From: Methylosinus sp. LW4
GTDB lineage: Bacteria; Pseudomonadota; Alphaproteobacteria; Rhizobiales; Beijerinckiaceae
DNA length: 64,000 bases
Assembly (NCBI RefSeq): GCF_000379125.1
Contig: NZ_KB900626.1
Coordinates: 2,180,667 to 2,244,666, forward strand
Reading direction: 5' to 3'
Shown here one piece after another: positions 1 to 64,000 of the stretch. A model generated the notes under the pieces. It saw only the letters and a program-made list of their open reading frames with translations. It had not been told where the DNA came from and ran no database searches. How positions within the stretch are numbered: position 1 is the stretch's first letter; every line of letters starts with the position of its first letter. Made by a program: the position numbers and the translations under genes.

Positions 1-51
1 GCGGCGGCGGCGAGGAGCCCGTCTCTTCTATTGACAAGGGAGGCGCTCGCC

Positions 52-672
52 ATGTTCCTTCGCGGCATGACATCGACGGCCATTCCGCCGCGCCGCGGGC
101 GCGCGCTCTCCCTGCCCAATATTCTGACCTATGGCCGGCTCGTCGCCGTGCCCGTGGTCGCGGGACTCTTGCAATGGCCCGACGAGCATTGGATGCGCTG
201 GACGGCGCTCGGCGTCTTCACCGCCGCCGGCATCACCGATTTCTTCGACGGCTATCTCGCCCGCGCCTGGGCGCAGCAGTCGTCGCTCGGCGCCATGCTC
301 GATCCCATAGCCGACAAGCTTCTCGTCGCCGCCACGCTGCTGATGGTGGTCGCCGACCAGACCATTTCCGGGCCGACGATCTGGGCGGCGCTCATCATCC
401 TGTGCCGCGAGATTCTGGTCTCCGGCCTGCGCGAATATCTCGCAGAGCTGAAAGTGCCGCTGCCGGTCAGCGCCATCGCCAAATGGAAGACGACGCTGCA
501 GCTCTTCGCGCTCGGCTTCTTCATCGCCGGCCGCGCCGGCGAGCTGGTGCTGCCCGGCACCGTCAATATCGGCAGCGTGCTGCTGTGGATCGCCGCGCTG
601 CTGACGCTCTACACCGGCTATGACTATATGAGAGCCGGCTGGGCGCATTTCGGAACGGACGAGGCGCGATGA
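52..672 (+). CDS. pgsA: CDP-diacylglycerol--glycerol-3-phosphate 3-phosphatidyltransferase
   Basis: Membrane enzyme that makes phosphatidylglycerol phosphate from CDP-diacylglycerol and glycerol-3-phosphate, the committed step to phosphatidylglycerol and cardiolipin. The complete CDP-alcohol phosphotransferase signature D-x2-DG-x2-AR-x8-G-x3-D-x3-D is present at about residues 64-89 (DFFDG...GAMLDPIAD), with several hydrophobic segments after it. The ATG at 52 follows GGAGG by 8 bases and gives 206 residues. A TTG at 31 would add 7 residues and an ATG at 67 is a weaker alternative. The stop overlaps the start of moaD, so the two are probably cotranslated. The pgsA-moaD-moaE order is common in alphaproteobacteria. 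Confidence 0.93.
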   Translation: MFLRGMTSTAIPPRRGRALSLPNILTYGRLVAVPVVAGLLQWPDEHWMRWTALGVFTAAGITDFFDGYLARAWAQQSSLGAMLDPIADKLLVAATLLMVVADQTISGPTIWAALIILCREILVSGLREYLAELKVPLPVSAIAKWKTTLQLFALGFFIAGRAGELVLPGTVNIGSVLLWIAALLTLYTGYDYMRAGWAHFGTDEAR

Positions 673-920
673 AGGCTCTCTATTTCGCCTGGGTGCGCGA
701 GCGAATCGGCCGCGCCGAGGAGGAGCTCTCCCCTCCCCCAGAGGTCGAGACCGTCGGCGAGCTCATCGGCTGGCTGAAGTCGCGCGACGAGGCCTATGCT
801 CTGGCGTTCGAGAACGCCGCCGTCATTCGCACGGCGATCGACAAGGCCCATGTGCGCCATGAGACGCCCATCGCCGGAGCGCGCGAGATCGCTTTTTTTC
901 CGCCGATGACCGGAGGGTGA
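669..920 (+). CDS. moaD: molybdopterin synthase small (sulfur carrier) subunit MoaD
   Basis: Ubiquitin-fold sulfur carrier of molybdenum cofactor synthesis. Its C-terminal glycine is thiocarboxylated and donates sulfur to precursor Z within the MoaD-MoaE complex. The 83-residue length is typical and the protein ends in the required Gly-Gly (PMTGG). The ATG at 669 overlaps the pgsA stop by four bases (ATGA). The partner moaE lies 674 bases downstream instead of directly adjacent, because a hydrolase-like gene sits between them. Confidence 0.93.
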   Translation: MKALYFAWVRERIGRAEEELSPPPEVETVGELIGWLKSRDEAYALAFENAAVIRTAIDKAHVRHETPIAGAREIAFFPPMTGG

Positions 921-1002
921 GAGAGCGCCGCTCGACGCGCCGGCTCGCCGCCGGTCATGGGCAAATGGCAATTTCTCATGTGACGGCGCGTGGAGAATTA
1001 GG

Positions 1003-1575
1003 ATGCCTGTCAAAAGGAGCGTCGTTCTCTTTCATTCCATTCTCGGCCTTCGACGAGCAGAGCGCGAGATCGCCGACGCCTTCGAGCGCGAGGGCGCGTC
1101 CGTATTTCTTCCCGATCTCTTCGCCGGACGCGTGGCGAAAACCTATGAGGACGGATTTCGGGCGAAGGACGAAATCGGCGACGCGCTCATCCTCGAAAGA
1201 GCCGAGCGAGCGCTCGAGGACGCCCCGGCGGACGCCGTTCTGGCCGGAATATCTTTCGGAGCGTTTCTGGTCGGCCGCGTCTGGAAAAATCGTCCCCATA
1301 TGCCCGGAGCGCTTCTCATTTCGGGGGTGGCGCCATGGATGAAGCCGCCGAGATGCGGTCTTCCGGTCTCGGCCCATATCGCTCGGCCGGACCCTTTCGA
1401 CGACGAGAGCTTCTTTACGCAATGGGCCGCGGCGGCGGAAAACGCGGCTCTGCAATTGCATCGATACGACAATGCCGGACATTACTTCTTGGACCGCGAT
1501 CTTCCAGACTATGACGCCGCTGCGGCCGCGCTCTGCATGAAGCGATCGGTCGAATTTGTCCTCGGCCTTCCCTGA
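1003..1575 (+). CDS. dienelactone hydrolase family alpha/beta-hydrolase
   Basis: A 190-residue soluble alpha/beta-hydrolase resembling the small dienelactone hydrolase family. Visible elements are an early strand-turn LFHSILG, the nucleophile elbow G-I-S-F-G-A with Ser84 where classical DLH has Cys, an Asp in the DPFDD segment near 130-134, and His160 in NAGHYF. This fits a Ser-Asp-His triad; the substrate is unknown. GGAGAA upstream supports the ATG. The gene separates moaD from moaE and shares their strand, but nothing in it points to molybdopterin chemistry. Its codons look slightly less GC-biased than its neighbours, so it may be an insertion into the operon. Confidence 0.75.
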   Translation: MPVKRSVVLFHSILGLRRAEREIADAFEREGASVFLPDLFAGRVAKTYEDGFRAKDEIGDALILERAERALEDAPADAVLAGISFGAFLVGRVWKNRPHMPGALLISGVAPWMKPPRCGLPVSAHIARPDPFDDESFFTQWAAAAENAALQLHRYDNAGHYFLDRDLPDYDAAAAALCMKRSVEFVLGLP

Positions 1576-1594
1576 TCCTCGGCGGCTGCTCGCT

Positions 1595-2050
1595 ATGCTC
1601 ACAATCCGCATCCAATCCGCCCCCTTCGATCCGGCGCATGAAGCCGCGCTGATCGAGGACGGCCGCCGCGACATTGGCGCGATCGTCTCCTTCACCGGCC
1701 TCTGCCGCGACGAGGACGGAACGCTCGCGGCGCTGGAGCTCGAGCATTATCCCGGCATGGCCGAGGAGGAGATCGCCCGCGTCGCCGAGGAGGCGCTCGC
1801 CCGCTGGCCGCTCTCGGCGCTCACGATCATCCATCGCCATGGGCGCATTCTGCCGGGCGAGCGAATCGTGCTCGTCATCACGGCCGCGCGCCATCGCGGC
1901 GAGGCCTTCGCCGCGGCGGAGTTTCTGATGGACTATCTGAAGACCAGAGCGCCCTTCTGGAAGAAGGAGCATCGCGCCGACGGCGGCGTCGGCGACTGGG
2001 TCGAGGCCAAGGCCAAGGACGATGCGGCGGCGGAGCGCTGGCGCAAGTAG
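1595..2050 (+). CDS. moaE: molybdopterin synthase catalytic subunit MoaE
   Basis: Large subunit of molybdopterin synthase, which uses thiocarboxylated MoaD to convert cyclic pyranopterin monophosphate into molybdopterin. Family features include the FTGLCRD segment, HRHGRILPGE, and the C-terminal KTRAPFWKKE segment that carries active-site lysines. The ATG at 1595 gives 151 residues, the usual MoaE size. An upstream in-frame start at 1556 would overlap the preceding hydrolase gene and is not needed. A strong hairpin follows directly after the stop. Confidence 0.92.
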   Translation: MLTIRIQSAPFDPAHEAALIEDGRRDIGAIVSFTGLCRDEDGTLAALELEHYPGMAEEEIARVAEEALARWPLSALTIIHRHGRILPGERIVLVITAARHRGEAFAAAEFLMDYLKTRAPFWKKEHRADGGVGDWVEAKAKDDAAAERWRK

Positions 2051-2057
2051 CGACAAA

Positions 2058-2082
2058 AAAGGCGGCCCTCGCGGCCGCCTTT
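2058..2082. terminator. bidirectional rho-independent terminator
   Basis: A perfect 10-bp hairpin (AAAGGCGGCC / GGCCGCCTTT) with a 5-base CTCGC loop lies 8 bases after the moaE stop. Flanking A and T tracts let it act on both strands. It sits between convergent moaE and the lytic transglycosylase gene. Confidence 0.8.
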
Positions 2083-2106
2083 CTCGAGTCTTCTCCTGAT
2101 GGAGGC

Positions 2107-3195
2107 TCACTCCGTATAGGCGAGCGCCCCACCCGGCAGGTGCTGCTCCACGCCCTTGTAGCGATTGGAGCGCTGGCCCATCATCGTCTCGAAGGCCTCG
2201 TGAACCTCGCTCACCGATTTCGGCTTCATCTTCTTGCCCTCGCGGGCGAAGAAGATCGGCTTATTGGCGCGAGCGGGCCGCGGCAGCAGCTTGGCGGCCG
2301 GCGTGTTGGGCGCCTCCTCCACCTTCGCCATGAAGCGGGCGGCGTCGTCCGGCCCCAGGAAGTGGATGAGATAGGTCTCGCCCACGGTCAGCGGACGGCC
2401 GAGGCGCTCGGCGATGCGCTCGCCGTCATGCTTCAGCATCTCGGCGGCGAAGACCGCGGAAAGATACGGATCATTGCGCATGGCCAGAATCTCGGAGCGC
2501 TTCTGCGGCGCGACGCGATAGTCGCCGTCGATCGCCTGCGCCGCCGCCTCCTGGCCATAGCTGCGGCCGAACATGCGCACGGCCTTCAGCCAGGTCGAAT
2601 CGATGAACTGGAAAAGCCCGCTCGCCGAGGAGGTGCTGGCCTTGGCCTTGGGCGCGAAGCTCGACTCCTTGTCGGCGATCGCCATCAGCATGGCCGGATC
2701 GGAGCCGGTGGTTTTGGCCGCCTGCACCACATGCTCGACAATGGCGCGGGCGACGCGCACGGGGCCGAATTGCAGCACAGCCGGAGCGCCGGAGAGGCTC
2801 GCCTGCGCCTCATTGGCGACGTCGGCGGCGCCGGACCACGCTTTCACCGCCTCGCCCATGGCCTCGGCGGCGTCGGCGTCGAGAGGCTGATCGGTGAGGC
2901 CGCGATTGGTCAGAAAGAACAAGGGCGGCGGCGCCCGGCGGCTCTGCGCCCCGGCTCGCGACGCCTCGGACAGTCTGAACCGGCCCCAGCCATCTGGCAT
3001 AGAGAGCAACGCGGCCACCAGGGCGAAGGCGAGAGCCGTCGCTATGGCGAAAGCGCGAAGGAGCATGTGAACGGATCCGTCGGCCCCCGTGAGGGGGCGG
3101 TCCGCGTCTGCGCGGTTGAGCACGGGCAGAAAGCGCGACCATTTCGGCGCCGACGCTTCGCCGCGAACGGCAGGAGCTATCGCTTCGAAAGACAC
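2107..3195 (-). CDS. membrane-anchored lytic transglycosylase, SLT domain
   Basis: Predicted peptidoglycan lytic transglycosylase of the Slt family. Residues 1-43 are probably cytoplasmic. One hydrophobic helix follows (about 45-66, MLLRAFAIATALAFALVAAL) and the rest would be periplasmic. The SLT core contains the catalytic-Glu segment IADKESSFAPKAK and the downstream SASGLFQFIDSTW motif typical of the family. The chosen start is GTG at 3195, preceded by GAGGAA at 9 bases, giving 362 residues. The ATG at 3066 would begin directly at the membrane helix but has a poorer ribosome site. The gene is convergent with moaE across a shared terminator. Confidence 0.85.
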   Translation of the reverse strand: MSFEAIAPAVRGEASAPKWSRFLPVLNRADADRPLTGADGSVHMLLRAFAIATALAFALVAALLSMPDGWGRFRLSEASRAGAQSRRAPPPLFFLTNRGLTDQPLDADAAEAMGEAVKAWSGAADVANEAQASLSGAPAVLQFGPVRVARAIVEHVVQAAKTTGSDPAMLMAIADKESSFAPKAKASTSSASGLFQFIDSTWLKAVRMFGRSYGQEAAAQAIDGDYRVAPQKRSEILAMRNDPYLSAVFAAEMLKHDGERIAERLGRPLTVGETYLIHFLGPDDAARFMAKVEEAPNTPAAKLLPRPARANKPIFFAREGKKMKPKSVSEVHEAFETMMGQRSNRYKGVEQHLPGGALAYTE

Positions 3196-3436
3196 TCTGT
3201 TTCATTCCTCGCTGTTGTTTGGACGAGACAGAGGCTAGCAACCGCGAGGGGCGAAAAATCGACTGCGCGCGTCACGCGCGCGTCACAATCCGGCGGGGCT
3301 CCGCATTTCCCACAAGCCCTTAAAAATGAAGCGATCGGCTACGTACGGAGCCGGCGGGCCGATTCGCCCGCCACATTTGCGCCGAATCGACACAGCCACG
3401 CTTACGATTGAAAAAGCTAAGATTTTTTCCAAATCG

Positions 3437-3898
3437 TCAGAAGCTGGTCAGCTTCGCCAGCATATTGCGCACGAAATTGAACTCGGCCCCGGCCGTGGGC
3501 GTCGTGCGGCTGATGAAATCGACGACCTTGCCGTCCTTCAGCCCATAATCGGCGATGCGCTGGACCTTTTTCGACTTGTCGAAATAGACGGCGAGAATGT
3601 GCTGATCGGCGACCTCGGGCGGCAGGAAGGCCAGCTCGCGCTCTATGCGCTGGCTGAAATAGTACCAGGCGTCGCCGCCGATCGTCGATGTCGTCGACGG
3701 CGTGCCGAGCAGAGCCAGCACTTGCGGGGCCGGCAAGCCGATCTTCACCTGCGCGGCCTTGCGCTCGTCGATGACGGCGCCGCGATTGATGACGCCGTCA
3801 TAGCCGAGGCACCCGGCGAGCGGCGCCGCCAGCAGAGCGAGGGCGGCGAGGCGGCGGGCCTGCCGCGAGACGACGACGAGCGAAACCCGAGACCGCAT
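3437..3898 (-). CDS. bamE: outer-membrane lipoprotein BamE/SmpA (OmlA) family
   Basis: Small lipoprotein of the SmpA/OmlA family, a component of the Bam machine that inserts beta-barrel proteins into the outer membrane. The start at 3898 follows GGAGAG and yields a signal peptide ending in the lipobox LAGC. The mature part has the family pattern 'KIGLPAPQVLALLGTPSTTSTIGGDAWYYFSQ' in outline, the conserved turn of BamE. Length is 153 residues. It is divergent from the yceD-plsX-fabH-ihfA group, a common alphaproteobacterial neighbourhood. Confidence 0.88.
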   Translation of the reverse strand: MRSRVSLVVVSRQARRLAALALLAAPLAGCLGYDGVINRGAVIDERKAAQVKIGLPAPQVLALLGTPSTTSTIGGDAWYYFSQRIERELAFLPPEVADQHILAVYFDKSKKVQRIADYGLKDGKVVDFISRTTPTAGAEFNFVRNMLAKLTSF

Positions 3899-4144
3899 TT
3901 TTCTCTCCGCGCTGCGCCTCTCCCGAGGCCGACCTTTGTCGCGACAATGTTCGAGCTTGCCTAACTCTCGCTCTTCGCGAAAGCAAGCAGCGACGCCTCC
4001 GGCGCAACGCTCGGGCTGGCGTCGGGGCCTCTTCGACCGTATCAATGGCCGGAAAATGGCGAAGCTTCGACCAATGGGCGCGGCGCCCATCTATATTTCA
4101 TATTGTCGGCCGAAGCGGCGACGTCCGAGGAGAAGGAGCGGCGA

Positions 4145-4771
4145 ATGAGCGACGATCTGCAATTGCCCGAAACCCCGTTCTCGCGCCCGCTCGCCGCCAC
4201 GGACGTTCCCGAGGACGGGCTGGAGCTGACCATCTCCGCCGACGCCGCCGAGCGCACGGCCCTCGCCGAAACAGACGATCTCGTCGCGCTGAGCCGTCTC
4301 GAGGCGAAGCTGAAAGTGACGCGCGCGGGCCGCGGCGGCCTGCGCGTCGCCGGCGAGCTCACCGCCGACGTTCGCCAGACCTGCGTGGTGACGCTCGAGG
4401 AATTCGACGCCCGCGTCGTGGAGCCCATAGACGTATCCTTCGCGCCGGAGGCCGCCCCCGCCGCCCCGCCCCCGACGGAGCGCATGTCGCGTCGCCGGCG
4501 CGAGGCCGAGCCGGAGGAGCAAAAGGAGCCGAGAGGAAGCCGGCACATCGCCGATCTCGACGAGGACGCGCCCGATCCGCTCATCGACGGGCGAATCGAT
4601 CTCGGCGCCATCGTCGCGGAATTTCTCGCGCTGGCGCTCGATCCCTATCCGCGCAAGCCCGGCGCGCGCTTCGCTCCGCTGGAAGAGAGTGAAGAGGAAG
4701 AAAAGCCGCCGGCGAAAGTCTCGCCCTTCGCCGGCCTGCGCGACGCGCTCGGCAAGGGTCGCCGAAGCTGA
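4145..4771 (+). CDS. yceD: YceD/DUF177 family protein
   Basis: DUF177 (YceD) protein, linked in other bacteria to 23S rRNA metabolism and usually encoded just before rpmF or plsX. The family core TADVRQTCVVTLEEF corresponds to the conserved cysteine-containing strand, and the C-terminal L-DPYPRKPG segment is also typical. The start at 4145 follows GGAG and gives 208 residues. A charged low-complexity stretch lies at about 115-135. There is no rpmF here; plsX follows after 329 bases. Confidence 0.82.
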   Translation: MSDDLQLPETPFSRPLAATDVPEDGLELTISADAAERTALAETDDLVALSRLEAKLKVTRAGRGGLRVAGELTADVRQTCVVTLEEFDARVVEPIDVSFAPEAAPAAPPPTERMSRRRREAEPEEQKEPRGSRHIADLDEDAPDPLIDGRIDLGAIVAEFLALALDPYPRKPGARFAPLEESEEEEKPPAKVSPFAGLRDALGKGRRS

Positions 4772-5100
4772 GCCCGGCTTTGCAAAAGCGTGATGGAGAG
4801 CCTGTAGATTCGGCGGCATGCGACGATGCGTCGAGACCGGCTCGCTCGTGGGAAGCTGGAGCGACGGCAGGAATTGCTCTTGCGCTGGCGCCGCGCAAAT
4901 GGCAATTCGTCAGCCGCTGGCGCCTTGGGCCGGCGGCGAGCCCGGTCCCCGACGAGAAATCGCTCGGAACCGAGGGCAGAAGCGGACCATAGCGGCTCCG
5001 CTTCGCCGCATCTTTCGCGCGTTCGGCGGACCCGTGGGGCGGAGCGTTGCGGGCCGCGCGGACATTCGCAATTCGTATTCAGTTCGGGAGACGAGGCAGA
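4772..5100. other. intergenic region yceD-plsX, no gene seen
   Basis: A 329-base stretch of ordinary GC content. Short open frames in it have no ribosome site and no recognisable product. I see no strong promoter, terminator or RNA fold, but the plsX-fabH promoter must lie here or further upstream. Confidence 0.5.
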
Positions 5101-6150
5101 ATGGCGCAGCCCATTCGCATAGCGTTGGACGCCATGGGCGGCGATCATGGTCCGAAAGTCACCATCGCCGGCGCCGCCATCGCTCACGATCGTCATCCCG
5201 ACAGCAGCTTTCTGCTGTTCGGCGACGAAGGGCAGATTCGCGCCGAGCTGGCCGCGCATCCGCGCCTCGCCCATGTCGTGACCGTCCGTCACTGCGACGT
5301 CGCCGTCCGCATGGACGACAAGCCGAGCCAGGCGCTGCGCTCCGGCCGTCGCGTCTCCTCCATGTGGCAGGCGATCGAGGCGGTGAAGAAGGGCGAGGCC
5401 GATGTCGCCATCTCCGCCGGCAACACGGGCGCGCTGATGGCCATGGCCAAGGTCTGCCTGCACACAATGGCCAAGATCGAGCGTCCGGCGCTGGCCAGCT
5501 TGTGGCCGGCGCCGACGGCGCGCGGCTATTCCATCGTGCTCGACGTCGGCGCCTCCATCGGCGCGGACGCGCGCCATCTCGTCAATCTCGCCGTTATGGG
5601 CTCGGCGATGTCGCGCGCCCTTTTCGAGCTCGATCGGCCGAGCGTGGGCCTGCTCAACGTCGGCAAAGAGGACATCAAGGGCAATGAGGAGGTCAAAGCC
5701 GCCTCGAGCCTTCTGAAGGAGGCGGACCTTCCCAATCTGGACTATCGGGGCTTCGTCGAGGGCGACGAGATCGGCCAAGGCGTCGTCGACGTCGTGGTCA
5801 CGGAGGGCTACTCGGGCAATATTGCGCTCAAGACCGCTGAAGGCACTGCGACGCAGGTCATGCAGTATCTCAAGGAGGCGATCGGCAAGTCCTGGCTCGC
5901 CATGCTCGGTTATCTGCTCGCTCGTAGCGCTTTTCGCGAGCTGCGCGCCAAAGCAGACGTTCGCAACATCAATGGCGGCGTGTTTCTCGGCCTCGAGGGG
6001 ATCGTCATCAAGAGCCATGGCGGCGCCGATGCGCTCGCCTTCGCCCGCGCGGTCGAGATCGGCTATGAGATGGCGCATCAAGGCCTGCTCTCCAAGATCC
6101 GCGACATGCTGGCCTCGAGCCGCCGCGACGACCAGGAAGCCGCTCAGTGA
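5101..6150 (+). CDS. plsX: phosphate acyltransferase PlsX
   Basis: PlsX converts acyl-ACP and phosphate to acyl-phosphate, the acyl donor for PlsY in phospholipid synthesis. The start [14 protein letters not shown] is diagnostic, followed by the [10 protein letters not shown] segment and the C-terminal [14 protein letters not shown] motif. Length is 349 residues from the ATG at 5101, preceded by GAGG. A longer frame from 5047 is not needed. The stop overlaps the fabH GTG start, so translation is probably coupled. Confidence 0.96.
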
Positions 6151-7136
6151 CTCTTATCCAGCGCCCTCTGCGCTCTGTCGTCGTCGGCCTCGGCAGCTAT
6201 TTGCCGAGCCGCATCCTCACCAATGAGGAGCTCGCCGCCAAGGTCGACACCAGCGACGAATGGATCACGCAGCGCACCGGCATAAAGGAGCGTCACATCG
6301 CCGCGCCCGGCGAGACGACCTCCATGCTCGGCGAGAAAGCGGCGCGCGCCGCGCTGGCCGACGCCGGCCTCGGCCCGGAGGATATCGATCTCGTCATCGT
6401 CGGCACATCGACGCCCGACTATACTTTCCCTTCGACGGCGACGCAGATTCAGGCCGCGCTCGGCATGACGCACGGCGCCGCCTTCGATCTTCAGGCGGTA
6501 TGCTCGGGTTTCGTCTATGCGCTGACGACGGCGGAGAAGTTTCTTCGCTCCGGCTCGCATAAGCGCGCGCTGGTGATCGGCGCAGAGACATTCTCGCGCA
6601 TTCTCGACTGGACCGATCGCACGACCTGCGTGCTGTTCGGCGACGGCGCCGGCGCCATTGTGCTCGAGGCGCGCGAGAGCGAAGGCTCGCTCGCAGAGCG
6701 CGGCATATTGACGACGCATTTGCGCTCGGACGGACGCCATCGCGCGAAACTGCATGTCGACGGCGGCCCCTCCTCGACGGGAACGGTCGGGCATTTGCGC
6801 ATGGAAGGCAAAGAAGTCTTCCGCTTCGCCGTCGGCATGGTAACGGATGTCGTTACGGACGCCTTTGCGGCGACGGGTTTCACCGCGACGGATCTCTCCT
6901 GGTTCGTGCCGCATCAGGCCAATCGCCGCATCATCGACATGTCGGCGACGAAGCTCGGAATCGCGCCGGAAAAGGTCGTCGCCACAGTGCATTTGCACGG
7001 CAACACATCGGCCGCCTCCATCCCCCTCGCACTGTCGGTCGCGCGCGACGACGGACGCATCAAGCGTGACGATCTCGTGATGCTCGAAGCGGTCGGCGGC
7101 GGATTCACATGGGGTTCGGCGCTCATCCGCTGGTGA
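6147..7136 (+). CDS. fabH: beta-ketoacyl-ACP synthase III (FabH)
   Basis: Initiates type II fatty acid synthesis by condensing an acyl-CoA primer with malonyl-ACP. The Cys-His-Asn triad is visible: Cys119 in LQAVCSGF, His256 in VPHQANRR, and Asn286 in [10 protein letters not shown]. Length is 329 residues. The GTG start at 6147 overlaps the plsX stop by four bases. The plsX-fabH-ihfA arrangement is standard in alphaproteobacteria and couples fatty acid initiation to phospholipid synthesis. Confidence 0.96.
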
Positions 7137-7358
7137 GGCGCCACGAAATCCCGGTCGTGAAACTGCAACCTGCGCTTGATTTTCGTCGTAGTTTCTGAAA
7201 AATAATCAAATTGAGTTTTTCGCTCCTCGCGAACGGGGCCTGCGGCGCCCTGTTGCGATCATCCGCGACGAACCCGCCTCGCGCGAGAGTTGTCACAAAC
7301 CAGAAAAAGAAGTCGAGCTCGACGATGTTAGTTTCGTTTTGAATCGATAAGGCCGATC

Positions 7359-7754
7359 ATGTCGCAAAATGTTTCAGAAAAAGCCCCGCCGGCAGTCGAA
7401 GACCTTTCCCGGGACGAAAACGTCATTTCCGAGATTCCAACCTCACAGGGACATCACACGGTGACGCGCGCCGATCTCGCGGACGCCGTACATCGCCGCA
7501 TCGGCCTCTCGCGCGCCGAGTCCGGCGAGTTCGTCGAAGCCGTGCTGTCGGAGATTTTCAACGCCATCGTCTCCGGCGAGGATGTGAAGCTCTCCTCCTT
7601 CGGCTCCTTTCATATTCGCTCCAAGGGCGAGCGCGTCGGACGCAATCCGAAGACGGGCGCCTCGGCGCCGATCACCGCGCGCCGCGTCGTGATGTTCAAA
7701 GCATCCAATGTGCTGCGTGGACGCATCAACGGGCGTCACGACGCAGAGGATTAG
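7359..7754 (+). CDS. ihfA: integration host factor alpha subunit
   Basis: DNA-bending histone-like protein that pairs with IhfB. The HU/IHF core [22 protein letters not shown] and the DNA-binding arm signature VGRNPKTG are clear. The protein is 131 residues, about 30 longer than most IhfA proteins because of an acidic N-terminal extension that begins at the only ATG. A GTG at 7461 would start at the usual IhfA N-terminus, so the extension is uncertain. A 222-base, relatively AT-rich spacer from fabH leaves room for its own promoter. The MerR-type regulator that often follows ihfA in this order is absent. Confidence 0.92.
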
Positions 7755-7823
7755 CGCTTCTCGTCGAGCGACGCCGGATCGTTTCGCTTGCCGAGGCCGC
7801 GATCGGCGACGTAGAAGCGCGCC

Positions 7824-9041
7824 ATGAGCGAGCGAGCCAGAGACTCTGCGCAGACGGTCGAGCGAGCGTCCATGCCCACCGCTGTCTGGGCGCTGGGCGT
7901 TACCTCGCTGTTCATGGATTTCTCGTCCGAGATGATCCATGCGCTGCTGCCGGTCTATCTCGCCGGAACGCTCGGCGTCGCCATCGCCGAGATCGGCTGG
8001 ATCGAAGGCGCGGCGGAAGCGACGGCGCTCGCCGTCAAGGTCGTCTCCGGCCGCGTCTCGGACATGATCGGCCGCCGCAAAGGGCTGGCGCTCTTCGGTT
8101 ACGGCCTCGCCGCGGCGACTAAGCCGATCTTTCCGCTCGCCAGCGGCGCGGCGGAGGTGATCGCGGCGCGCGTGCTCGACCGCGTCGGCAAAGGATTGCG
8201 CGGCGCGCCGCGCGATGCGCTGATCGCCGACGTCACCACGCCGGAGCAGCGCGGCGCCGCCTATGGCCTGCGCCAGACGCTCGACACGGTCGGCGCGGTC
8301 ATCGGCCCGCTGGCGGCGATCGCATTGATGCTGGCGACGCATGACGACACGCGCTTCGTCTTTTGGATCGCCTGCCTGCCGGCGCTGATCTGCGTGCTGG
8401 TTCTCGCCGTCTTCGTTCACGAGCCGGAGGAGACGCGCCCGCCCGCCACGGGGCGCAAGGCGCTGCTCGCGGGCTTTTCCGATCTGCCGCGCGCCTTCTG
8501 GCTGCTGCTCACATTCGGCGCCCTGCTCGCCGCCGCGCGCGTGGGCGAAGCCTTTCTCGTGCTGCGGGCGACAGGCGCGGGCTTGCGCATCGCCTTCGCG
8601 CCGCTGACGCTGGTGGCCATGTCCTTCGTCGCCATGATCGCCGCCTATCCGGCCGGCAAGCTCGTCGATCGCTGGAGCGAGCGCCGCCTGCTCGTCGCCG
8701 CGAGCGTGACTCTGGCGATCTCGGAGGCCGCGCTCGCCGCCTCGCAGGACCTTTCCTTCGTCTTCGTCGGGATCGCGCTCTGGGGCCTGCATATTGCGCT
8801 GGCGCAAGTGGCCTTTTCGGCGCTGATTGCCCGCGCCGCGCCGGCGCATTTGCGCGCCACCGGCTTCGGCGTCTTCGGCCTCGCCAACGCCGTGGCGGTG
8901 ATCGCTGGCAATGTGGCCTTCGGCGCGCTGGCCGAGGCGAGCGGCCAAGGCTTCGCCTATGGCTGCGCCGCCGCCGCCGCTCTGGCGCCGCTGGCGCTTC
9001 TGCCGGCCATGTCGGGAGAGGGCGAAGCGCGCAATGGCTAA
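7824..9041 (+). CDS. major facilitator superfamily transporter
   Basis: A 405-residue inner-membrane transporter with about twelve hydrophobic segments. The MFS motif A is present in the loop after helix 2 (GRVSDMIGRRKG), and a related GKLVDRWSERR sits in the second half. The DRVGKGLRGAPRDALIAD segment is characteristic of a bacterial MFS subgroup of unassigned substrate. The stop overlaps the radA start by eight bases, so the two are probably cotranscribed even though their functions look unrelated. Confidence 0.85.
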   Translation: MSERARDSAQTVERASMPTAVWALGVTSLFMDFSSEMIHALLPVYLAGTLGVAIAEIGWIEGAAEATALAVKVVSGRVSDMIGRRKGLALFGYGLAAATKPIFPLASGAAEVIAARVLDRVGKGLRGAPRDALIADVTTPEQRGAAYGLRQTLDTVGAVIGPLAAIALMLATHDDTRFVFWIACLPALICVLVLAVFVHEPEETRPPATGRKALLAGFSDLPRAFWLLLTFGALLAAARVGEAFLVLRATGAGLRIAFAPLTLVAMSFVAMIAAYPAGKLVDRWSERRLLVAASVTLAISEAALAASQDLSFVFVGIALWGLHIALAQVAFSALIARAAPAHLRATGFGVFGLANAVAVIAGNVAFGALAEASGQGFAYGCAAAAALAPLALLPAMSGEGEARNG

Positions 9042-10452
9042 AGCCCGCCAGAGCTTCGTCTGCCAGAGCTGCGGAGCTGTGACGAACCGCTGGCAGGGCC
9101 GCTGCGAATCCTGCAACGAGTGGAACACGATCGTCGAGGAGAATGGCGGCGCCGGCGGCGGCTTCGGTCCGACGGCGCGAGTCGGGCGCGGCCGGCCTTT
9201 CGCGCTGGAGGCGCTGGCCGGCGACGCAAGCCCCGCCCCGCGCATCGCCACCGGCATAGAAGAATTCGACCGCGTGACCGGCGGCGGCTTCGTGCCCGGC
9301 TCGGTGGCGCTGCTCGGCGGCGAGCCGGGCATCGGCAAATCGACGCTGCTGATCCAGGCCTGCGCGGCCCTCGCGCGACGGGGCGAGCGCGTCATCTATA
9401 TTTCGGGCGAGGAGGCCGCGGCGCAGGTGCGGCTGCGCGCCGAGCGGCTCGGCCTTTCCGACGCGCCGGTCGAGCTCGCCGGCGCCACGCAGGTCGAGGA
9501 TATTCTCGCCACCTGCTCCACCGGCAAGCGCGCGGCGCTGATCGTCATCGATTCGATCCAGACCATGCATACGGAGGCGGCCGATTCGGCGCCCGGCACG
9601 GTGACGCAGGTGCGCGCCAGCGCCCAGGCGCTGCTGCGCCACGCCAAGCTCAGCGGCTCCACCGTCATTCTCGTCGGCCATGTCACCAAGGACGGCCAGG
9701 TCGCCGGCCCGCGCGTCGTCGAGCATATGGTCGACGCCGTGCTCTCCTTCGAGGGCGACAGCGCGCATCACTTCCGCATGCTGCGCGCCTCCAAGAACCG
9801 ATTCGGCGCGACCGGAGAGATCGGCGTCTTCGAGATGACCGGCGCCGGCCTCGCCGAGGTCGCCAACCCCTCCGCCCTGTTTCTCGCCGGCCGCGACGCC
9901 GCCGCTCCGGGCGCCGCCGTGCTGGCCGGCATGGAAGGCCAGCGCCCCATGCTGGTGGAGATTCAGGCGCTGGTCGCGCCCACCTCGCTCGGCACGCCGC
10001 GCCGCGCCGTCGTCGGCTTCGATTCGAATCGGCTGTCGATGATTCTCGCTGTGCTGGAGGCCCATGCCGGACTGAAGCTCGGCATGCACGACGTCTATCT
10101 CAATGTCGCCGGCGGGCTGCGCGCCGATGAGCCTGCCGCCGATCTCGCCGCGGCGGCGGCGCTCGTCTCCTCGTTGACCGGCGCCACTCTGCCCGCCGAG
10201 CTGCTGTTTTTCGGCGAGATCGCGCTCTCGGGCGCGGTGCGGCCGGTCATTCACGCCGGCGCGCGTCTCAAAGAGGCGGGCAAGCTCGGCTTTCGCCGCG
10301 CCGTGCTGCCGCAAGCCCAGCAGACGAGCGAAGACGACAAAGCGTCGGGAGTCGCTTTGTCGCATTGCGGCCATGTCGCCGCGCTGGTCGCCGACATTGC
10401 GAAAGATTCGGTCGGCGCGCGCGAGCGCGGACGCCCACAGCGGCAGAGCTGA
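9034..10452 (+). CDS. radA: DNA repair protein RadA (Sms)
   Basis: RecA-related ATPase that promotes branch migration during recombinational repair. Domains in order: a four-Cys zinc finger (Cys10, Cys13, Cys24, Cys27), a RecA-like ATPase with Walker A GGEPGIGKST at about 95-104, the RadA-specific KNRFG motif at 254-258, and a C-terminal Lon-protease-like domain. Length is 472 residues from the ATG at 9034, which overlaps the MFS gene. A longer upstream frame is only a shadow of that gene. Confidence 0.96.
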   Translation: MAKARQSFVCQSCGAVTNRWQGRCESCNEWNTIVEENGGAGGGFGPTARVGRGRPFALEALAGDASPAPRIATGIEEFDRVTGGGFVPGSVALLGGEPGIGKSTLLIQACAALARRGERVIYISGEEAAAQVRLRAERLGLSDAPVELAGATQVEDILATCSTGKRAALIVIDSIQTMHTEAADSAPGTVTQVRASAQALLRHAKLSGSTVILVGHVTKDGQVAGPRVVEHMVDAVLSFEGDSAHHFRMLRASKNRFGATGEIGVFEMTGAGLAEVANPSALFLAGRDAAAPGAAVLAGMEGQRPMLVEIQALVAPTSLGTPRRAVVGFDSNRLSMILAVLEAHAGLKLGMHDVYLNVAGGLRADEPAADLAAAAALVSSLTGATLPAELLFFGEIALSGAVRPVIHAGARLKEAGKLGFRRAVLPQAQQTSEDDKASGVALSHCGHVAALVADIAKDSVGARERGRPQRQS

Positions 10453-10470
10453 AGCCGTAAAAAGGCTTTT
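10452..10470 (+). terminator. possible weak terminator after radA
   Basis: A 5-bp stem AAGCC/GGCTT with an A-rich loop and a TTTT tail begins at the radA stop. The stem is short, so this is tentative. Confidence 0.35.
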
Positions 10471-10715
10471 CGCACGCGCCGAACGACCGGCTCGGCCCCG
10501 CGCGCCTCTTTGCCCTCCACTCAGAATACGTAGCCACAGCCCTGACGAATAGGTGTTTTTACTTGTCTCCCTCAACAAACATCACAGGAATGACGACGTA
10601 GACGCAGAATAATCGGTGCAGCGCCCGCCGGGGATGGTTGCAGAAAATTAACCACGCGCAATAATGATTTCATTCAGCGAATCACACGTTTTTCAAGTTT
10701 CCACGAGGCCGACCA

Positions 10716-11105
10716 ATGCAATCTCGGGAATTTGCGGAGACGAGCAGAGAAATCGCCCGCTGGAGTGAGCCATTAGTCGCGGATCGAATATTCAGTGTCT
10801 ATGAGGCCTGGTTTCGAGGACGTCGACAAATGTGGGACGCTCTGGGACGGCAGCATTGCCGCATGTGGCGCAGCCTGCTCGAGGGCGAGCCGCTATTGGC
10901 GCGCGACGCCCGCAACGATCTCGTTCTGCTCGCCCGCCGCGCCAATATAGAAGAGCGCTCGCTCGAGGCCATAGACGAGACCGTGATGGACGAGCTCTTC
11001 CGCGTGATCCTGCGCCGCTGGCAAGGCCGCGACGAGGCGCGTCTGCACGGCATGGCGCTGATGATCGCCGCCTCCACCCTGGGGGAGATTCGCCGCGCCG
11101 CCTGA
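10716..11105 (+). CDS. hypothetical helical protein
   Basis: A 129-residue soluble, probably all-helical protein rich in Arg, Glu, Leu and Trp, with no signal peptide or membrane segment. I do not recognise a family. It stands alone between radA and cvpA, with 263 bases before it and 314 after. The upstream region and the first codons are less GC-rich than the surroundings. No clear ribosome site is visible directly before the ATG. Its reality rests on an open frame with alphaproteobacterial codon use in its second half. Confidence 0.55.
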   Translation: MQSREFAETSREIARWSEPLVADRIFSVYEAWFRGRRQMWDALGRQHCRMWRSLLEGEPLLARDARNDLVLLARRANIEERSLEAIDETVMDELFRVILRRWQGRDEARLHGMALMIAASTLGEIRRAA

Positions 11106-11419
11106 GCCCATGCGGCGGCCGCCCCGCTTCCTCCGCACGCCTCCCGCGCCACCCTTCTCGCAAATGCCGCAATCGCGGGGTTTGTAGCGCGCATCGCGCG
11201 CGCTTGTGGACAAACGGCGCCGCCCGCGCCGGGACGTGACGAATTTGGGCCACTCCCTTATACTCTGCGCCGAGATTCCGACGGCGACGACGAACGCGCC
11301 GGCCTCGAGCTTCGGCGGCGCCTTCGCAGCGCCGCCCGAGCGCCGGGCGCGACCCAAGGGATTCACGTTAGGGCGCGCGACCGCGCTCTAGAGAAGACGA
11401 AACACGAGAGGCCTTGCAC
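11106..11419. other. intergenic region before cvpA
   Basis: 314 bases without a convincing gene. It holds a candidate promoter for cvpA near 11236-11264; small open frames on either strand have no supporting signals. Confidence 0.5.
11236..11264 (+). promoter_or_regulatory. candidate sigma70-type promoter for cvpA-purF
   Basis: GTGACG (11236-11241, 4/6 to TTGACA) and TATACT (11259-11264, 5/6 to TATAAT) are separated by 17 bases. Transcription would start about 150 bases before cvpA. Confidence 0.4.
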
Positions 11420-12103
11420 ATGCCGTCCTATCTCGATCTCGCCGTCACCATAGTGGTGCTGGTCTCGGGCCTGCTCGCGCTGCTGCGCGGCTTCACGCGC
11501 GAGGTTCTGGCCATTTTGTCCTGGGTGGCGGCCGCAGCCGCGGCATATTATTTGTATCACTTCGTCTCGCCATATCTGGCGACCTATCTGCCGAAGGAAA
11601 ACATACGAAACCTCGCGGCGGCGGCGGTCGTGTTCTTCGCAACGCTGGTGGTCGTGTCCTTGTTCACCGTAAAGCTCTCGGACGTCATTCTCGACTCCAA
11701 GATCGGCGCGCTGGACCGCACGCTGGGCTTCCTATTCGGCGCGGCGCGCGGCTTGCTGCTCGCCGTGGTGGCCTTTTTGTTCTATGCTTGGCTGGTGCCG
11801 GACGCGAGCCAGCCGGAGTGGATCAAGAACGCCCGCACCAAGCCGGTGCTGCAGGCCTCCGGCGACAAGCTGCGGGAATATCTGCCCGACGACATCGAGG
11901 GGCTGGTCGCCAAGATCAAGACGAAGAAGGGCGTCGGCGCGGAAGAGCCGCCGGCCGAGTCCGACGGCGACGCCGGCAAGAGCGACGCCGAGACCGCGCC
12001 CGAAAAGCGCGGCGATCTTACAAATCGGCCGTCCGTCGCCACATATGGCTCGAACGACCAGCAAAAGCTCGACGCCCTGGTCTCGGGGCGAAAAGCGCGG
12101 TGA
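11420..12103 (+). CDS. cvpA: CvpA family membrane protein
   Basis: Inner-membrane protein of the CvpA family, named for its effect on colicin V production and widely found just before purF. Four hydrophobic segments occupy residues 5-150, beginning with the typical DLAVTIVVLVSGLLALLRGFTREVLAILSW. The C-terminal ~75 residues are charged and likely disordered. The ATG at 11420 gives 227 residues; a TTG six bases earlier is less likely. purF begins 42 bases after the stop. Confidence 0.9.
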   Translation: MPSYLDLAVTIVVLVSGLLALLRGFTREVLAILSWVAAAAAAYYLYHFVSPYLATYLPKENIRNLAAAAVVFFATLVVVSLFTVKLSDVILDSKIGALDRTLGFLFGAARGLLLAVVAFLFYAWLVPDASQPEWIKNARTKPVLQASGDKLREYLPDDIEGLVAKIKTKKGVGAEEPPAESDGDAGKSDAETAPEKRGDLTNRPSVATYGSNDQQKLDALVSGRKAR

Positions 12104-12145
12104 GCGTAAAGCGTCGACGTGACGACGCCTGAGGAGAAGCGACGA

Positions 12146-13648
12146 ATGAACGGTTCTGACCTGGGCGGCGGCGGCGAACGTCCTTCCATGTCGACCATGT
12201 CCGACGATGATCTCGACGGCGATCGGCTCCGCGAATATTGCGGCGTCTTCGGCATATTCGATCATCCAGAGGCGACGGTTCTGACCGCGCTCGGGCTGCA
12301 CGCCCTGCAGCATCGCGGACAGGAGGCGGCGGGCATCGTCGCCTTCGACGGCAAGCGCTTCAACTCGGAGCGCCGCCTCGGCCTCGTCGGCGATCATTTC
12401 TCGCATGAAGCCACGATCAAGCGCCTGCCCGGCAATTCGGCGATCGGCCATGTCCGCTACGCCACCACCGGCGAGACGATCCTGCGCAATGTGCAGCCTC
12501 TGTTCGCCGAGCTCAACACGGGCGGCTTCGCCATCGGCCACAATGGCAATCTCACCAACGCCCATACGCTGCGGCGCGATCTGATCGAGGAAGGCGCGAT
12601 CTTCCAATCGACCTCCGACACGGAGGTGATTCTCCATCTCGTGGCGCGCAGCCGCAAGACGCGGCTGGTCGAGCGCTTCATCGAGGCGCTGCGCTCCATA
12701 GAGGGGGCCTATGCGCTCGTCGTGCTCTCCAACAAGAAGCTGATCGGCGCGCGCGATCCGCTGGGCATTCGCCCGCTCGTCATCGGCGAGCTGGACGGCA
12801 AATATATTCTCGCCTCGGAGACCTGCGCGCTGGACATCATCGGCGCGCGCTTCGTCCGCGACGTCGAGAATGGCGAGGTCGTCATCATCTCGGAGGAAGG
12901 GCTGGAGAGCGTCAAGCCCTTCCCGTCGCAGCCGATGCGTCCCTGCATCTTCGAATATATCTATTTCGCGCGTCCCGATTCCATCGTCCACGGCCGCCCC
13001 GTCTATGAGGTGCGCAAGGCCATGGGCGCGGAGCTCGCCCGTGAGCGGAGGATCGAGGCCGACGTCGTCGTGCCCGTGCCCGATTCCGGCGTGCCGGCGG
13101 CGCTCGGCTATGCGCGCGAGTCGGGCATTCCCTTCGAGCTCGGCATCATCCGCAATCACTACGTCGGCCGCACCTTCATTCAGCCGACGCAGACCGTGCG
13201 CGAGATCGGCGTGCGCCTGAAGCACAGCGCCAATCGCTCCGTCGTCGCCGGCAAGCGGGTGATACTGATCGACGATTCGATCGTGCGCGGCACCACTTCG
13301 GTCAAGATCGTGCAGATGATGCGCGACGCCGGCGCGCGCGAGGTGCATTTCCTCATCTCCTCGCCGCCGATCACCAATCCCGATTATTACGGCATCGACA
13401 CGCCGCAGAAGGAGAAGCTGCTCGCCGCGACGCATACGCTCGAGGAGATGCGGCAATATATCGGCTCGGACAGCCTCGCCTTTCTCTCGATCGACGGCAT
13501 CTACCGCGCCATGGGCGAGGACAAGCGCGATCCCGTGCGGCCACAATTCACCGACCATTGCTTCACGGGCGACTATCCGACGACGCTCACCGACGTGACC
13601 GAGGAGCGCGTGCGCACGCAGCTGTCGCTGCTGGCGGAGGCGAGCTGA
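12146..13648 (+). CDS. purF: amidophosphoribosyltransferase
   Basis: First enzyme of de novo purine synthesis: PRPP plus glutamine to 5-phosphoribosylamine. Residues 1-31 look like a propeptide, and Cys32 (REYCGVFGIF) would become the N-terminal nucleophile of the class II glutaminase domain after processing. The C-terminal phosphoribosyltransferase domain shows the PRPP loop VILIDDSIVRGTT. The start at 12146 follows GAGGAGAA and gives 500 residues; an in-frame GTG at 12119 is an alternative. It lies downstream of cvpA, a classic pairing. Confidence 0.96.
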   Translation: MNGSDLGGGGERPSMSTMSDDDLDGDRLREYCGVFGIFDHPEATVLTALGLHALQHRGQEAAGIVAFDGKRFNSERRLGLVGDHFSHEATIKRLPGNSAIGHVRYATTGETILRNVQPLFAELNTGGFAIGHNGNLTNAHTLRRDLIEEGAIFQSTSDTEVILHLVARSRKTRLVERFIEALRSIEGAYALVVLSNKKLIGARDPLGIRPLVIGELDGKYILASETCALDIIGARFVRDVENGEVVIISEEGLESVKPFPSQPMRPCIFEYIYFARPDSIVHGRPVYEVRKAMGAELARERRIEADVVVPVPDSGVPAALGYARESGIPFELGIIRNHYVGRTFIQPTQTVREIGVRLKHSANRSVVAGKRVILIDDSIVRGTTSVKIVQMMRDAGAREVHFLISSPPITNPDYYGIDTPQKEKLLAATHTLEEMRQYIGSDSLAFLSIDGIYRAMGEDKRDPVRPQFTDHCFTGDYPTTLTDVTEERVRTQLSLLAEAS

Positions 13649-13759
13649 GCGCATAGATCGCCGGAATTGCGCTGGCGACGAGATGCGGCTCGTCTTTCGC
13701 TGATCTCGATTTAGAGATAACGAATCCGCGGAGCGAATGAGCGCCTGCGGCGCGCAAAC

Positions 13760-13786
13760 CGCCTCCCCCGAAATTCGGGGGAGGCG
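13760..13786. terminator. palindromic terminator between purF and autotransporter gene
   Basis: A 13-bp inverted repeat (CGCCTCCCCCGAA / TTCGGGGGAGGCG) around a single central A, located between two convergent genes. There is no long T tract on either side, so efficiency is uncertain. Confidence 0.6.
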
Positions 13787-13797
13787 TAGCCGATCAT

Positions 13798-16700
13798 TCA
13801 CCAGCTGTATTTCAGCCCGCCCTTGCCGCCATAGCTGCGCGTCAAATCCGAAAACTCGCCCTGAAAATCCACGAAGAGCGCCAGGCGATCCTCGAGATAG
13901 AGCTGCGCGCCGGCCTTGATCTGCGCGAGATTATAGGCCTCCCGCGGACCGAAGACGGAGAAGCTCGCCCCCGGCAGCGCGACCAGCGTATTGGCGAGGC
14001 GTCGCTGCGGGAAGAACTCATGCACCCAGGCGACGCTGCCCGTCGGCGTGACGCGCCAACCATTGTCGAGGCGGAAGCTGTCGGAGAAGCGCAGGCCGAG
14101 GAAGGTCGGCAGCGAGGTCGTCGACTGGCCTCTGTTCGTCAGCGTAAGCGGGCTCGCCGGATTGAGGCCCTTCTCGGTGAAGGCGTCGGATTCGTAGAAG
14201 GCGACCTCCGCCGCGGCGAAGGGCGTCAGCTTCACGCGGCCGATGTCATAGCCATGGCCGATCTCGCCGCGCGTGCGATATTCGCGCGAGGAGAAATCCG
14301 CCGTGAGCTTGTCATAGGGCAGGAAGCCGAAGCCGCCGGCCGTGCGCGTCGTCGAATTCTGGAAGACGCTGAACGTCTCGCTCAATTCGACATAGGAGCG
14401 GCCGAAGAGATAGCTCGTGTAGACGCCGCCGTGGAAGGCGGTGACGTCGCCGCTCGTCTGCTGCGATCCGACGCTGAAGCTGGACGCGCTGCCGCCGGCG
14501 GCGACGCCGAGCAGCCAGTTCGGATCGATCTGATAATCGAGGCCGATGATTCCGCCGTAGTAATTGGCCTTGGCGGAAGGCGCTCCGAGGCCAGCGTCCG
14601 CCGAGGTGTCCACGGCGCCGCCGAAGAAGGAGCCCCAGGCGCGCCAAGTGCGGGTGAAGACCGGCGGGCTCTTCACGACGATGGGGCCTTTGCGCGATTC
14701 GAGCTTCGCATAATTGAGCGCGCCGGAAACGCTCTCGCGCGAGGTGATTCCGGTGACGTCGCTCATCTCGCCGGAGCGCCAGAAGGCGGCCTGATCGGCG
14801 ATCGCAGAGCTCGCCAGAGCGCCGACATGGATCGCCGTCGATTGCGCGCCCGCGAGGCCGGCGCCGCTCAACGCATCGAAGCTCGCTTGCGCGCCCTGCG
14901 CCGTCTGCAGATAGAGCGTGTTGAACAGGCTCGCGCCCGTTGCGCCATAGGGGCCGACGCTCGCCGCCGTCAGCGCATTGGCCACGGCGCGCTGATTGGC
15001 GGTGGCCGCCACCGCGCCGAAGGCGAGATCATTGCGGTTCAAGCTCAGATAGACATTATTCGCGTCATAGCCGAGCCGCGGCGTCAGAAAGGCGAGATTG
15101 GTTCCGACGCTGGAGAAGCTCCCCGAAACGCCGCCCTGTGCGCTGAGGATGGTGTAGGACGTGCTCGGCAGATAGAGGCCTGAGCCGGCGAGCACATTCA
15201 CCGAGCCGTTGAGCGAGGCCGCCCCGGTGACATTGGCGCGATCCGCGAGCAGCGGCGTCGCGCGCACCGAATAGATCGAGCCCGGCTGGAAGGCGAGCGC
15301 GCCCTTCACTGTCAGCGTTCCGATGGAGTCGACGGCGCCCGGCGCGAGCGTTCCGCCCGAATTCACCGTCACATTGCCGACTGTTCCGGCACCGGCCAGC
15401 GTTCCGCCCGCATTGACCGTGCTCGCCGAGACGATGGAGCCCGCAATCTCCAGCGTGCCGCCATTGACGATGGTCGGGCCCGTGTAAGTGTCCGCTCCAG
15501 TGAGCGTCAGACGGCCGGTTCCGTTCAGCGTGAGGCCGCCCGCGCCGGAAATGTCGTTGTTCCACGAATCCTTCGCGTTGAAGCCGCCGAGCGCCGCATT
15601 CATCGTCACGGAGACTTGCGAGCCGAAGGAGCCATAGCCATCCGCCGCGGCGAAGAGATTGAGCCGCGCATAGCCCGAGCCGTCGTCGAGCGGCTGGCCG
15701 GAGGCGAGCTCCGTCGTCGCCAGCACGTCGCGCAGCTGCGCCGTGGTGAGATAGGGAAAGCGGCTGGCGATCAGCACTTCCGCGCCGACGGGAACGACCG
15801 GCGCCAGATTGGTCGGGCCGACGGGCGAGAGGCCATAGGTCAGCCAATAGGTGTAATTGGCCTTGTCGGTCGAGATGCTGCTGAAGCGGTCGGTCGCCGA
15901 TGTCGTCGCGCAAGCGGCGATCCCGCCGGTGCATGTGCTCAGCAGCGTGCGAAGATCGCTCTGCGCAGCGGAAAAGAGCGCCGGGAAATCGCTGGTGGTG
16001 GTGATGGTTCCGCCGAGCAGGCCGGGCACGGTCTGATTGGCGTAGGCGGGGTTGCCGTTCAATATCTGCACCAGATCATAATAGGTCTGGATGCGCGCGC
16101 CGATGACGTCGAGCGGATAATGCGCGCCGAGCACGATGCGGCTGTTGCCGAATTCGGCGCCGCGCGTGATGAGCTGCTGATAGCGCTCGGGAACCATGAT
16201 CGCGAGCAGCAGGCTCGAGGTGAAGCCATAGGTGGAATGGCCGCTCGGGAAGGAGGCGTTGCTCTTCAGCGTCGGAATGATCGCCGTGGCGGAATTGGTC
16301 GAGACGCCGAAATAGTCATTGGCGACGAAGGTCTGAATCTGCGTGGGCGCGACCTGCGCGGGGCGGCTGTCGCCGACCGTGTTGGCGTTGGCGGGCAGCG
16401 GATTATAGGCCTTGTCATAGACATTGAACTGGCCGCCCGCCGGCAGCGAGACGCCGACCGCCTGATGCGCCGGATTTCCGTCCGTGCTGCCATTGGCGAA
16501 ATAATTCTTGGTGAAGGCCGAGTCGCCCGCCGTGATGAGCGTGTTGATCTGGGTGAAGAGGCTCGAGAAATTCGTCGAGAGGCTCGTCGCGGTGAAATTG
16601 GCGGCGACGGAATTCTTCGTCGCGAAGACGGCGAAAAGATTGGAGCCGAGGCCGTCCGCCACCGACATGCCGTTCTGCATGGAGCCGACGAGCGAGGCGA

Positions 16701-16938
16701 TCGTATTGTCGGAAATCGCCTGCGCCCGCACAGCGGCGGAGGAATTATTGTTGATGCCGATCGCGGTGGCGAGATTTTGATTGAGCACGGCGACGCCTGC
16801 CGGCGTGTTGTCCAAGAGGCTGAAGCCGGAGAGCAGATTGGCGTTGGCGATATTCGTCGCCGATTGCGCCATGGCGACGGACGGCGCAATGCCGAAGGCG
16901 CCGGCGAAAGCCGCCGAGGCCAAGAGACGTCTTTTCAT
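13798..16938 (-). CDS. autotransporter with PAP2/class A acid phosphatase-like passenger
   Basis: A 1046-residue secreted outer-membrane protein. The signal peptide runs to about residue 24 (SVAMA/QS). The passenger (about 25-430) is a PAP2 or vanadium-haloperoxidase-type phosphatase: PSGH at 231-234 and SR-x5-H-x3-D at 266-277 (SRIVLGAHYPLD) match the second and third parts of the active-site signature. The first part (Lys, then RP at 192-193) is widely spaced. An autotransporter beta-helix repeat follows (GGLTLNGTGRLTLTGADTYTG, then GGTL repeats, about 470-620). The C-terminal beta-barrel ends in an aromatic residue (KYSW). The ATG at 16938 has GAGGAA 9 bases upstream. It would display a phosphatase at the cell surface; the substrate is unknown. 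Confidence 0.88.
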   Translation of the reverse strand: MKRRLLASAAFAGAFGIAPSVAMAQSATNIANANLLSGFSLLDNTPAGVAVLNQNLATAIGINNNSSAAVRAQAISDNTIASLVGSMQNGMSVADGLGSNLFAVFATKNSVAANFTATSLSTNFSSLFTQINTLITAGDSAFTKNYFANGSTDGNPAHQAVGVSLPAGGQFNVYDKAYNPLPANANTVGDSRPAQVAPTQIQTFVANDYFGVSTNSATAIIPTLKSNASFPSGHSTYGFTSSLLLAIMVPERYQQLITRGAEFGNSRIVLGAHYPLDVIGARIQTYYDLVQILNGNPAYANQTVPGLLGGTITTTSDFPALFSAAQSDLRTLLSTCTGGIAACATTSATDRFSSISTDKANYTYWLTYGLSPVGPTNLAPVVPVGAEVLIASRFPYLTTAQLRDVLATTELASGQPLDDGSGYARLNLFAAADGYGSFGSQVSVTMNAALGGFNAKDSWNNDISGAGGLTLNGTGRLTLTGADTYTGPTIVNGGTLEIAGSIVSASTVNAGGTLAGAGTVGNVTVNSGGTLAPGAVDSIGTLTVKGALAFQPGSIYSVRATPLLADRANVTGAASLNGSVNVLAGSGLYLPSTSYTILSAQGGVSGSFSSVGTNLAFLTPRLGYDANNVYLSLNRNDLAFGAVAATANQRAVANALTAASVGPYGATGASLFNTLYLQTAQGAQASFDALSGAGLAGAQSTAIHVGALASSAIADQAAFWRSGEMSDVTGITSRESVSGALNYAKLESRKGPIVVKSPPVFTRTWRAWGSFFGGAVDTSADAGLGAPSAKANYYGGIIGLDYQIDPNWLLGVAAGGSASSFSVGSQQTSGDVTAFHGGVYTSYLFGRSYVELSETFSVFQNSTTRTAGGFGFLPYDKLTADFSSREYRTRGEIGHGYDIGRVKLTPFAAAEVAFYESDAFTEKGLNPASPLTLTNRGQSTTSLPTFLGLRFSDSFRLDNGWRVTPTGSVAWVHEFFPQRRLANTLVALPGASFSVFGPREAYNLAQIKAGAQLYLEDRLALFVDFQGEFSDLTRSYGGKGGLKYSW

Positions 16939-17075
16939 TTTAGGGGCTTCCTCTGGTGAGCGCCTGAAGCTTTGCCGCTCGGTTGCCCCTATTGCTCCTT
17001 CGTGTATGCCTGATGACATCGCGGCCGAGACGGCGCGGCCCCGCTCTTGCTTTGCACGCGCTCGAAAGGGCTCTC

Positions 17076-17699
17076 ATGACGCCGGAAGCAGACGACAAGC
17101 GCCTCTACGCCCCCGCCGCCGCGCGCAATCGCGGACCGATCCTCGACGTGCTGCGCGCGGAGCTGCCAGCGGAAGGGCTCGTGCTGGAGATCGCCAGCGG
17201 CACGGGCGAGCATTCCGCGCATTTCGCGACCCATCTGCCGGGCCTCGTGTTTCAGCCGACCGACCGCGACGAGAGAGCGCGGGAGAGCGTCGCCGCCTGG
17301 GTCTCGGCGATGGCGCTACCCAATCTGCGCGCGCCGCTCGCGCTGGATGCGACGCAGCTGCCCTGGCCGGTCACGAAGGCGGATGCGATCGTCTGCATCA
17401 ACATGATCCATATCTCGCCTTGGGAGTCGACGGAGAGCCTCTTCGCCACGGCGGCGGCGATGCTGCCAGAGGGCGCGCCGGTCTGCCTCTACGGCCCCTA
17501 TAAGCGCGGCGGCGCCCATACCGCGCCGAGCAATGAGGAGTTCGACGCCAGCCTGCGCGCCAGCAATCCCGCCTGGGGCGTGCGCGACATAGAGACAGTG
17601 ATCGCCTGCGCGCAGAAAAACGGGTTTTCCGAGCCGCGCATCGTGGAAATGCCGGCCAATAATCTGACCCTCGTGTTTCGCCTGCTCCGTGCTAGATAG
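17076..17699 (+). CDS. DUF938 family SAM-dependent methyltransferase-like protein
   Basis: A 207-residue protein of the DUF938 family, which has a class I methyltransferase fold. The SAM-binding glycine motif is VLEIASGTGEHSAHFA, preceded by the family start RLYAPAAARNRGPIL, and followed by INMIHISPW and LYGPYKRGG. Substrate is unknown. The ATG at 17076 has GAAAGGG upstream; an earlier start at 16983 would add an unconserved N-terminus. It is divergent from the autotransporter and begins a tight trio with the Uma2-like and SDR genes. Confidence 0.85.
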   Translation: MTPEADDKRLYAPAAARNRGPILDVLRAELPAEGLVLEIASGTGEHSAHFATHLPGLVFQPTDRDERARESVAAWVSAMALPNLRAPLALDATQLPWPVTKADAIVCINMIHISPWESTESLFATAAAMLPEGAPVCLYGPYKRGGAHTAPSNEEFDASLRASNPAWGVRDIETVIACAQKNGFSEPRIVEMPANNLTLVFRLLRAR

Positions 17700-17705
17700 G
17701 CGCTC

Positions 17706-18257
17706 ATGACAGCGCCCGCCCGCGAGCCGATGACGATAGCGGACTTCCTCGCCTGGACGGAGCGGCATGAGGAAGGCCGCTACGAGCTCATCGATGGCGA
17801 GATCATTCCTCTGCCGCGCGAGCCGTCCGAGCATGTGGCGGCCAAGGGCAAGATCTGGCGCGCGATCGCCGAGGCTCTGGTCCGCGCCGGCGCGCCTTGC
17901 GAAGCCTATGTCGGCGGCCTGGGCGTCGCCGTGGACGCGCAAAATGTCTATGAGCCCGACATTCTGGTGAATTGCGGCGCTCCCATCGCGACGGAAGACG
18001 CGCTGGCCCCCGCCCCCATCGTCGTGGTCACGGTTCTCGGCCCCTCCTCCGACGCAGGTGCCGAGAGCGTGAAGCGGAAGGGCTATTTCCGTGCGGCGAG
18101 CCTCGCCCATTATCTCATCGTCGACCTCGCCCGCCGCGCCGTGACGCATTGCCGCCGTGACGGCGCGGCGGCAATGCGGGAAGAGACCGTGACCGAAGGG
18201 TCGATAAGGCTCGATCCGCCGGGCCTCGACCTCGCGCTGAAGGATATTTTCGCATGA
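17706..18257 (+). CDS. Uma2/DUF820-like protein, PD-(D/E)XK fold, probably missing a catalytic acid
   Basis: A 183-residue member of the Uma2 (DUF820) restriction-endonuclease-like family, best known from cyanobacteria and Deinococcus. Recognisable parts are the N-terminal YELIDGEII, the metal-site YEPDILV, and the KRKGYFRAASLAHYLIVD segment. The strand that normally reads VVEVLSPST is VVTVLGPSS, so the usual Glu is Thr. The enzyme may therefore be inactive. It lies 6 bases after the DUF938 gene and overlaps the SDR gene by four bases (ATGA), implying one transcript. Confidence 0.78.
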   Translation: MTAPAREPMTIADFLAWTERHEEGRYELIDGEIIPLPREPSEHVAAKGKIWRAIAEALVRAGAPCEAYVGGLGVAVDAQNVYEPDILVNCGAPIATEDALAPAPIVVVTVLGPSSDAGAESVKRKGYFRAASLAHYLIVDLARRAVTHCRRDGAAAMREETVTEGSIRLDPPGLDLALKDIFA

Positions 18258-18982
18258 CACTGGAAGGCCGCGTCGCCCTCGTCACCGGCGCTTCGCGCGG
18301 CATAGGCCGCGCGCTCGCCGTCGCTCTCGCGCGCGAGGGCGCGCATGTCGTCGCGCTGGCGCGCGGGCAAGGCGCGCTCGAATTCCTCTATGACGAGATC
18401 ACCGGCTTCGGCGGCCAGGCGACCATCGTCCCGCTCGACGTCACCGAGTTCGACAATCTCGACCGGCTCGGCGCCTGCATTCACGAGCGCTGGAAGAAGC
18501 TCGACATTCTGGTCGGCAACGCCGGCCTGCTCGGCCCGGTGTCGCCGCTCGCCCATGTCGATCCGCCGCAATGGAGCCGACTCTTCGACGTGAATGTCAC
18601 CGCCAATTGGCGGCTCATTCGCGCAATGGACGTTCTCTTGCGCTCGTCGGACGCCGGACGCGCGGTGTTCGTCACCTCCGGCGCGGCGCATCGCATCAAG
18701 CCCTATTGGGGGCCTTACGCCGTCACCAAGGCGGCGCTGAACGCGCTCGGCCGCACTTACGCCGCCGAGACGCAGAACACCTCACAAGTGAAGGTGATGC
18801 TCGCCAACCCCGGCCCGCTGCGCACGCAGATGCGCGCCGCCGCAATGCCGGGCGAAGATCCGATGACGCTGCGCACGCCGGAAGATCTGGCGCCCAAGCT
18901 CGTCGCTCTGTGCCGCCCGGATTGGACCGAGACCGGCAAGCTCTACGATTTTCCGACCGACAGCGTCATCGATTTCGCGTGA
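18254..18982 (+). CDS. short-chain dehydrogenase/reductase
   Basis: A 242-residue classical SDR. It has the NAD(P)-binding TGASRGIG at about 11-18, the NAG motif (VGNAGLLGP), a catalytic Ser region (FVTSGAAH) and the YAVTK active-site Tyr/Lys pair. It ends in a segment typical of alphaproteobacterial SDRs annotated as oxidoreductases of unknown substrate. The start overlaps the Uma2-like gene (ATGA). It is far from the sphingolipid-type cluster, but an SDR of this kind is what 3-ketosphinganine reduction would need; I see no direct evidence for that role. Confidence 0.88.
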   Translation: MTLEGRVALVTGASRGIGRALAVALAREGAHVVALARGQGALEFLYDEITGFGGQATIVPLDVTEFDNLDRLGACIHERWKKLDILVGNAGLLGPVSPLAHVDPPQWSRLFDVNVTANWRLIRAMDVLLRSSDAGRAVFVTSGAAHRIKPYWGPYAVTKAALNALGRTYAAETQNTSQVKVMLANPGPLRTQMRAAAMPGEDPMTLRTPEDLAPKLVALCRPDWTETGKLYDFPTDSVIDFA

Positions 18983-19018
18983 GCGCCCGAAAGGCGCCCA
19001 CGCCGCTCCGCCTCACCT

Positions 19019-19618
19019 TCAGTGGTGATGGTGGTGATGGTGGTGATGATGATGATGATGATGGTGATGGTGATGTCGGTGGCAGAAACGGCCGTGATGG
19101 CGGCCGTGGCGACCGACCGGCTCCGGCGCGTAGCGCAGGCTGAGATGGCCGACGCCGGCCGAGAGAATGAGGCCGGTATTCGCCTCGACCGAAATCGGCT
19201 GCAGCGTCACAGTGTCATTGGAGCCGCCGACGAGAACCGAGCCGCCGCCGCCGACGCCGAGCGCGAAAGAGCCATGCGCGCCGACATAATCGCCGGCGAG
19301 AGCGCCCGGGCCCGTCGCGCCGCTGGCCGCAACAACGCCCCAGGCGAGCTCGCCCGGACCGCCGACTCCGATCACCGCGCCGACATTTGTGACGCTGCCG
19401 ATATAATGGACCGGCGGCGCGCCGCTCTCATCCTCGAAGAGGCAATCGACCGTCCGCTCCTCGACGATGATGGCGACCTTGTCGCCGGAGAGCTTGCATT
19501 CCAGCACGCCGGCGCGGCCATGCGCCGAGGCGGAGACCGGCGCGAGCGTCGCCAACAGAGCCGCAACGCCGACCGGCGCCGCCGCCACGCGAAAGAGAGT
19601 CTTCAGATAATTCGTCAT
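19019..19618 (-). CDS. DUF992 family secreted protein with an 18-histidine C-terminus
   Basis: A 199-residue exported protein. The signal peptide covers about residues 1-32 (ends SASAHG). The body resembles the alphaproteobacterial DUF992 family: a strand-rich, Gly/Ala-rich domain starting GVLECKLSG and containing GSVTNVGAVIGVGG and LAGDYVGAHGSFALGVGGG. The C-terminus is HGRHHGRFCHR followed by 18 consecutive histidines and the stop, a likely periplasmic metal-binding tail. CAC and CAT codons are mixed, so it is not a simple triplet slippage product. The ATG at 19618 follows an excellent GGGAGGTGG. Confidence 0.82.
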   Translation of the reverse strand: MTNYLKTLFRVAAAPVGVAALLATLAPVSASAHGRAGVLECKLSGDKVAIIVEERTVDCLFEDESGAPPVHYIGSVTNVGAVIGVGGPGELAWGVVAASGATGPGALAGDYVGAHGSFALGVGGGGSVLVGGSNDTVTLQPISVEANTGLILSAGVGHLSLRYAPEPVGRHGRHHGRFCHRHHHHHHHHHHHHHHHHHH

Positions 19619-19831
19619 AGCCACCTCCCAATTTTCGCCGCGCCCCCCGCCCTCAGCGGGACGATATACGCGGCGCTTCGAAAGCCCGTCTTGTGCTTCG
19701 CCGTCACATAAGGACAGCGAAGGCGCTCTGAAAGTGCGCGCCCGCACAAGGCCGCGCTCGCCCTTGCGGCGCAGGCTTTTTCATCCGATCTTAGCGGCCG
19801 GGGCGGGAGCGATCGGAGAGGAAAAGCAAGC

Positions 19832-20653
19832 GTGTCGCAGGGACTTCCCGTCGTGATCGAGCGGCCGATGACGGAGGCCGACCGCGCCGCCCTGCAAGCG
19901 GCCGTCGAAATTCTGGAGCGCGAGAGCTTCGCCCAGCGGCTCACCACGCTCGCCGGACGACAGATCGGCTTCGCCGGCCGCATCATTCCGACAGCGCTGC
20001 AGGAAGTGGCCGCGAGCGCGACCCGCCGCGGCATCAAATCGGCCCTGCGCGTCGCCATCTCGAGCCTCGATCCCGCCGCCCCGGCGCGCGACGCCTCGCG
20101 GCTGCATCTACGCCTCGCCGCGGCGAGCGGCGCGATCGGCGGCGCCATCGGCCTCGTCAGCCTGCCGATCGAGCTGCCGGTCTCCACCGTCATCATGCTG
20201 CGTTCGATCGCCGACATCGCCCGCAGCGAGGGCGAGGACCTCGCCGATCCAGAGGCGACGATCGCCTGTCTGCAAGTCTTCGCGCTCGGCGGCCATGCGG
20301 AGGAAGGCAATCTCCTCGAGGGCGGCTATCTCGCCATTCGCGGCCTGCTCGCCAAAACGGTGAGCGACGCCGCGCATTATGTCGCCGCGACCGCCGTCGC
20401 CGACGAGACGGCGCCGGTGCTGGCGCGGCTCATCGCGCAAATTTCGACGCGCTTCGGCGTCGTCGTCTCGCAAAAGGCCGCGGCGCAGGCGGCGCCCGTG
20501 CTCGGCGCTCTGGGCGGCGCGGCGGTCAATATCGCCTTCACACGGCATTTCCAATCGCTGGCGCGCGGACACTTTACCGTGCGTCGATTGGAGCGCGCCT
20601 ATGGCCGCGAGATCGTCTTTGGCGAATATGCGCGCTTGGCGGGACGCGCGTGA
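19832..20653 (+). CDS. EcsC family protein
   Basis: A 273-residue protein of the EcsC family, named after the third gene of the Bacillus ecs locus; its biochemical role is unclear. Family features are the central Gly/Ala-rich membrane-associating segment (AASGAIGGAIGLVSLPIELPVS) and the C-terminal GALGGAAVNIAFTRHFQSLARGHFTVRRLER. The GTG at 19832 follows AGAGGAAAAG. It is divergent from the DUF992 gene across 213 bases and is followed by a long hairpin. Confidence 0.8.
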   Translation: MSQGLPVVIERPMTEADRAALQAAVEILERESFAQRLTTLAGRQIGFAGRIIPTALQEVAASATRRGIKSALRVAISSLDPAAPARDASRLHLRLAAASGAIGGAIGLVSLPIELPVSTVIMLRSIADIARSEGEDLADPEATIACLQVFALGGHAEEGNLLEGGYLAIRGLLAKTVSDAAHYVAATAVADETAPVLARLIAQISTRFGVVVSQKAAAQAAPVLGALGGAAVNIAFTRHFQSLARGHFTVRRLERAYGREIVFGEYARLAGRA

Positions 20654-20660
20654 GGAGCTG

Positions 20661-20705
20661 ATAGCGAATAGCGAGTAGAGCTTCTTACTATTCGCTATTC
20701 GCTAT
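20661..20705. terminator. long hairpin between EcsC and AlgX-like genes
   Basis: An 18-bp stem with one G-U pair (ATAGCGAATAGCGAGTAG, 20661-20678, with 20688-20705) closes a 9-base loop. The right side carries three overlapping TATTCGC repeats. It lies between convergent genes and probably ends transcription from both, although neither side has a classical T tract. Confidence 0.55.
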
Positions 20706-20708
20706 TCG

Positions 20709-21926
20709 CTACTTCGCCACTTCCGCCGGATGCAGCGCGCGCCAGAGATTTTCCACCTGGCTCAGCGTGCCGATATTGGCCTCGTTCTCCTCGAGCAGAA
20801 TGGCGTCGGCCTCTTCCGCGCTGGCGCGCAGCTCGGCGAGATCGGCCGTACGCCGCTCGCCATTGCCGGTCTCGCCCGGCGCGGTGTGATAGCGGACGAG
20901 ATCGAAGTCGTCATTGGCGAGCCGCATGGAGAACCAATAATCGATCTGCGGCGGACACGGCGCCTGCGCGAGAGACACGATGATCTCGCGCACGAAGCTG
21001 CCGCCGAGCGCGAGCAGCTTGGGCCCACGCGCGCATTGGGCCTTGGCGTCGGGCGCGCGCAAAATGGTCGCGACGGGATAGTGCGGATCGGGCCAGAGAA
21101 GATTGAGCAGATCGAGCAGATCGCGATCCGTTCCCAAAGCGACATTGTCGCGGCGCCAATCGAAATCGAAGAGGCCGAGGCCCGCCTCTTCTCCGATGAG
21201 GCGCGTCGCTTCGCGCGTCGCCAGCGCGGCGCCGAGCAGATTCCAATGCGTGCCGCCGCGCGGAAAGAAGTCGATGTCGAAATCCTTTTTGCGCGCCTCG
21301 AGCAGCGCCGGCGAATCGACGAAGCGCAGCCCGCGCGCCTCTAGCGCCGCACGATAGGGCGCGAGCTTGTCGATGGTTCCGCGCGCCTGCGCCGGGCATT
21401 TCATCCCGGCGGGAAAATATTGCGGATATTGCGAGGCCTTGGACGGCGAGATCACATAGGCGAAGCCTTTTCCGCGCGCATGGGCGGCGGCCTCGTTCTC
21501 GGCGACGCGCTGCGCCCAGCGCGCCAGCGTCGCCGCGCTCGGCGGCGCATCGCGGCGGCAGAATTCATCGATATAGAAACGCTCGAACAATTGCGCGTCG
21601 CGCCCGATGACGAGGCCGCTCGCTCCCGAGGCCCCGAACAGCGAATAAAGCAGCTGATTGCGCGCGCGCACCGCGAAGGGAAACACCGGCAGCGATTGCG
21701 CGAGATTGTCGGAGAAGCTCTTCTGCGTCTCGCCGGAGAGGATTTTCTCGAGCGAAACCTGCGTCGGCGACGGCTTGGCGACGCCGGCGAGCGGATTTGC
21801 GCTGCGCAGCCGCAATTTCGGATAGTCGCGCTCGACCGCGTAATTCCAAAGGCTCGCGAGAAAGAAGAACAGGACGGCGCCGGCGGCGGCGTAGATTGGC
21901 AGACGATGCAGAAGCGTGCGGCGCAT
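20709..21926 (-). CDS. AlgX/AlgJ-like SGNH-type polysaccharide O-acetyltransferase
   Basis: A 405-residue protein with an N-terminal membrane anchor (about 9-28) and a periplasmic AlgX/AlgJ-like SGNH domain. The signature GTHWN at 225-229 supplies the catalytic His region, and GGSFVRE is the candidate serine block. Such proteins transfer acetyl groups delivered by an MBOAT partner onto an exopolysaccharide. It starts 3 bases after the stop of the MBOAT gene, so the pair is an operon. The acetylated polymer is unknown, since no glycan synthesis genes are nearby. Confidence 0.82.
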   Translation of the reverse strand: MRRTLLHRLPIYAAAGAVLFFFLASLWNYAVERDYPKLRLRSANPLAGVAKPSPTQVSLEKILSGETQKSFSDNLAQSLPVFPFAVRARNQLLYSLFGASGASGLVIGRDAQLFERFYIDEFCRRDAPPSAATLARWAQRVAENEAAAHARGKGFAYVISPSKASQYPQYFPAGMKCPAQARGTIDKLAPYRAALEARGLRFVDSPALLEARKKDFDIDFFPRGGTHWNLLGAALATREATRLIGEEAGLGLFDFDWRRDNVALGTDRDLLDLLNLLWPDPHYPVATILRAPDAKAQCARGPKLLALGGSFVREIIVSLAQAPCPPQIDYWFSMRLANDDFDLVRYHTAPGETGNGERRTADLAELRASAEEADAILLEENEANIGTLSQVENLWRALHPAEVAK

Positions 21927-21929
21927 CGT

Positions 21930-23357
21930 TCAGAACCGGAAATAGATGAAGGGCTTGAACGGATCGGCGAGGCCCTTGCCGACGGCGCAGACGAAGAGCA
22001 GCGCCAGAACAGCGTTGAGCGCGAAAGCGTGACGCTGCGCCAGCAGGCTCGAGGAGAGCCTGTCGCCGAAGGAGAGATAGAGCCGCTGCGAAAGGCAGAT
22101 CGCCGCCGCTATAGAGAGCACGACGAAGTGATAGGCGGGAATAGCGACCGGCTCGCCGCCGCCCGCGAAAGGCCGCGCCATTGCGAGATAGAAGGCGCCC
22201 GCCTGCTCGAGCGACGAAGCGCGAAACACGGTCCAACCGATCGTCACGACAAGGAAGGTCAGAAGATTGACGAGGAAGACTGGGCGGCGCTTCAGCCAAT
22301 CGAGGAGGAAGAGCCGATCGAGCACCAGGAAGAGGCCATTATACGCGCCCCAGGCGACATAGGTCCAAGCCGCACCGTGCCACAGGCCCGAGGCGAAGAA
22401 GCAGAGCCAGAGATTGACATGCGTGCGCAGCTCTCCGCGCCGATTGCCGCCGAGCGGAATGTAGAGATAGTCGCGAATCCAGGAGGTGAGCGACATGTGC
22501 CAACGGCGCCAGAATTCGGTGACGCTCGCCGCCACATAGGGCATGTCGAAATTCTCCTGCAGACGAAAGCCGAACATGCGCGCGAGGCCGATCGCCATGT
22601 CGGAATAGCCGGAGAAATCGAAATAGATCTGGAAGGTGAAGAACAGCACGCCCGCCCATGCGTCGAGAAAGCCGATGCGCGACGCGTCTTGCGAGAAGAC
22701 GAGATCAGCGCCGCCGGCGAGCGTGTCGGCGATGAGCAGCTTCTTGCCGACGCCGAGCATGAAGCGCGCGAAGCCTTCCGTGAAATCCTCGCTGGTCGCA
22801 TGGCGGAACCGCGCCAATTGCTCGGCGATATCGTGATATTTCACGATCGGCCCGGCGAGCAGCTTGGGGAAGAAGAACACATAGAAAGCGTAGAGCGAGA
22901 GGCTCTGCGCCGGTTTGGTCACGCCGCGATGCACATCGACGAGAAAGGTGATCTTCTCGAAGACGATGAAGGAGACGCCGATCGGCAGCGCGACCGAGGC
23001 GAAGGCGAGCCCCGGCATTGTGAGCGCGCGCAAGATCACGTCGAGATTGGCGACGAGAAAGCCCGCATATTTGAAATAGACGAGCAGGCCGAGATTGGCG
23101 GAGACGCCGAGCGCGAGCCAGAGCTTGCGCGATTTATCGTCCGGCGGAAGCGCGGCTATGCGGCGCGCGATGAAGACATCGGCGAAGGCCGAGCCGAGCA
23201 CGACGAAGACGAAGAGCGGCTCGCTCCAGGCGTAGAAGAAAAGGCTCGCCGCGAGCAGAATGGCGAGACGCGCGCCGCGATTGCCGCCGACGAGCAGATA
23301 GAGGCCATAGACCGCGGGCGCGAAGAGAAACAGGAACAGCGGTTCGTAAAAGAGCAT
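21930..23357 (-). CDS. MBOAT family O-acyltransferase, AlgI-like
   Basis: A 475-residue polytopic membrane protein of the AlgI branch of membrane-bound O-acyltransferases, which carry acetyl groups across the inner membrane for polysaccharide O-acetylation. It begins with the typical MLFYEPLFLFLFAP, and contains RRWHMSLTSWIRDYLYIPLGG and the conserved His of GLWHGAAWTYVAWG. The ATG at 23357 matches the family N-terminus; an upstream extension to 23423 is unconserved. It forms an operon with the AlgX-like gene and is divergent from the IQ-motif gene. Confidence 0.92.
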   Translation of the reverse strand: MLFYEPLFLFLFAPAVYGLYLLVGGNRGARLAILLAASLFFYAWSEPLFVFVVLGSAFADVFIARRIAALPPDDKSRKLWLALGVSANLGLLVYFKYAGFLVANLDVILRALTMPGLAFASVALPIGVSFIVFEKITFLVDVHRGVTKPAQSLSLYAFYVFFFPKLLAGPIVKYHDIAEQLARFRHATSEDFTEGFARFMLGVGKKLLIADTLAGGADLVFSQDASRIGFLDAWAGVLFFTFQIYFDFSGYSDMAIGLARMFGFRLQENFDMPYVAASVTEFWRRWHMSLTSWIRDYLYIPLGGNRRGELRTHVNLWLCFFASGLWHGAAWTYVAWGAYNGLFLVLDRLFLLDWLKRRPVFLVNLLTFLVVTIGWTVFRASSLEQAGAFYLAMARPFAGGGEPVAIPAYHFVVLSIAAAICLSQRLYLSFGDRLSSSLLAQRHAFALNAVLALLFVCAVGKGLADPFKPFIYFRF

Positions 23358-23546
23358 CCTCTCGTCCGCGGTCCTTTCCCTCGATGACGACTGCGTCTTA
23401 GCAGAGTGGCGGGGCGCGAACAATCCATCGCGCCAATGCCGAGCTCGCGCTCGCTTCGTGACTTAAGCCACATCGGCGTCGCGCCCCCTCCTCCTAGGAT
23501 CGAAACCGTTCGGCGAGATCGGCCGAGGATTTCGAAGGAGAGGACC

Positions 23547-25190
23547 ATGCCACGGGGGATTGCCGACGTCGTTTCAGAACATTCGCTCACCAACAAGGGC
23601 CTGGCGACGATGATGCACATCGTCTTCGCAATGTGGCAGTCCGGCTACGAGCCCGAAGATTATAAGACGCTGCTCGACAGGCAGGACCGCGAGATGCAGG
23701 GCCGCCTGCGGCGCGCCATTTCCGGCGGCCTCGTGGAGCTGAATGCGGCGATCGAGCTATTGGACGGCGCGGAAGGGCTGGTCGCCCTGTTCGCCAAACA
23801 TTCCTCCGGCACGATCTACAGCGCTCTGCTGAATGATTTGCAGCAGGAAAAGACGAAGCGAGAACAGGCGGCGGTGACGATACAGCGCGCCTTCCGCAGT
23901 CACCAGGTCGCGCAGCGCCAGCAGAGCCTCGGCGTCAGCGGGGTCAAGGCTTGCACGGCGCGGCAGATTCCGATCGCCGAGCTGACCGCCGTCGAGAAGC
24001 AGCTCGTGGGAATCCTGCAGCAGCTGCATCAGGAGGCGAATGAGGCCGCGACAAATGCGGCCGACAAGAAAATCGGCGCCAAAAGCCGCGCCACGAAGGC
24101 TGCGGTGAGAGCGGAAAAGGACGTCGAAACCTATTTCAAAACGCTCGAGCAGCGCGTCGAGCGCCGCATCCTCGAGAAAAACGCCGTCGCCGTGTTTCCG
24201 ACGGCGCTGCCGCAGACGAAAACCCATCAGATCGCTCTTTTCAACGCCGCGCATGCGGAGCCGTTCAACGCATCGAGCTTCCTCCTCGCGGTGGAGAGCT
24301 TCTTCTCCTATCGAACGACCAGCGTCGACGCGCTCGCCTGCACGGCCTATGCGGACTATTGGCTCTCCATGCTGCCGAAATGGAAGATGCTGGAAGACAC
24401 GTCCAAACGAAAAGCCTATGCGAAGCTCTGGTGCTGCCAATCCGACACAGCGGCGAAGCTCGTCAAGATTCCTTCCGCCCATTTGGACGTGCTGTTCAAG
24501 CAGACGACTATTCCGGCTTCCACGATTTTGACGGCCTGCGAGCCGTTCTGGGAAAATCTGCACCGGCTCAAGGTCGAGAAAGTCTTCGGCATCGTCGCGA
24601 GGTGCCAAGCGAACGGCGTCGGCGTTGCGCCGCTGCAGGTCTTTCAGTTCATGGCGGATCATTGGAACGAGAGCGAGCTTCCGAAATTCATCGCCCGCAA
24701 TAGCGAGTTCGCCGTTTGGGCCGTCAAATATCAGACGAGCTGGCCGTGGGCGTTTCTGAAGAAGTTCAAATTCGAGACCCTATCGACCACCAATGACGGC
24801 AAGCAGTTTCCCAATGGCTTTCATCCGAGATTCAGGACCTACGCCCTCCACCATTTTATGACACGCCACACCTACGCTTATTTCGACCCGAAAAAATACA
24901 AGGAGGCGCCGCTGGCCGACCGCACTGGGTTCTTCGACGAGGGAGCCACGCTACAAAGCGTCGGCCTGCTGTTGCAGAACGTCATCGGAAATGTCGATGT
25001 CGGCAGTCAGCCCGGCGGACGACGCTATGTAGACTACAATCACGAGCGCTATTGCTTCGGTTACAACGGGACTCATATCAATCAGTTCTACCGATGCACC
25101 GAAGGCGAAACGACTTGGACGCGAGAGCAGCTGCTCCAGCTCTGCAGCATTCTCGATCCGCCGGCGGAGATGGCGGTGAGCATCAACTGA
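23547..25190 (+). CDS. unknown protein with an IQ-like motif
   Basis: A 547-residue protein of unknown family, without signal peptide or membrane segments. Residues 109-124 (AVTIQRAFRSHQVAQR) resemble a eukaryotic IQ calmodulin-binding motif: IQ, then Arg at the sixth place, but without the usual Gly and with the second basic residue shifted. Coiled-coil-like charged segments surround it (95-130 and 170-235). The C-terminal ~120 residues are rich in Tyr, Phe, His and Asn and look like a separate globular domain. AAGGAG precedes the ATG at 23547. Base composition is visibly lower in GC than its neighbours, which suggests acquisition. It is transcribed alone. Confidence 0.75.
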   Translation: MPRGIADVVSEHSLTNKGLATMMHIVFAMWQSGYEPEDYKTLLDRQDREMQGRLRRAISGGLVELNAAIELLDGAEGLVALFAKHSSGTIYSALLNDLQQEKTKREQAAVTIQRAFRSHQVAQRQQSLGVSGVKACTARQIPIAELTAVEKQLVGILQQLHQEANEAATNAADKKIGAKSRATKAAVRAEKDVETYFKTLEQRVERRILEKNAVAVFPTALPQTKTHQIALFNAAHAEPFNASSFLLAVESFFSYRTTSVDALACTAYADYWLSMLPKWKMLEDTSKRKAYAKLWCCQSDTAAKLVKIPSAHLDVLFKQTTIPASTILTACEPFWENLHRLKVEKVFGIVARCQANGVGVAPLQVFQFMADHWNESELPKFIARNSEFAVWAVKYQTSWPWAFLKKFKFETLSTTNDGKQFPNGFHPRFRTYALHHFMTRHTYAYFDPKKYKEAPLADRTGFFDEGATLQSVGLLLQNVIGNVDVGSQPGGRRYVDYNHERYCFGYNGTHINQFYRCTEGETTWTREQLLQLCSILDPPAEMAVSIN

Positions 25191-25284
25191 GCGGCGCGCA
25201 GGCGGCGCGAGCTGCGACGCGCGGCTGGCGCTTCGCCCGCGGGGCGCTATCTGCCTCCGCGACGCTCGCCCACCGGAGGCCGGG

Positions 25285-25911
25285 ATGGATCTCGACTATC
25301 TCGTCTCGGCCTTTGTGACGCTGCTCGTCGTCGTGGAGCCGCTCGGCCTCGCGCCGGTCTTCGTCGCCGCGACATCGGGGCTCGAGGCGCCGATGAAGCG
25401 CGCCATCGCCTTTCGCGCCGCCGTCTATGCGCTGGCCATTCTCGCGGGCTCGGCGCTGATCGGTCAGCGTCTGCTCGGCGCGATGGGCATTTCCATTCCC
25501 GCCTTCCGCATCGCGGGCGGATTTCTCTTATTTTCGATCGCCTCTGAAATGGTGTTCGGCGTGCGCATTCAGCGCGACTCCAAGGCGGCGGAAAAAGCGC
25601 TGGCCGAGCATGTGCACCATCTTGCCGCCTATCCGCTGGCCATTCCGCTGATGGCCGGCCCCGGCGCCATCACCGCGACCGTGCTGCTCGCCGGCGACGC
25701 GCATGGCGATGTGACGCTCCTCGCGAGCCTGATCGCGGTGATCGCCGGCATAATGGCGATTTGCCTGGTCTTTTGCCTGATCGCGGGAGAGGTGGCGCAA
25801 TTCTTCGGCACGGCGGCCAATGTCGTGCTGACGCGATTGCTGGGCGTGCTGCTCGCCGCCCTCGCCGTGCAATTCGTCGCCGATGGCGTGCGGGCGTTTT
25901 TGCAGGGGTGA
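25285..25911 (+). CDS. MarC family integral membrane protein
   Basis: A 208-residue inner-membrane protein of the MarC/UPF0056 family, with six hydrophobic segments. It starts in the family manner (VSAFVTLLVVVEPLGLAPVFVA), has the FRIAGGFLLFSIA segment, and the conserved PLAIPLMAGPGAITATVLL. The family was once linked to multiple antibiotic resistance, but its function is not established. The ATG at 25285 follows CCGGAGG. It is convergent with petC. Confidence 0.9.
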   Translation: MDLDYLVSAFVTLLVVVEPLGLAPVFVAATSGLEAPMKRAIAFRAAVYALAILAGSALIGQRLLGAMGISIPAFRIAGGFLLFSIASEMVFGVRIQRDSKAAEKALAEHVHHLAAYPLAIPLMAGPGAITATVLLAGDAHGDVTLLASLIAVIAGIMAICLVFCLIAGEVAQFFGTAANVVLTRLLGVLLAALAVQFVADGVRAFLQG

Positions 25912-25951
25912 GCGGCGACGCGATCTCGCGGGATCGCGTCGCTGCGTCGCG

Positions 25952-26797
25952 TCAATGGTGGACGTTCGCCCAGATCTTGCGCTTGGTGAAATAGACCAGG
26001 AAGGACAGCACGATCAGAAAGCCGACGATCTTCAGCCCGATCGACTTGCGCTCCTCGAGATGCGGCTCGGCGGTCCACATCAGGAAAGCGGCGATGTCCT
26101 TCGCATATTGATCCACCGTCTGCGGCGCTCCGTCGTCATAGGTCACGACGCCGTCGGAGAGCGGCGGCGGCATGCCGATGCGATGGCCGGTCATATAGAC
26201 GTTGTAATATTGGCCGGGCGGCAGCTCCACGCCATGCGGCGCATCCGTGTAGCCCCCGAGCAGAGCGACGATGTAATCGACGCCGTGCTCCTGATAGGAG
26301 AAGCCCGGCAGCGCGTCGGCGAGGAACAGCGGGAAGCCGCGCGAATAGCCGCGCGCCTTGGCGAGCACGGACATGTCCGGCGGATAGGCGCCGTTCATCG
26401 CCGCGCGCGCCGCCTGCTCATTGGGGAAGGGCGGCGGGAAATGGTCGCTCAGCCGGCCGGGACGCTCGAAATAATCGCCCGCGTCATTCGGCCCGTCCTT
26501 GATCTTATAGCTTTCGGCGATCTCCTTGGCCTGCGCCTCGGAGAGCTCCGGCCCGCCCTTCTCGGCGAGATTGCGGAAGGCGACGCGCGAGAGCGAATGG
26601 CAGCTCGCGCAGACTTCCTTATAGACCTTGAAGCCGCGCTTCAGCTGCGCCTGATCGAAGCTGCCGAAGGCGCCGGCGAAGCTCCATTGCTGGCGCGGCG
26701 GCTTGGGCTGCGAATGCGCGCCGCCCTCCTCCGCCACAGCGGCGCCCGCGGCGCCGACCAAGGCCGCCGCCATCACGAGGGATTTGACCGATTTCAT
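25952..26797 (-). CDS. petC: ubiquinol-cytochrome c reductase, cytochrome c1 subunit
   Basis: Cytochrome c1 of complex III passes electrons from the Rieske centre to soluble cytochrome c. After a signal peptide (MKSVKSLVMAAALVGAAGAAVA) come the heme-binding CASCH at 63-67 and the PPDMSVLAKARGYSRG segment carrying the axial Met. A single C-terminal membrane anchor follows (IGLKIVGFLIVLSFLVYF). Length is 281 residues from the ATG at 26797. An ATG at 26824 overlaps the petB stop and has GAGGAG upstream, so the true N-terminus may be 9 residues longer. It is the last gene of petA-petB-petC. Confidence 0.94.
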   Translation of the reverse strand: MKSVKSLVMAAALVGAAGAAVAEEGGAHSQPKPPRQQWSFAGAFGSFDQAQLKRGFKVYKEVCASCHSLSRVAFRNLAEKGGPELSEAQAKEIAESYKIKDGPNDAGDYFERPGRLSDHFPPPFPNEQAARAAMNGAYPPDMSVLAKARGYSRGFPLFLADALPGFSYQEHGVDYIVALLGGYTDAPHGVELPPGQYYNVYMTGHRIGMPPPLSDGVVTYDDGAPQTVDQYAKDIAAFLMWTAEPHLEERKSIGLKIVGFLIVLSFLVYFTKRKIWANVHH

Positions 26798-26816
26798 GAT
26801 CGATGCTCGCTGACCG

Positions 26817-28067
26817 TCACGCATGGGGCTTCTCCTCCTCGGTGGCGGCCTCGCCGAGCGAGGCGGCGATCGACCGCGGCTCCGGCAGGGTCTGCTCATA
26901 TTTGCCGAGAAGCGGCAGCACGACGAGGAAGTGCAGGAAGTAATAGGCCATCAATATGCGGGCGGCGATGAGATAGACGCCCTCCGCCGGCTGCGCGCCG
27001 AGATAGCCGAGGCCGACCGACACGAAGACGAAGACCCAGTAGAACTTCTTGAAGGTCGGACGATAGACGCCCGAACGCACCTTCGACGTGTCGAGCCAGG
27101 GCAGCGCCGCCACGATGAGAATGGAGGAAAACAGCGCGATGACGCCGACGAGCTTGTTGGGGATGGCGCGCAATATCGCATAGAAGGGCAGGAAATACCA
27201 TTCCGGCACGATATGCGGCGGCGTCACCAGCGGATTGGCCTCGATGTAATTATCGGGATGGCCGGTGTAGTTGGGCGCGAAGAAGGTGAGCCAGGCGTAG
27301 AGCACGATGAAGATGACGAGGCCGACAGAATCCTTCAGCGTCGCATAGGGCGTGAAAGGCACGGTCTCCTTCTTTATGTCCTTCACCTCGACGCCCGTCG
27401 GATTGTTCTGCCCCGTCACATGCAGCGCCCAGACATGCAGGCCCACGATGGCCACGATGACGAAGGGCAGGAGGTAATGCAGCGCGAAGAAGCGGTTGAG
27501 CGTGGCGTTGTCGACCGAATAGCCGCCGAGCAGCCAGGTGGTGATGGAATTGCCCACATAGGGAATGGCGGTGAAGAGATTCGTGATCACCGTCGCCGCC
27601 CAGAAGGACATCTGGCCCCAAGGCAGCACATAGCCGAGGAAGCCCGTCGCCATCATCAGCATGAAGATCACGACGCCGAGGATCCACAGCACCTCGCGCG
27701 GCTCCTTGTAGGAGCCGTAATACATGCCGCGGAAGATGTGGATATAGACGGCGAGGAAGAACATGGAGGCGCCGTTGGCGTGCGCATAGCGCAGCGCCCA
27801 GCCCCAATTCACATCGCGCATGATGTGCTCGATCGAATCGAAGGCGAGCGTCGTCTCCGGCGTGTAGTGCATCGCCAGAACGATGCCGGTCACAATCTGC
27901 GCGACCAGCATGAAGGAGAGGATCGCGCCGAATGTCCAAAGATAGTTGAGGTTCTTCGGAACGGGATAGGCGACGAAGGATTCGTGGATGAAGCCGAGGA
28001 TCGGCAGGCGCCGCTCGAGCCAGCGCGCAAAGCCGCTCTTCGGCGTGTAGGTCGAATGTCCGGTCAT
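26817..28067 (-). CDS. petB: ubiquinol-cytochrome c reductase, cytochrome b subunit
   Basis: Membrane core of complex III, which oxidises ubiquinol through the Q cycle. At 416 residues with eight hydrophobic helices it is a full-length bacterial cytochrome b. The Qo-site PEWY motif is present ([13 protein letters not shown]), as are paired heme-ligand histidines in helices B and D (for example [14 protein letters not shown] and [20 protein letters not shown]). The start at 28067 matches the family N-terminus. It is encoded separately from cytochrome c1, unlike the fused fbcH of Bradyrhizobium. Confidence 0.97.
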
Positions 28068-28105
28068 GGATGGTGGTCTCGGAAGTTGGGACGGCGAGGC
28101 CGCGA

Positions 28106-28624
28106 TCAGCCGATCTTGATCTTGGTGTCGCTCAGGAAGGCGTAGTCGGGCACTTCGAGATTGGTCGGAGCCGGACCGCTGCGAATGCGGCCGGAGGTGT
28201 CGTAGGTGGAGCCGTGGCACGGGCAGAACCAGCCGTGGAACTCGCCCTCATGGCCGGTGGGGATGCAGCCCAAATGGGTGCAGACGCCGACGACGACGAG
28301 CCATTCGGCCTTCTTCACGCGCGCCGAATCGGCTTGCGGATCGGGCAGCTCGGCGAGCGGGACATTCTGCGCGGCCTCGATCTCTTGGCGAGTGCGATGC
28401 CGCACGAAGACCGGCTTGCCGCGCCATTTGACGGTGACGATCTGCCCCTCGGGAATTGCCGAGATGTCGAGCTCCGTCGAGGCCAGCGCCAATGTCGAAG
28501 CGTCTGGATTCATCTGCGCGATCAACGGCCATACGGCGGCGCCCGCTGCGACCGTCGCCGCCGCGCCCGTGGCGAGGAACAAAATATCCCGGCGGTTCGG
28601 CTCCGCCTTTGTCGCATTGCTCAC
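28106..28624 (-). CDS. petA: ubiquinol-cytochrome c reductase, Rieske iron-sulfur subunit
   Basis: Rieske [2Fe-2S] protein of complex III. The cluster ligands are Cys115/His117 (CTHLGC, 115-120) and Cys134/His137 (CPCHGS, 134-139), with the disulfide cysteines at 120 and 136. The N-terminus has a Tat-like [18 protein letters not shown] signal anchor. The start is GTG at 28624, preceded by GAGAGAGG; there is no ATG nearby that fits. Length is 172 residues. It heads the petABC operon, with 38 bases to petB. Confidence 0.95.
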
Positions 28625-28940
28625 TTTCTGGAACCTCTCTCGCGAGTTCGACCCTGGCCCCTGCCTCTCGGCTCGTAACGCGAATGGAAACAAATCCATC
28701 CGCGATGGGCGCGCCTGTTTTGAGCAGTTTGGCGTGAGACCGCAAGCGGCCTTCGCGTCGCTGCGACAAATAGCGCGCTTGCCGGCGCCTCGAGATCACT
28801 GACGCAGCACGCCGCTCTTGTCCACAAACGGCCCTTGGGAAATTTTGTCAACCGCCGGAAGCGTCGCGGCGGCGGCGTCCCTTGACGCGAGCGCCCGCGG
28901 CGAGGCTCATGCGGGTCGCTTTAAGGAGGCGCGTGAGGAC

Positions 28941-29579
28941 ATGAGCGGCCGTTATCTGGTTTTCGTGGCGACGGTGGTCAGCCTCATCGCGGTTCCGGGG
29001 CCGGACATGCTCTATGTGCTCGGCCGGGCGCTGGCTTCCGGCGCGCGGGCGGGCCGCTTCTCCGCCGCCGGCATAGCCTTCGGCTATGCGCTGCTCACTC
29101 TTTTGGTGGCGGCCGGCTTTCAGCTCGTTTTCGCGGCTTTTCCGGCGCTGTTCCTCGCCCTCAAATATATCGGCGTCGCCTATCTCTCCTGGCTGGCCTT
29201 TCGGCTCATCCGCTCTGACGGCGGCTTCGGGGCGCCGAGCCGCGGCCGGGAGCGCACGGATTGGGCGGCCTTTTCGGCCGGCGTCGGCACCAGCCTGCTC
29301 AATCCAAAGGGGCTCTTGTTCTATTTCGCGATACTGCCGCAGTTTTTCGACGCCGCGGACGGACCGTTCTGGCGGCATGCGCTCGTCTATGGCTGGACCA
29401 CGAGCTTCCTGTGCCTGACGCTCTATTCCGCGCTCGCCCATGCGGCGAGCTATGGCGCCCGGCGCTGGACGCCGGAGCCGACGGCCAGCCGCAATCTCTC
29501 GCGTCTCGCCGGCGTTTTGCTGCTCGTCTCCGTTCTGGCCATGCTCGGCGCCGAATGGAGCGGCGCGGCCCTTCATTGA
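28941..29579 (+). CDS. LysE/RhtB family amino-acid exporter
   Basis: A 212-residue inner-membrane protein with six hydrophobic segments and the LysE/RhtB start VVSLIAVPGPDMLYVLGRAL. It also has the conserved GVGTSLLNPKGLLFYFAILPQFF. Family members export amino acids or homoserine lactones; the substrate here is unknown. The ATG at 28941 follows AAGGAGG and is 41 codons inside a longer open frame that I reject. It is divergent from petA. Confidence 0.88.
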   Translation: MSGRYLVFVATVVSLIAVPGPDMLYVLGRALASGARAGRFSAAGIAFGYALLTLLVAAGFQLVFAAFPALFLALKYIGVAYLSWLAFRLIRSDGGFGAPSRGRERTDWAAFSAGVGTSLLNPKGLLFYFAILPQFFDAADGPFWRHALVYGWTTSFLCLTLYSALAHAASYGARRWTPEPTASRNLSRLAGVLLLVSVLAMLGAEWSGAALH

Positions 29580-29582
29580 CGC

Positions 29583-29608
29583 GCCCGCGGCCGGGAGAGG
29601 CCGCGGGC
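29583..29608. terminator. hairpin terminator between exporter and outer-membrane protein genes
   Basis: A 10-bp GC-rich stem (GCCCGCGGCC / GGCCGCGGGC) with a 6-base loop, directly after the LysE-type stop and before the convergent outer-membrane gene. No T tract is visible. Confidence 0.55.
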
Positions 29609-29626
29609 TCGGCGAGGACCGACGCC

Positions 29627-30382
29627 TTATTTGGTCACGATCGGCGCGACCGTAGGAGCGGCGGGCGTCGTGAAGTGATAATTGAGGCCGCCGCGCACGA
29701 TATGGCCGGCGCTCTTCACGGTGAGCGGCACGGCGCCGAAATTGGTGGAATAGCTGACGCCCGAGTCGGCGAGCTGCGTGTAGAGATATTCGCCCTTCAC
29801 CGAGATCTTGTCCGACCAGGCGTATTCGAAGCCGGCGCCCGCGGTCCAGCCGGCGCGAACGGTCGTGCCCGTGGAGAGCTGACCGATCGTCACGGGTAGA
29901 TTCGAGGTGAAGCCGCCCGGCGCAAAATCCGTCCCATAGGCGAAGCCTGCGGTCCCGTAGAGGATCCATTTCGGCGTGAAGGCGTAGCCCGCGCGGCCAC
30001 GGAATGTGCCGAACACGCCCGTATCGGTCGGGCTCGGCGTGTTGAAGCCGCCCGTCTCGGCGTTGATCGCGCCGCGATAGCCGAAATCGGCCTCGAGGCC
30101 GAGGACGATGGTCGGCGACCATTGCCAATTATAGCCGAGCGTGCCGCCGCCGACGAAGCCCGAGCCGCGCAGCGGCGACTCGCGGAAATAGGTGAAGGTC
30201 CCCTCGCCCAGCAGCGCGCCGGCATAGGCGCCGATATAGGCGCCCTGCCAGCTGAAGACCGGCGCCGGCGGCGGGACAGGCGCGGATTTGGTCGACGGCA
30301 GATCCGCCGCCGCCGCCCCGCCCGCCGCGAGCGCCGCCGCGAGGGCGGCGATCGTGCGGAAGCTTCTCGTCCAATTCGACAT
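29627..30382 (-). CDS. outer-membrane beta-barrel protein, Omp25/Omp31-like
   Basis: A 251-residue small porin-like barrel. The signal peptide ends near AAAADLP. The rest shows alternating strands of the Hyphomicrobiales Omp25/31 type: WQGAYIGAYAGALLGEG, GGGTLGYNWQWSPTIVLGLEADFGYRG, GRAGYAFTPKWILYGTAGFAYG, and the end VRGGLNYHF. A short Pro-rich linker follows the signal. The ATG at 30382 has GAGGAG upstream. It starts only 27 bases after the TonB-receptor stop on the same strand, so the two may be cotranscribed. Confidence 0.85.
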   Translation of the reverse strand: MSNWTRSFRTIAALAAALAAGGAAAADLPSTKSAPVPPPAPVFSWQGAYIGAYAGALLGEGTFTYFRESPLRGSGFVGGGTLGYNWQWSPTIVLGLEADFGYRGAINAETGGFNTPSPTDTGVFGTFRGRAGYAFTPKWILYGTAGFAYGTDFAPGGFTSNLPVTIGQLSTGTTVRAGWTAGAGFEYAWSDKISVKGEYLYTQLADSGVSYSTNFGAVPLTVKSAGHIVRGGLNYHFTTPAAPTVAPIVTK

Positions 30383-30409
30383 TATCCAACTCCTCATGCT
30401 TTCAGCTCG

Positions 30410-32947
30410 TCAGTAGAGCTTTACTTTCAAAGTCGCCCCGTAAGCGCGGAAGGCGTTATCGCCGAAAGTCACCGTCTGAGGAGCCGAGCCCGTGGTCGTC
30501 GCCGTGCCGATGGTCTGCGCGGTCACGTAACGCTGGTCGAAGAGATTCTTCGCCCAAAAATGCAGGCTGTAGCGCTCGTCGTCGGTCCTTAGGCCGATGC
30601 CGAAATTCACGATCGAATAGGAGGGCTGGAACACCGAATAGATGGAGCCCGGCTGTGATAGCTGCGTCTTGTATTTCCAGGCGAGATTGCCGTAGGTGAA
30701 GGCTGTGACCGGCACGTCGGCGAAGCCGCCGATCCCTTCGAATATGCGGCCGAGCGGAAGCTCGTAATTGACGCCGATATTGAAGGAGTAAGGCGCGACC
30801 GGGCTATTGCCGGCGACGCCGCCGGTGATGCGCTGGCCGGAAAGATCGACCGAGAGCGGCGCGGCGACGCCATTCACATTGAGCGAGGCCGGCCAAGTCC
30901 AATCCGGCGGCGGCGCGGCGTTCTTGTAATTGACGTAGCGCGCATCGGTGAGAGCGCCCGAGAAGGTGATCCACAAGCGCTCGACCGGATTCCAACGGCC
31001 GTCGAACTCGAAGCCGCGCAGACGCACATGGCCGATATTGCCGAGATAGGTCTTGCGCAACGGCACGCCCGTCACATCGACGATGGCGGTGTTCACCAAT
31101 ATCGACTGGAAGTCGTAGATGTCGTTCCAATAGAGATTGCCGTTGAGGATGAGCTTATTGTCGAGCCAATTGGTCTTGACGCCGAGCTCATAGTCCCACG
31201 ACACCTCCGGCTTGGTGACGACCGGCTGCCACTCCTTGAAATTCTGCTTGCTGTCGAACACGGGCAGAGCGGCCGTGTTGATGGCGCCAGACTTCTCGCC
31301 GCGCGCCGCCGAGCCGTAGAACAGAATGTTGTCGCTGTATTTATAGGACGGATTGACGAGGCCCGAGAGCGAGTTGCGCGTGGCCTTGCGTCCACCCGTG
31401 TCGAAGAAGGTGGTGCCGGCCGCGGTCTGCATCGCCGCCGCCTGCGCGCTCGTGTAGACGCCGCTCGCCCAGCCGAAATCCGAACCCTCTCTGATCTCGA
31501 ATGTGTCGCGCAGACCCGCGGTCAGCGCCCATTGCTCGTCGATATGCCAAGTCGCCTGGCCGAATTCCGCGAGGCTGAAGGTGCGCGCCTTGCCGTCCGT
31601 ATGCTCGGAGGTTCCGTTGAGCAGCGCCGGATCGGCGTTGAAATTATTGAGCAGCCATTGCGACGCCTGATAGCCATAGTCCGTGTGCTGATAGGACGAG
31701 ACGGCCTCGTGCAACGCATAGACGCCGACCTGCCATTCGATGGTCTGATCCTTGGGCGAGGCGAGGCGAACCTCCTGCGAATATTGATCCACCTTCACAT
31801 CGAAGGCGTTGCCGCTGATCTGCGTGTAATTATTGCCGAGCGAGTTGCGCGGATGCAGGATGAACTCGCGCCAGGCGGAGATCGCCGTGAGCGTGTTGTC
31901 GCCGATCTGCACATTGATCTCGTTCGACACGCCCGTCGTGCGCTGATCGAGATTGCCGAGGCGCGACAGCACCGGCGCATAGGGGCTGTTGACGAGAAAG
32001 GGAATGTGCAGGCGCGACGCGAGATTTTGCGCATAGGTCGTGTTGATCGCGCCATTGGCCCAGACCGGGAAGGTATTGCCGATGACGCCGCTGTAATTAT
32101 TGTACTCGTCGGAGCGCAGGCGATCGAAGATCAGGCGATCGGTGAAATTGTCGCCGACATAATAGAGCTGGCCGCGCACGCCCCAGCGATTATTGTTGAG
32201 CAGATCAGCGCCGGTGAGCGCGTCATTGATCGCGCCGTCGCTCTTGTCGAGAAAGAAGGTGACGCGATAGGCGAGCTTGTCGTCGATGATCGGGCCGCTG
32301 ATATTCGCCTTCTCTATGATGCGGCTGCGATTGGCGAAGGAGGTCTCGAAACTGGCCTCCGGCGTGAAGGACGGCAGCTGCGTATGGATGACGACGGCGC
32401 CGACCGTGGTGTTCTTGCCGAGCAGCGTGCCCTGCGGGCCGCGCGCCACTTCGAGGCTCTGCAGATCGACGAAATCCGCCCATTGGAAGCCGACATGCGT
32501 GTAGAACACATTGTCTACGATGAGTCCGACCGCCGATTCCGAGCCGTCCGCGCCGCCGGAAATGCCGGAAATGCCGCGGATCGACATGGCGGATGTGCGC
32601 GGATTGGTGACATAGGGAACGAAGTTCGGCACTTTCTGCGCGAAATCGCCCAGACGCTCGATATGCTCGCGCTCGGCGGTCTTTCTGCCGACGACGCTGA
32701 CCGGCAGCGGCACGTCCTGGGCTTTCTCCTCACGCAGTCGCGCGGTCACGGTCACATCGTCGACCTGCGCATTGGCGGCTGCCGCGGCGGCCGCATTATT
32801 GGCGTCAGCGGCCGGCGCGGGCGCCGATTGCGTGGCCGCCGGGCCGGCTCCAAAGACCAGAACGCCCGCCGCCGCCAATGAGGCGAAGCCGACGCTGCGC
32901 AACAAGCTCGCACGCGACTCTCTCTTCTCTCCACTCGCTCTCGACAT
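30410..32947 (-). CDS. TonB-dependent outer-membrane receptor
   Basis: An 845-residue receptor for active uptake across the outer membrane. It has a signal peptide (about 1-40) and a TonB box region (DDVTVTARLREEKAQDVPL). The plug domain follows, with MSIRGISGISGG and LEVARGPQGTLLGKNTTVGAV. The 22-strand barrel ends at LKVKLY. The ligand is unknown; this subgroup resembles receptors common in sphingomonads, and the PepSY neighbour hints at iron, heme or copper chemistry. The ATG at 32947 has GGGGAAA upstream; two GTG codons just before it are alternatives. Confidence 0.9.
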   Translation of the reverse strand: MSRASGEKRESRASLLRSVGFASLAAAGVLVFGAGPAATQSAPAPAADANNAAAAAAANAQVDDVTVTARLREEKAQDVPLPVSVVGRKTAEREHIERLGDFAQKVPNFVPYVTNPRTSAMSIRGISGISGGADGSESAVGLIVDNVFYTHVGFQWADFVDLQSLEVARGPQGTLLGKNTTVGAVVIHTQLPSFTPEASFETSFANRSRIIEKANISGPIIDDKLAYRVTFFLDKSDGAINDALTGADLLNNNRWGVRGQLYYVGDNFTDRLIFDRLRSDEYNNYSGVIGNTFPVWANGAINTTYAQNLASRLHIPFLVNSPYAPVLSRLGNLDQRTTGVSNEINVQIGDNTLTAISAWREFILHPRNSLGNNYTQISGNAFDVKVDQYSQEVRLASPKDQTIEWQVGVYALHEAVSSYQHTDYGYQASQWLLNNFNADPALLNGTSEHTDGKARTFSLAEFGQATWHIDEQWALTAGLRDTFEIREGSDFGWASGVYTSAQAAAMQTAAGTTFFDTGGRKATRNSLSGLVNPSYKYSDNILFYGSAARGEKSGAINTAALPVFDSKQNFKEWQPVVTKPEVSWDYELGVKTNWLDNKLILNGNLYWNDIYDFQSILVNTAIVDVTGVPLRKTYLGNIGHVRLRGFEFDGRWNPVERLWITFSGALTDARYVNYKNAAPPPDWTWPASLNVNGVAAPLSVDLSGQRITGGVAGNSPVAPYSFNIGVNYELPLGRIFEGIGGFADVPVTAFTYGNLAWKYKTQLSQPGSIYSVFQPSYSIVNFGIGLRTDDERYSLHFWAKNLFDQRYVTAQTIGTATTTGSAPQTVTFGDNAFRAYGATLKVKLY

Positions 32948-33251
32948 CACCACAGTTTCCCCATGTCCCGTCGCACGCGGCCCCTCGCGGAGCCACGGCG
33001 ACGGTTTACGCAGCGCTCCCCCATGGCGCGCTTACGTATAATATCTATAGACTACGTAGATTTCGTAGGGGACGTCAACAGCTTCGCTCACCCTCGCCGG
33101 CGAGCGGCGGCCTTTCGCGCAAGGCCTGTGGCGCCGCCGCAACAGGCGGCTCCCTGCGCGAAAAAAAATGCCCCGCCTCCTTTCGGAGACGGGGCATTTT
33201 TCTCTCAACCCTATGATGAAAATAAAGAGTTCGGGATAGAGCGGACGCGCG
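32948..33251. other. upstream region of TonB receptor with terminator and AT-rich tract
   Basis: 304 bases without a gene. The right part holds the PepSY terminator. The stretch at about 33034-33070 is strongly AT-rich for this genome and includes TATAAT-like sequence and a CTACGTAG palindrome, so it probably carries the receptor's promoter and perhaps an operator. No classical Fur or Irr box could be recognised. Confidence 0.45.
33161..33201 (-). terminator. rho-independent terminator of the PepSY gene
   Basis: A 16-bp stem with one mismatch (AAAATGCCCCG-CTCC with GGAG-CGGGGCATTTT) and a 4-base loop. On the minus strand it runs into a long T tract, 50 bases after the PepSY stop. Confidence 0.85.
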
Positions 33252-34868
33252 TTAGGCGGTTTGGGCGGCGCGTCTGGCGCGCCGTTCCCCGCTCGCCGGC
33301 TCGGGAACAGGAAGGGAGCGTCGCAGGCGCCGCCACGCCAGCACCACGGCGCTGGCGCTGAGCACGACGCCGAAGGAGACCCAGACGCCCATCCAGCCCC
33401 ACCACAGCCAATGATTGCGGAACCAGCCGAAGTCCCAATGATGGACGGCCGAATAGACCCAGCGATAGACGCGCCGGCTCGTGTCGAATTTCGCGAGCAG
33501 GCGGCCATCCGCCGGATCGACATAGAGCGACGTATGCTCGGGGTCGGCGAAATCGACGCGCAGCACGGGCAAGGGCTTGTCGAGCGCCGTCTGCCGATGA
33601 TTGGCGAAATAATAGGAATCATAGTCGGCGAGCGTCTCGGCGCCGGCGATGGCGCCGCCCTCCTTCAGCCGAGTCGCGGCGGCGAGAATCGACGTCTCGC
33701 CGAGGCCGGCGACGGCGCCCGGAACGGCGACGGCGCGGCGCGCGCCGTCACGCGATTGCGCGAGCAGCAGCGCCTCCTCGCCGAGACGGCTCCAGGCGAG
33801 CTCGACGACATCGGCGGAGAGGCCGAGCGCGGCGGTGGGCCGCCAATCGACGACGGCCTGCGGAAGCGCGGCGCCGCGATAGCGCGCCAGCTCCTCCCGG
33901 CTCGCTGTGGCCTGCGAGAAAATCTGCCCCGGATTGGTGGAGAGAAAGCCGCTCGCCGCCCAGAAGAAAGCGAAAGTCCCGCCGATGAGCCCGGCCCAAA
34001 AATGATATTTCAGCCAGGGCTCGCGATAGGGCTGCGTGCGCCCGCGCGCATAGGTCGGACGGCCGAAAAATCCCGGCTTCCATTTGATCCAGCCGATGAC
34101 GACGCCGCTGAAGGCGCCGATGGCGGCGAAAAATCCGACATAGGTGAGCGCGTCGCGCCGATATTCGCCGGCGCCGAGCACATCCAGCCAGCGGAAGAGA
34201 TGCAGCCAATTGCCGGCGTAGATGAAAGCGCGCTCGACCCGCGTCGAGACTTGCGCGACCTCGCCCGTGCGCGCCGAGACGATGATCTGCGTGCCCGCGC
34301 CATCTCCCGTCGCGAATCGATGAAACGGCTTCAGCGTCTCGGCGTTGCGCAGGCCGACGGCCGCTTCCACCGTGTCGAGATAGAGCAGCGAGGGCGCGCC
34401 GAGCCAGTCGCGCGCGATGCGCTCCGCCGCCTGCGGATCGAAATCGACGAGCGCGCCATTGGTCGCAGAAAGGGCGAAACGCCGGCCGGCGTCGTCCTCG
34501 ACCAGCCAGATCGGCTCATCGCCCACGCGCTGCAGCCGTGCATCGGAGAGGCCGGGCTCCGCCTTGGCGCCGCCATGCGCATGATGGCCGCCGCCTCCCA
34601 TGCCCCCGCCATGTCCCATGCCGCCGCCGACAGCCTCGCCGCCGTCCTTGACGGCCTGCGCGCGCGCTGCGGCGCTGGCGCTCAGCGCCTCGCCCAGCGA
34701 GAGCCACCCGTCCTGCGGCAGAAGCGCCGGCGCATGCGCCAGCCTCTGCGCACGGTCGATCGTCGGCGAGCCGATGAAGGCGATGGATAATCCGGTGGAG
34801 AACCAGACGAGCATGAACAGCGCCAATACGACGCCCACCCATCTGTGAAGAAAGAGCAATTTCGACAT
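33252..34868 (-). CDS. PepSY-associated transmembrane protein with Met/His/Gly-rich loop
   Basis: A 538-residue inner-membrane protein of the PepSY-associated TM family, often encoded with TonB receptors. It has an N-terminal helix (LLFLHRWVGVVLALFMLVWFS), periplasmic PepSY regions, a central pair of helices (near TYVGFFAAIGAFSGVVIGWIKW and YHFWAGLIGGTFAFFWAASGF), and a C-terminal helix near LWWGWMGVWVSFGVVLSASAVVLAW. Residues 81-100 are a Gly-rich loop with two Met and five His, suggestive of metal binding. The ATG at 34868 follows GGAG; a much longer open frame upstream is rejected. Role inferred as electron or metal handling for the TonB system. Confidence 0.82.
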   Translation of the reverse strand: MSKLLFLHRWVGVVLALFMLVWFSTGLSIAFIGSPTIDRAQRLAHAPALLPQDGWLSLGEALSASAAARAQAVKDGGEAVGGGMGHGGGMGGGGHHAHGGAKAEPGLSDARLQRVGDEPIWLVEDDAGRRFALSATNGALVDFDPQAAERIARDWLGAPSLLYLDTVEAAVGLRNAETLKPFHRFATGDGAGTQIIVSARTGEVAQVSTRVERAFIYAGNWLHLFRWLDVLGAGEYRRDALTYVGFFAAIGAFSGVVIGWIKWKPGFFGRPTYARGRTQPYREPWLKYHFWAGLIGGTFAFFWAASGFLSTNPGQIFSQATASREELARYRGAALPQAVVDWRPTAALGLSADVVELAWSRLGEEALLLAQSRDGARRAVAVPGAVAGLGETSILAAATRLKEGGAIAGAETLADYDSYYFANHRQTALDKPLPVLRVDFADPEHTSLYVDPADGRLLAKFDTSRRVYRWVYSAVHHWDFGWFRNHWLWWGWMGVWVSFGVVLSASAVVLAWRRLRRSLPVPEPASGERRARRAAQTA

Positions 34869-35190
34869 TCGGGACGCTCCGCATCGCGCTGAATGGCCGC
34901 GGCGGCGGTTCCGCCGACGGCAGGAAAAAGACGCCGCGAAATTTAATTGATGAATATGACTAGGTAAATAGGAATATATCGGGTTTTCCCGGCCGTCGCA
35001 AAGCGATGGACGCAGCCGCCGCCAGGCCCGCGGCGCCCCTCCCCGCGCCGGATTGCGTGGTCGCCACAAGGGGACTCTCCACAATCGCGAAGCCGTCGTC
35101 TTCGGCGCTAGCGTTTCTCCTGCGCCTCGGACGCTCGCGACATTTCAGCGGATCGCGATCGATGAGCCGAGCGCTCTGCGGAGGAGCGGC
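34869..35190. other. divergent intergenic region, AT-rich on the PepSY side
   Basis: 322 bases between divergent genes. Positions 34938-34980 are unusually AT-rich and could hold the PepSY promoter. The rest is GC-rich and is open in the frame of the next gene, but with no start signal before 35191. Confidence 0.45.
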
Positions 35191-36072
35191 GTGGGCACCT
35201 ATATCGCGCATACGCGACGCAAGGCGAAGCCGAGCAAGGCGGAGACGTCGACGATAGACGCGGCGGCGATGGCGGCGCGCGAGCAGGCGCTCGCCGAGCT
35301 GCGCGAGCAGCAGCGCATAGAGGCCGAGCGCCTGCGCGCCGAGAAGGCCGCGCGCGCGCTGCGCCGCGCCGTTAGCAAGCGCATGACTCCTGCCGATCCC
35401 GACACGTCGGGACGCCGCCGCACGGCGACGCGCGCCGCCGGCATCATGCTGATCTCGGCGACCGGCGGCTTGCGCACGCAGAGCGTGTCGCTGTTTCGCG
35501 GCTCTGGACGCACGGGCTCCGATCTCTGGCTCGCCGACGTGCAATTCGAGCAGGAGAAGGGCGTCGCCCATTTCATCAATGACCTCGCCACTCCGGCCGA
35601 CAAGGACGCGCTGCATGCGATGCGCGCGCTGGCGCCGCGAATCGCCGAGCACATCTTCCTCGGCGCGCCGCCGCAGGACGGGATCGACGACCGCAACATG
35701 AACACGGCGTTTCGTCTGGCGCAGTCTTTCATGCACAAGACGCACTACACGGCCTCGCTCTCCGAGGAGGAGAAGCAGCGGCTGAGCTTCTCCATCTTCG
35801 AGGAGCTGCAATCGGTGACGGCGATGCGGCTGCGCCATTTGCAAAAGGAGCAGGAGCGCATCGTCGAGAGTCTCATGCACAAGACGAAATTGCACCGTTC
35901 GGAATGCAACGGCCTGCTCGCGCCGATCTATGAGGGATATGAGGAGTTCCGCCGCGCCGAGCAGGAAGGCCGGCCGGCGCGCGCGCCGCAGCGGCAGGAG
36001 ACGCCGGTGGAGCAGGCGCCCATCGAGTCGTTCGAGGAAGACCATCGCGCGACCGGCACGCATGGGCGGTGA
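35191..36072 (+). CDS. unknown protein with N-terminal coiled coil
   Basis: A 293-residue soluble protein that I cannot place. Residues 10-65 are basic and helical, with a likely coiled coil (AAREQALAELREQQRIEAERLRAEKAARALRR split over about 26-57). A mixed domain follows (GIMLISATGGLRTQSVSLFRGS...), then helical segments and a charged, Pro/Glu-rich C-terminus. The GTG at 35191 is preceded by a strong GGAGGAG; the open frame continues upstream to 35053 without a better start. No operon partner is evident, since DUF202 is convergent. Confidence 0.65.
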   Translation: MGTYIAHTRRKAKPSKAETSTIDAAAMAAREQALAELREQQRIEAERLRAEKAARALRRAVSKRMTPADPDTSGRRRTATRAAGIMLISATGGLRTQSVSLFRGSGRTGSDLWLADVQFEQEKGVAHFINDLATPADKDALHAMRALAPRIAEHIFLGAPPQDGIDDRNMNTAFRLAQSFMHKTHYTASLSEEEKQRLSFSIFEELQSVTAMRLRHLQKEQERIVESLMHKTKLHRSECNGLLAPIYEGYEEFRRAEQEGRPARAPQRQETPVEQAPIESFEEDHRATGTHGR

Positions 36073-36096
36073 GGCGCGCGCGATCGTCGCGCCGCG

Positions 36097-36492
36097 TCAG
36101 CCGATCGCGAGATAGACGACGAAGCCCGCGCCGAGCAGCAGCAGCGCGGCGAGCACGACGAGCTCCGCCGTCCCCGCGTCGAAGCCATGCTGCGCCTCAT
36201 CGGCGATGAGACGCCGCGTGTGAATGAAACGCACGGTTGCGACGACGATCAGCGCGACTCCTCCGAGCACCAGCAGGCCGCCGCCTCCCCAACTCGTCAA
36301 TGGTCCCGACAATTTTTCGAAACGCCGCAAGATCGGGCCGCGCTCTACCTCCGGTAGCGTGGCGCTGATCGTATGCACGAAAAGATCGAATTTCTCGATC
36401 ACGAAGCCGAGCGCCATGATCGCGACGCCGGTCCGCACCCATGCGAGAAACGTGCGCTCATTGGCGGCGTGGCTGACGTAATCACGAATCAT
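36097..36492 (-). CDS. DUF202 (YidH) family membrane protein
   Basis: A 131-residue inner-membrane protein of the DUF202/YidH family. It has the conserved start NERTFLAWVRTGVAIMALGFVIEKF, followed by two more hydrophobic helices. Function is unknown. GAGGAG precedes the ATG at 36492. It is a single gene, convergent with the coiled-coil gene on its left. Confidence 0.88.
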   Translation of the reverse strand: MIRDYVSHAANERTFLAWVRTGVAIMALGFVIEKFDLFVHTISATLPEVERGPILRRFEKLSGPLTSWGGGGLLVLGGVALIVVATVRFIHTRRLIADEAQHGFDAGTAELVVLAALLLLGAGFVVYLAIG

Positions 36493-36627
36493 GACGTCTC
36501 CTCTCGCATGGTCGGGGAACGCGATTCGCGCGGGTCGCGGGCGCGACGAGTCGACGCGTATTGAACCCCTTCGGCGACGCGATAGATAGCCCGATGTCGA
36601 TCCGCCGACATCTTCGGAGCATCCGTC

Positions 36628-36900
36628 ATGATTTATCCGATGAGGAGCCTCACGGCCGCCATTGTGATCGCCGCGAGCGCCGCCGCCGCCCAGGATTGTC
36701 GATCGACGAGCGACTCAGGCGCCACGCGATGCGTCGCGGGCGTGCTCTACCGATGCACATGCACGCGCGGAATCGGCGCGACCACATGCACATGGGACAA
36801 TGCCGCGGCGCTGTGCTCGGCGCTCTCCGCGCATGACGCCGCAGGCGACATAGAAGCGAAGGACGAGCCTGCGCCGACCGCCGCCGCGCTGACGCCGTGA
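36628..36900 (+). CDS. small Cys-rich secreted protein
   Basis: A 90-residue predicted secreted protein. The signal peptide spans about residues 1-21 (MRSLTAAIVIAASAAAA). The mature part has six cysteines (24, 35, 43, 45, 54, 63), enough for three disulfides, then an acidic/Pro-Ala tail. No family is recognised. An ATG at 36640 is an alternative start. It ends just before the convergent cysE. Confidence 0.6.
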   Translation: MIYPMRSLTAAIVIAASAAAAQDCRSTSDSGATRCVAGVLYRCTCTRGIGATTCTWDNAAALCSALSAHDAAGDIEAKDEPAPTAAALTP

Positions 36901-36903
36901 CGC

Positions 36904-37866
<963 letters not shown>

Positions 37867-37906
37867 CGCGCCGCTCCTTCGACAGGCGGCGGAAACCGTC
37901 GCCCTC

Positions 37907-37912
37907 ATTATA
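37907..37912 (-). promoter_or_regulatory. candidate -10 element of cysE
   Basis: TATAAT on the minus strand, about 40 bases before the chosen GTG start, within an AT-rich tract that also contains the direct repeat TAGTAG-TG-TAGTAG (about 37927-37940). A matching -35 box is not obvious. Confidence 0.4.
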
Positions 37913-38021
37913 TTCAGTCTATAAATCTACTACACTACTAAAGGATCGACGACAACCGCCGAGTCGGCTGGCGCGGCGGCGTCCGAGCCCTTAAATCTCC
38001 CCGCAAAGACCGAGGGATCCG

Positions 38022-40064
38022 ATGACGACCGAAAATCCGCTGCTCTTTGCCTCGACCGAAGCTTTCGGCCTGCCGGCCTTCGGCGCGCTGAAGGCCGAGC
38101 ACTATCGCCCCGCCTTCGCGGCCGCCATGGCGGAAAATCTGGCGGAGATCGCGCGCATCGCCGACGATCCCGCGCCGCCCGATTTCGAGAACACGATCGC
38201 AGCTCTCGAGCGCTCCGGCCGCCTTCTGGCGCGCGTCGGCGGCGTCTTCTGGAATCTCGCCGCGACCGACACCACGCCCGAGCTGCAGGAGATCGAGCGC
38301 GACATATCCGGCGCGCTGGCGCGGCACGAGAATGAGATATTGCTGAACGCCGCGCTGTTCTCGCGCGTCGATGCGCTCCATGCGCGCCGCGACGCGCTGG
38401 CGCTGACCGAGGAGCAGGCGCGCGTGCTGGAGCTGACGCATAAGCGCTTCCTGCGCGCGGGCGCCAAGCTCGACGAGACGGCGAAGCGCCGCATGGCGGA
38501 AATATCCGAGCGCCTCGCCAATCTCACCACATCCTTCGCGCAGAATGTGCTCGCCGACGAGGCCGATTATCTGCTGCTGCTCGACGAGAGCGATCTCGAC
38601 GGGCTGTCGGAAGACTTCCGCGCCTCGGCCGCGCAAGTCGCGCAAGAGCGCGGCGCGCCGGGCAAATATGGCGTCACCCTCGCGCGCTCGAGCGTCGAGA
38701 TTTTTCTGCAGAGCTCGACGCGCCGCGATCTGCGCGAGACCGCTTTTCGCGCCTGGGCCAGCCGCGGCGAGACGGGCGGCGCGACCGACAATCGCGCGCT
38801 GATCGCCGAGATTTTGCGCCTGCGCGAGGAGCGCGCGCGGCTCAATGGCTTCGCCAATTTCGCCGCCTATAAGCTCGACGACACGATGGCGAAGACGCCG
38901 ACAGCGGTGCGCGAGCTCTTGGATCGTGTCTGGGCGCCGGCGCTCGCGGCGGCGAAGGCGGAGCGCGACGATCTGCAAGCGCTCGCCGAACGCGACGGCG
39001 CCAATGTCGCGATCGGCGCCGCCGACTGGCGCCATTACGCCGAGCGCGTGCGCAAGGAGCGCTATGATCTCGACCAGGCGGAGCTGCGTCCCTATTTCCA
39101 GCTGGATCAGATGATCGCCGCCGCCTTCCATGTCGCGAAACGACTGTTCGGCCTCTCCTTCGTCGAGGTGGAAGGACTCGATCTCTATCACCCGAGCGTG
39201 CGCGCCTTCGACGTTCGCGATGCGAAGGGCGAGCATGTCGCGCTCTTCCTCGGCGATTATTTCGCGCGGCCCTCCAAGCGCGGCGGCGCCTGGATGTCCG
39301 AGTTTCGCGGCCAGGAGAATCTCGACGAACGCATTCGTCCCATCATCGTCAATGTGCTGAACTTCTCGCGCGCGCCCGATGGCGCGCCGACTCTGCTCAG
39401 CCTCGACGACGCGCGCACGCTGTTTCACGAGTTCGGCCATGCGCTGCACGGCATGTTGTCGGACGTCACCTATCCGCTCGTCGCCGGCACCAATGTCGCG
39501 CGCGATTTCGTCGAGCTGCCCTCGCAGCTCTATGAGCATTGGCTGCTGGAGCCGGAAATTCTCCGCGGCTTCGCGCGCCACGCCGAGACAGGCGCGCCAA
39601 TGCCGGAGGAATTGCTCGAGCGCATCCAAAAGTCGCGGCACTTCAATCAGGGCTTCGCCAGCGTCGAATTCTGCGCCTCCGCCTATGTCGATCTCGATCT
39701 GCACGAAAGCGCGATCGACGAGAGCTTTGACGCGCTTGCCTTCGAGCGCGAGAGCCTCGCGCGCATATCGATGCCGGAAGAGATCATCATGCGGCACAGG
39801 ACGCCGCATTTCACTCATGTCTTCGCCGGCGACGGCTATTCGGCCGGCTATTACTCCTATCTCTGGGCGGAGACGCTGGACGCCGACGCCTATGAGGCGT
39901 TCCTCGAGGCCGGCGATCCTTTCGCGCCCGACATTGCGGAGCGCTTGCGCCGTCACATCTATGCCGCCGGCGGAACGCAGGACCCGGCGGACGCCTATGT
40001 CGCCTTTCGCGGCCGCATGCCGAATGTCGATGCGCTGCTGCGTCAGCGCGGCTTCGCGCGTTAG
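38022..40064 (+). CDS. dcp: M3 family zinc metallopeptidase, Dcp-type
   Basis: A 680-residue oligopeptidase of family M3, probably a peptidyl-dipeptidase of the Dcp type. The N-terminus (NPLL, then PAFGALKAEHYRPAF) and overall length match Dcp better than OpdA. The zinc site is FHEFGHALHGM at about residue 468, with the third-ligand region RDFVELPSQLYEHW downstream. No signal peptide is visible, so it should act in the cytoplasm on short peptides. GAGGGATCCG precedes the ATG. Confidence 0.9.
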   Translation: MTTENPLLFASTEAFGLPAFGALKAEHYRPAFAAAMAENLAEIARIADDPAPPDFENTIAALERSGRLLARVGGVFWNLAATDTTPELQEIERDISGALARHENEILLNAALFSRVDALHARRDALALTEEQARVLELTHKRFLRAGAKLDETAKRRMAEISERLANLTTSFAQNVLADEADYLLLLDESDLDGLSEDFRASAAQVAQERGAPGKYGVTLARSSVEIFLQSSTRRDLRETAFRAWASRGETGGATDNRALIAEILRLREERARLNGFANFAAYKLDDTMAKTPTAVRELLDRVWAPALAAAKAERDDLQALAERDGANVAIGAADWRHYAERVRKERYDLDQAELRPYFQLDQMIAAAFHVAKRLFGLSFVEVEGLDLYHPSVRAFDVRDAKGEHVALFLGDYFARPSKRGGAWMSEFRGQENLDERIRPIIVNVLNFSRAPDGAPTLLSLDDARTLFHEFGHALHGMLSDVTYPLVAGTNVARDFVELPSQLYEHWLLEPEILRGFARHAETGAPMPEELLERIQKSRHFNQGFASVEFCASAYVDLDLHESAIDESFDALAFERESLARISMPEEIIMRHRTPHFTHVFAGDGYSAGYYSYLWAETLDADAYEAFLEAGDPFAPDIAERLRRHIYAAGGTQDPADAYVAFRGRMPNVDALLRQRGFAR

Positions 40065-40126
40065 CCGAACGAGAGCGCAGCGGCGCGCCCCACGAATGTC
40101 ATATTCGTCGCTGCTATGCTGATCGC

Positions 40127-41305
40127 ATGACGACGCCCCCCTCCCCTTCCAAGCGCAGCGCCATCGCGCCCTTCATCGCGATGGATGTGCTGAGCGAAAC
40201 GCGTGAGCTCGAGCGGCAGGGCCGCCGCATCGTCCATATGGAGCTGGGCGAGCCCGGCGCGCCGGCGCCGCTCGCCGTGCGCGAGGCCGCGGCGCGCGCG
40301 CTCGCCCAAGGCGCCATCGGCTATGCAGAGGCGCTCGGCCGCCCAGCGCTGCGCCAGCGCATCGCGCGCCATTATGGCGAGGCCTATGGCGTCGACGTCT
40401 CGCCGGAGCGCGTCATCGTCACGACGGGATCGTCGGGCGCATTTCTCTTGGCCTTTCTCGCCGGTTTCGATCCGGGCGCGCGCATCGCCATGACGGTGCC
40501 CGGCTATCCGGCCTACGCGAATATTCTCGCCTCGCTCGGCCTCGAGCCCGTGCTGATCGATGTCGGCGCAGAGACGCTCTATTCGCCGACCGCCGCTCTG
40601 CTGGAGGCGGCGCATCGCGCAAAGCGCCTCGATGGCGCTCTGCTGGCGAGCCCGGCCAATCCCACCGGCGCGATGATTCCGAGCGACGAATTCGAAAAAA
40701 TCTGCGCCTTCTGCGAGGACGCCGGAATTCTCTTCGTCTCCGACGAGATTTATCACGGCCTCTCCTACGAGCGCGCTTGCGAGACCGCGCTGGCGCATTC
40801 GCGCAACGCCGTCGTCGTGAACAGCTTCTCGAAATATTATGCGATGACCGGCTGGCGGCTCGGCTGGCTGGCGGCGCCCGAATCCCTGGTGCGACCGATG
40901 GAGCGGCTGCAGCAATCGCTCGCCATTTCGGCGCCGACGCTGGCGCAGATCGCCGCGCTCGAGGCCTTCGAGGCGAAAGCGGAGCTCGAGGCGGTGAAGG
41001 CCGGCTATGCGCGCAGCCGCGCGCTCTTGCTGGAGCGTCTGCCGCGCTTGGGCTTCAGCGATTTCGCGCCGCCGGACGGCGCCTTCTACATCTACGCCGA
41101 CATCTCGCGCTTTTCCGCGGATTCGGCCGCCTTCTGCAAAAGAATGCTGGAGGAGGCCGGCGTCGCCGTCACGCCCGGAATCGATTTCGATCGCGCGCGC
41201 GGCAAGCGAACGCTGCGTTTCTCCTACGCCGGAGCGGAGAGCGAGGTGCGGCTCGGCCTCGATCGTCTCGCAGCCTGGCTCGGCGCGCCGAGACCGACCA
41301 TCTGA
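40127..41305 (+). CDS. class I/II pyridoxal-phosphate aminotransferase
   Basis: A 392-residue fold-type I aminotransferase. PLP-binding residues are visible: Lys236 in NSFSKYYAMTGWRLGW, Asn178 in SPANPTG, and Asp206/Tyr209 in VSDEIYH. It resembles the aspartate/aromatic aminotransferase branch; the substrate cannot be fixed from sequence. It lies 62 bases after the peptidase gene on the same strand and is followed by a strong terminator. Confidence 0.88.
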   Translation: MTTPPSPSKRSAIAPFIAMDVLSETRELERQGRRIVHMELGEPGAPAPLAVREAAARALAQGAIGYAEALGRPALRQRIARHYGEAYGVDVSPERVIVTTGSSGAFLLAFLAGFDPGARIAMTVPGYPAYANILASLGLEPVLIDVGAETLYSPTAALLEAAHRAKRLDGALLASPANPTGAMIPSDEFEKICAFCEDAGILFVSDEIYHGLSYERACETALAHSRNAVVVNSFSKYYAMTGWRLGWLAAPESLVRPMERLQQSLAISAPTLAQIAALEAFEAKAELEAVKAGYARSRALLLERLPRLGFSDFAPPDGAFYIYADISRFSADSAAFCKRMLEEAGVAVTPGIDFDRARGKRTLRFSYAGAESEVRLGLDRLAAWLGAPRPTI

Positions 41306-41345
41306 CAGCGATCGCCGGCTCGAAATCAAAACACGCGCGCAAAAG

Positions 41346-41382
41346 AAAAGCGCGGCGGGCCAGCGGCCCGCCGCGCTTTTTT
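41346..41382 (+). terminator. rho-independent terminator, aminotransferase/rne junction
   Basis: A perfect 16-bp stem (AAAAGCGCGGCGGGCC / GGCCCGCCGCGCTTTT) with a 3-base AGC loop and a TTTTTT tail. A tracts on the other side suggest it also stops rne transcription from the opposite strand. Confidence 0.88.
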
Positions 41383-41397
41383 GTCATGCGCTTTTCG

Positions 41398-44307
41398 TCA
41401 CTCGCCGCCGAGCGAGGCCTTGGCGCGCTGCCACCAGCCGCCCTTCTTCGGGCGATTGGGGTCGGCCTCGGTGATGATCGTCTCGGTCGGCTCGCGCGGC
41501 GGCGCCGGCGGAGCCGCGGCCTCATGCACGATGGGAGCGGGCGGAGCCACAGGCTCCGGCGCAGGTGCCGCAGGAGCGGGAGCCGGAGCCGCCGAAAGAG
41601 CCTCGGGAGCCGGCGCGCTCGGAGCGACGGCCTCCGCCGGCGGAGCCGATTCGGCCGGCGCCGGAGCCTCGGCGATCGGGGCGACGGGAGCCGCCTCCGT
41701 CACGACAGGAGCCGGAGCCGCCTCGCTCGTCTCATAGGACGGAATATGCGCCTCGGCCGCGGAAACGGCAGTTTCGGCGACGCCCTCGTCGAGCGGGAAA
41801 GCGCCCTGCTCGCGAAATTCGGGCGGCAGCGGCGAGGAGCGCGTCCAACGGCCGGCGCGGCGACCGCGTCCGCCGCGGCTGCCGCGTTCGGCGGGACGCG
41901 GAACCTCATTGGCCGGCGCGGTGGGAACGCCGTCGATCTCCGCGACAATGGCGAGGCCTTCGTCGGACGGCTGCTCGGCGCCCGGCGCCGGCGCTTCTCC
42001 GCCGGAGAGTCCGCCGCCGCGTCCGCGCCGACGACGCCGACGGCGCGCCCGCGGCTGGTCCTCGCCCTCGCCCTCTTCCTCGACGAAGGGCGGACGCGCG
42101 GTTCTCTCCTCGCGGCGCGCGACCTCGGGCCGGCGCTCGACGATCTCGTCTTCCTCGGCGGACGCCTCGGCCTCGACCTCGATCTCATCCTCGAGATCGG
42201 CGAGCGAATCGACGCGCAGCGCGGTCTGAGCCGGAAGCTCGCGCACGCCGGTGGCCGGCTCGCCGCGCTCCAGCGCATGATAGGAGGTGCCGGTCAGGCT
42301 GTCGTCGGCGGAGACGGTGATGGCGACGCCGAAACGGCGCTCCAAAGCCTGCAGATGGCTGCGCTTCTGATTGAGAATATAGAGCGCGACCACAGTGCGC
42401 GTGCGCAGGATGATGTCATGCGCCGCGCTCTTGATGAGCGCATCCTCGAGCACGCGCAGCACATGCAGCGCGATGGAGGCGGTGGAGCGCACCGTGCCGG
42501 CGCCGGCGCAATGCGGGCAAGGCACAGTCGAGCCCTCGAGCACGCCGGCGCGAATGCGCTGGCGCGACATTTCGAGCAGGCCGAAATGCGAGATGCGGCC
42601 CACCTGAATGCGGGCGCGGTCGTTCTTCAGCGCGTCCTTCAGGCGGCGCTCGACGGCGCGATTGTTGCGGCTCTCTTCCATGTCGATGAAATCGACGACG
42701 ATGAGGCCGGCGAGATCGCGCAGGCGCAGCTGGCGGGCGACCTCATCGGCCGCCTCCAGATTGGTGCGCAGCGCCGTGTCCTCGATATTGTGCTCGCGGG
42801 TGGAGCGTCCCGAGTTCACGTCTATGGCGACCAGCGCCTCGGTCTGATTGATGACGAGATAGCCGCCCGACTTCAGCGTCACCTGATTGGAGAACAGCGC
42901 GTCGAGCTGCGCCTCGGCGCCGGCGGAGGCGAAGATCGGATTGGGATCGCGATAGAGGCGGACGTTCTTGGCGTGGCTCGGAATGAGCATGCGCATGAAG
43001 TCCTTCGCCTCGCGATAGGACTCCTCGCCGGAGACGATGACCTCCTCGACGTCGCGGCCGTAGAGATCGCGAATGGCGCGCTTGATGAGCGAGCCTTCCT
43101 CATAGACGAGGGTCGGCGCGCTGGAGCGCAGCGTCAATTCGCGCACGCTCTCCCACATGCGCAGCAGATATTCGAAGTCGCGCTTGACCTCGGCCTTGGT
43201 GCGCGTCGCGCCGGCGGTGCGCAGAATGACGCCCATGCCTTCCGGCACCTCGAGCTCCTGCACGATCTCCTTCAGGCGCTTGCGATCGGCGCCGTCGGTG
43301 ATCTTGCGGGAGATGCCGCCGCCGCGCGCGGTGTTGGGCATCAGCACGGAATAACGGCCGGCGAGCGAGAGATAGGTGGTCAGCGCCGCGCCCTTGTTGC
43401 CGCGCTCCTCCTTGACGACCTGTACGAGCAGAACCTGGCGGCGCTTGATGACCTCCTGGATCTTATACTGACGGCGTGAGCGCGAGGGCCGGTGCGGCAC
43501 CTCTTCCATCGCGTCGCCGCCGATATGCTCGACGTGCTCTTCCTCGTCCTCGTGCTCTTCCTCGTCGTCATGGTCGTCGTCGCGGCGGCGGGCCTCGGCC
43601 TCCTCGCGCTCGGCCTCATGCTCTTCATCGCGCTCGTCCTGGCGGCGGGCCTTGACCTCGTGATCGGCCTCGGCCGGCTCGGCCGGCGCTTCCTCGGCAT
43701 GGCCGGCCTCGACGACGCCGAAGCCCTGCGGATCGATGGAGATCGGCTCGGCCTCGACGGCCTCCAGCGGGCGCGACTCGGCCGAGAAGCTCTCGGCTGC
43801 GGCGGATTCGGATTCCGCGTTCTCGGCGCGGCTCTCCTCCGCGGCCGGCGCCGACTGCTCGGCGGCGTCGGTCTGCTCGTTCTCGGGAGCGCTTTCGGAG
43901 ATCACCTCATCGGAATTGGCGCGCTTCTCGGCGCCGTCGGAATGGCGACGGCGCGAGCGGCGACGGCCTCCGCCGCCACCACCGCCATGGGAACGCGGCT
44001 CCTCGTCTTCCTGCTGATGGACGCGGCTCTCCTCCTCGAGCAGAGCGATCCGATCGGCGACGGGAATCTGATAATAATCGGGATGAATTTCGGCGAAGGC
44101 CAGAAAGCCGTGACGATTGCCGCCGTAATCCACGAAGGCGGCCTGGAGCGACGGCTCCACACGCGTGACCTTGGCGAGATAAATATTGCCGCGCAAAGGC
44201 CTTTTGTCGGCGGCTTCGAAGTCGAATTCCTGAACGCGATTGCCACGTAGCACGACTACGCGGGTTTCCTCCGGGTGGGAGGCGTCGATGAGCATTTTGT
44301 TGGCCAT
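41398..44307 (-). CDS. rne: ribonuclease E
   Basis: Essential endonuclease for mRNA decay and rRNA processing, scaffold of the degradosome. It begins MANKMLIDASHPEETRV and has the S1 RNA-binding region (GNIYLAKVTRVEPSLQAAFVDYGGNRHGFLAF). This is interrupted at about residues 90-300 by a large charged insertion, then resumes (VVKEERGNKGAALTTYLSLAGRY). The catalytic DNase I-like core has NSGRSTREHNIEDTALRTN in outline and VVDFIDM. The zinc link is Cys597-x2-Cys600 (CPHC). The C-terminal ~300 residues are Pro/Ala/Glu-rich and disordered. The start at 44307 gives 969 residues. Confidence 0.96.
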   Translation of the reverse strand: MANKMLIDASHPEETRVVVLRGNRVQEFDFEAADKRPLRGNIYLAKVTRVEPSLQAAFVDYGGNRHGFLAFAEIHPDYYQIPVADRIALLEEESRVHQQEDEEPRSHGGGGGGGRRRSRRRHSDGAEKRANSDEVISESAPENEQTDAAEQSAPAAEESRAENAESESAAAESFSAESRPLEAVEAEPISIDPQGFGVVEAGHAEEAPAEPAEADHEVKARRQDERDEEHEAEREEAEARRRDDDHDDEEEHEDEEEHVEHIGGDAMEEVPHRPSRSRRQYKIQEVIKRRQVLLVQVVKEERGNKGAALTTYLSLAGRYSVLMPNTARGGGISRKITDGADRKRLKEIVQELEVPEGMGVILRTAGATRTKAEVKRDFEYLLRMWESVRELTLRSSAPTLVYEEGSLIKRAIRDLYGRDVEEVIVSGEESYREAKDFMRMLIPSHAKNVRLYRDPNPIFASAGAEAQLDALFSNQVTLKSGGYLVINQTEALVAIDVNSGRSTREHNIEDTALRTNLEAADEVARQLRLRDLAGLIVVDFIDMEESRNNRAVERRLKDALKNDRARIQVGRISHFGLLEMSRQRIRAGVLEGSTVPCPHCAGAGTVRSTASIALHVLRVLEDALIKSAAHDIILRTRTVVALYILNQKRSHLQALERRFGVAITVSADDSLTGTSYHALERGEPATGVRELPAQTALRVDSLADLEDEIEVEAEASAEEDEIVERRPEVARREERTARPPFVEEEGEGEDQPRARRRRRRRGRGGGLSGGEAPAPGAEQPSDEGLAIVAEIDGVPTAPANEVPRPAERGSRGGRGRRAGRWTRSSPLPPEFREQGAFPLDEGVAETAVSAAEAHIPSYETSEAAPAPVVTEAAPVAPIAEAPAPAESAPPAEAVAPSAPAPEALSAAPAPAPAAPAPEPVAPPAPIVHEAAAPPAPPREPTETIITEADPNRPKKGGWWQRAKASLGGE

Positions 44308-45064
44308 GAGAAACTCTTTGCGGCGCGACGCGAGGCGACGCCGGCGGTCTCGAGCGAACGTCCGGTGAGGGACGATGCGACCGCGGTCCGGCGAAGCGTC
44401 GGAGCGTCGACGCGTGTCTTCTGGGAGTTGGTGTCGATCGCGAAACATCGGATACGCGAACCGGCGCGACCGCCGGCGAACTGGGCGAGAGGCCCGACCG
44501 GCCGCCGAAGCGGGACCGACCAGGAGCCGAAGTGACGACGGCTCGGCGCGACAGCGCGAATCGATTCGTCCGCCGGCGCGCGATACTCTCGCGCGGAGCG
44601 GGGCCTCGATTGGCGGCATGTCATGGACTTCGCCATGAGCTCGTCACAAAAACCTTATGTCACAGCGCCTTACGGCGGCGCCCGCCCGTTCGGAACCCGC
44701 GCGCGAGGCGTGCATTCGAACGTAATTCGCTCCGTGGAAAAACGCGCCGTCCGTCCCGAGACGATTCCCGGCGCCGTGAGACGCCGAAATTGCGCGAGGC
44801 GCATTTCGAACCCTTCCACGGAACGGTTCCATACATAATGTCTCGAAGGCGACACCGCAAGTTGGCCGGCGGCTCCGCCCACAGGCTGGCGATCCCCTCC
44901 GCACAAAAATGCGCGGGCCGCCATTTTCCGAATGATTTCCGATCGATCGCCTCATGCAACGGCGATCGGGACGGGCGCTAACGTCGCGTTAACCAGATAT
45001 CCTCAGAAAGATTCCGGGCTCGCGCGCATGCGCGAGCCACGCCATATTATTATCGGGCGAACGC
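44308..45064. other. rne-amiC divergent region, long rne leader
   Basis: 757 bases with no convincing gene. Short frames on both strands lack ribosome sites and recognisable products. Part of it is presumably the long 5' leader of rne, which in enterobacteria mediates autoregulation. I cannot assign promoters. A 9-bp hairpin (45017-45038, GGCTCGCGC / GCGCGAGCC) lies 26 bases before the amiC start. Confidence 0.5.
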
Positions 45065-46408
45065 GTGAGCGGGGCGATTCAGAACATGGACGAGATGCGA
45101 CCGACGGGGGCCGGGCCTTCGCGGAGAGGCGGGCGACGTGCGCCTGCGCTGCGCTTTGCCGCGGCGGCCCTCGCCCTCGCCCTCTCCGGCGCGCCCGCAG
45201 CAGCCGGACCCGTCGCGCCCGAGCCTGTCTCTGCCATCGCCGTCCGCTTGGAGCAGCAGAAGGACCGCGCCCGTCTTGTCTTCGAGACGACGGCGGAGGT
45301 GAAGCCGAGCGTCTTTCCCGTCGCCGACCCTTATCGAATCGTCGTCGATCTCCCCGAAATGGCCTTCCGTCTCGACCCGGAGGTCGGCCGCCCGGCCAAG
45401 GACAAGCGCGGCGGCGACGATCTCGTGACCTCCTTCCGATTCGGCCATTTCGCGCCAGGACGCTCGCGAATCGTCGTCGATCTCGCGCGGCCGGCCAAAA
45501 TCCTTCGCGCCGAGAGCGATTCGAAGCTCGGCTCCCCGCGCCTCGTCGTCGAGCTCGAGCCGACCGACGCCGCGAGCTTCGCCGCAGAGGCGGCCCGGCT
45601 CGCCCCTACCGTTTCCGCCGCCACCGCCCCCGCGGCCGAGCCGCCGGCGCCCACGGCCGACGCCAAGCCTCTGCTGGTCATCGACCCCGGCCATGGCGGC
45701 GTCGATGTCGGCGCCGCCGGCCCGCATGGCGAGCAGGAGAAGACCATCGTCCTCGAATTCGCCCGCGCGCTGAAGGGCAAGCTCGAGGCGGACGGCAAGC
45801 TGCGCGTGCTCCTCACCCGCAATGAGGACGCCTTCATGGCGCTCGACGAGCGCGTGCGCGTCGCGCGTCAGGCCGGAGCGGAGCTGTTCCTTTCGATCCA
45901 CGCCGATACGCTGGGCGAGACCAGCGTCGAGGGAGCGACGGTCTACACCGTCTCCGCCCGCGCCTCCGACTCGGAGGCCGCCAAGATCGCCGAGAAGGAG
46001 AATTTCGCCGATCGCGCCGCCGGGCTCGAGCGCAAATCCGAGGACGCGGGCGAAGTCGGCGACATTCTCTACGATCTCACCCGCCGCGAGACGCGCGCCT
46101 ATAGCCATGTCTTCGCCCGCACGCTGATCGCCTATTGGCAGACGGTCGGCCATCTCAACAAGAATCCGAGCCGCTCCGCCGGCTTCGTCGTGCTGAAAGC
46201 CTTCGATATTCCGTCCGTCCTGCTGGAGCTCGGCTATTTGTCCAGCGCGCGCGACCTCTCGCGCATGCTGTCGCCGGAATGGCGCGAGCGCGCCGCAGAG
46301 GCCACCGCGCAGGCGATCGAGCGCTATTTCGACGAGCGCCGGGAGCCGGCGCAGCTTCAGGCCAGCGCGCCGTCTCAGGCCGTGGCCACGACGCAACGCC
46401 CACAATAA
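45065..46408 (+). CDS. amiC: N-acetylmuramoyl-L-alanine amidase with AMIN domain
   Basis: Periplasmic zinc amidase that cuts peptide stems from peptidoglycan during cell division. It has a signal peptide with an extended Arg-rich N-region (about 10-48) and an AMIN targeting domain (about 55-165; VRLEQQKDRARLVFETT, PYRIVVDLPEM). An Ala/Pro linker leads to an Amidase_3 domain (about 203-430) with zinc-site residues in VIDPGHGGVDVGA, a Glu in the following helix, and SIHAD. The start is uncertain: GTG 45065, ATG 45086 and ATG 45095 are all possible and none has a strong ribosome site. mrcA follows 142 bases later. Confidence 0.92.
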   Translation: MSGAIQNMDEMRPTGAGPSRRGGRRAPALRFAAAALALALSGAPAAAGPVAPEPVSAIAVRLEQQKDRARLVFETTAEVKPSVFPVADPYRIVVDLPEMAFRLDPEVGRPAKDKRGGDDLVTSFRFGHFAPGRSRIVVDLARPAKILRAESDSKLGSPRLVVELEPTDAASFAAEAARLAPTVSAATAPAAEPPAPTADAKPLLVIDPGHGGVDVGAAGPHGEQEKTIVLEFARALKGKLEADGKLRVLLTRNEDAFMALDERVRVARQAGAELFLSIHADTLGETSVEGATVYTVSARASDSEAAKIAEKENFADRAAGLERKSEDAGEVGDILYDLTRRETRAYSHVFARTLIAYWQTVGHLNKNPSRSAGFVVLKAFDIPSVLLELGYLSSARDLSRMLSPEWRERAAEATAQAIERYFDERREPAQLQASAPSQAVATTQRPQ

Positions 46409-46550
46409 AACATAAAAATTGGGCTAAGGATGGGGATGGCGGGAGGCCGATTCGGTTTCCGTCACGACAAAATATGCTCTAAACGGGACGCCATCGGCGC
46501 GCAGCGCGCCAGATTTCACAGCAACGCGTCTCCCTCGAGGATCATCCTTC

Positions 46551-48968
46551 ATGCGTCTGCTCGTCCGGTTCTTCGGCTTCCTCTTCGCGACCGGCGCCAT
46601 CGTCTTCCTGATCGCCGTGACGGCGGCGGCCGGCGTCGTCTACATATTCTCGAAGGATCTGCCGGACACGGCGCAATTGCGCAATTACGAGCCGCCCGTC
46701 ACGACGCGCATCCACGCCAACGACGGCTCCATCCTCGCCGAATATTCGCGCGAGCGCCGGCTGTTCCTGCCGAGCGCGGCGATTCCGCCGCTCGTCAAGC
46801 AGGCCTTCATCTCGGCCGAGGACAAGAATTTCTACACGCATAATGGCGTCGATTTCGAAGGCATCGCCCGCGCGGCCTCGATCCTCGCCCAGGGCGGCCG
46901 GCACATGCAGGGCGCCTCCACCATCACCCAGCAGGTGGCCAAGAACTTCCTCGTCGGCAATGAGCGCAGCTTCGAGCGCAAGATCAGAGAGGCGCTGATC
47001 TCCTTCCGCATAGAGGCGGCCTATCCCAAGGACCGCATCCTCGAGCTCTATCTCAACGAGATCTATCTCGGTCTCGGCAATTACGGCGTCGCCGCCGCGG
47101 CGCTGAACTATTTCAACAAATCGGTCTATGAGCTGACGATACCGGAGGCGGCCTATCTCGCCGCTCTGCCCAAGGCGCCCAACAACTACCATCCCTTCCA
47201 GCATCGCGACCGCGCGCTTGAGCGCCGCAATTACGTCATCGACCGCATGGTCGCCGACGGCTTCGTCTCGCAGAAGGACGGCGACAAGGCCAAGACCGAG
47301 CCGCTCGGCGTCAATCCGCGCGTCACCTCGCCCAACACCTATGTCGCCGGCTATTTCGCCGAGGAGGTGCGCCGCGAGCTGCTCGACAAATACGGGGACA
47401 AGAAGCTCTATGAGGGCGGCCTCTCGGTGCGCTCGACGCTCGACCCCAAGATGCAGGCCATCACGCGCAAGGCGCTGGCCGACGGCCTGGTGCGCTTCGA
47501 CGAGGCGCATGGCTTCCGCGGCCCGATGCGCCATATCGACATCTCCTATGATTGGGGCCTGCCGCTCGCCGATATTCCCGCGCTCGGCGATGTGAAGCCC
47601 TGGCGCCTCGCCGTGGTGCTGGAGACGAACGACAGCTTCGCCCGCATCGGCCTGCAGCCCGGGCGCGAGAAATCCGGCGAGGTGGCGCGCGAGCGCGAGA
47701 CCGGCCAGCTCTCGCAAGAAGGCATGCGCTGGGCCGGCCGCAGCATTCGCGCCGCGGTGACGCCGGGCGACGTCATTTATGTCGAGCCGCTCGCGGGCCG
47801 GCCGGGGCAGTATCGGCTGCGCCAAATCCCGGAAATCTCCGGCGCCATGGTGGCGATGGACCCGTATACGGGCCGCGTCTTCGCCATGGTCGGCGGCTTC
47901 TCCTACGATCAGTCGGAGTTCAACCGCGCGACGCAGGCGCTGCGCCAGCCGGGCTCCTCCTTCAAGCCCTTCGTCTACGCCACGGCGCTGGACAATGGCT
48001 ACACGCCCTCCTCCTCCATTCTCGACGAGCCGATCACCATCGTGCAGGCCAATGGCGAGAGCTGGACGCCGGAGAATTTCGAGGGCGCGCACGGCACTGG
48101 CGCGCATCCGCTGCGCTATGGCGTCGAGCACTCCAAGAATATGATGACGGTGCGCCTCGCCAAGGACGTCGGCATGCCGCTGATCGCCGAATACGCCAAG
48201 CGCTTCGGCATTTACGACGACATGCCGCTCTATCTGCCCATGTCGCTCGGCGCCGGCGAGACGACGGTGATGCGCATGGTCACCGCCTATTCCATGCTGT
48301 GCAATGGCGGCAAGCGGGTGAAGGCGACGCTGATCGACCGCATTCAGGACCGCTGGGGCAAGACGATCTATCGCCATGACGAGCGCCAATGCCTGGGCTG
48401 CGACGCCCCCAAATGGGAGAGCCAGAACGAGCCCAAGCTCATCGACAAGCGCGAGCAGGTGCTCGATCCGCTGACCGCCTATCAGATCACTTCCATCATG
48501 GAAGGCGTCATCGAACGCGGCACCGGCCAGTCGATCAAGGCGGTGGGCAAGCATCTCGCCGGCAAGACCGGCACCACCAACGAGGCCAAGGATCTCTGGT
48601 TCGTCGGCTTCTCGCCCGATCTCGCCGTCGGCGTCTATATCGGCTACGACCGCCCCCGCCCCGTCGGCGAGGGCAAGAGCGCGCAGGCGGCGACCTACGC
48701 CGCGCCGATCTTCCGCGATTTCATGATGGTGGCGCTGAAAGACAAGCCCGACGTGCCCTTCCGCGTGCCGCCGGGCATAAAGCTGATCTCGGTCGATCCG
48801 CATTCGGGCCTGCGCTCCAAGGGCGCCGGCTCCATCCTCGAGGCCTTCAAGCCCGGCACCGCGCCGCCGGACTCCTATTCCCCGGCCGGCAGCGACGGCG
48901 GATTGCAGTCCGGCGCCGCGCAGGATGTGGACAAGCAGGTGGGCAGCGGGACGGGCGGGTTGTACTGA
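46551..48968 (+). CDS. mrcA: penicillin-binding protein 1A
   Basis: Bifunctional peptidoglycan synthase of 805 residues. An N-terminal membrane anchor (about 5-33) precedes a GT51 glycosyltransferase with catalytic Glu90 (SAEDKNFYTHNGVD) and QGASTITQQVAKN. An OB-like insert follows, then the transpeptidase with SxxK in QPGSSFKPF near residue 470 and KTGTT near 672. GAGG precedes the ATG at 46551. The rne-amiC-mrcA neighbourhood is standard in alphaproteobacteria. There prfB usually follows, but here an MNT/HEPN pair does. Confidence 0.96.
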   Translation: MRLLVRFFGFLFATGAIVFLIAVTAAAGVVYIFSKDLPDTAQLRNYEPPVTTRIHANDGSILAEYSRERRLFLPSAAIPPLVKQAFISAEDKNFYTHNGVDFEGIARAASILAQGGRHMQGASTITQQVAKNFLVGNERSFERKIREALISFRIEAAYPKDRILELYLNEIYLGLGNYGVAAAALNYFNKSVYELTIPEAAYLAALPKAPNNYHPFQHRDRALERRNYVIDRMVADGFVSQKDGDKAKTEPLGVNPRVTSPNTYVAGYFAEEVRRELLDKYGDKKLYEGGLSVRSTLDPKMQAITRKALADGLVRFDEAHGFRGPMRHIDISYDWGLPLADIPALGDVKPWRLAVVLETNDSFARIGLQPGREKSGEVARERETGQLSQEGMRWAGRSIRAAVTPGDVIYVEPLAGRPGQYRLRQIPEISGAMVAMDPYTGRVFAMVGGFSYDQSEFNRATQALRQPGSSFKPFVYATALDNGYTPSSSILDEPITIVQANGESWTPENFEGAHGTGAHPLRYGVEHSKNMMTVRLAKDVGMPLIAEYAKRFGIYDDMPLYLPMSLGAGETTVMRMVTAYSMLCNGGKRVKATLIDRIQDRWGKTIYRHDERQCLGCDAPKWESQNEPKLIDKREQVLDPLTAYQITSIMEGVIERGTGQSIKAVGKHLAGKTGTTNEAKDLWFVGFSPDLAVGVYIGYDRPRPVGEGKSAQAATYAAPIFRDFMMVALKDKPDVPFRVPPGIKLISVDPHSGLRSKGAGSILEAFKPGTAPPDSYSPAGSDGGLQSGAAQDVDKQVGSGTGGLY

Positions 48969-48994
48969 CGCGGGGCGGGAGCGACGTTCGGAGG

Positions 48995-49312
48995 ATGACG
49001 ACGACATTCGATCCGATCATGAGCCGCTTCCGCGCCGCGCTCGACGAGGCTTACGGCGCACGGCTGCAAAGAGTCGTGCTGTTCGGATCGCGCGCCCGCG
49101 GCGACGCACGACCGGATTCCGATTACGACGTCGCGATCTTTCTGACGGATATGGAGAGCGTCGGGCGAGAAGCGGATCGGATCGCCGAGATCGAGACAGA
49201 TATTCTCTACGACACGGGCGCTGTCATCAACGCCCTGCCCTTCATCGCCGCGGCCTATCGCGAGCCGACCGCGCTGATGGGAGAACTCCGACGCGAAGGC
49301 GTCGATCTGTGA
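48995..49312 (+). CDS. minimal nucleotidyltransferase (MNT) protein
   Basis: A 105-residue polymerase-beta-type nucleotidyltransferase. The signature GSRARGDARPDSDYDVAIF at about 31-49 gives the metal-binding Asp43 and Asp45. Proteins of this kind paired with HEPN partners are antitoxins in MntA/HepT-type systems, where the MNT adds AMP to the toxin. GGAGG directly abuts the ATG at 48995; an ATG at 49019 is an alternative. The stop overlaps the HEPN gene by four bases. Confidence 0.82.
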   Translation: MTTTFDPIMSRFRAALDEAYGARLQRVVLFGSRARGDARPDSDYDVAIFLTDMESVGREADRIAEIETDILYDTGAVINALPFIAAAYREPTALMGELRREGVDL

Positions 49313-49698
49313 AGGCGGAAGCCGCCCACCTTCTCGAAAAGGCGCGCGAAGATCTGAGCGACGCCCGCAAGATCGCCGCCATCGGGCTCGTCAAGGTCGC
49401 CGCTCGCTGCGCCTATTACGCCGCCTTCCATGCCGCCGAAGCCTACATCATGGAAGCGACCGGCAAGAGCGTGAAGACCCATTCCGGCGCGAGAGCCGAG
49501 TTCGCGCGGCTGGCGAAAGACAGCGGAGCGATCGACAAGTCGCTGCCGAAATTCCTCGCCAAAGCCTATATTTACAAGGAAATCAGCGACTATGGCGCTG
49601 GTCCCGGCGCCGATGTCACGCCCGCTGACGCCGAAGAGGCGATCATTGCGGCGACACGCTTCATCGATAGCATAACGGCTTTGCTGGCCAGAGAGTGA
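49309..49698 (+). CDS. HEPN domain protein
   Basis: A 129-residue all-helical HEPN protein, partner of the MNT protein just upstream. The family core is AARCAYYAAFHAAEAYIM (about 31-48), with Arg33 and His41, a longer spacing than the R-x4-6-H motif of HepT-type RNases. That places it nearer the general HEPN (PF05168-like) group. The GTG start at 49309 overlaps the MNT stop (GTGA). The pair may be a toxin-antitoxin module or a nucleotide-binding complex; RNase activity is not certain. Confidence 0.78.
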   Translation: MKAEAAHLLEKAREDLSDARKIAAIGLVKVAARCAYYAAFHAAEAYIMEATGKSVKTHSGARAEFARLAKDSGAIDKSLPKFLAKAYIYKEISDYGAGPGADVTPADAEEAIIAATRFIDSITALLARE

Positions 49699-49703
49699 CG
49701 CCT

Positions 49704-50375
49704 CTACTCCCCCACGCTCCGCAGCGCCGCCGCCGCGGCGAAAGGGCAGAGCGCCAGCGACGCCAGGCTGATCGCGCATAGAATCGCGAAGGGCGCGAAG
49801 AAGGACACTGTGCCGCCCGTCGCCGCCTCCGCCGCCGACACTCCGAAAATCAGCACAGGAATCGTCAACGGCAGCACCAGCAGCGCCATCAGCAGGCCGC
49901 CGCGGCGCAATGTCACCGTCGCCGCCGCGCCTATGGCGCCGATCAGCGTCAGCGCCGGCGTGCCGGCCAGAAGCGTGATCGTGACGGCGACGAGCGCCGT
50001 CTCCTCCTGCTGCAGCATCAGGCCGAGAAAGGGGGCCGCCAGCGTCAGCGGCAGGCCGGTCGTCACCCAATGAGCGGCGCATTTCACCAGAACCGCCAGC
50101 TCGAGCGGCGCGCGGCCGAGGTGAAAGAGATCGAGCGAGCCATCCTCGAGATCGGCTTGAAACAGCCGATCGAGGCAGAGAAGGCTGGCCAGCAGCGCCG
50201 CGATCCACAAGATCGCCGGGCCGATGCGGGCGAGAAGATTGGGGTCCGGTCCGATGGCGAAAGGCGCGATCGACACCATCACCAGAAAAAACACGACGCC
50301 CATGGTCGCCGAGCCGCCGATGCGGCGGGCGACGCGCAAATCGCGCAAGAACAATGCGACAAGCGGAGAATTCAC
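49704..50375 (-). CDS. ccmB: heme exporter protein B, cytochrome c maturation
   Basis: Membrane subunit of the CcmABCD complex that releases holo-CcmE for cytochrome c assembly. The 223-residue length and six hydrophobic segments fit CcmB. Family segments include the N-terminal LFLRDLRVARRIGG, ILWIAALLASLLCLDRLFQADLEDGSLDLF and VKCAAHWVTTGLPL. The start overlaps the ccmA stop (ATGA). ccmC is not next to it. The c-type cytochrome petC at 26 kb is one likely client. Confidence 0.92.
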   Translation of the reverse strand: MNSPLVALFLRDLRVARRIGGSATMGVVFFLVMVSIAPFAIGPDPNLLARIGPAILWIAALLASLLCLDRLFQADLEDGSLDLFHLGRAPLELAVLVKCAAHWVTTGLPLTLAAPFLGLMLQQEETALVAVTITLLAGTPALTLIGAIGAAATVTLRRGGLLMALLVLPLTIPVLIFGVSAAEAATGGTVSFFAPFAILCAISLASLALCPFAAAAALRSVGE

Positions 50376-51043
50376 GAATTCGCTCCCAGCGCCAGCTCGC
50401 GCGCGTCCTCGAGGCCGAGCGGCTCATGCGTGGCGGCGATGATCATTCCGCCGAGCGCGCGATGCTCCGTCATCAGCCGCGCGAGCCGCGTCCGCGAGGC
50501 GGCGTCGAGCGCGCTGGTCGGCTCGTCCAGCAGCCAGAGCGGCCGGAAGACCACCAGCAGGCGAGCCAGCGCGATGCGGCGCTTCTGCCCGGCGGAGAGC
50601 ATGGCGACCGGCGTCTCGGAGAGATGCGCGAGCCCGACGCGCTCCAGCGCCTCGGCCGGCGGGAGGCTGCGGCGATCCGGCTCCTCGCCCAGAAATTGCG
50701 CCCAGAACTCCAGATTCTCGCGGGCGGTGAGCGGCGCCTTCAGCCCATCGGCATGGGCGAGATAATGGAGCAGCGTCGCCGGCTCCTCCGCCTCCGCGGC
50801 GCCCTCGATCGCGACGCTGCCGGAAAGGCGCGGCAAAAGCCCGGCGAGCGCACGCAAAAGCGTCGATTTGCCGGCCCCATTGCGACCAGTGACGATCAGC
50901 GCCTCGCCGCTCGAAAGGGAGAAGCCGAGGCCCGCGAGCACGCGCCGCCCGCCGCGGGCGACGGCGAGATCCTCCACCCGAAGGCGCAGGGCGGAGGCGC
51001 GCTCGGCATGGGGACGGGAGGGCGGATGCGGAATGTCTGTCAT
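50372..51043 (-). CDS. ccmA: heme exporter ATP-binding protein A, cytochrome c maturation
   Basis: ABC-type ATPase of the cytochrome c maturation system. Walker A is GRNGAGKST, the signature motif is LSAGQKRR, and Walker B is LWLLDEPTSALD, followed by a switch-type ATHEP histidine. The ATG at 51043 gives 223 residues; a TTG at 51055 is an alternative. It is cotranscribed with ccmB and divergent from the serine-palmitoyltransferase-like gene across 224 bases. Confidence 0.93.
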   Translation of the reverse strand: MTDIPHPPSRPHAERASALRLRVEDLAVARGGRRVLAGLGFSLSSGEALIVTGRNGAGKSTLLRALAGLLPRLSGSVAIEGAAEAEEPATLLHYLAHADGLKAPLTARENLEFWAQFLGEEPDRRSLPPAEALERVGLAHLSETPVAMLSAGQKRRIALARLLVVFRPLWLLDEPTSALDAASRTRLARLMTEHRALGGMIIAATHEPLGLEDARELALGANS

Positions 51044-51267
51044 CGCCAGAGCCAATAGAGCAACTCCGCCGCAGGGGAAATCCCCGCCTCCCGCGCGCCG
51101 GCGGAGGAGGACTTCCCCCGCGCCACGATGCTTTCGCTGGCGCTCTGGCGCCGAAGGGTGCTAAGCCTGCGGGCCGACCGCGGACGTTCCGAGGAATCGG
51201 GCGTCCTCTTCCAATGCGGCGCCGCGAGACGCGCGCGCGGCCGCAGACTCGAGGGATGACGCACTAA

Positions 51268-52509
51268 GTGGCGAAGCATAACAGCCTTTCGGACTACGCA
51301 TCGAGACGATTTCGTTTCGCCGGCAATGCGCTCCTCCAATATCACGATCCCTTCTTCGCGCAGATCGATCGGCTTCGCGCCGATTTCGAGGCGAAAGGGA
51401 CGCATTTCGTCAGCTTCGCCAATTACGACTATCTCGGCCTCGCCAATCACCCCAAGATTCTGGAGGAGGCCGATCGCGAGCTGCATCGGCTCGGCGTCGG
51501 CGCGCTGGCCTCGCGCCTCGTCGGCGGCGAGCGCTCGACTCACAAGCCCTTCGAGGCGGAGATCGCCGAATTTCTCGGCATGGAGGCGGCGCTGACGCTG
51601 GTCTCCGGCTATCTCGCCAATGTGACGACCATCTCCTGGCTGCTCGGCAAGCGCGACGCTCTGTTCATCGACGAACTCGCCCACAACAGCATCGTCGCCG
51701 GCTGCGAGGCCTCGCCGGCCGAGGTCATCAAGTTCCGCCACAACGACTTCGAGCATCTGGATCATCTCCTCGCCAAGAAGCGCCAGGACTTCCGCCATGT
51801 GCTCATCGTCGTCGAGGGCATCTACAGCATGGACGGCGACACCGCCGATCTGCCGCGCCTCGTGGAGCTGAAAGATCGCCACGACGCCTGGCTGATGGTC
51901 GATGAAGCGCATTCGCTCGGCGTGCTGGGCGAGACGGGCCGCGGCCTCGCCGAGCTGCAGGGCGTCGATCCCGGCCGGCTCGATCTCGTCGTCGGCACCA
52001 TGTCGAAGACTCTCGCCTCCTGCGGCGGCTTCGTCTGCGCGAAAAAGCCGGTCATCGACTGGTTCCGCTACACTCTGCCGGGCTTCGTCTACAGCGTCGG
52101 CCTCTCGCCGGTGATTCTCGCTTCGGCGCGCACCGCCCTGCAGCTGATGCAGGAGGAGAGCTGGCGCGTCGGCAAGCTGGCGCGCAACGCCGAATTCTTC
52201 CGCGATTACGCCCACGCCAATGGGCTGAGCACCGGGCCGGCGATCGGCCGCGGCGTGGTGCCGATTCTGTTCCAGGACAGCGTCGAGACCATGTGGGCCT
52301 CGCAGCATCTGCTCGGCCTCGGCTTCTATGTGCCGCCGATCGTGCAGATCGGCGTGCCCAAGGACCAGCCGCGTCTGCGTTTCTTCCTCTCCGCCAATCA
52401 TTCCGAGGATGAGATTCGCGCTGTGCTCGACGCGCTGCGCGATCTGCCGCCGGTGGCCGCGGAGGCGCATGAATTGGTGAAAAAGGCGATGGCGGGCGCG
52501 AGCCTGTGA
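51268..52509 (+). CDS. spt: serine palmitoyltransferase-like alpha-oxoamine synthase
   Basis: A 413-residue PLP-dependent alpha-oxoamine synthase, the family of serine palmitoyltransferase (SPT), KBL, AONS and ALAS. PLP-site residues are His139 (ELAHNS), Asp212-Glu-Ala-His-Ser, and Lys247 in TMSKTLASCGG. The FANYDYLGL and GVGALASRLVGG segments fit the family. SPT is chosen because the next genes are sphingolipid-type; on sequence alone AONS or a LqsA/CqsA-like signal synthase is possible. There is no membrane segment, as in other bacterial SPTs. The GTG at 51268 follows GAGGGA. It is the first gene of a four-gene cluster. Confidence 0.8.
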   Translation: MAKHNSLSDYASRRFRFAGNALLQYHDPFFAQIDRLRADFEAKGTHFVSFANYDYLGLANHPKILEEADRELHRLGVGALASRLVGGERSTHKPFEAEIAEFLGMEAALTLVSGYLANVTTISWLLGKRDALFIDELAHNSIVAGCEASPAEVIKFRHNDFEHLDHLLAKKRQDFRHVLIVVEGIYSMDGDTADLPRLVELKDRHDAWLMVDEAHSLGVLGETGRGLAELQGVDPGRLDLVVGTMSKTLASCGGFVCAKKPVIDWFRYTLPGFVYSVGLSPVILASARTALQLMQEESWRVGKLARNAEFFRDYAHANGLSTGPAIGRGVVPILFQDSVETMWASQHLLGLGFYVPPIVQIGVPKDQPRLRFFLSANHSEDEIRAVLDALRDLPPVAAEAHELVKKAMAGASL

Positions 52510-52599
52510 GGGCGCGGCTGCGGCCGCTCCCCGCGCTTTCCCTTTCCCGCGTCGATATGCCCGCTTTCGCTCGCTCCTCTAGCTCGATAGGTGTTCGCT

Positions 52600-53790
52600 A
52601 TGGCCGGCATCGAGATTATTCCCGTCGATAATCTTTCGCGATTCCTGACCTTCTGCAAGCTTCCGCGTCTCATCTATAAGGGCCACGAGGGCTTCGCGCC
52701 GTCGCTCGACGCCGAGCGCTGGAATCTCTACAGCCACAAGCTCAATCCGCATTTCCAGCATGTCGAGGCGCAGGAGTTTCTGGCGCGCAAGGACGGCAAA
52801 TGGGTCGGCCGCATCGGCGCGCAGGTCTATAAGACGATTCAGCCCGTCTCCACCTCGCGCTGGCAATTCGGCTCGCTCGACGCCATCGACGACATAGAGG
52901 TCGTGCGCGCGCTGACGCAGGCGGCGGAGGAATGGCTGCGCGCGCGCGGGGCCGAGACCATCGTCGGCCCCTTCTCGCCGGATATCAATGGCGAGAGCGG
53001 CGTGCTGATCGAGGGCTTCGAAGCGACGCCCATGTATCTGACGCCTTGGCATCCTCCCTATCTGTCGCGGCTGATCGAGGCGCTCGGCTATGACAAGGCG
53101 AAGGATCTGGTCTCCTATCGGCATCTCTCCGCCGAGCAGGATCTCAGCAAGGAGCGCCGCATCGCCGCCCGCCCCGAATGGCGCGACCGGCTGAAGATTC
53201 GTCAGCTCGATCGCGATCATCTGAAGCAGGGCGAAACCGCTCTGATGTCCGATCTGTTCAATGACGGCTGGCGCGACAATTGGGGCTTCGTGCCGCTCGG
53301 CAAGGACGAGCTCGACGGCTTCGCGGACCTCATGAAATATGTGATGCCGCCGGAATTCGGCATTGTGCTCGAATTCGACGGCGCGCCGGTCTCCTTCGCG
53401 GTGGCGCTGCCCAATCTGCACGAGATCACCGCCGATTTCGACGGCAAGCTGCTGCCCTTCAATTGGCTCAAGCTGATCTCGCGCATCCGCAAGCACAAAT
53501 TCTCGACCGCGCGCCTGCTGCTGCTCGGCACGCGCAAGACGCTGCAGAACAGCGCGACGGGCGGCGCGATCCTGCTGTCGCTGATCGAGGATATGCGCCG
53601 GCGCAGCTGCGTCGACGCCAGCATCGTCGCCCTCGAGGCCGGCTGGGTGCTCGAGGACAATATGGGCATGCGCAAGCCGATCGAAATGTTCGGCGGCAAG
53701 ATCGACAAGATTCATCGCATTTATGAGAAGCGCGTGGCGGGCGCTCCGCCCGCTGCAACCGAGGCTGTGAGAGAAGAGGCGACGCCATGA
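52600..53790 (+). CDS. GNAT-fold protein, candidate bacterial ceramide synthase
   Basis: A 396-residue protein of a GNAT-superfamily (acyl-CoA N-acyltransferase fold) family common in alphaproteobacteria. Typical segments are FCKLPRLIYKGHEGFAPSL, HFQHVEAQEFLARKDGKWVGRI, and RARGAETIVGPFSPDINGESG. The ceramide synthase of Caulobacter is a GNAT-like protein of about this size, and by position this one could acylate the sphingoid base made by the upstream enzyme. That role is inference. The ATG at 52600 is preferred over GTG at 52591. Its stop overlaps the desaturase start (ATGA), so the two are translationally linked. Confidence 0.7.
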   Translation: MAGIEIIPVDNLSRFLTFCKLPRLIYKGHEGFAPSLDAERWNLYSHKLNPHFQHVEAQEFLARKDGKWVGRIGAQVYKTIQPVSTSRWQFGSLDAIDDIEVVRALTQAAEEWLRARGAETIVGPFSPDINGESGVLIEGFEATPMYLTPWHPPYLSRLIEALGYDKAKDLVSYRHLSAEQDLSKERRIAARPEWRDRLKIRQLDRDHLKQGETALMSDLFNDGWRDNWGFVPLGKDELDGFADLMKYVMPPEFGIVLEFDGAPVSFAVALPNLHEITADFDGKLLPFNWLKLISRIRKHKFSTARLLLLGTRKTLQNSATGGAILLSLIEDMRRRSCVDASIVALEAGWVLEDNMGMRKPIEMFGGKIDKIHRIYEKRVAGAPPAATEAVREEATP

Positions 53791-54782
53791 ATGTCATCTC
53801 GATTTCTTCGACGTCCTCCGCCGACCGCTCGCATGTGGAGCGTCGCCGCCTCATTCTCGAGGCGCATCCCGAGGTGAGGACGCTGTTCGGCAAGGACGAT
53901 CTCACTTTCAAGATCACCGCTGGGATATTCGCCGGCCAGCTGACGATCGCCGCCGTTCTCGGCTGGCTCGGCCTCTCCTATTGGCCGCTGACATTGCTGC
54001 TGGCGATTTGCGTCGGCGCCTTCGCCAATCACGCGGCTTTCGTCGCCATTCACGACGCGATCCATAATTGCGTGTTCGAGAACACGCTCTACAACAAGCT
54101 CACCGCTTTGCTCGCCGATCTCCCCAACGCCTTTCCGACGGCGATGGGCTTTCGCTGCTATCACATCAAGCATCACTCGCATCTGTCGGCCTATGATTAC
54201 GACGCCGACATTCCGAGCCATTGGGAGGTGGAGTGGGTGGGCAATAGCACATGGCGCAAGGCGCTGTGGCTGTTCTTCTTCCCGGCGATCCAGCTGGCGC
54301 GCCTGTCGCGGCTCAAGGGCACTGTGCCTTTCATGGGCTTTTGGACCTATATCAACACGGCCGTCATCCTGATCTTCGACATCTTCGTGCTCTGGGCCTT
54401 CGGCGCCAATGCGCTGCTCTATCTGATCCTGTCCTTCTGGTTCTCGGTCGGCGGGCTGCATCCTCTGAGCGCGCGCTGGGTGCAGGAGCATTTCGCCTTC
54501 GGCCCCAATCAGGGCACGTTCGACTATTACGGCCCGCTCAACAAGGTCGCGCTCAACATCGGCTATCACAACGAGCATCACGACTTTCACGAGATACCCT
54601 GGCGCCGCCTGCCGGAGCTCACCGAAATGGCGCCGGAGTTCTACAAGCCGCTCGGCGCCCATTATTCGTGGTTCGCCCTGCTCGTCACTTTCGTCTTCGA
54701 CCCGCGCTATTCGCTGCAGACGCGCTCCGCCAATGTGGAGGTCGCCAGCGCCGCGCAGCTCGTTCCCGTCCCGGCGGAGTAG
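53787..54782 (+). CDS. sphingolipid delta4-desaturase (DES1-like)
   Basis: A 331-residue membrane desaturase strikingly like animal dihydroceramide delta4-desaturase. It has the DES1 N-terminal pattern (HVERRRLILEAHPEVRTL) and three histidine boxes: H89-DAI-H93, H126-IK-HH130 and H261-NE-HH265. The GYHNEHHDF string and the preceding FDYYGPLNKVALN closely follow DES1. Several hydrophobic segments place it in the inner membrane. The expected reaction introduces a trans double bond at C4 of the sphingoid base. It overlaps the GNAT gene and is followed after 8 bases by the hydroxylase gene. Confidence 0.88.
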   Translation: MNVISISSTSSADRSHVERRRLILEAHPEVRTLFGKDDLTFKITAGIFAGQLTIAAVLGWLGLSYWPLTLLLAICVGAFANHAAFVAIHDAIHNCVFENTLYNKLTALLADLPNAFPTAMGFRCYHIKHHSHLSAYDYDADIPSHWEVEWVGNSTWRKALWLFFFPAIQLARLSRLKGTVPFMGFWTYINTAVILIFDIFVLWAFGANALLYLILSFWFSVGGLHPLSARWVQEHFAFGPNQGTFDYYGPLNKVALNIGYHNEHHDFHEIPWRRLPELTEMAPEFYKPLGAHYSWFALLVTFVFDPRYSLQTRSANVEVASAAQLVPVPAE

Positions 54783-54790
54783 AGTTTCCC

Positions 54791-55435
54791 ATGACTGCCA
54801 TTGAAAACGAGGCGCTCGACGCCTCGCCGCGCCTCTTCGAGAGCGACCTTCTCGACAAATATTCGCGCGTCCACCATCTGACCCCGCCGCTCGTCTATGG
54901 GCCGATCATCCTCTGGCTCCTCGCCTATGCGAGCAATTATGCGAGCGCGGGCTATATTCTCCTCGCCTTCGTCGCCGGCTACATCGCCTGGACGCTGACC
55001 GAATATTTCGGCCATCGCTTCCTGTTCCATACGGTGTTTCCGCTGCCCTTCGGGCTCGGGCCGCGCTTCCAATTCCTCATCCATGGCGTGCATCACATCT
55101 ATCCGAGCGATCCGCTGCGGCTCGTCATGCCGCCGCTGCTGTCGACGCCGATCATGCTGATCGCGCTCTCGCTCATCCGCCTCGTCTTCGGCGGCGATTT
55201 CGCGTGGCCCATGCTCGCGGGCTTCATCGCCGGCTATGTGCTCTATGACTGCGTGCATTATTGGACGCATCACGGCCAGCCCAAGTCCAAGCTCGGCCAT
55301 CTGGTGCGCCGCCTGCACATGCTGCATCATTTCCGCGATCCAGAACGCGGCTTCGGCGTCCATGCGATCTGGTGGGATTATGTCTTCGGCACCAATTATG
55401 CGAAGGACCAGACGCCCGGCAGCCGCGCCTTGTGA
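54791..55435 (+). CDS. fatty-acid 2-hydroxylase-like membrane enzyme (FA2H/Scs7 type)
   Basis: A 214-residue di-iron membrane hydroxylase of the fatty acid hydroxylase superfamily. Histidine clusters follow the FA2H/Scs7 pattern: H75-RFLF-H80, H98-GV-HH102, H156-YWT-HH161 and H176-ML-HH180. The IYPSDPLRLVMPP stretch and the ending FGVHAIWWDYVFGTNY are also close to FA2H. Four hydrophobic helices are present. The cytochrome b5 domain of fungal and animal enzymes is missing, so a separate electron donor is needed. Expected product is a 2-hydroxylated acyl chain of ceramide. It is the last gene of the cluster. Confidence 0.85.
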   Translation: MTAIENEALDASPRLFESDLLDKYSRVHHLTPPLVYGPIILWLLAYASNYASAGYILLAFVAGYIAWTLTEYFGHRFLFHTVFPLPFGLGPRFQFLIHGVHHIYPSDPLRLVMPPLLSTPIMLIALSLIRLVFGGDFAWPMLAGFIAGYVLYDCVHYWTHHGQPKSKLGHLVRRLHMLHHFRDPERGFGVHAIWWDYVFGTNYAKDQTPGSRAL

Positions 55436-55634
55436 TGCGCTCATCGTCGTGATGGGCTTATCGTCGCAGGCGCTTCCATGCGCCGCTTTCGGTCATAAAT
55501 GAGCCCGAGAGCGCGCGCATAGGGCGCGCAGGCCCGGCGCCCGCCGCGCCCTTTCCGTCGGGAAGAATAATTCCCGGCAGGACCCTCGAGGACGCATCCG
55601 CGCCAAGCGAAGCGCGCCGCTTCGATGTCCGCGG

Positions 55635-57248
55635 ATGCGAGCGAGCCGAAGCATGCCGAGCCTCAAAATGCCGCCGACCGCGGCGAGCTCCGATCTCCCC
55701 CACGCCGAGCGCGGCCGCTTGCGGGCGCTCATCGTCGCGCTCGCGCCGCGGGTCGCGCGCTGGTATCGCTCGCCGCTCTCCTGGCGCATCGCCATCGGGC
55801 TGCTCGCGGCGGCGGCGGCCGTCGGCTGGCGCATGGTCATCACCGGCGAGAGCGGCGGCCATCTCTATCTCACCTTCCATCTTCCCCTGCTCGTCGCCTC
55901 CTTCGTCGGCGGCGCGGCGTCCGGCGTGACGGCCCTGCTCGTCATTGTCGCCGTCATTCAATTCTGGCTCGCGCCGGTGGACGGGCTCGAGGATGCGCTG
56001 GCCTTCGCCGCCTTTCTGACGACGGATGCGTTCATCATCATCGTCGGCGAAGCCTTTCAGCGCACGCTGACCCATGTCGACAATCTGGAGACGCTCCGCG
56101 CCATGGAGCGGCTCGCGGCGCAGAATGCGCGCCTCGTCGAGCAGTTCGGCAATGTCGCGCTGGCGGCGCCCGGCGTCGTCTTCTCCTTCCGGCTCGACAC
56201 CGGCGGCTTCAGCTCCTGCCCCTATCTCGCGGAGAATGTGCGCAATGTCTTCGGCGTCGCGCCGGAGGAGATTTGCGACAACGCCGCGCCCATGCTCCGC
56301 CGCATCCACGGGGACGACGCCGAGCGCATGCGCGCCAGCTTCGCCCGCTCTGCGGCGCAGATGACGCTGCTGCGCGAGGAGTTCCGCTACGACCATCCCT
56401 CCAAGGGGACGATCTGGCTGGAGACGCAGGCGCAGCCGGTGCGCCAGGCCGACGGCTCCACCGTCTGGCACGGCTATGCGCAGGACGTGACCGAGCGTCG
56501 CCGCGAGGAGGCCGCCCGGCTCGCGGCCGAGCGGGCGCTGGAGCAGCGCATCGTCGAGCTCGAGCGCGTCAATGAGCGGCTCGCCCGCTTCGCCTATGTC
56601 GCCTCGCATGATCTGCAGGAGCCGCTGCGCAAGATCGTCGCCTTCTCGCAAATGCTCGACGCCGCCGTCGCCTCCTCCGATCAGAAGGACATTTCCTATG
56701 CGAGCGAGGTGATGCGCGGCTCGGCGCTGCGCGCGCGCGAGCTGGTCGAGGATCTGCTGGTCTATTCGCGCATCGTCGAGGCGCCGCTCAAGCTGCAGCG
56801 GCGCAATCTGCGCGTCGAGATTCAATCCGCTCTGGCCGATCTCTCCGAGCTGATCGAGGAATCGGGCGCTGATGTCAGCCTCGACGCGCCCTGCGTGGAA
56901 TTCGAGGCGGACCCGCCGCAATTCGCGCGGCTCATGCATAATCTCGTCAGCAATGCGATAAAATTCCGCCGCCAGGGCGAGACGCCCCGCATCGCCATCC
57001 ACGGCCATGTCGAGGACTCTGCGCTGCGCCTCTCCGTCTCCGACGACGGCGTCGGCTTCGAGGCGAAATATGCGAGCGCCATTTTCGAGCCGTTCAAGCG
57101 TCTGCACAGCAAGGCCGAATATCCGGGTACGGGAATCGGGCTCGCGATCTGCAAAACCATCGCCGATCGCCATGGCTGGACGCTGATCGCGCGGTCGCAG
57201 CCGCTGCAGGGCGCTACATTCGAGGTGACGATGCGGCTGCCGAGCTGA
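55635..57248 (+). CDS. membrane sensor histidine kinase (DUF4118-like, PAS, HisKA)
   Basis: A 537-residue hybrid-free sensor kinase. Hydrophobic segments at about 45-150 resemble the DUF4118 four-helix sensor. A PAS-type domain with PAC (about 175-300, ending in VWHGYAQDVTERRREE) follows. Next is HisKA with phospho-acceptor His325 (YVASHDLQEPLRK), then HATPase with N box HNLVSNAIKF and G boxes DDGVGF and GTGIGLAI. The start may be ATG 55635 or 55653; neither has a strong ribosome site. No response regulator is adjacent. It precedes a second kinase by 28 bases. Confidence 0.88.
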   Translation: MRASRSMPSLKMPPTAASSDLPHAERGRLRALIVALAPRVARWYRSPLSWRIAIGLLAAAAAVGWRMVITGESGGHLYLTFHLPLLVASFVGGAASGVTALLVIVAVIQFWLAPVDGLEDALAFAAFLTTDAFIIIVGEAFQRTLTHVDNLETLRAMERLAAQNARLVEQFGNVALAAPGVVFSFRLDTGGFSSCPYLAENVRNVFGVAPEEICDNAAPMLRRIHGDDAERMRASFARSAAQMTLLREEFRYDHPSKGTIWLETQAQPVRQADGSTVWHGYAQDVTERRREEAARLAAERALEQRIVELERVNERLARFAYVASHDLQEPLRKIVAFSQMLDAAVASSDQKDISYASEVMRGSALRARELVEDLLVYSRIVEAPLKLQRRNLRVEIQSALADLSELIEESGADVSLDAPCVEFEADPPQFARLMHNLVSNAIKFRRQGETPRIAIHGHVEDSALRLSVSDDGVGFEAKYASAIFEPFKRLHSKAEYPGTGIGLAICKTIADRHGWTLIARSQPLQGATFEVTMRLPS

Positions 57249-57276
57249 CAGCCGCGCTCACGAATGAGACCTCACC

Positions 57277-58287
57277 ATGCATGAGCTTCTCGCGCTGGCC
57301 GCGCGCTCGCGGGCGCTGCCCATCTGGGCGCGCTTTCTCGGAGCGACGTGCCTCTCTTTGGGCGCGCTCGCGCTGCACCTATCGCTGCGCGAGAAATTGC
57401 CGCCGGGACAGCTGCTCCTCTTCGTCCCCGCCGTCATGTTCTCGGCTCTGCTCTTCGGCGGCGAGGCGGGCGGCTGGTCGGCGGCCTTCGGCGCGGCGCT
57501 CGCCGCCTATTTTCTGTTTCCTGGCGAAGGCTTCGCCGTCTCGGACCCGGCCGAGGCCTTGGCTCTGGTTCTGTTCATCGGCGTCGCTCTCGCCATCGTC
57601 TTCGTGATGCAGGAGCTCGCCGGCGCGATCGACCGACGCGGCGGCGAGACCGCCGTCGCTCACGCGCTGGCGACCAAGACCGAGCGATTGAGGAAGCTCT
57701 ATCTCCAGGAAATGGCGCATCGCACGAAGAACGACCTGCAATTCGTCTGCTCCATGCTGCAGATGGAGGCGCGCGCGCTCGAGGGCGACGATGCGCGCGC
57801 CCCATTGCTGGCGGCGGCGAGCCGGGTCGCCGTGGTGAGCCGCGTCTATGCGCTGCTCCAGCACGACGGGGCGCGCGCCGTGTGGATGAGGCCGCTCATC
57901 GACGACCTCTGCGCCAATCTTCGGCTCGCGATGATCGGCGTGCGGCCGATCGCGCTGCGGACCGAGGTGGCGGATTGCGCGCTGGAGATGGATGATGCGC
58001 GCTCGGTCGCGCTGATCGTCAACGAGCTCGTCGTCAATGCGCTGAAACATGCGTTTCCCGACGAGCGCGCCGGGACGGTGAAGGTGCGGCTGACGCGCGA
58101 CGGCGAAAATCTCGTCCTGACAGTGGAGGATGATGGCGTCGGCCCGGCCTCCACGGAAGCGATGGACCTCGGCTATGGGCATAAGCTGGTGCGCTCGCTC
58201 GGTCAGCAGCTCGGCGGCGCCGCCATCATAGAGCCCGGCGCGAAGGGCCTGCGCTGCGAGCTGCGCTTCCCTGCGCCGCCGGAGTGA
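57277..58287 (+). CDS. membrane sensor histidine kinase (HisKA_2 type)
   Basis: A 336-residue kinase with three to four N-terminal hydrophobic segments (about 18-112), again DUF4118-like. The HisKA_2-type dimerisation domain has phospho-acceptor His148 (MAHRTKNDLQFV), and the ATPase has NELVVNALKHAF and DDGVGPAS. HisKA_2/HWE kinases often act in general stress or light and blue-light signalling in alphaproteobacteria. Neither a PhyR-like regulator nor a LOV domain is present here. It probably shares a transcript with the kinase upstream. Confidence 0.88.
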   Translation: MHELLALAARSRALPIWARFLGATCLSLGALALHLSLREKLPPGQLLLFVPAVMFSALLFGGEAGGWSAAFGAALAAYFLFPGEGFAVSDPAEALALVLFIGVALAIVFVMQELAGAIDRRGGETAVAHALATKTERLRKLYLQEMAHRTKNDLQFVCSMLQMEARALEGDDARAPLLAAASRVAVVSRVYALLQHDGARAVWMRPLIDDLCANLRLAMIGVRPIALRTEVADCALEMDDARSVALIVNELVVNALKHAFPDERAGTVKVRLTRDGENLVLTVEDDGVGPASTEAMDLGYGHKLVRSLGQQLGGAAIIEPGAKGLRCELRFPAPPE

Positions 58288-58290
58288 GGC

Positions 58291-58716
58291 TCACCCCGCC
58301 TTCTGCTCGATCTCCTCCATATCCTCGTCGGAGAGGCCGAAGTGATGGCCGATCTCATGCACGAGGACATGGGTGATGATCTCTTGCAGAGTGTCCTCGC
58401 CATCCGCCCAAAAGTCGATGATCGGACGGCGATAGAGCCAGATCATATTGGGCGGCTCGCCCGTCTGCGCCGCGGCCTCGCGCTGGGCGAGGCCCTGGCC
58501 GCGGAACAGCCCCAGCAGATCGAACTCCGTCTCGCATTCCATCTCCTCGAGGATTTCCTCGTCCGGGAAATCCTCGACATGGATCACGAGCCCTTCGCAG
58601 AGCCGCGTGAAACGCGACGGCAGCGATGCGAAGGCCGCATCGGCCAGAACCTCGAGATCCTCGAGCGAAGGGGCGCGCAGCCCCGCGAGAACGCTGTCGT
58701 CGAGAGGCGCGGCCAT
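58291..58716 (-). CDS. zincin-like metallopeptidase family protein
   Basis: A 141-residue protein of the small zincin family (TTHA0227/PF06262-like). The metal site HEIGHHFGLSDEDM is at about 120-133, with an acidic residue after the HExxH as in minimal zincins. The FADVFPDE-like FPDEEILEEM and PNMIWLYRRPIIDF segments fit the family. Substrate is unknown. It lies 6 bases downstream of the leuC stop on the same strand, so it is likely cotranscribed. Confidence 0.85.
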   Translation of the reverse strand: MAAPLDDSVLAGLRAPSLEDLEVLADAAFASLPSRFTRLCEGLVIHVEDFPDEEILEEMECETEFDLLGLFRGQGLAQREAAAQTGEPPNMIWLYRRPIIDFWADGEDTLQEIITHVLVHEIGHHFGLSDEDMEEIEQKAG

Positions 58717-58722
58717 CGAGAC

Positions 58723-60132
58723 TTACCTCCAGCTGCGGACATCCACGAAATGGCCGGCGATGGCCGCCGCCGCCGCCATGGCCGGCGACACGAGATGGGT
58801 GCGGCCCTTGAAGCCCTGACGGCCCTCGAAATTGCGGTTCGAGGTCGAGGCGCAGCGCTCGCCGGGCGCGAGGCGGTCCGGGTTCATGGCGAGGCACATG
58901 GAGCAGCCCGGCTCGCGCCATTCGAAGCCGGCGGCGGTGAACACCTTGTCCAGCCCCTCCGCCTCCGCCTGCGCCTTCACGAGGCCGGAGCCCGGCACGA
59001 CGATGGCGTTGACCTTGGCGTTGATCTGCTTGCCGGCGATGACCGCCGCGGCGGCGCGCAAATCCTCGATGCGGCCGTTGGTGCAGGAGCCGATGAAGAC
59101 GCGATCGATGGCGATGTCGCTGGCCTTCTCGCCGCCCTTGAGGCCCATATAGTCGAGCGCGCGAGCGATGGCCTGACGCTTGGCCGGATTGTCGACGCTG
59201 TCCGGCGTCGGCACCAGGCCGGTGATCGGCATCACATCCTCGGGCGAGGTGCCCCAGGTGAGGGTCGGCGGCAGGGCGGCGGCGTCGAGCACGATCACGC
59301 GGTCGTAATGCGCGCCCTCGTCGGAGCGCAGCGTCTCCCAATAGCGGACGGCGGCGTCGAAGACCTCGCCCTGCGGGGCCTTGGGCCGGCCGCGGAGATA
59401 TTCATAGGTCTTCTCGTCCGGCGCGACGAGGCCGGCTCGGGCGCCGCCTTCGATCGACATGTTGCAGACGGTCATGCGGCCCTCGATCGAGAGGTCGCGG
59501 ATCGCCTCGCCCGCATATTCGATCACATGGCCGGTGCCGCCGGCGGTGCCGATCTCGCCAATGATGGCGAGAATTATGTCCTTGGCGGTCGCGCCCTCGG
59601 CCAGCTTGCCGTCGACGCGCACCAGCATGTTGGCGGCCTTTTTCTGGATCAGCGTCTGCGTCGCCAGAACATGCTCCACCTCGGAGGTGCCGATGCCATG
59701 GGCGAGCGCGCCGAAGGCGCCATGGGTGGAGGTGTGGCTGTCGCCGCAGACGATCGTCGTGCCGGGCAGGGTGAAGCCCTGCTCCGGGCCGACGATATGC
59801 ACGACGCCCTGACGCGAATCATGCTCATTGTAATACTCGACGCCGAATTCCGCGGCGTTGATGGCGAGCTGCTCGACCTGCGCCTTGCTCTCGGGATCGG
59901 TGATCGGCAGCGAGCGGTCGGTCGTCGGCACATTATGGTCGACGACGGCCAACGTCTTGCCCGGCGCGCGGACCTTGCGGCCAGAGGTGCGCAGCCCCTC
60001 GAAGGCCTGCGGGCTCGTCACCTCATGGATCAGATGGCGATCGATGTAGATGAGGGACGCGCCGTCCTCCTGCTCGTGAACCACATGATCGTCCCAGATC
60101 TTGTCGTAGAGCGTGCGCGGGCGTCCTGCCAT
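58723..60132 (-). CDS. leuC: 3-isopropylmalate dehydratase large subunit
   Basis: Aconitase-family enzyme of leucine synthesis, which isomerises 2- to 3-isopropylmalate with LeuD. Length is 469 residues. [4Fe-4S] ligands are in GSCTNGR and GCSMCLAMN, and the start [17 protein letters not shown] with [16 protein letters not shown] is typical. AGGAACGAG precedes the ATG at 60132. leuD is not in the window. It is divergent from the Rsm22 gene. Confidence 0.97.
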
Positions 60133-60269
60133 TTGTCTCGTTCCTGCTCCGAGCCGTAAAAAGAACCGTAATTCGGCCTCGACCGAACCGGGTAGGCTGT
60201 TCTACTCGCAACATGGGCGGCTTGGAAGCATGTAATCTCGGCGACGCCCCAGCGGGAGGTCTCTTCGAC

Positions 60270-61271
60270 GTGACGCGAATATCGACGGCGCCGCCACAGG
60301 AGCTGACGGCGGCGCTGGAACGCCTATTGGACGAGCGCTCGCGCCGAGCGCTGGCGGAGCGGGCGGCGCGCATTTCCGCGCTCTATCGCTCCGGCGGGAC
60401 GACGGCGCAGGCGATCCTCTGCGAGGACGACGCTCTCGCCTACGCCCTCTACCGGCTTCCGGCGACCTATGCCGCGACCATCCATATTCTCGGCCGGCTG
60501 GCCGAAAAGGCGCCGGATTTTTCGCCGCGGCGCATGCTGGACCTCGGCGCCGGCCTCGGGACCGCGAGCCTCGCCGCCCGCGCGCTCTGGCCGCAAGTCG
60601 ACGAGAATACGCTGCTCGACCGCAGCGAGCCCTTTCTCGCGCTCGCCAGCCGGCTCGCCGGCGCGGCGTTGGAGAAGGCGCGAATCGTCGCCGGCGATCT
60701 TTCCGCGCCGCCCGAGCTCGGCGCGCCTTTCGATCTCGTCGTCGCCAGCTATGCGCTGACCGAGATCGCGGAAAGCAGCCTCGACCGCGCCGTGGACGCC
60801 GCCTGGGCAAATTGCTCCGGCGCGCTGGTCATCGTCGAGCCCGGCACGCCGCGCGATCATGCGCGGCTGATGCGCATGCGGGCGCGGCTCGTCGCCGCGG
60901 GCGCGCGCGTCTCGCTGCCCTGCCCGCATTCGGCCCCCTGCCCGCTGCAGCCGCCGGACTGGTGCCATTTCTCGGTGCGGCTCGCCCGCTCGCGCGACCA
61001 TAAGCTGCTCAAAGGCGCCGACGCGCCCTTCGAGGACGAGAAATTCGCCTATCTCGTGGCGACGAGAGAGGAAGCGGCGATCGCGCCGGCCCCGGCTCGC
61101 CTGCTGGCGCGGCCGGAGGTTCTAAAGCATGGATTAAGGATAAAGCTTTGCTCTGTGGCGGGAATCGAAGAAGTTACGGTGGCGAAGCGCGATAAAGCGG
61201 CTTACGCGCCTATAAAAAAGAAAGATTGGGGCGACGAGATCGTCCCTGGGGAAACACCGGCGAGGGAATGA
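60270..61271 (+). CDS. Rsm22/METTL17-like ribosomal small-subunit methyltransferase-fold protein
   Basis: A 333-residue member of the Rsm22 family, whose mitochondrial relative METTL17 assists small-subunit assembly and binds a [4Fe-4S] cluster. It shows the SAM-fold motif MLDLGAGLGTASLAA. Cysteines are at about 218, 224 and 232 (C-x5-C-x7-C) plus one at about 294, matching the METTL17 cluster spacing. The GTG at 60270 has GGGAGG 10 bases upstream; an ATG at 60213 would add 19 unconserved residues. The next gene starts 1 base after its stop. Confidence 0.88.
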   Translation: MTRISTAPPQELTAALERLLDERSRRALAERAARISALYRSGGTTAQAILCEDDALAYALYRLPATYAATIHILGRLAEKAPDFSPRRMLDLGAGLGTASLAARALWPQVDENTLLDRSEPFLALASRLAGAALEKARIVAGDLSAPPELGAPFDLVVASYALTEIAESSLDRAVDAAWANCSGALVIVEPGTPRDHARLMRMRARLVAAGARVSLPCPHSAPCPLQPPDWCHFSVRLARSRDHKLLKGADAPFEDEKFAYLVATREEAAIAPAPARLLARPEVLKHGLRIKLCSVAGIEEVTVAKRDKAAYAPIKKKDWGDEIVPGETPARE

Positions 61272-61272
61272 C

Positions 61273-61689
61273 ATGCAGCGCCCGAGGGTCGCGCCCTATC
61301 TCACCGTCTCGCCGGCCGCCGGCGCGATCGCTTTCTACACCGCCGCTTTCGGCGCGCAGCAAAGGGCGCTGATGCCTTCCGTGGATGGAATGCGCATCGC
61401 CCATTGCGAGCTCGCCATCAATGGCGGCTCCGTCATGCTGGCCGACGTCTTTCCAGAATTGGGCCACGCCCGCATGCCGCTGCCGGGCGAGCAGGTCACC
61501 GCCTCGGTGAGCCTGGAATATGACAAGGCGCATGAGGTGGACGAGATCGTCACCCGCGCGACCCAGCTCGGCGCCAAGGTCGAGACGCAGCCGACCAACA
61601 CCTTCTGGGGCACGCGCTACGCGGCGCTGCGCGATCCCTTCGGCCACAGATGGATATTGAATGCGCCGCTCGATTCCTCGGGCGGCTGA
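61273..61689 (+). CDS. VOC (glyoxalase/PhnB-like) family protein
   Basis: A 138-residue protein of the vicinal oxygen chelate fold, PhnB/YdcE-like. It has paired beta-alpha-beta units starting VAPYLTVSPAAGAIAFYTAAFGA, and ends in the WGTRYAALRDPFGHRWILN motif typical of glyoxalase-like proteins. Metal ligands cannot all be assigned and no substrate is implied. It is tightly linked to the Rsm22 gene (1-base gap). Confidence 0.85.
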   Translation: MQRPRVAPYLTVSPAAGAIAFYTAAFGAQQRALMPSVDGMRIAHCELAINGGSVMLADVFPELGHARMPLPGEQVTASVSLEYDKAHEVDEIVTRATQLGAKVETQPTNTFWGTRYAALRDPFGHRWILNAPLDSSGG

Positions 61690-61708
61690 GCTTCAGCAAG
61701 CGCTGGCG

Positions 61709-62155
61709 TCACGGCTCGACGAAGAAAGACCGCCGCATCGACGTCCAGGTTTCGAGCGCCAGCTCGATCTCCGACGGCGATTCGCAGCAGAATTGCGCGA
61801 GCGGCGAGGCGTCGCCGACCAGAATGGACGGAACCACCGCCGCCCGCGCCGGCAGCACGGCGCCGGCCACGCTGGCGGCGATGACGAAAGCCTGATCGAA
61901 AGGCCGCGCGGCCTCTATCGCCCGCGCCAACGGCTCCGCGCCCTCGCCGGCGTCATGGAGCCCGGCGAATTTGCCGGCGAGGCCCAGCCCTTCCGCCACG
62001 GCGGCGAGGTCCTGCATCCCCGCGGCGAAGGCGATATGGGTCCAGCCCTTGGCGGCCAGCGCCTCCAGCGTCTCCGCCGCGCCCTCCACGAGCCGCCAAT
62101 CCGGCGCGCGACGCGCGACGACGCCCTCGAAATCCCAGAACAGGACTTTGCTCAT
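61709..62155 (-). CDS. HAD-like protein with degenerate catalytic motifs
   Basis: A 148-residue protein with the HAD fold order. Motif I reads FWDFEGVV: the nucleophile Asp8 is kept but the usual second Asp is Glu. Motif II is IAFAAG, lacking the Ser/Thr. No clear motif III Lys is seen, while a late VVPSILVGD could stand for motif IV. It is probably a weak phosphatase or a non-catalytic relative. GAGAGA precedes the ATG at 62155. It follows rplS on the same strand after 93 bases. Confidence 0.65.
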   Translation of the reverse strand: MSKVLFWDFEGVVARRAPDWRLVEGAAETLEALAAKGWTHIAFAAGMQDLAAVAEGLGLAGKFAGLHDAGEGAEPLARAIEAARPFDQAFVIAASVAGAVLPARAAVVPSILVGDASPLAQFCCESPSEIELALETWTSMRRSFFVEP

Positions 62156-62248
62156 CGATTCTCTCACATAGAGACGACGAAAGCGATCCTGCGGCTGCCG
62201 CCGGATCGCTCCGCCAAACTCGCAATGTCGGGAAAGGCTCCGGGAGCC

Positions 62249-62653
62249 TTACTCGGCCGCGGGGGCCGGCTTGTCCTTGGCCTTGGCCTTATTGTCGATG
62301 CGCTCGGCGATGCGGGCGGACTTGCCGCGACGGTCGCGCAGATAATAGAGCTTGGCGCGGCGGACCTTGCCGCGACGGACCAGCTTGATCGAGTCGACCA
62401 GCGGCGAATGGAGAGGGAACACGCGCTCCACGCCCTCGCCATAGGAAATCTTGCGGACGGTGAAGGCCTCGTTGAGGCCGCCGCCCTGACGGGAGATCAC
62501 CACGCCCTCATAGGCCTGGATGCGGGAGCGGTCGCCTTCCTTCACCTTCACATTGACGATGACGGTGTCGCCGGGGCGGAATTCCGGGATCGACTTGCCT
62601 TCGAGAAGGCGGGCCGATTGCTCGGCGTCGAGTTGCTCGATGATGGAGGGCAT
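62249..62653 (-). CDS. rplS: 50S ribosomal protein L19
   Basis: L19 lies at the 30S-50S interface. The family start [40 protein letters not shown], and the signature [24 protein letters not shown] are all present. The ATG at 62653 with AGGAG gives 134 residues, including a charged Ala/Lys-rich tail. A longer upstream frame is rejected. trmD and rimM, the usual neighbours upstream, are not here. Confidence 0.97.
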
Positions 62654-62730
62654 GAAAAACTCCTGCCGTTTCGCCTTGCGCCGGATGGCGTGGCGAGCGT
62701 TTCGGGACGCTGTTTTGATTTGGACGCGCC

Positions 62731-62759
62731 GCAATACACGAGGCGGCGCCGATTGTCGA
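62731..62759 (-). promoter_or_regulatory. candidate promoter of rplS
   Basis: On the minus strand, TCGACA (62754-62759, 5/6 to TTGACA) and TATTGC (62731-62736, 3/6) are spaced by 17 bases. This would give a leader of about 70 bases before rplS. The -10 match is weak. Confidence 0.35.
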
Positions 62760-62810
62760 GAGCGGGCGGCGAACCAAGCAAAGGGATCGGGTGAAGGCCC
62801 ACAATCCTCC

Positions 62811-62858
62811 CCCTCATGCTGAGGAGCGCCCGAAGGGCGCGTCTCGAAGCACGAAGGG
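62811..62858 (+). repeat. rhizobial-type palindromic element, copy 1
   Basis: Contains CTGAGGAGCGCCCGAAGG followed by GCGCGTCTCGAAG, with an internal GCGCC-CGAA-GGGCGC hairpin. This arrangement resembles intergenic palindromes dispersed in many Hyphomicrobiales genomes. Copy 2 lies downstream in inverse orientation. Confidence 0.7.
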
Positions 62859-62879
62859 GGAGCTCCAGATGGCCGCGCA

Positions 62880-62940
62880 TGAAGGTTTCCTCGTCCTTCG
62901 AGACGCCGCTTCGCGGCTCCTCAGGAAGAGGAAACCTTCA
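62880..62940 (-). repeat. rhizobial-type palindromic element, copy 2, in a long inverted repeat
   Basis: The minus strand reads CTGAGGAGCCGCGAAGCGG then CGTCTCGAAGGACGAGG, the same element as copy 1 inverted. It is enclosed by a perfect 13-bp inverted repeat (TGAAGGTTTCCTC at 62880-62892 and GAGGAAACCTTCA at 62928-62940), giving a 61-base structure. Confidence 0.7.
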
Positions 62941-63086
62941 CCCGAGCGCCCCGCCAAACCAAGGAACCTTCAGGACCCTCGAGGGGGAGGTGGAAACGCC
63001 TCTTCTCGCTCGGCCGGTTGGCACCGTCTTCGCAAGGCGCGGCCAGAGCGGCGCCGAGGGCGCCTATAGAAGCGCGAGACCGAACA

Positions 63087-63398
63087 ATGGCGCAAGATTT
63101 TCGCAGGATCGACGTCGCCGCCGCGCGCGACGTGATGAGCCGCGGCGAGACGCTCGTCCTCGACGTGCGCGATCCGCAATCCTTCGCGCGCGGCCATATA
63201 GAGGGCGCGGAGAACGCCTCCCAGGACGATATGACCTATTATCTCTTCGAGACGCCGAAGGACAGGCCGGTCATCGTCTGCTGCTATCACGGCAATTCCA
63301 GCCAGTCCTACGCCCGCATCTTCGCCGATATGGGCTTTGCCGAGGTCTACAGCCTCGACGGCGGCTATGAGGCCTGGGCGGCGGCCGAGCGGGGCTGA
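63087..63398 (+). CDS. glpE: GlpE-like rhodanese (thiosulfate sulfurtransferase)
   Basis: A 103-residue single-domain rhodanese close to GlpE. It has LDVRDPQSFARGHIEGA and the active-site loop CYHGNSSQ with Cys66, which carries the persulfide. The C-terminal GGYEAW segment is typical. It transfers sulfur from thiosulfate to cyanide or thiols; the physiological acceptor is unknown. The ATG at 63087 matches the family start. trpS begins 84 bases downstream. Confidence 0.9.
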   Translation: MAQDFRRIDVAAARDVMSRGETLVLDVRDPQSFARGHIEGAENASQDDMTYYLFETPKDRPVIVCCYHGNSSQSYARIFADMGFAEVYSLDGGYEAWAAAERG

Positions 63399-63482
63399 GG
63401 CGGGATAGTTGCGCTCGGGTTCTTGCGCTCGGGCGCCCGCATTGTCATAAGGGCCGCCGGCCTCAACCACTCGGCGCTCCTC

Positions 63483-64000
63483 ATGACCAGCTTTCCGCAG
63501 CGCGTCTTCTCCGGCGTGCAGTCCACCGGCAATCTGCATCTCGGCAATTATCTCGGCGCGATCGTCAAATTCGTCGAGCTGCAGCAGAGCTTCGACTGCC
63601 TCTATTGCGTCGTGGACCTGCACGCCATCACCGTGCCGCAGGACCCGGTCGCGCTGCGCAACAACACGCGCGAGATCGCCGCGGCCTTCATCGCCTGCGG
63701 CATTGACCCCAAGAAGAACATCGTCTTCAATCAGAGCCAGGTGGCCGAGCACGCCGAGCTGGCGTGGGTCTTGAATTGCGTCGCCCGCATCGGCTGGCTC
63801 AATCGCATGACGCAGTTCAAGGACAAGGCCGGCAAGGATCGCGAGAACGCCTCCATGGGCCTCTTGGACTATCCGGTGCTGATGGCCGCCGACATTCTGC
63901 TCTATCGCGCCACCCATGTGCCGGTCGGCGAGGATCAGAAGCAGCATTTGGAGCTCGCCCGCGACATTGCGCAGAAGTTCAACAATGACTTCGCCGAATC
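63483..64000 (+). CDS. trpS: tryptophanyl-tRNA synthetase, 3' end outside window
   Basis: The first 172 residues of a class I tryptophanyl-tRNA synthetase, open to the window edge. The HIGH-like motif is [13 protein letters not shown], and [26 protein letters not shown] and [26 protein letters not shown] are characteristic tryptophan- and ATP-binding segments. The ATG at 63483 gives the usual short N-terminus. The KMSKS motif would lie beyond the window. Confidence 0.96.

What the first reader, a model, noticed from the sequence alone, without database searches (positions are those of the whole stretch)
51268..55435. Compact four-gene ceramide-type pathway: SPT, GNAT acyltransferase, DES1-like desaturase, FA2H-like hydroxylase
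The sequence shows four co-directional genes. The GNAT and desaturase genes overlap by ATGA, and the hydroxylase follows after 8 bases. Each maps to a step of sphingolipid synthesis: base formation, N-acylation, delta4-desaturation, acyl 2-hydroxylation. Caulobacter and Sphingomonas make ceramides with SPT and a GNAT-like ceramide synthase, but a DES1-like desaturase and an FA2H-like hydroxylase in the same operon would yield eukaryote-like 4-unsaturated, 2-hydroxylated ceramides. Usual bacterial partners (ACP, acyl-ACP synthetase, 3-ketosphinganine reductase) are absent from the cluster, so they must be elsewhere or the pathway differs. The pathway assignment is inference from homology and linkage.
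Basis: partly seen in the sequence, partly recalled or inferred. Interest (0 to 1): 0.88.

Follow-up and report, generated by a model that had tools for sequence, protein, structure and literature searches.

The report
Eukaryote-like ceramide pathway in methane-eating bacteria
This methane-eating bacterium carries a linked set of genes that looks able to build and decorate ceramide lipids much as plants, fungi and animals do, and related gene sets occur in several other groups of bacteria; no lipid has been measured yet.

Summary
The four genes are real and placed as described: an SPT-like alpha-oxoamine synthase, a GNAT acyltransferase, a DES-family desaturase and an FA2H/Scs7-like hydroxylase, in a Methylosinus-type methanotroph.

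A ceramide-type pathway is the best explanation. SPT+GNAT+desaturase stand together in 34 of 36 Methylocystaceae/Beijerinckiaceae-type loci; all four recur, reordered, in 15 of 25 verrucomicrobial, 1 of 1 acidobacterial and 1 of 13 Bacteroidota loci. The Bacteroidota one holds an SPT over its curated cut-off.

New: candidates for the 'missing' partners lie in a second operon 0.47 Mb away (ACP, KAS, a MaoC-like dehydratase with small partner, SDR, two glycosyltransferases). In three other genomes all eleven genes lie within 10-13 kb. Predicted product: a glycosylated, 4-desaturated (or 4-hydroxylated), 2-hydroxylated ceramide.

Against: the SPT tree favours the SPT side (96/89), but AU tests reject neither AONS (p=0.119) nor KBL (p=0.256); no curated SPT cut-off is met; passages of a lipid study of Methylosinus trichosporium OB3b name no native sphingolipid. 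My nine searches of open-access papers listed no bacterial delta-4 sphingolipid desaturase.

The parts
51268..52509 (+). SPT-like alpha-oxoamine synthase, 413 aa, GTG start
   Evidence: (PF00155), 5 and 47: best solved relative is Sphingobacterium SPT 1.2e-64, then E. coli KBL 5.9e-63; PLP-lysine and His/Asp motifs kept in the alignments. NCBIfam: bioF 347.6/426, SPT-beta 302/500, SPT-CFB 276.6/640, SPT-alpha 214/670 (score/cut-off), so none is met. Tree.
52600..53790 (+). GNAT-like N-acyltransferase (ceramide-synthase candidate, bCerS-like), 396 aa from ATG; GTG52591 possible
   Evidence: A homologue 1 kb from a canonical SPT (L176) has this gene as its only match at E<=0.001 in the own genome: 1.3e-76, 37%, residues 4-374 of 374. 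Own PF00583 match is below cut-off; the L116 and L115 homologues pass it; the L176 one has no Pfam match.
53787..54782 (+). DES-family sphingolipid 4-desaturase (C4-hydroxylase not excluded), 331 aa
   Evidence: PF08557 and PF00487 over cut-off; the histidines of boxes HDAIH (89), HIKHH (126) and HNEHH (261) are invariant in 24 close relatives and in 8 sequences from 3 phyla; AF2 model pLDDT 79.7.
54791..55435 (+). FA2H/Scs7-like ceramide fatty-acyl 2-hydroxylase without cytochrome b5 domain, 214 aa
   Evidence: PF04116; yeast Scs7 4.2e-24 over residues 20-206 with HxxxxH, HGxHH, HxxxHH and HxxHH motifs kept; these histidines invariant in 7 sequences from 4 phyla.

Best explanation
The four genes are the core of a ceramide-type (sphingolipid) pathway. 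Steps in the proposed order: (1) an acyl thioester, probably carried by the dedicated ACP of the second operon and built or extended there by KAS, the MaoC-like dehydratase with its partner and a ketoreductase, is condensed with serine by the SPT-like enzyme. (2) The GNAT enzyme adds the N-acyl chain. (3) An SDR, in the role that CerR has in Caulobacter, reduces the 3-keto group; it may instead, or also, be the beta-ketoacyl-ACP reductase. (4) The DES-family enzyme puts a C4 double bond (or hydroxyl) in the base. (5) The Scs7-like enzyme 2-hydroxylates the N-acyl chain. (6) The GT21-family enzyme, perhaps followed by the GT2, adds sugar. Shown: gene families, coordinates, active-site motifs, linkage and co-occurrence. 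Inferred: every substrate, product, step order and the identity of the sugar.
For: Linkage: of 80 loci kept from a genome scan, tblastn at >=80 bits finds SPT+GNAT+DES in 34 of 36 Methylocystaceae/Beijerinckiaceae-type loci (in the other two the desaturase lies at a contig end) and all four genes in 37 of 80: 20/36, Verrucomicrobiota 15/25, Acidobacteriota 1/1, Bacteroidota 1/13, other Pseudomonadota 0/5. In Bacteroidota L116, DES and FAH sit with an SPT above the curated CFB cut-off (681 vs 640), a GNAT, an epimerase-type protein homologous (25-28%) to those beside canonical SPTs, a PAP2 and a CDP-alcohol transferase. Second operon in the own genome, G000:C1:2702433-2708076, minus strand: ACP, KAS, a small protein without Pfam match, MaoC-like, SDR, GT21, GT2. 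All eleven genes lie within 10-13 kb in L054, L055 and L178. In 60 relatives GT21 occurs in 15 of 17 desaturase genomes and 1 of 43 others, the SDR in 15 of 17 and 0 of 43. In G256 and G268 a hydroxylase is beside GT21 instead of DES (L190/L191). The KAS (58-62%) and a MaoC also flank a different SPT lineage in three Phreatobacter-type genomes and G291 (L241-L244). The GNAT is the sole own-genome match of an SPT-linked GNAT. FAH matches Scs7. The own genome has a separate ALAS and a bioF-like gene, so heme and biotin need not use this one.
Against: AU tests do not reject METH+AONS (p=0.119) or METH+KBL (p=0.256). The first gene's highest NCBIfam score is bioF (347.6, below cut-off), not SPT. 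PMC9239053 (passages seen): the M. trichosporium OB3b lipidome is dominated by PG, PE and methylated PE, with MGDG, GADG and ornithine lipid at low phosphate; its only 'sphingo' word is an added standard. Whether OB3b carries this cluster was not tested. Twelve of 13 Bacteroidota loci and three Phreatobacter-type loci have the desaturase alone; an SPT-like gene lies elsewhere in 13 of 16 such genomes, only one of them over a curated cut-off, and none was recognised in three Bacteroidota. No FAH lies in the fetched stretch of 15 of 36 loci, some cut by contig ends. Co-occurrence thresholds were chosen after seeing the hits: at E<=1e-30 29 of 60 genomes have an SDR match, and the best one in a desaturase-free genome (1.6e-61) beats that of desaturase genome G256 (8e-55).
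Confidence: 0.78

Rival explanations
1. A bacterial sphingolipid pathway as above, but the DES-family enzyme is a C4-hydroxylase (phytosphingosine type) or bifunctional, so the product is 4-hydroxy rather than 4-unsaturated.
For: Several JGI names among the 120 listed relatives read 'sphingolipid 4-desaturase/C4-monooxygenase'; animal DES2 is bifunctional (recalled).
Against: More of the JGI names in that list read 'sphingolipid delta-4 desaturase', but by annotation only. Sequence alone does not separate the two here.
Confidence: 0.25
2. The first enzyme is not an SPT: it uses another amino acid (alanine, glycine or other) and the set makes a different N-acyl aminoketone-derived lipid (1-deoxy- or other sphingoid analogue).
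For: Curated SPT cut-offs not met; AU tests inconclusive; alpha-oxoamine synthases vary in amino acid (recalled).
Against: GNAT, DES and FAH relatives sit beside an SPT over cut-off in L116 and with a third lineage in Verrucomicrobiota. ML support 96/89 groups it with SPTs.
Confidence: 0.15
3. The second operon is a separate fatty-acid/polyketide-type or glycolipid operon; GT21 glycosylates diacylglycerol or another lipid and the SDR is only a FabG-like reductase.
For: KAS, ACP, MaoC-like protein and SDR form a FAS-II-like set. The SDR's best solved relatives are FabG type. GT21's only NCBIfam hit is HpnI, below cut-off. OB3b still makes MGDG without plcP-agt, by an unidentified transferase (PMC9239053 passage).
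Against: Genes of the module lie in the same stretch as SPT/GNAT/DES in 12 of 36 loci and in L178, L211 (with DES) and L214 (without the SDR), and KAS/MaoC stand beside another SPT lineage; co-occurrence; an SDR relative stands beside a GNAT in L115 with no KAS hit in that 19.7-kb stretch.
Confidence: 0.2
4. Chance neighbourhood of unrelated lipid genes.
For: None beyond the general frequency of lipid genes.
Against: Same genes re-linked in different orders in four phyla.
Confidence: 0.02

Closest known systems
Caulobacter-type bacterial ceramide pathway (Spt, bCerS, CerR, AcpR, AasR)
   Same: SPT-family enzyme, a GNAT acyltransferase 37% identical to the GNAT beside the canonical SPT in L176, a dedicated ACP (here in the second operon).
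   Different: The SPT-like enzyme is a separate deep lineage; no clear CerR found in the own genome, an SDR instead; a KAS/dehydratase module; added DES-family desaturase and Scs7-like hydroxylase. PMC9386255, PMC11087976 and PMC11334938 have 0 occurrences of 'desaturase' in the main text.
Rhodothalassium salexigens dihydroceramides
   Same: An alphaproteobacterium with sphingolipids, an SPT gene and a gene annotated as sphingolipid/fatty acid hydroxylase (PMC11762602 passage).
   Different: Described there as plain dihydroceramides, not glycosylated or phosphorylated. The passage mentions no desaturase and no linkage; its genes were not compared here.
Eukaryotic DES1/DES2 sphingolipid 4-desaturases (Pfam PF08557+PF00487)
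   Same: Same two Pfam domains in the same order, three His boxes.
   Different: Bacterial operon gene; Lipid_DES match partial (positions 11-35 of 37). No eukaryotic sequence was compared directly.
Yeast Scs7 / FA2H ceramide 2-hydroxylase
   Same: Match over the catalytic domain, 4.2e-24, metal-binding His motifs.
   Different: No cytochrome b5 domain in the 214-aa protein.
PKS-derived sphinganines of Pseudomonas fluorescens MYb115 (sgaAB)
   Same: Dedicated acyl-chain assembly feeding an alpha-oxoamine synthase (PMC12134224 passages).
   Different: There an iterative type I PKS; here discrete KAS, ACP and dehydratase, with N-acylation, desaturation, hydroxylation and glycosylation genes.
Moss/plant route in which delta4-desaturation feeds glucosylceramide synthase (Physcomitrium)
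   Same: Pairing of a delta4-desaturase with a ceramide glycosyltransferase (PMC8318264 outline and short abstract).
   Different: Plant enzymes; the analogy is mine.

Membership tests
Serine palmitoyltransferase | Passes a curated SPT equivalog cut-off | tested here: not met
   302/500, 276.6/640, 214/670 bits; hence filed as 'SPT-like' only
Serine palmitoyltransferase | Groups with SPTs, not AONS/KBL/ALAS, in a tree | tested here: inconclusive
   ML 96/89 with SPTs and linked lineages; AU p 0.119 (AONS) and 0.256 (KBL)
Serine palmitoyltransferase | PLP lysine and substrate-site residues | tested here: met
   Read by eye: K, H, D..H and final R aligned, but KBL shares most of them. The arginine of the Sphingomonas RPPATP loop (role recalled) is V here and in Sphingobacterium SPT
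Serine palmitoyltransferase | L-serine + long-chain acyl thioester to 3-ketosphinganine | not testable with these tools
   needs assay
bCerS-type ceramide synthase | Full-length homology to SPT-linked GNAT | tested here: met
   1.3e-76, 37%, only match in genome; that the L176 neighbour is a bCerS is inference from position
Sphingolipid DES (4-desaturase) | PF08557 N-terminal domain plus PF00487 | tested here: met
   32.1 vs 23 and 71.9 vs 29.7 bits
Sphingolipid DES (4-desaturase) | Three His boxes | tested here: met
Sphingolipid DES (4-desaturase) | Desaturates C4 of ceramide | not testable with these tools
   needs assay/lipidomics
FA2H/Scs7 | PF04116 with Scs7-like His motifs | tested here: met
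FA2H/Scs7 | Cytochrome b5 domain (accessory: plant FAH lacks it, recalled) | tested here: not met
   214 aa, no such Pfam match; hence 'Scs7-like'
Ceramide glucosyltransferase (GT21), second operon | PF13506 | tested here: met
   151.6 vs 21.7 bits; other lipids as acceptor not excluded
Ceramide glucosyltransferase (GT21), second operon | Not an HpnI by the curated model | tested here: met
   TIGR03472 153.8 vs cut-off 310
Caulobacter-type pathway | CerR reductase | tested here: inconclusive
   The L116 epimerase finds canonical-SPT neighbours at 1e-22 to 6e-33 but own-genome proteins only at 1.5e-13, 26%. A canonical CerR-like protein (L176) was compared only with three own-genome loci, not the whole genome
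Caulobacter-type pathway | AasR acyl-ACP synthetase | not tested
   -

The most novel reading that the evidence does not exclude
Type II methanotrophs and relatives make glycosylceramides of eukaryotic design (4-unsaturated base, 2-hydroxy N-acyl chain, sugar head) through an eleven-gene pathway with its own fatty-acid assembly line (ACP, KAS, HadAB-like dehydratase pair, reductase). The DES and FA2H families linked to SPT in four bacterial phyla may be old bacterial enzymes from which eukaryotes drew theirs, rather than late transfers from eukaryotes.
Probability: 0.35. Interest if true: 0.93.

Novelty: new variant of a known kind. Interest (0 to 1): 0.82.

Why it matters
C4-unsaturated bases and 2-hydroxy N-acyl chains together with a sugar head are taken as marks of eukaryotic sphingolipids (recalled). 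If these bacteria make them, sphingosine-type lipids in soils and sediments are not eukaryote-only markers, methanotroph membranes hold an unrecorded lipid class, and the origin of the eukaryotic desaturase and hydroxylase becomes a testable question. A KAS/dehydratase module tied to SPT would be a third way of supplying the acyl chain, besides acyl-ACP synthetase and PKS.

Tried and rejected
AONS (biotin) or KBL for the first gene: the own genome has a separate ALAS (634 bits, over cut-off) and a bioF-like gene (344.7, below cut-off), which weakens but does not exclude this; AU tests inconclusive. CerR-type reductase: only weak epimerase matches in the own genome. A viral source of the desaturase: 37 pattern matches in viral contigs, none a relative. 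PDB by sequence for the desaturase: no credible match. By fold: best 8xks_K E 3.6e-4, AlkB third at 0.048, only weakly informative. PDB for the GNAT: best E 0.51, nothing credible. I meant to align and fold the GNAT but did not manage it.

Literature: nine searches in open-access PMC only; where more than 20 papers fitted, 20 were listed. No listing named a bacterial sphingolipid delta4-desaturase or methanotroph sphingolipids; subscription papers are not covered. The founding bCerS/CerR paper was not read; it is cited through PMC11087976 passages. Papers seen: PMC9239053, PMC11087976, PMC9386255, PMC12134224, PMC11334938 and PMC11762602 as passages; PMC8318264 as outline and short abstract; others as search listings only.
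Full report
What is there. The window is part of a 4.8-Mb, three-contig genome, handle G000. The nearest named relative among the fetched loci is Methylosinus sporium DSM 17706 (L039; SPT 99, GNAT 95, DES 96, FAH 96% identical). All ten same-genus genomes searched, own included, hold the desaturase, and the GNAT and hydroxylase are beside it in the nine other ones (L119-L126, L128).

What each protein is. Gene 1 is an alpha-oxoamine synthase: the closest solved structures are Sphingobacterium SPT (1.2e-64) and E. coli KBL (5.9e-63), and its best NCBIfam score is bioF, with bioF and the three SPT models below cut-off. A 62-row ML tree puts it in a clade with canonical SPTs, a Bacteroidota SPT and the verrucomicrobial linked enzymes, against ALAS, AONS and KBL, support 96/89. 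AU tests do not reject union of its lineage with AONS (p 0.119) or KBL (p 0.256). I therefore call it SPT-like. Gene 2 is a GNAT-type acyltransferase by homology to L116 and L115 members that pass Pfam, its own Pfam match being below cut-off. It is the only match in the genome of the GNAT near a canonical SPT (L176; 37%, 1.3e-76). Of five canonical-SPT neighbourhoods fetched, L172, L173 and L176 hold such a GNAT (35-37%) and L174 and L175 do not. Gene 3 carries the sphingolipid-desaturase N-terminal domain and the desaturase domain over cut-off. The histidines of its three boxes are invariant in eight sequences from Pseudomonadota, Verrucomicrobiota and Bacteroidota and in 24 close relatives. 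Gene 4 matches yeast Scs7 over its catalytic domain and its His motifs are kept in seven sequences from four phyla.

Linkage outside the genus. With a tblastn threshold of 80 bits, SPT, GNAT and DES stand together in 34 of 36 Methylocystaceae/Beijerinckiaceae-type loci; in the other two (L063, L074) the desaturase lies at a contig end. FAH is present in 21 of 36, and all four genes in 20 of 36. All four are in 15 of 25 Verrucomicrobiota (order DES-FAH-SPT-CDP-alcohol transferase-GNAT), 1 of 1 Acidobacteriota, 1 of 13 Bacteroidota and 0 of 5 other Pseudomonadota. The Bacteroidota case, L116, is an anchor: CDP-alcohol transferase, DES, FAH, PAP2, SPT (681 bits, cut-off 640), GNAT, epimerase-type protein. 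Sixteen genomes with a desaturase away from the other genes were searched with the Bacteroidota SPT model. Thirteen have an SPT-like gene: 9 of 12 Bacteroidota by 45-74% identity to the L116 SPT, and three Phreatobacter-type genomes plus G291 by 44-45% to a canonical SPT. Only one of the sixteen has a match over the curated cut-off, and in three Bacteroidota none was recognised.

The second operon. In L115 an SDR sits beside the GNAT, and in L059 (Methylocapsa acidiphila) a GT21 sits beside the desaturase. Used as queries they found, in the own genome, adjacent genes: SDR 39%, 7e-38, with the next SDR at 4e-17; GT21 48%, 4e-106. Reading on, the operon at G000:C1:2702433-2708076 (minus) is ACP, KAS, a small protein without Pfam match, MaoC-like dehydratase, SDR, GT21, GT2. 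The GT2 is named from its 77% identical L178 homologue. I take the small protein as the non-catalytic partner of the MaoC-like one; the set is then like the mycobacterial FAS-II set AcpM-KasA-HadAB-MabA (inference, recalled comparison). In L054, L055 and L178 all eleven genes lie within 10-13 kb (in L054 with a 2.9-kb unread gap between the two halves), and in 12 of 36 loci the SDR lies in the same fetched stretch as the desaturase. In G256 and G268 a hydroxylase is paired with GT21 away from DES (L190, L191). In three Phreatobacter-type genomes and G291 the KAS (58-62%) and a MaoC flank a different SPT. In 60 relatives, with thresholds set after seeing the hits (DES 1e-100, GT21 1e-69, SDR 1e-80), GT21 is in 15 of 17 desaturase genomes and 1 of 43 others, and the SDR in 15 of 17 and 0 of 43 (Fisher 4e-11 and 3e-12; outside the genus 6/7 vs 1/43 and 5/7 vs 0/43, 3e-6 and 1e-5). 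The GT21 misses are G291 and G247, where a fragment lies beside the SDR; the SDR misses are G291 and G256. The SDR split depends on the threshold: at 1e-30 29 of 60 genomes have a match, and desaturase-free G284 (1.6e-61) exceeds G256 (8e-55). Related genomes are not independent, so these p-values overstate.

How it probably works. The dedicated ACP carries a chain made or lengthened by KAS, the dehydratase and a reductase; the SPT-like enzyme joins it to serine; the GNAT acylates; the SDR reduces; DES desaturates (or hydroxylates) C4; the Scs7-like enzyme 2-hydroxylates the N-acyl chain; GT21, perhaps then GT2, adds sugar. Known pieces of this logic: SPTs of three Rhodobacteria prefer acyl-AcpR (PMC9386255 abstract and passages); bCerS is proposed to act before CerR in Caulobacter (PMC11087976 passages); delta4-desaturation enables glycosylceramide formation in a moss (PMC8318264 short abstract); a PKS can feed an alpha-oxoamine synthase (PMC12134224 passages). 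The substrate of each enzyme here is inferred.

What speaks against it. Besides the tree tests and unmet cut-offs, a lipid study of M. trichosporium OB3b (PMC9239053, passages) names PG, PE and its methylated forms, and MGDG, GADG and ornithine lipid at low phosphate; its only 'sphingo' word is an added standard. I did not test whether that strain has the cluster, and minor lipids could be missed. That study also leaves MGDG synthesis to an unidentified glycosyltransferase, a rival role for GT21. No clear CerR was found, but a canonical CerR was not searched through the whole own genome.

Novelty. Bacterial ceramide synthesis is known, and one alphaproteobacterium (Rhodothalassium) is reported with dihydroceramides, an SPT and a sphingolipid/fatty acid hydroxylase gene (PMC11762602 passage). 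DES- and FA2H-type genes in one operon with SPT, the KAS/MaoC supply module and an SDR where CerR would be expected are not described in the listings and passages I saw (nine searches, open-access library only). I file it as a new variant of a known kind.

Noticed in passing
window 48995-49312 (+) and 49309-49698 (+): Overlapping MNT nucleotidyltransferase (PF01909) and HEPN (PF05168) genes, a HEPN-MNT type pair.
   Followed up: partly
window 49704-51055 (-): CcmB (PF03379) and an ABC ATPase (PF00005), by position likely CcmA: heme exporter genes next to the cluster on the other strand.
   Followed up: partly
L225 (unnamed alphaproteobacterium of another family): An alpha-oxoamine synthase 48% identical to gene 1, sister to its lineage in the tree; neighbourhood not read.
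   Followed up: no
Verrucomicrobiota/Acidobacteriota loci, e.g. L084 13193-14137, L108: A CDP-alcohol phosphatidyltransferase family gene sits between SPT and GNAT, suggesting a phospho-head group on these ceramides.
   Followed up: partly
L116 6814-13871 (Saprospiraceae MAG): One operon-like run with CDP-alcohol transferase, DES, FAH, PAP2_3, SPT, GNAT and epimerase, resembling a whole phosphosphingolipid pathway.
   Followed up: partly
L078, L081, L085, L087, L088, L089, L091, L093, L095, L096, L100, L103, L105, L107, L118: DES-family gene without SPT, GNAT or FAH in the fetched stretch; in three of these genomes (those of L085, L087, L118) no SPT-like gene was recognised elsewhere.
   Followed up: partly
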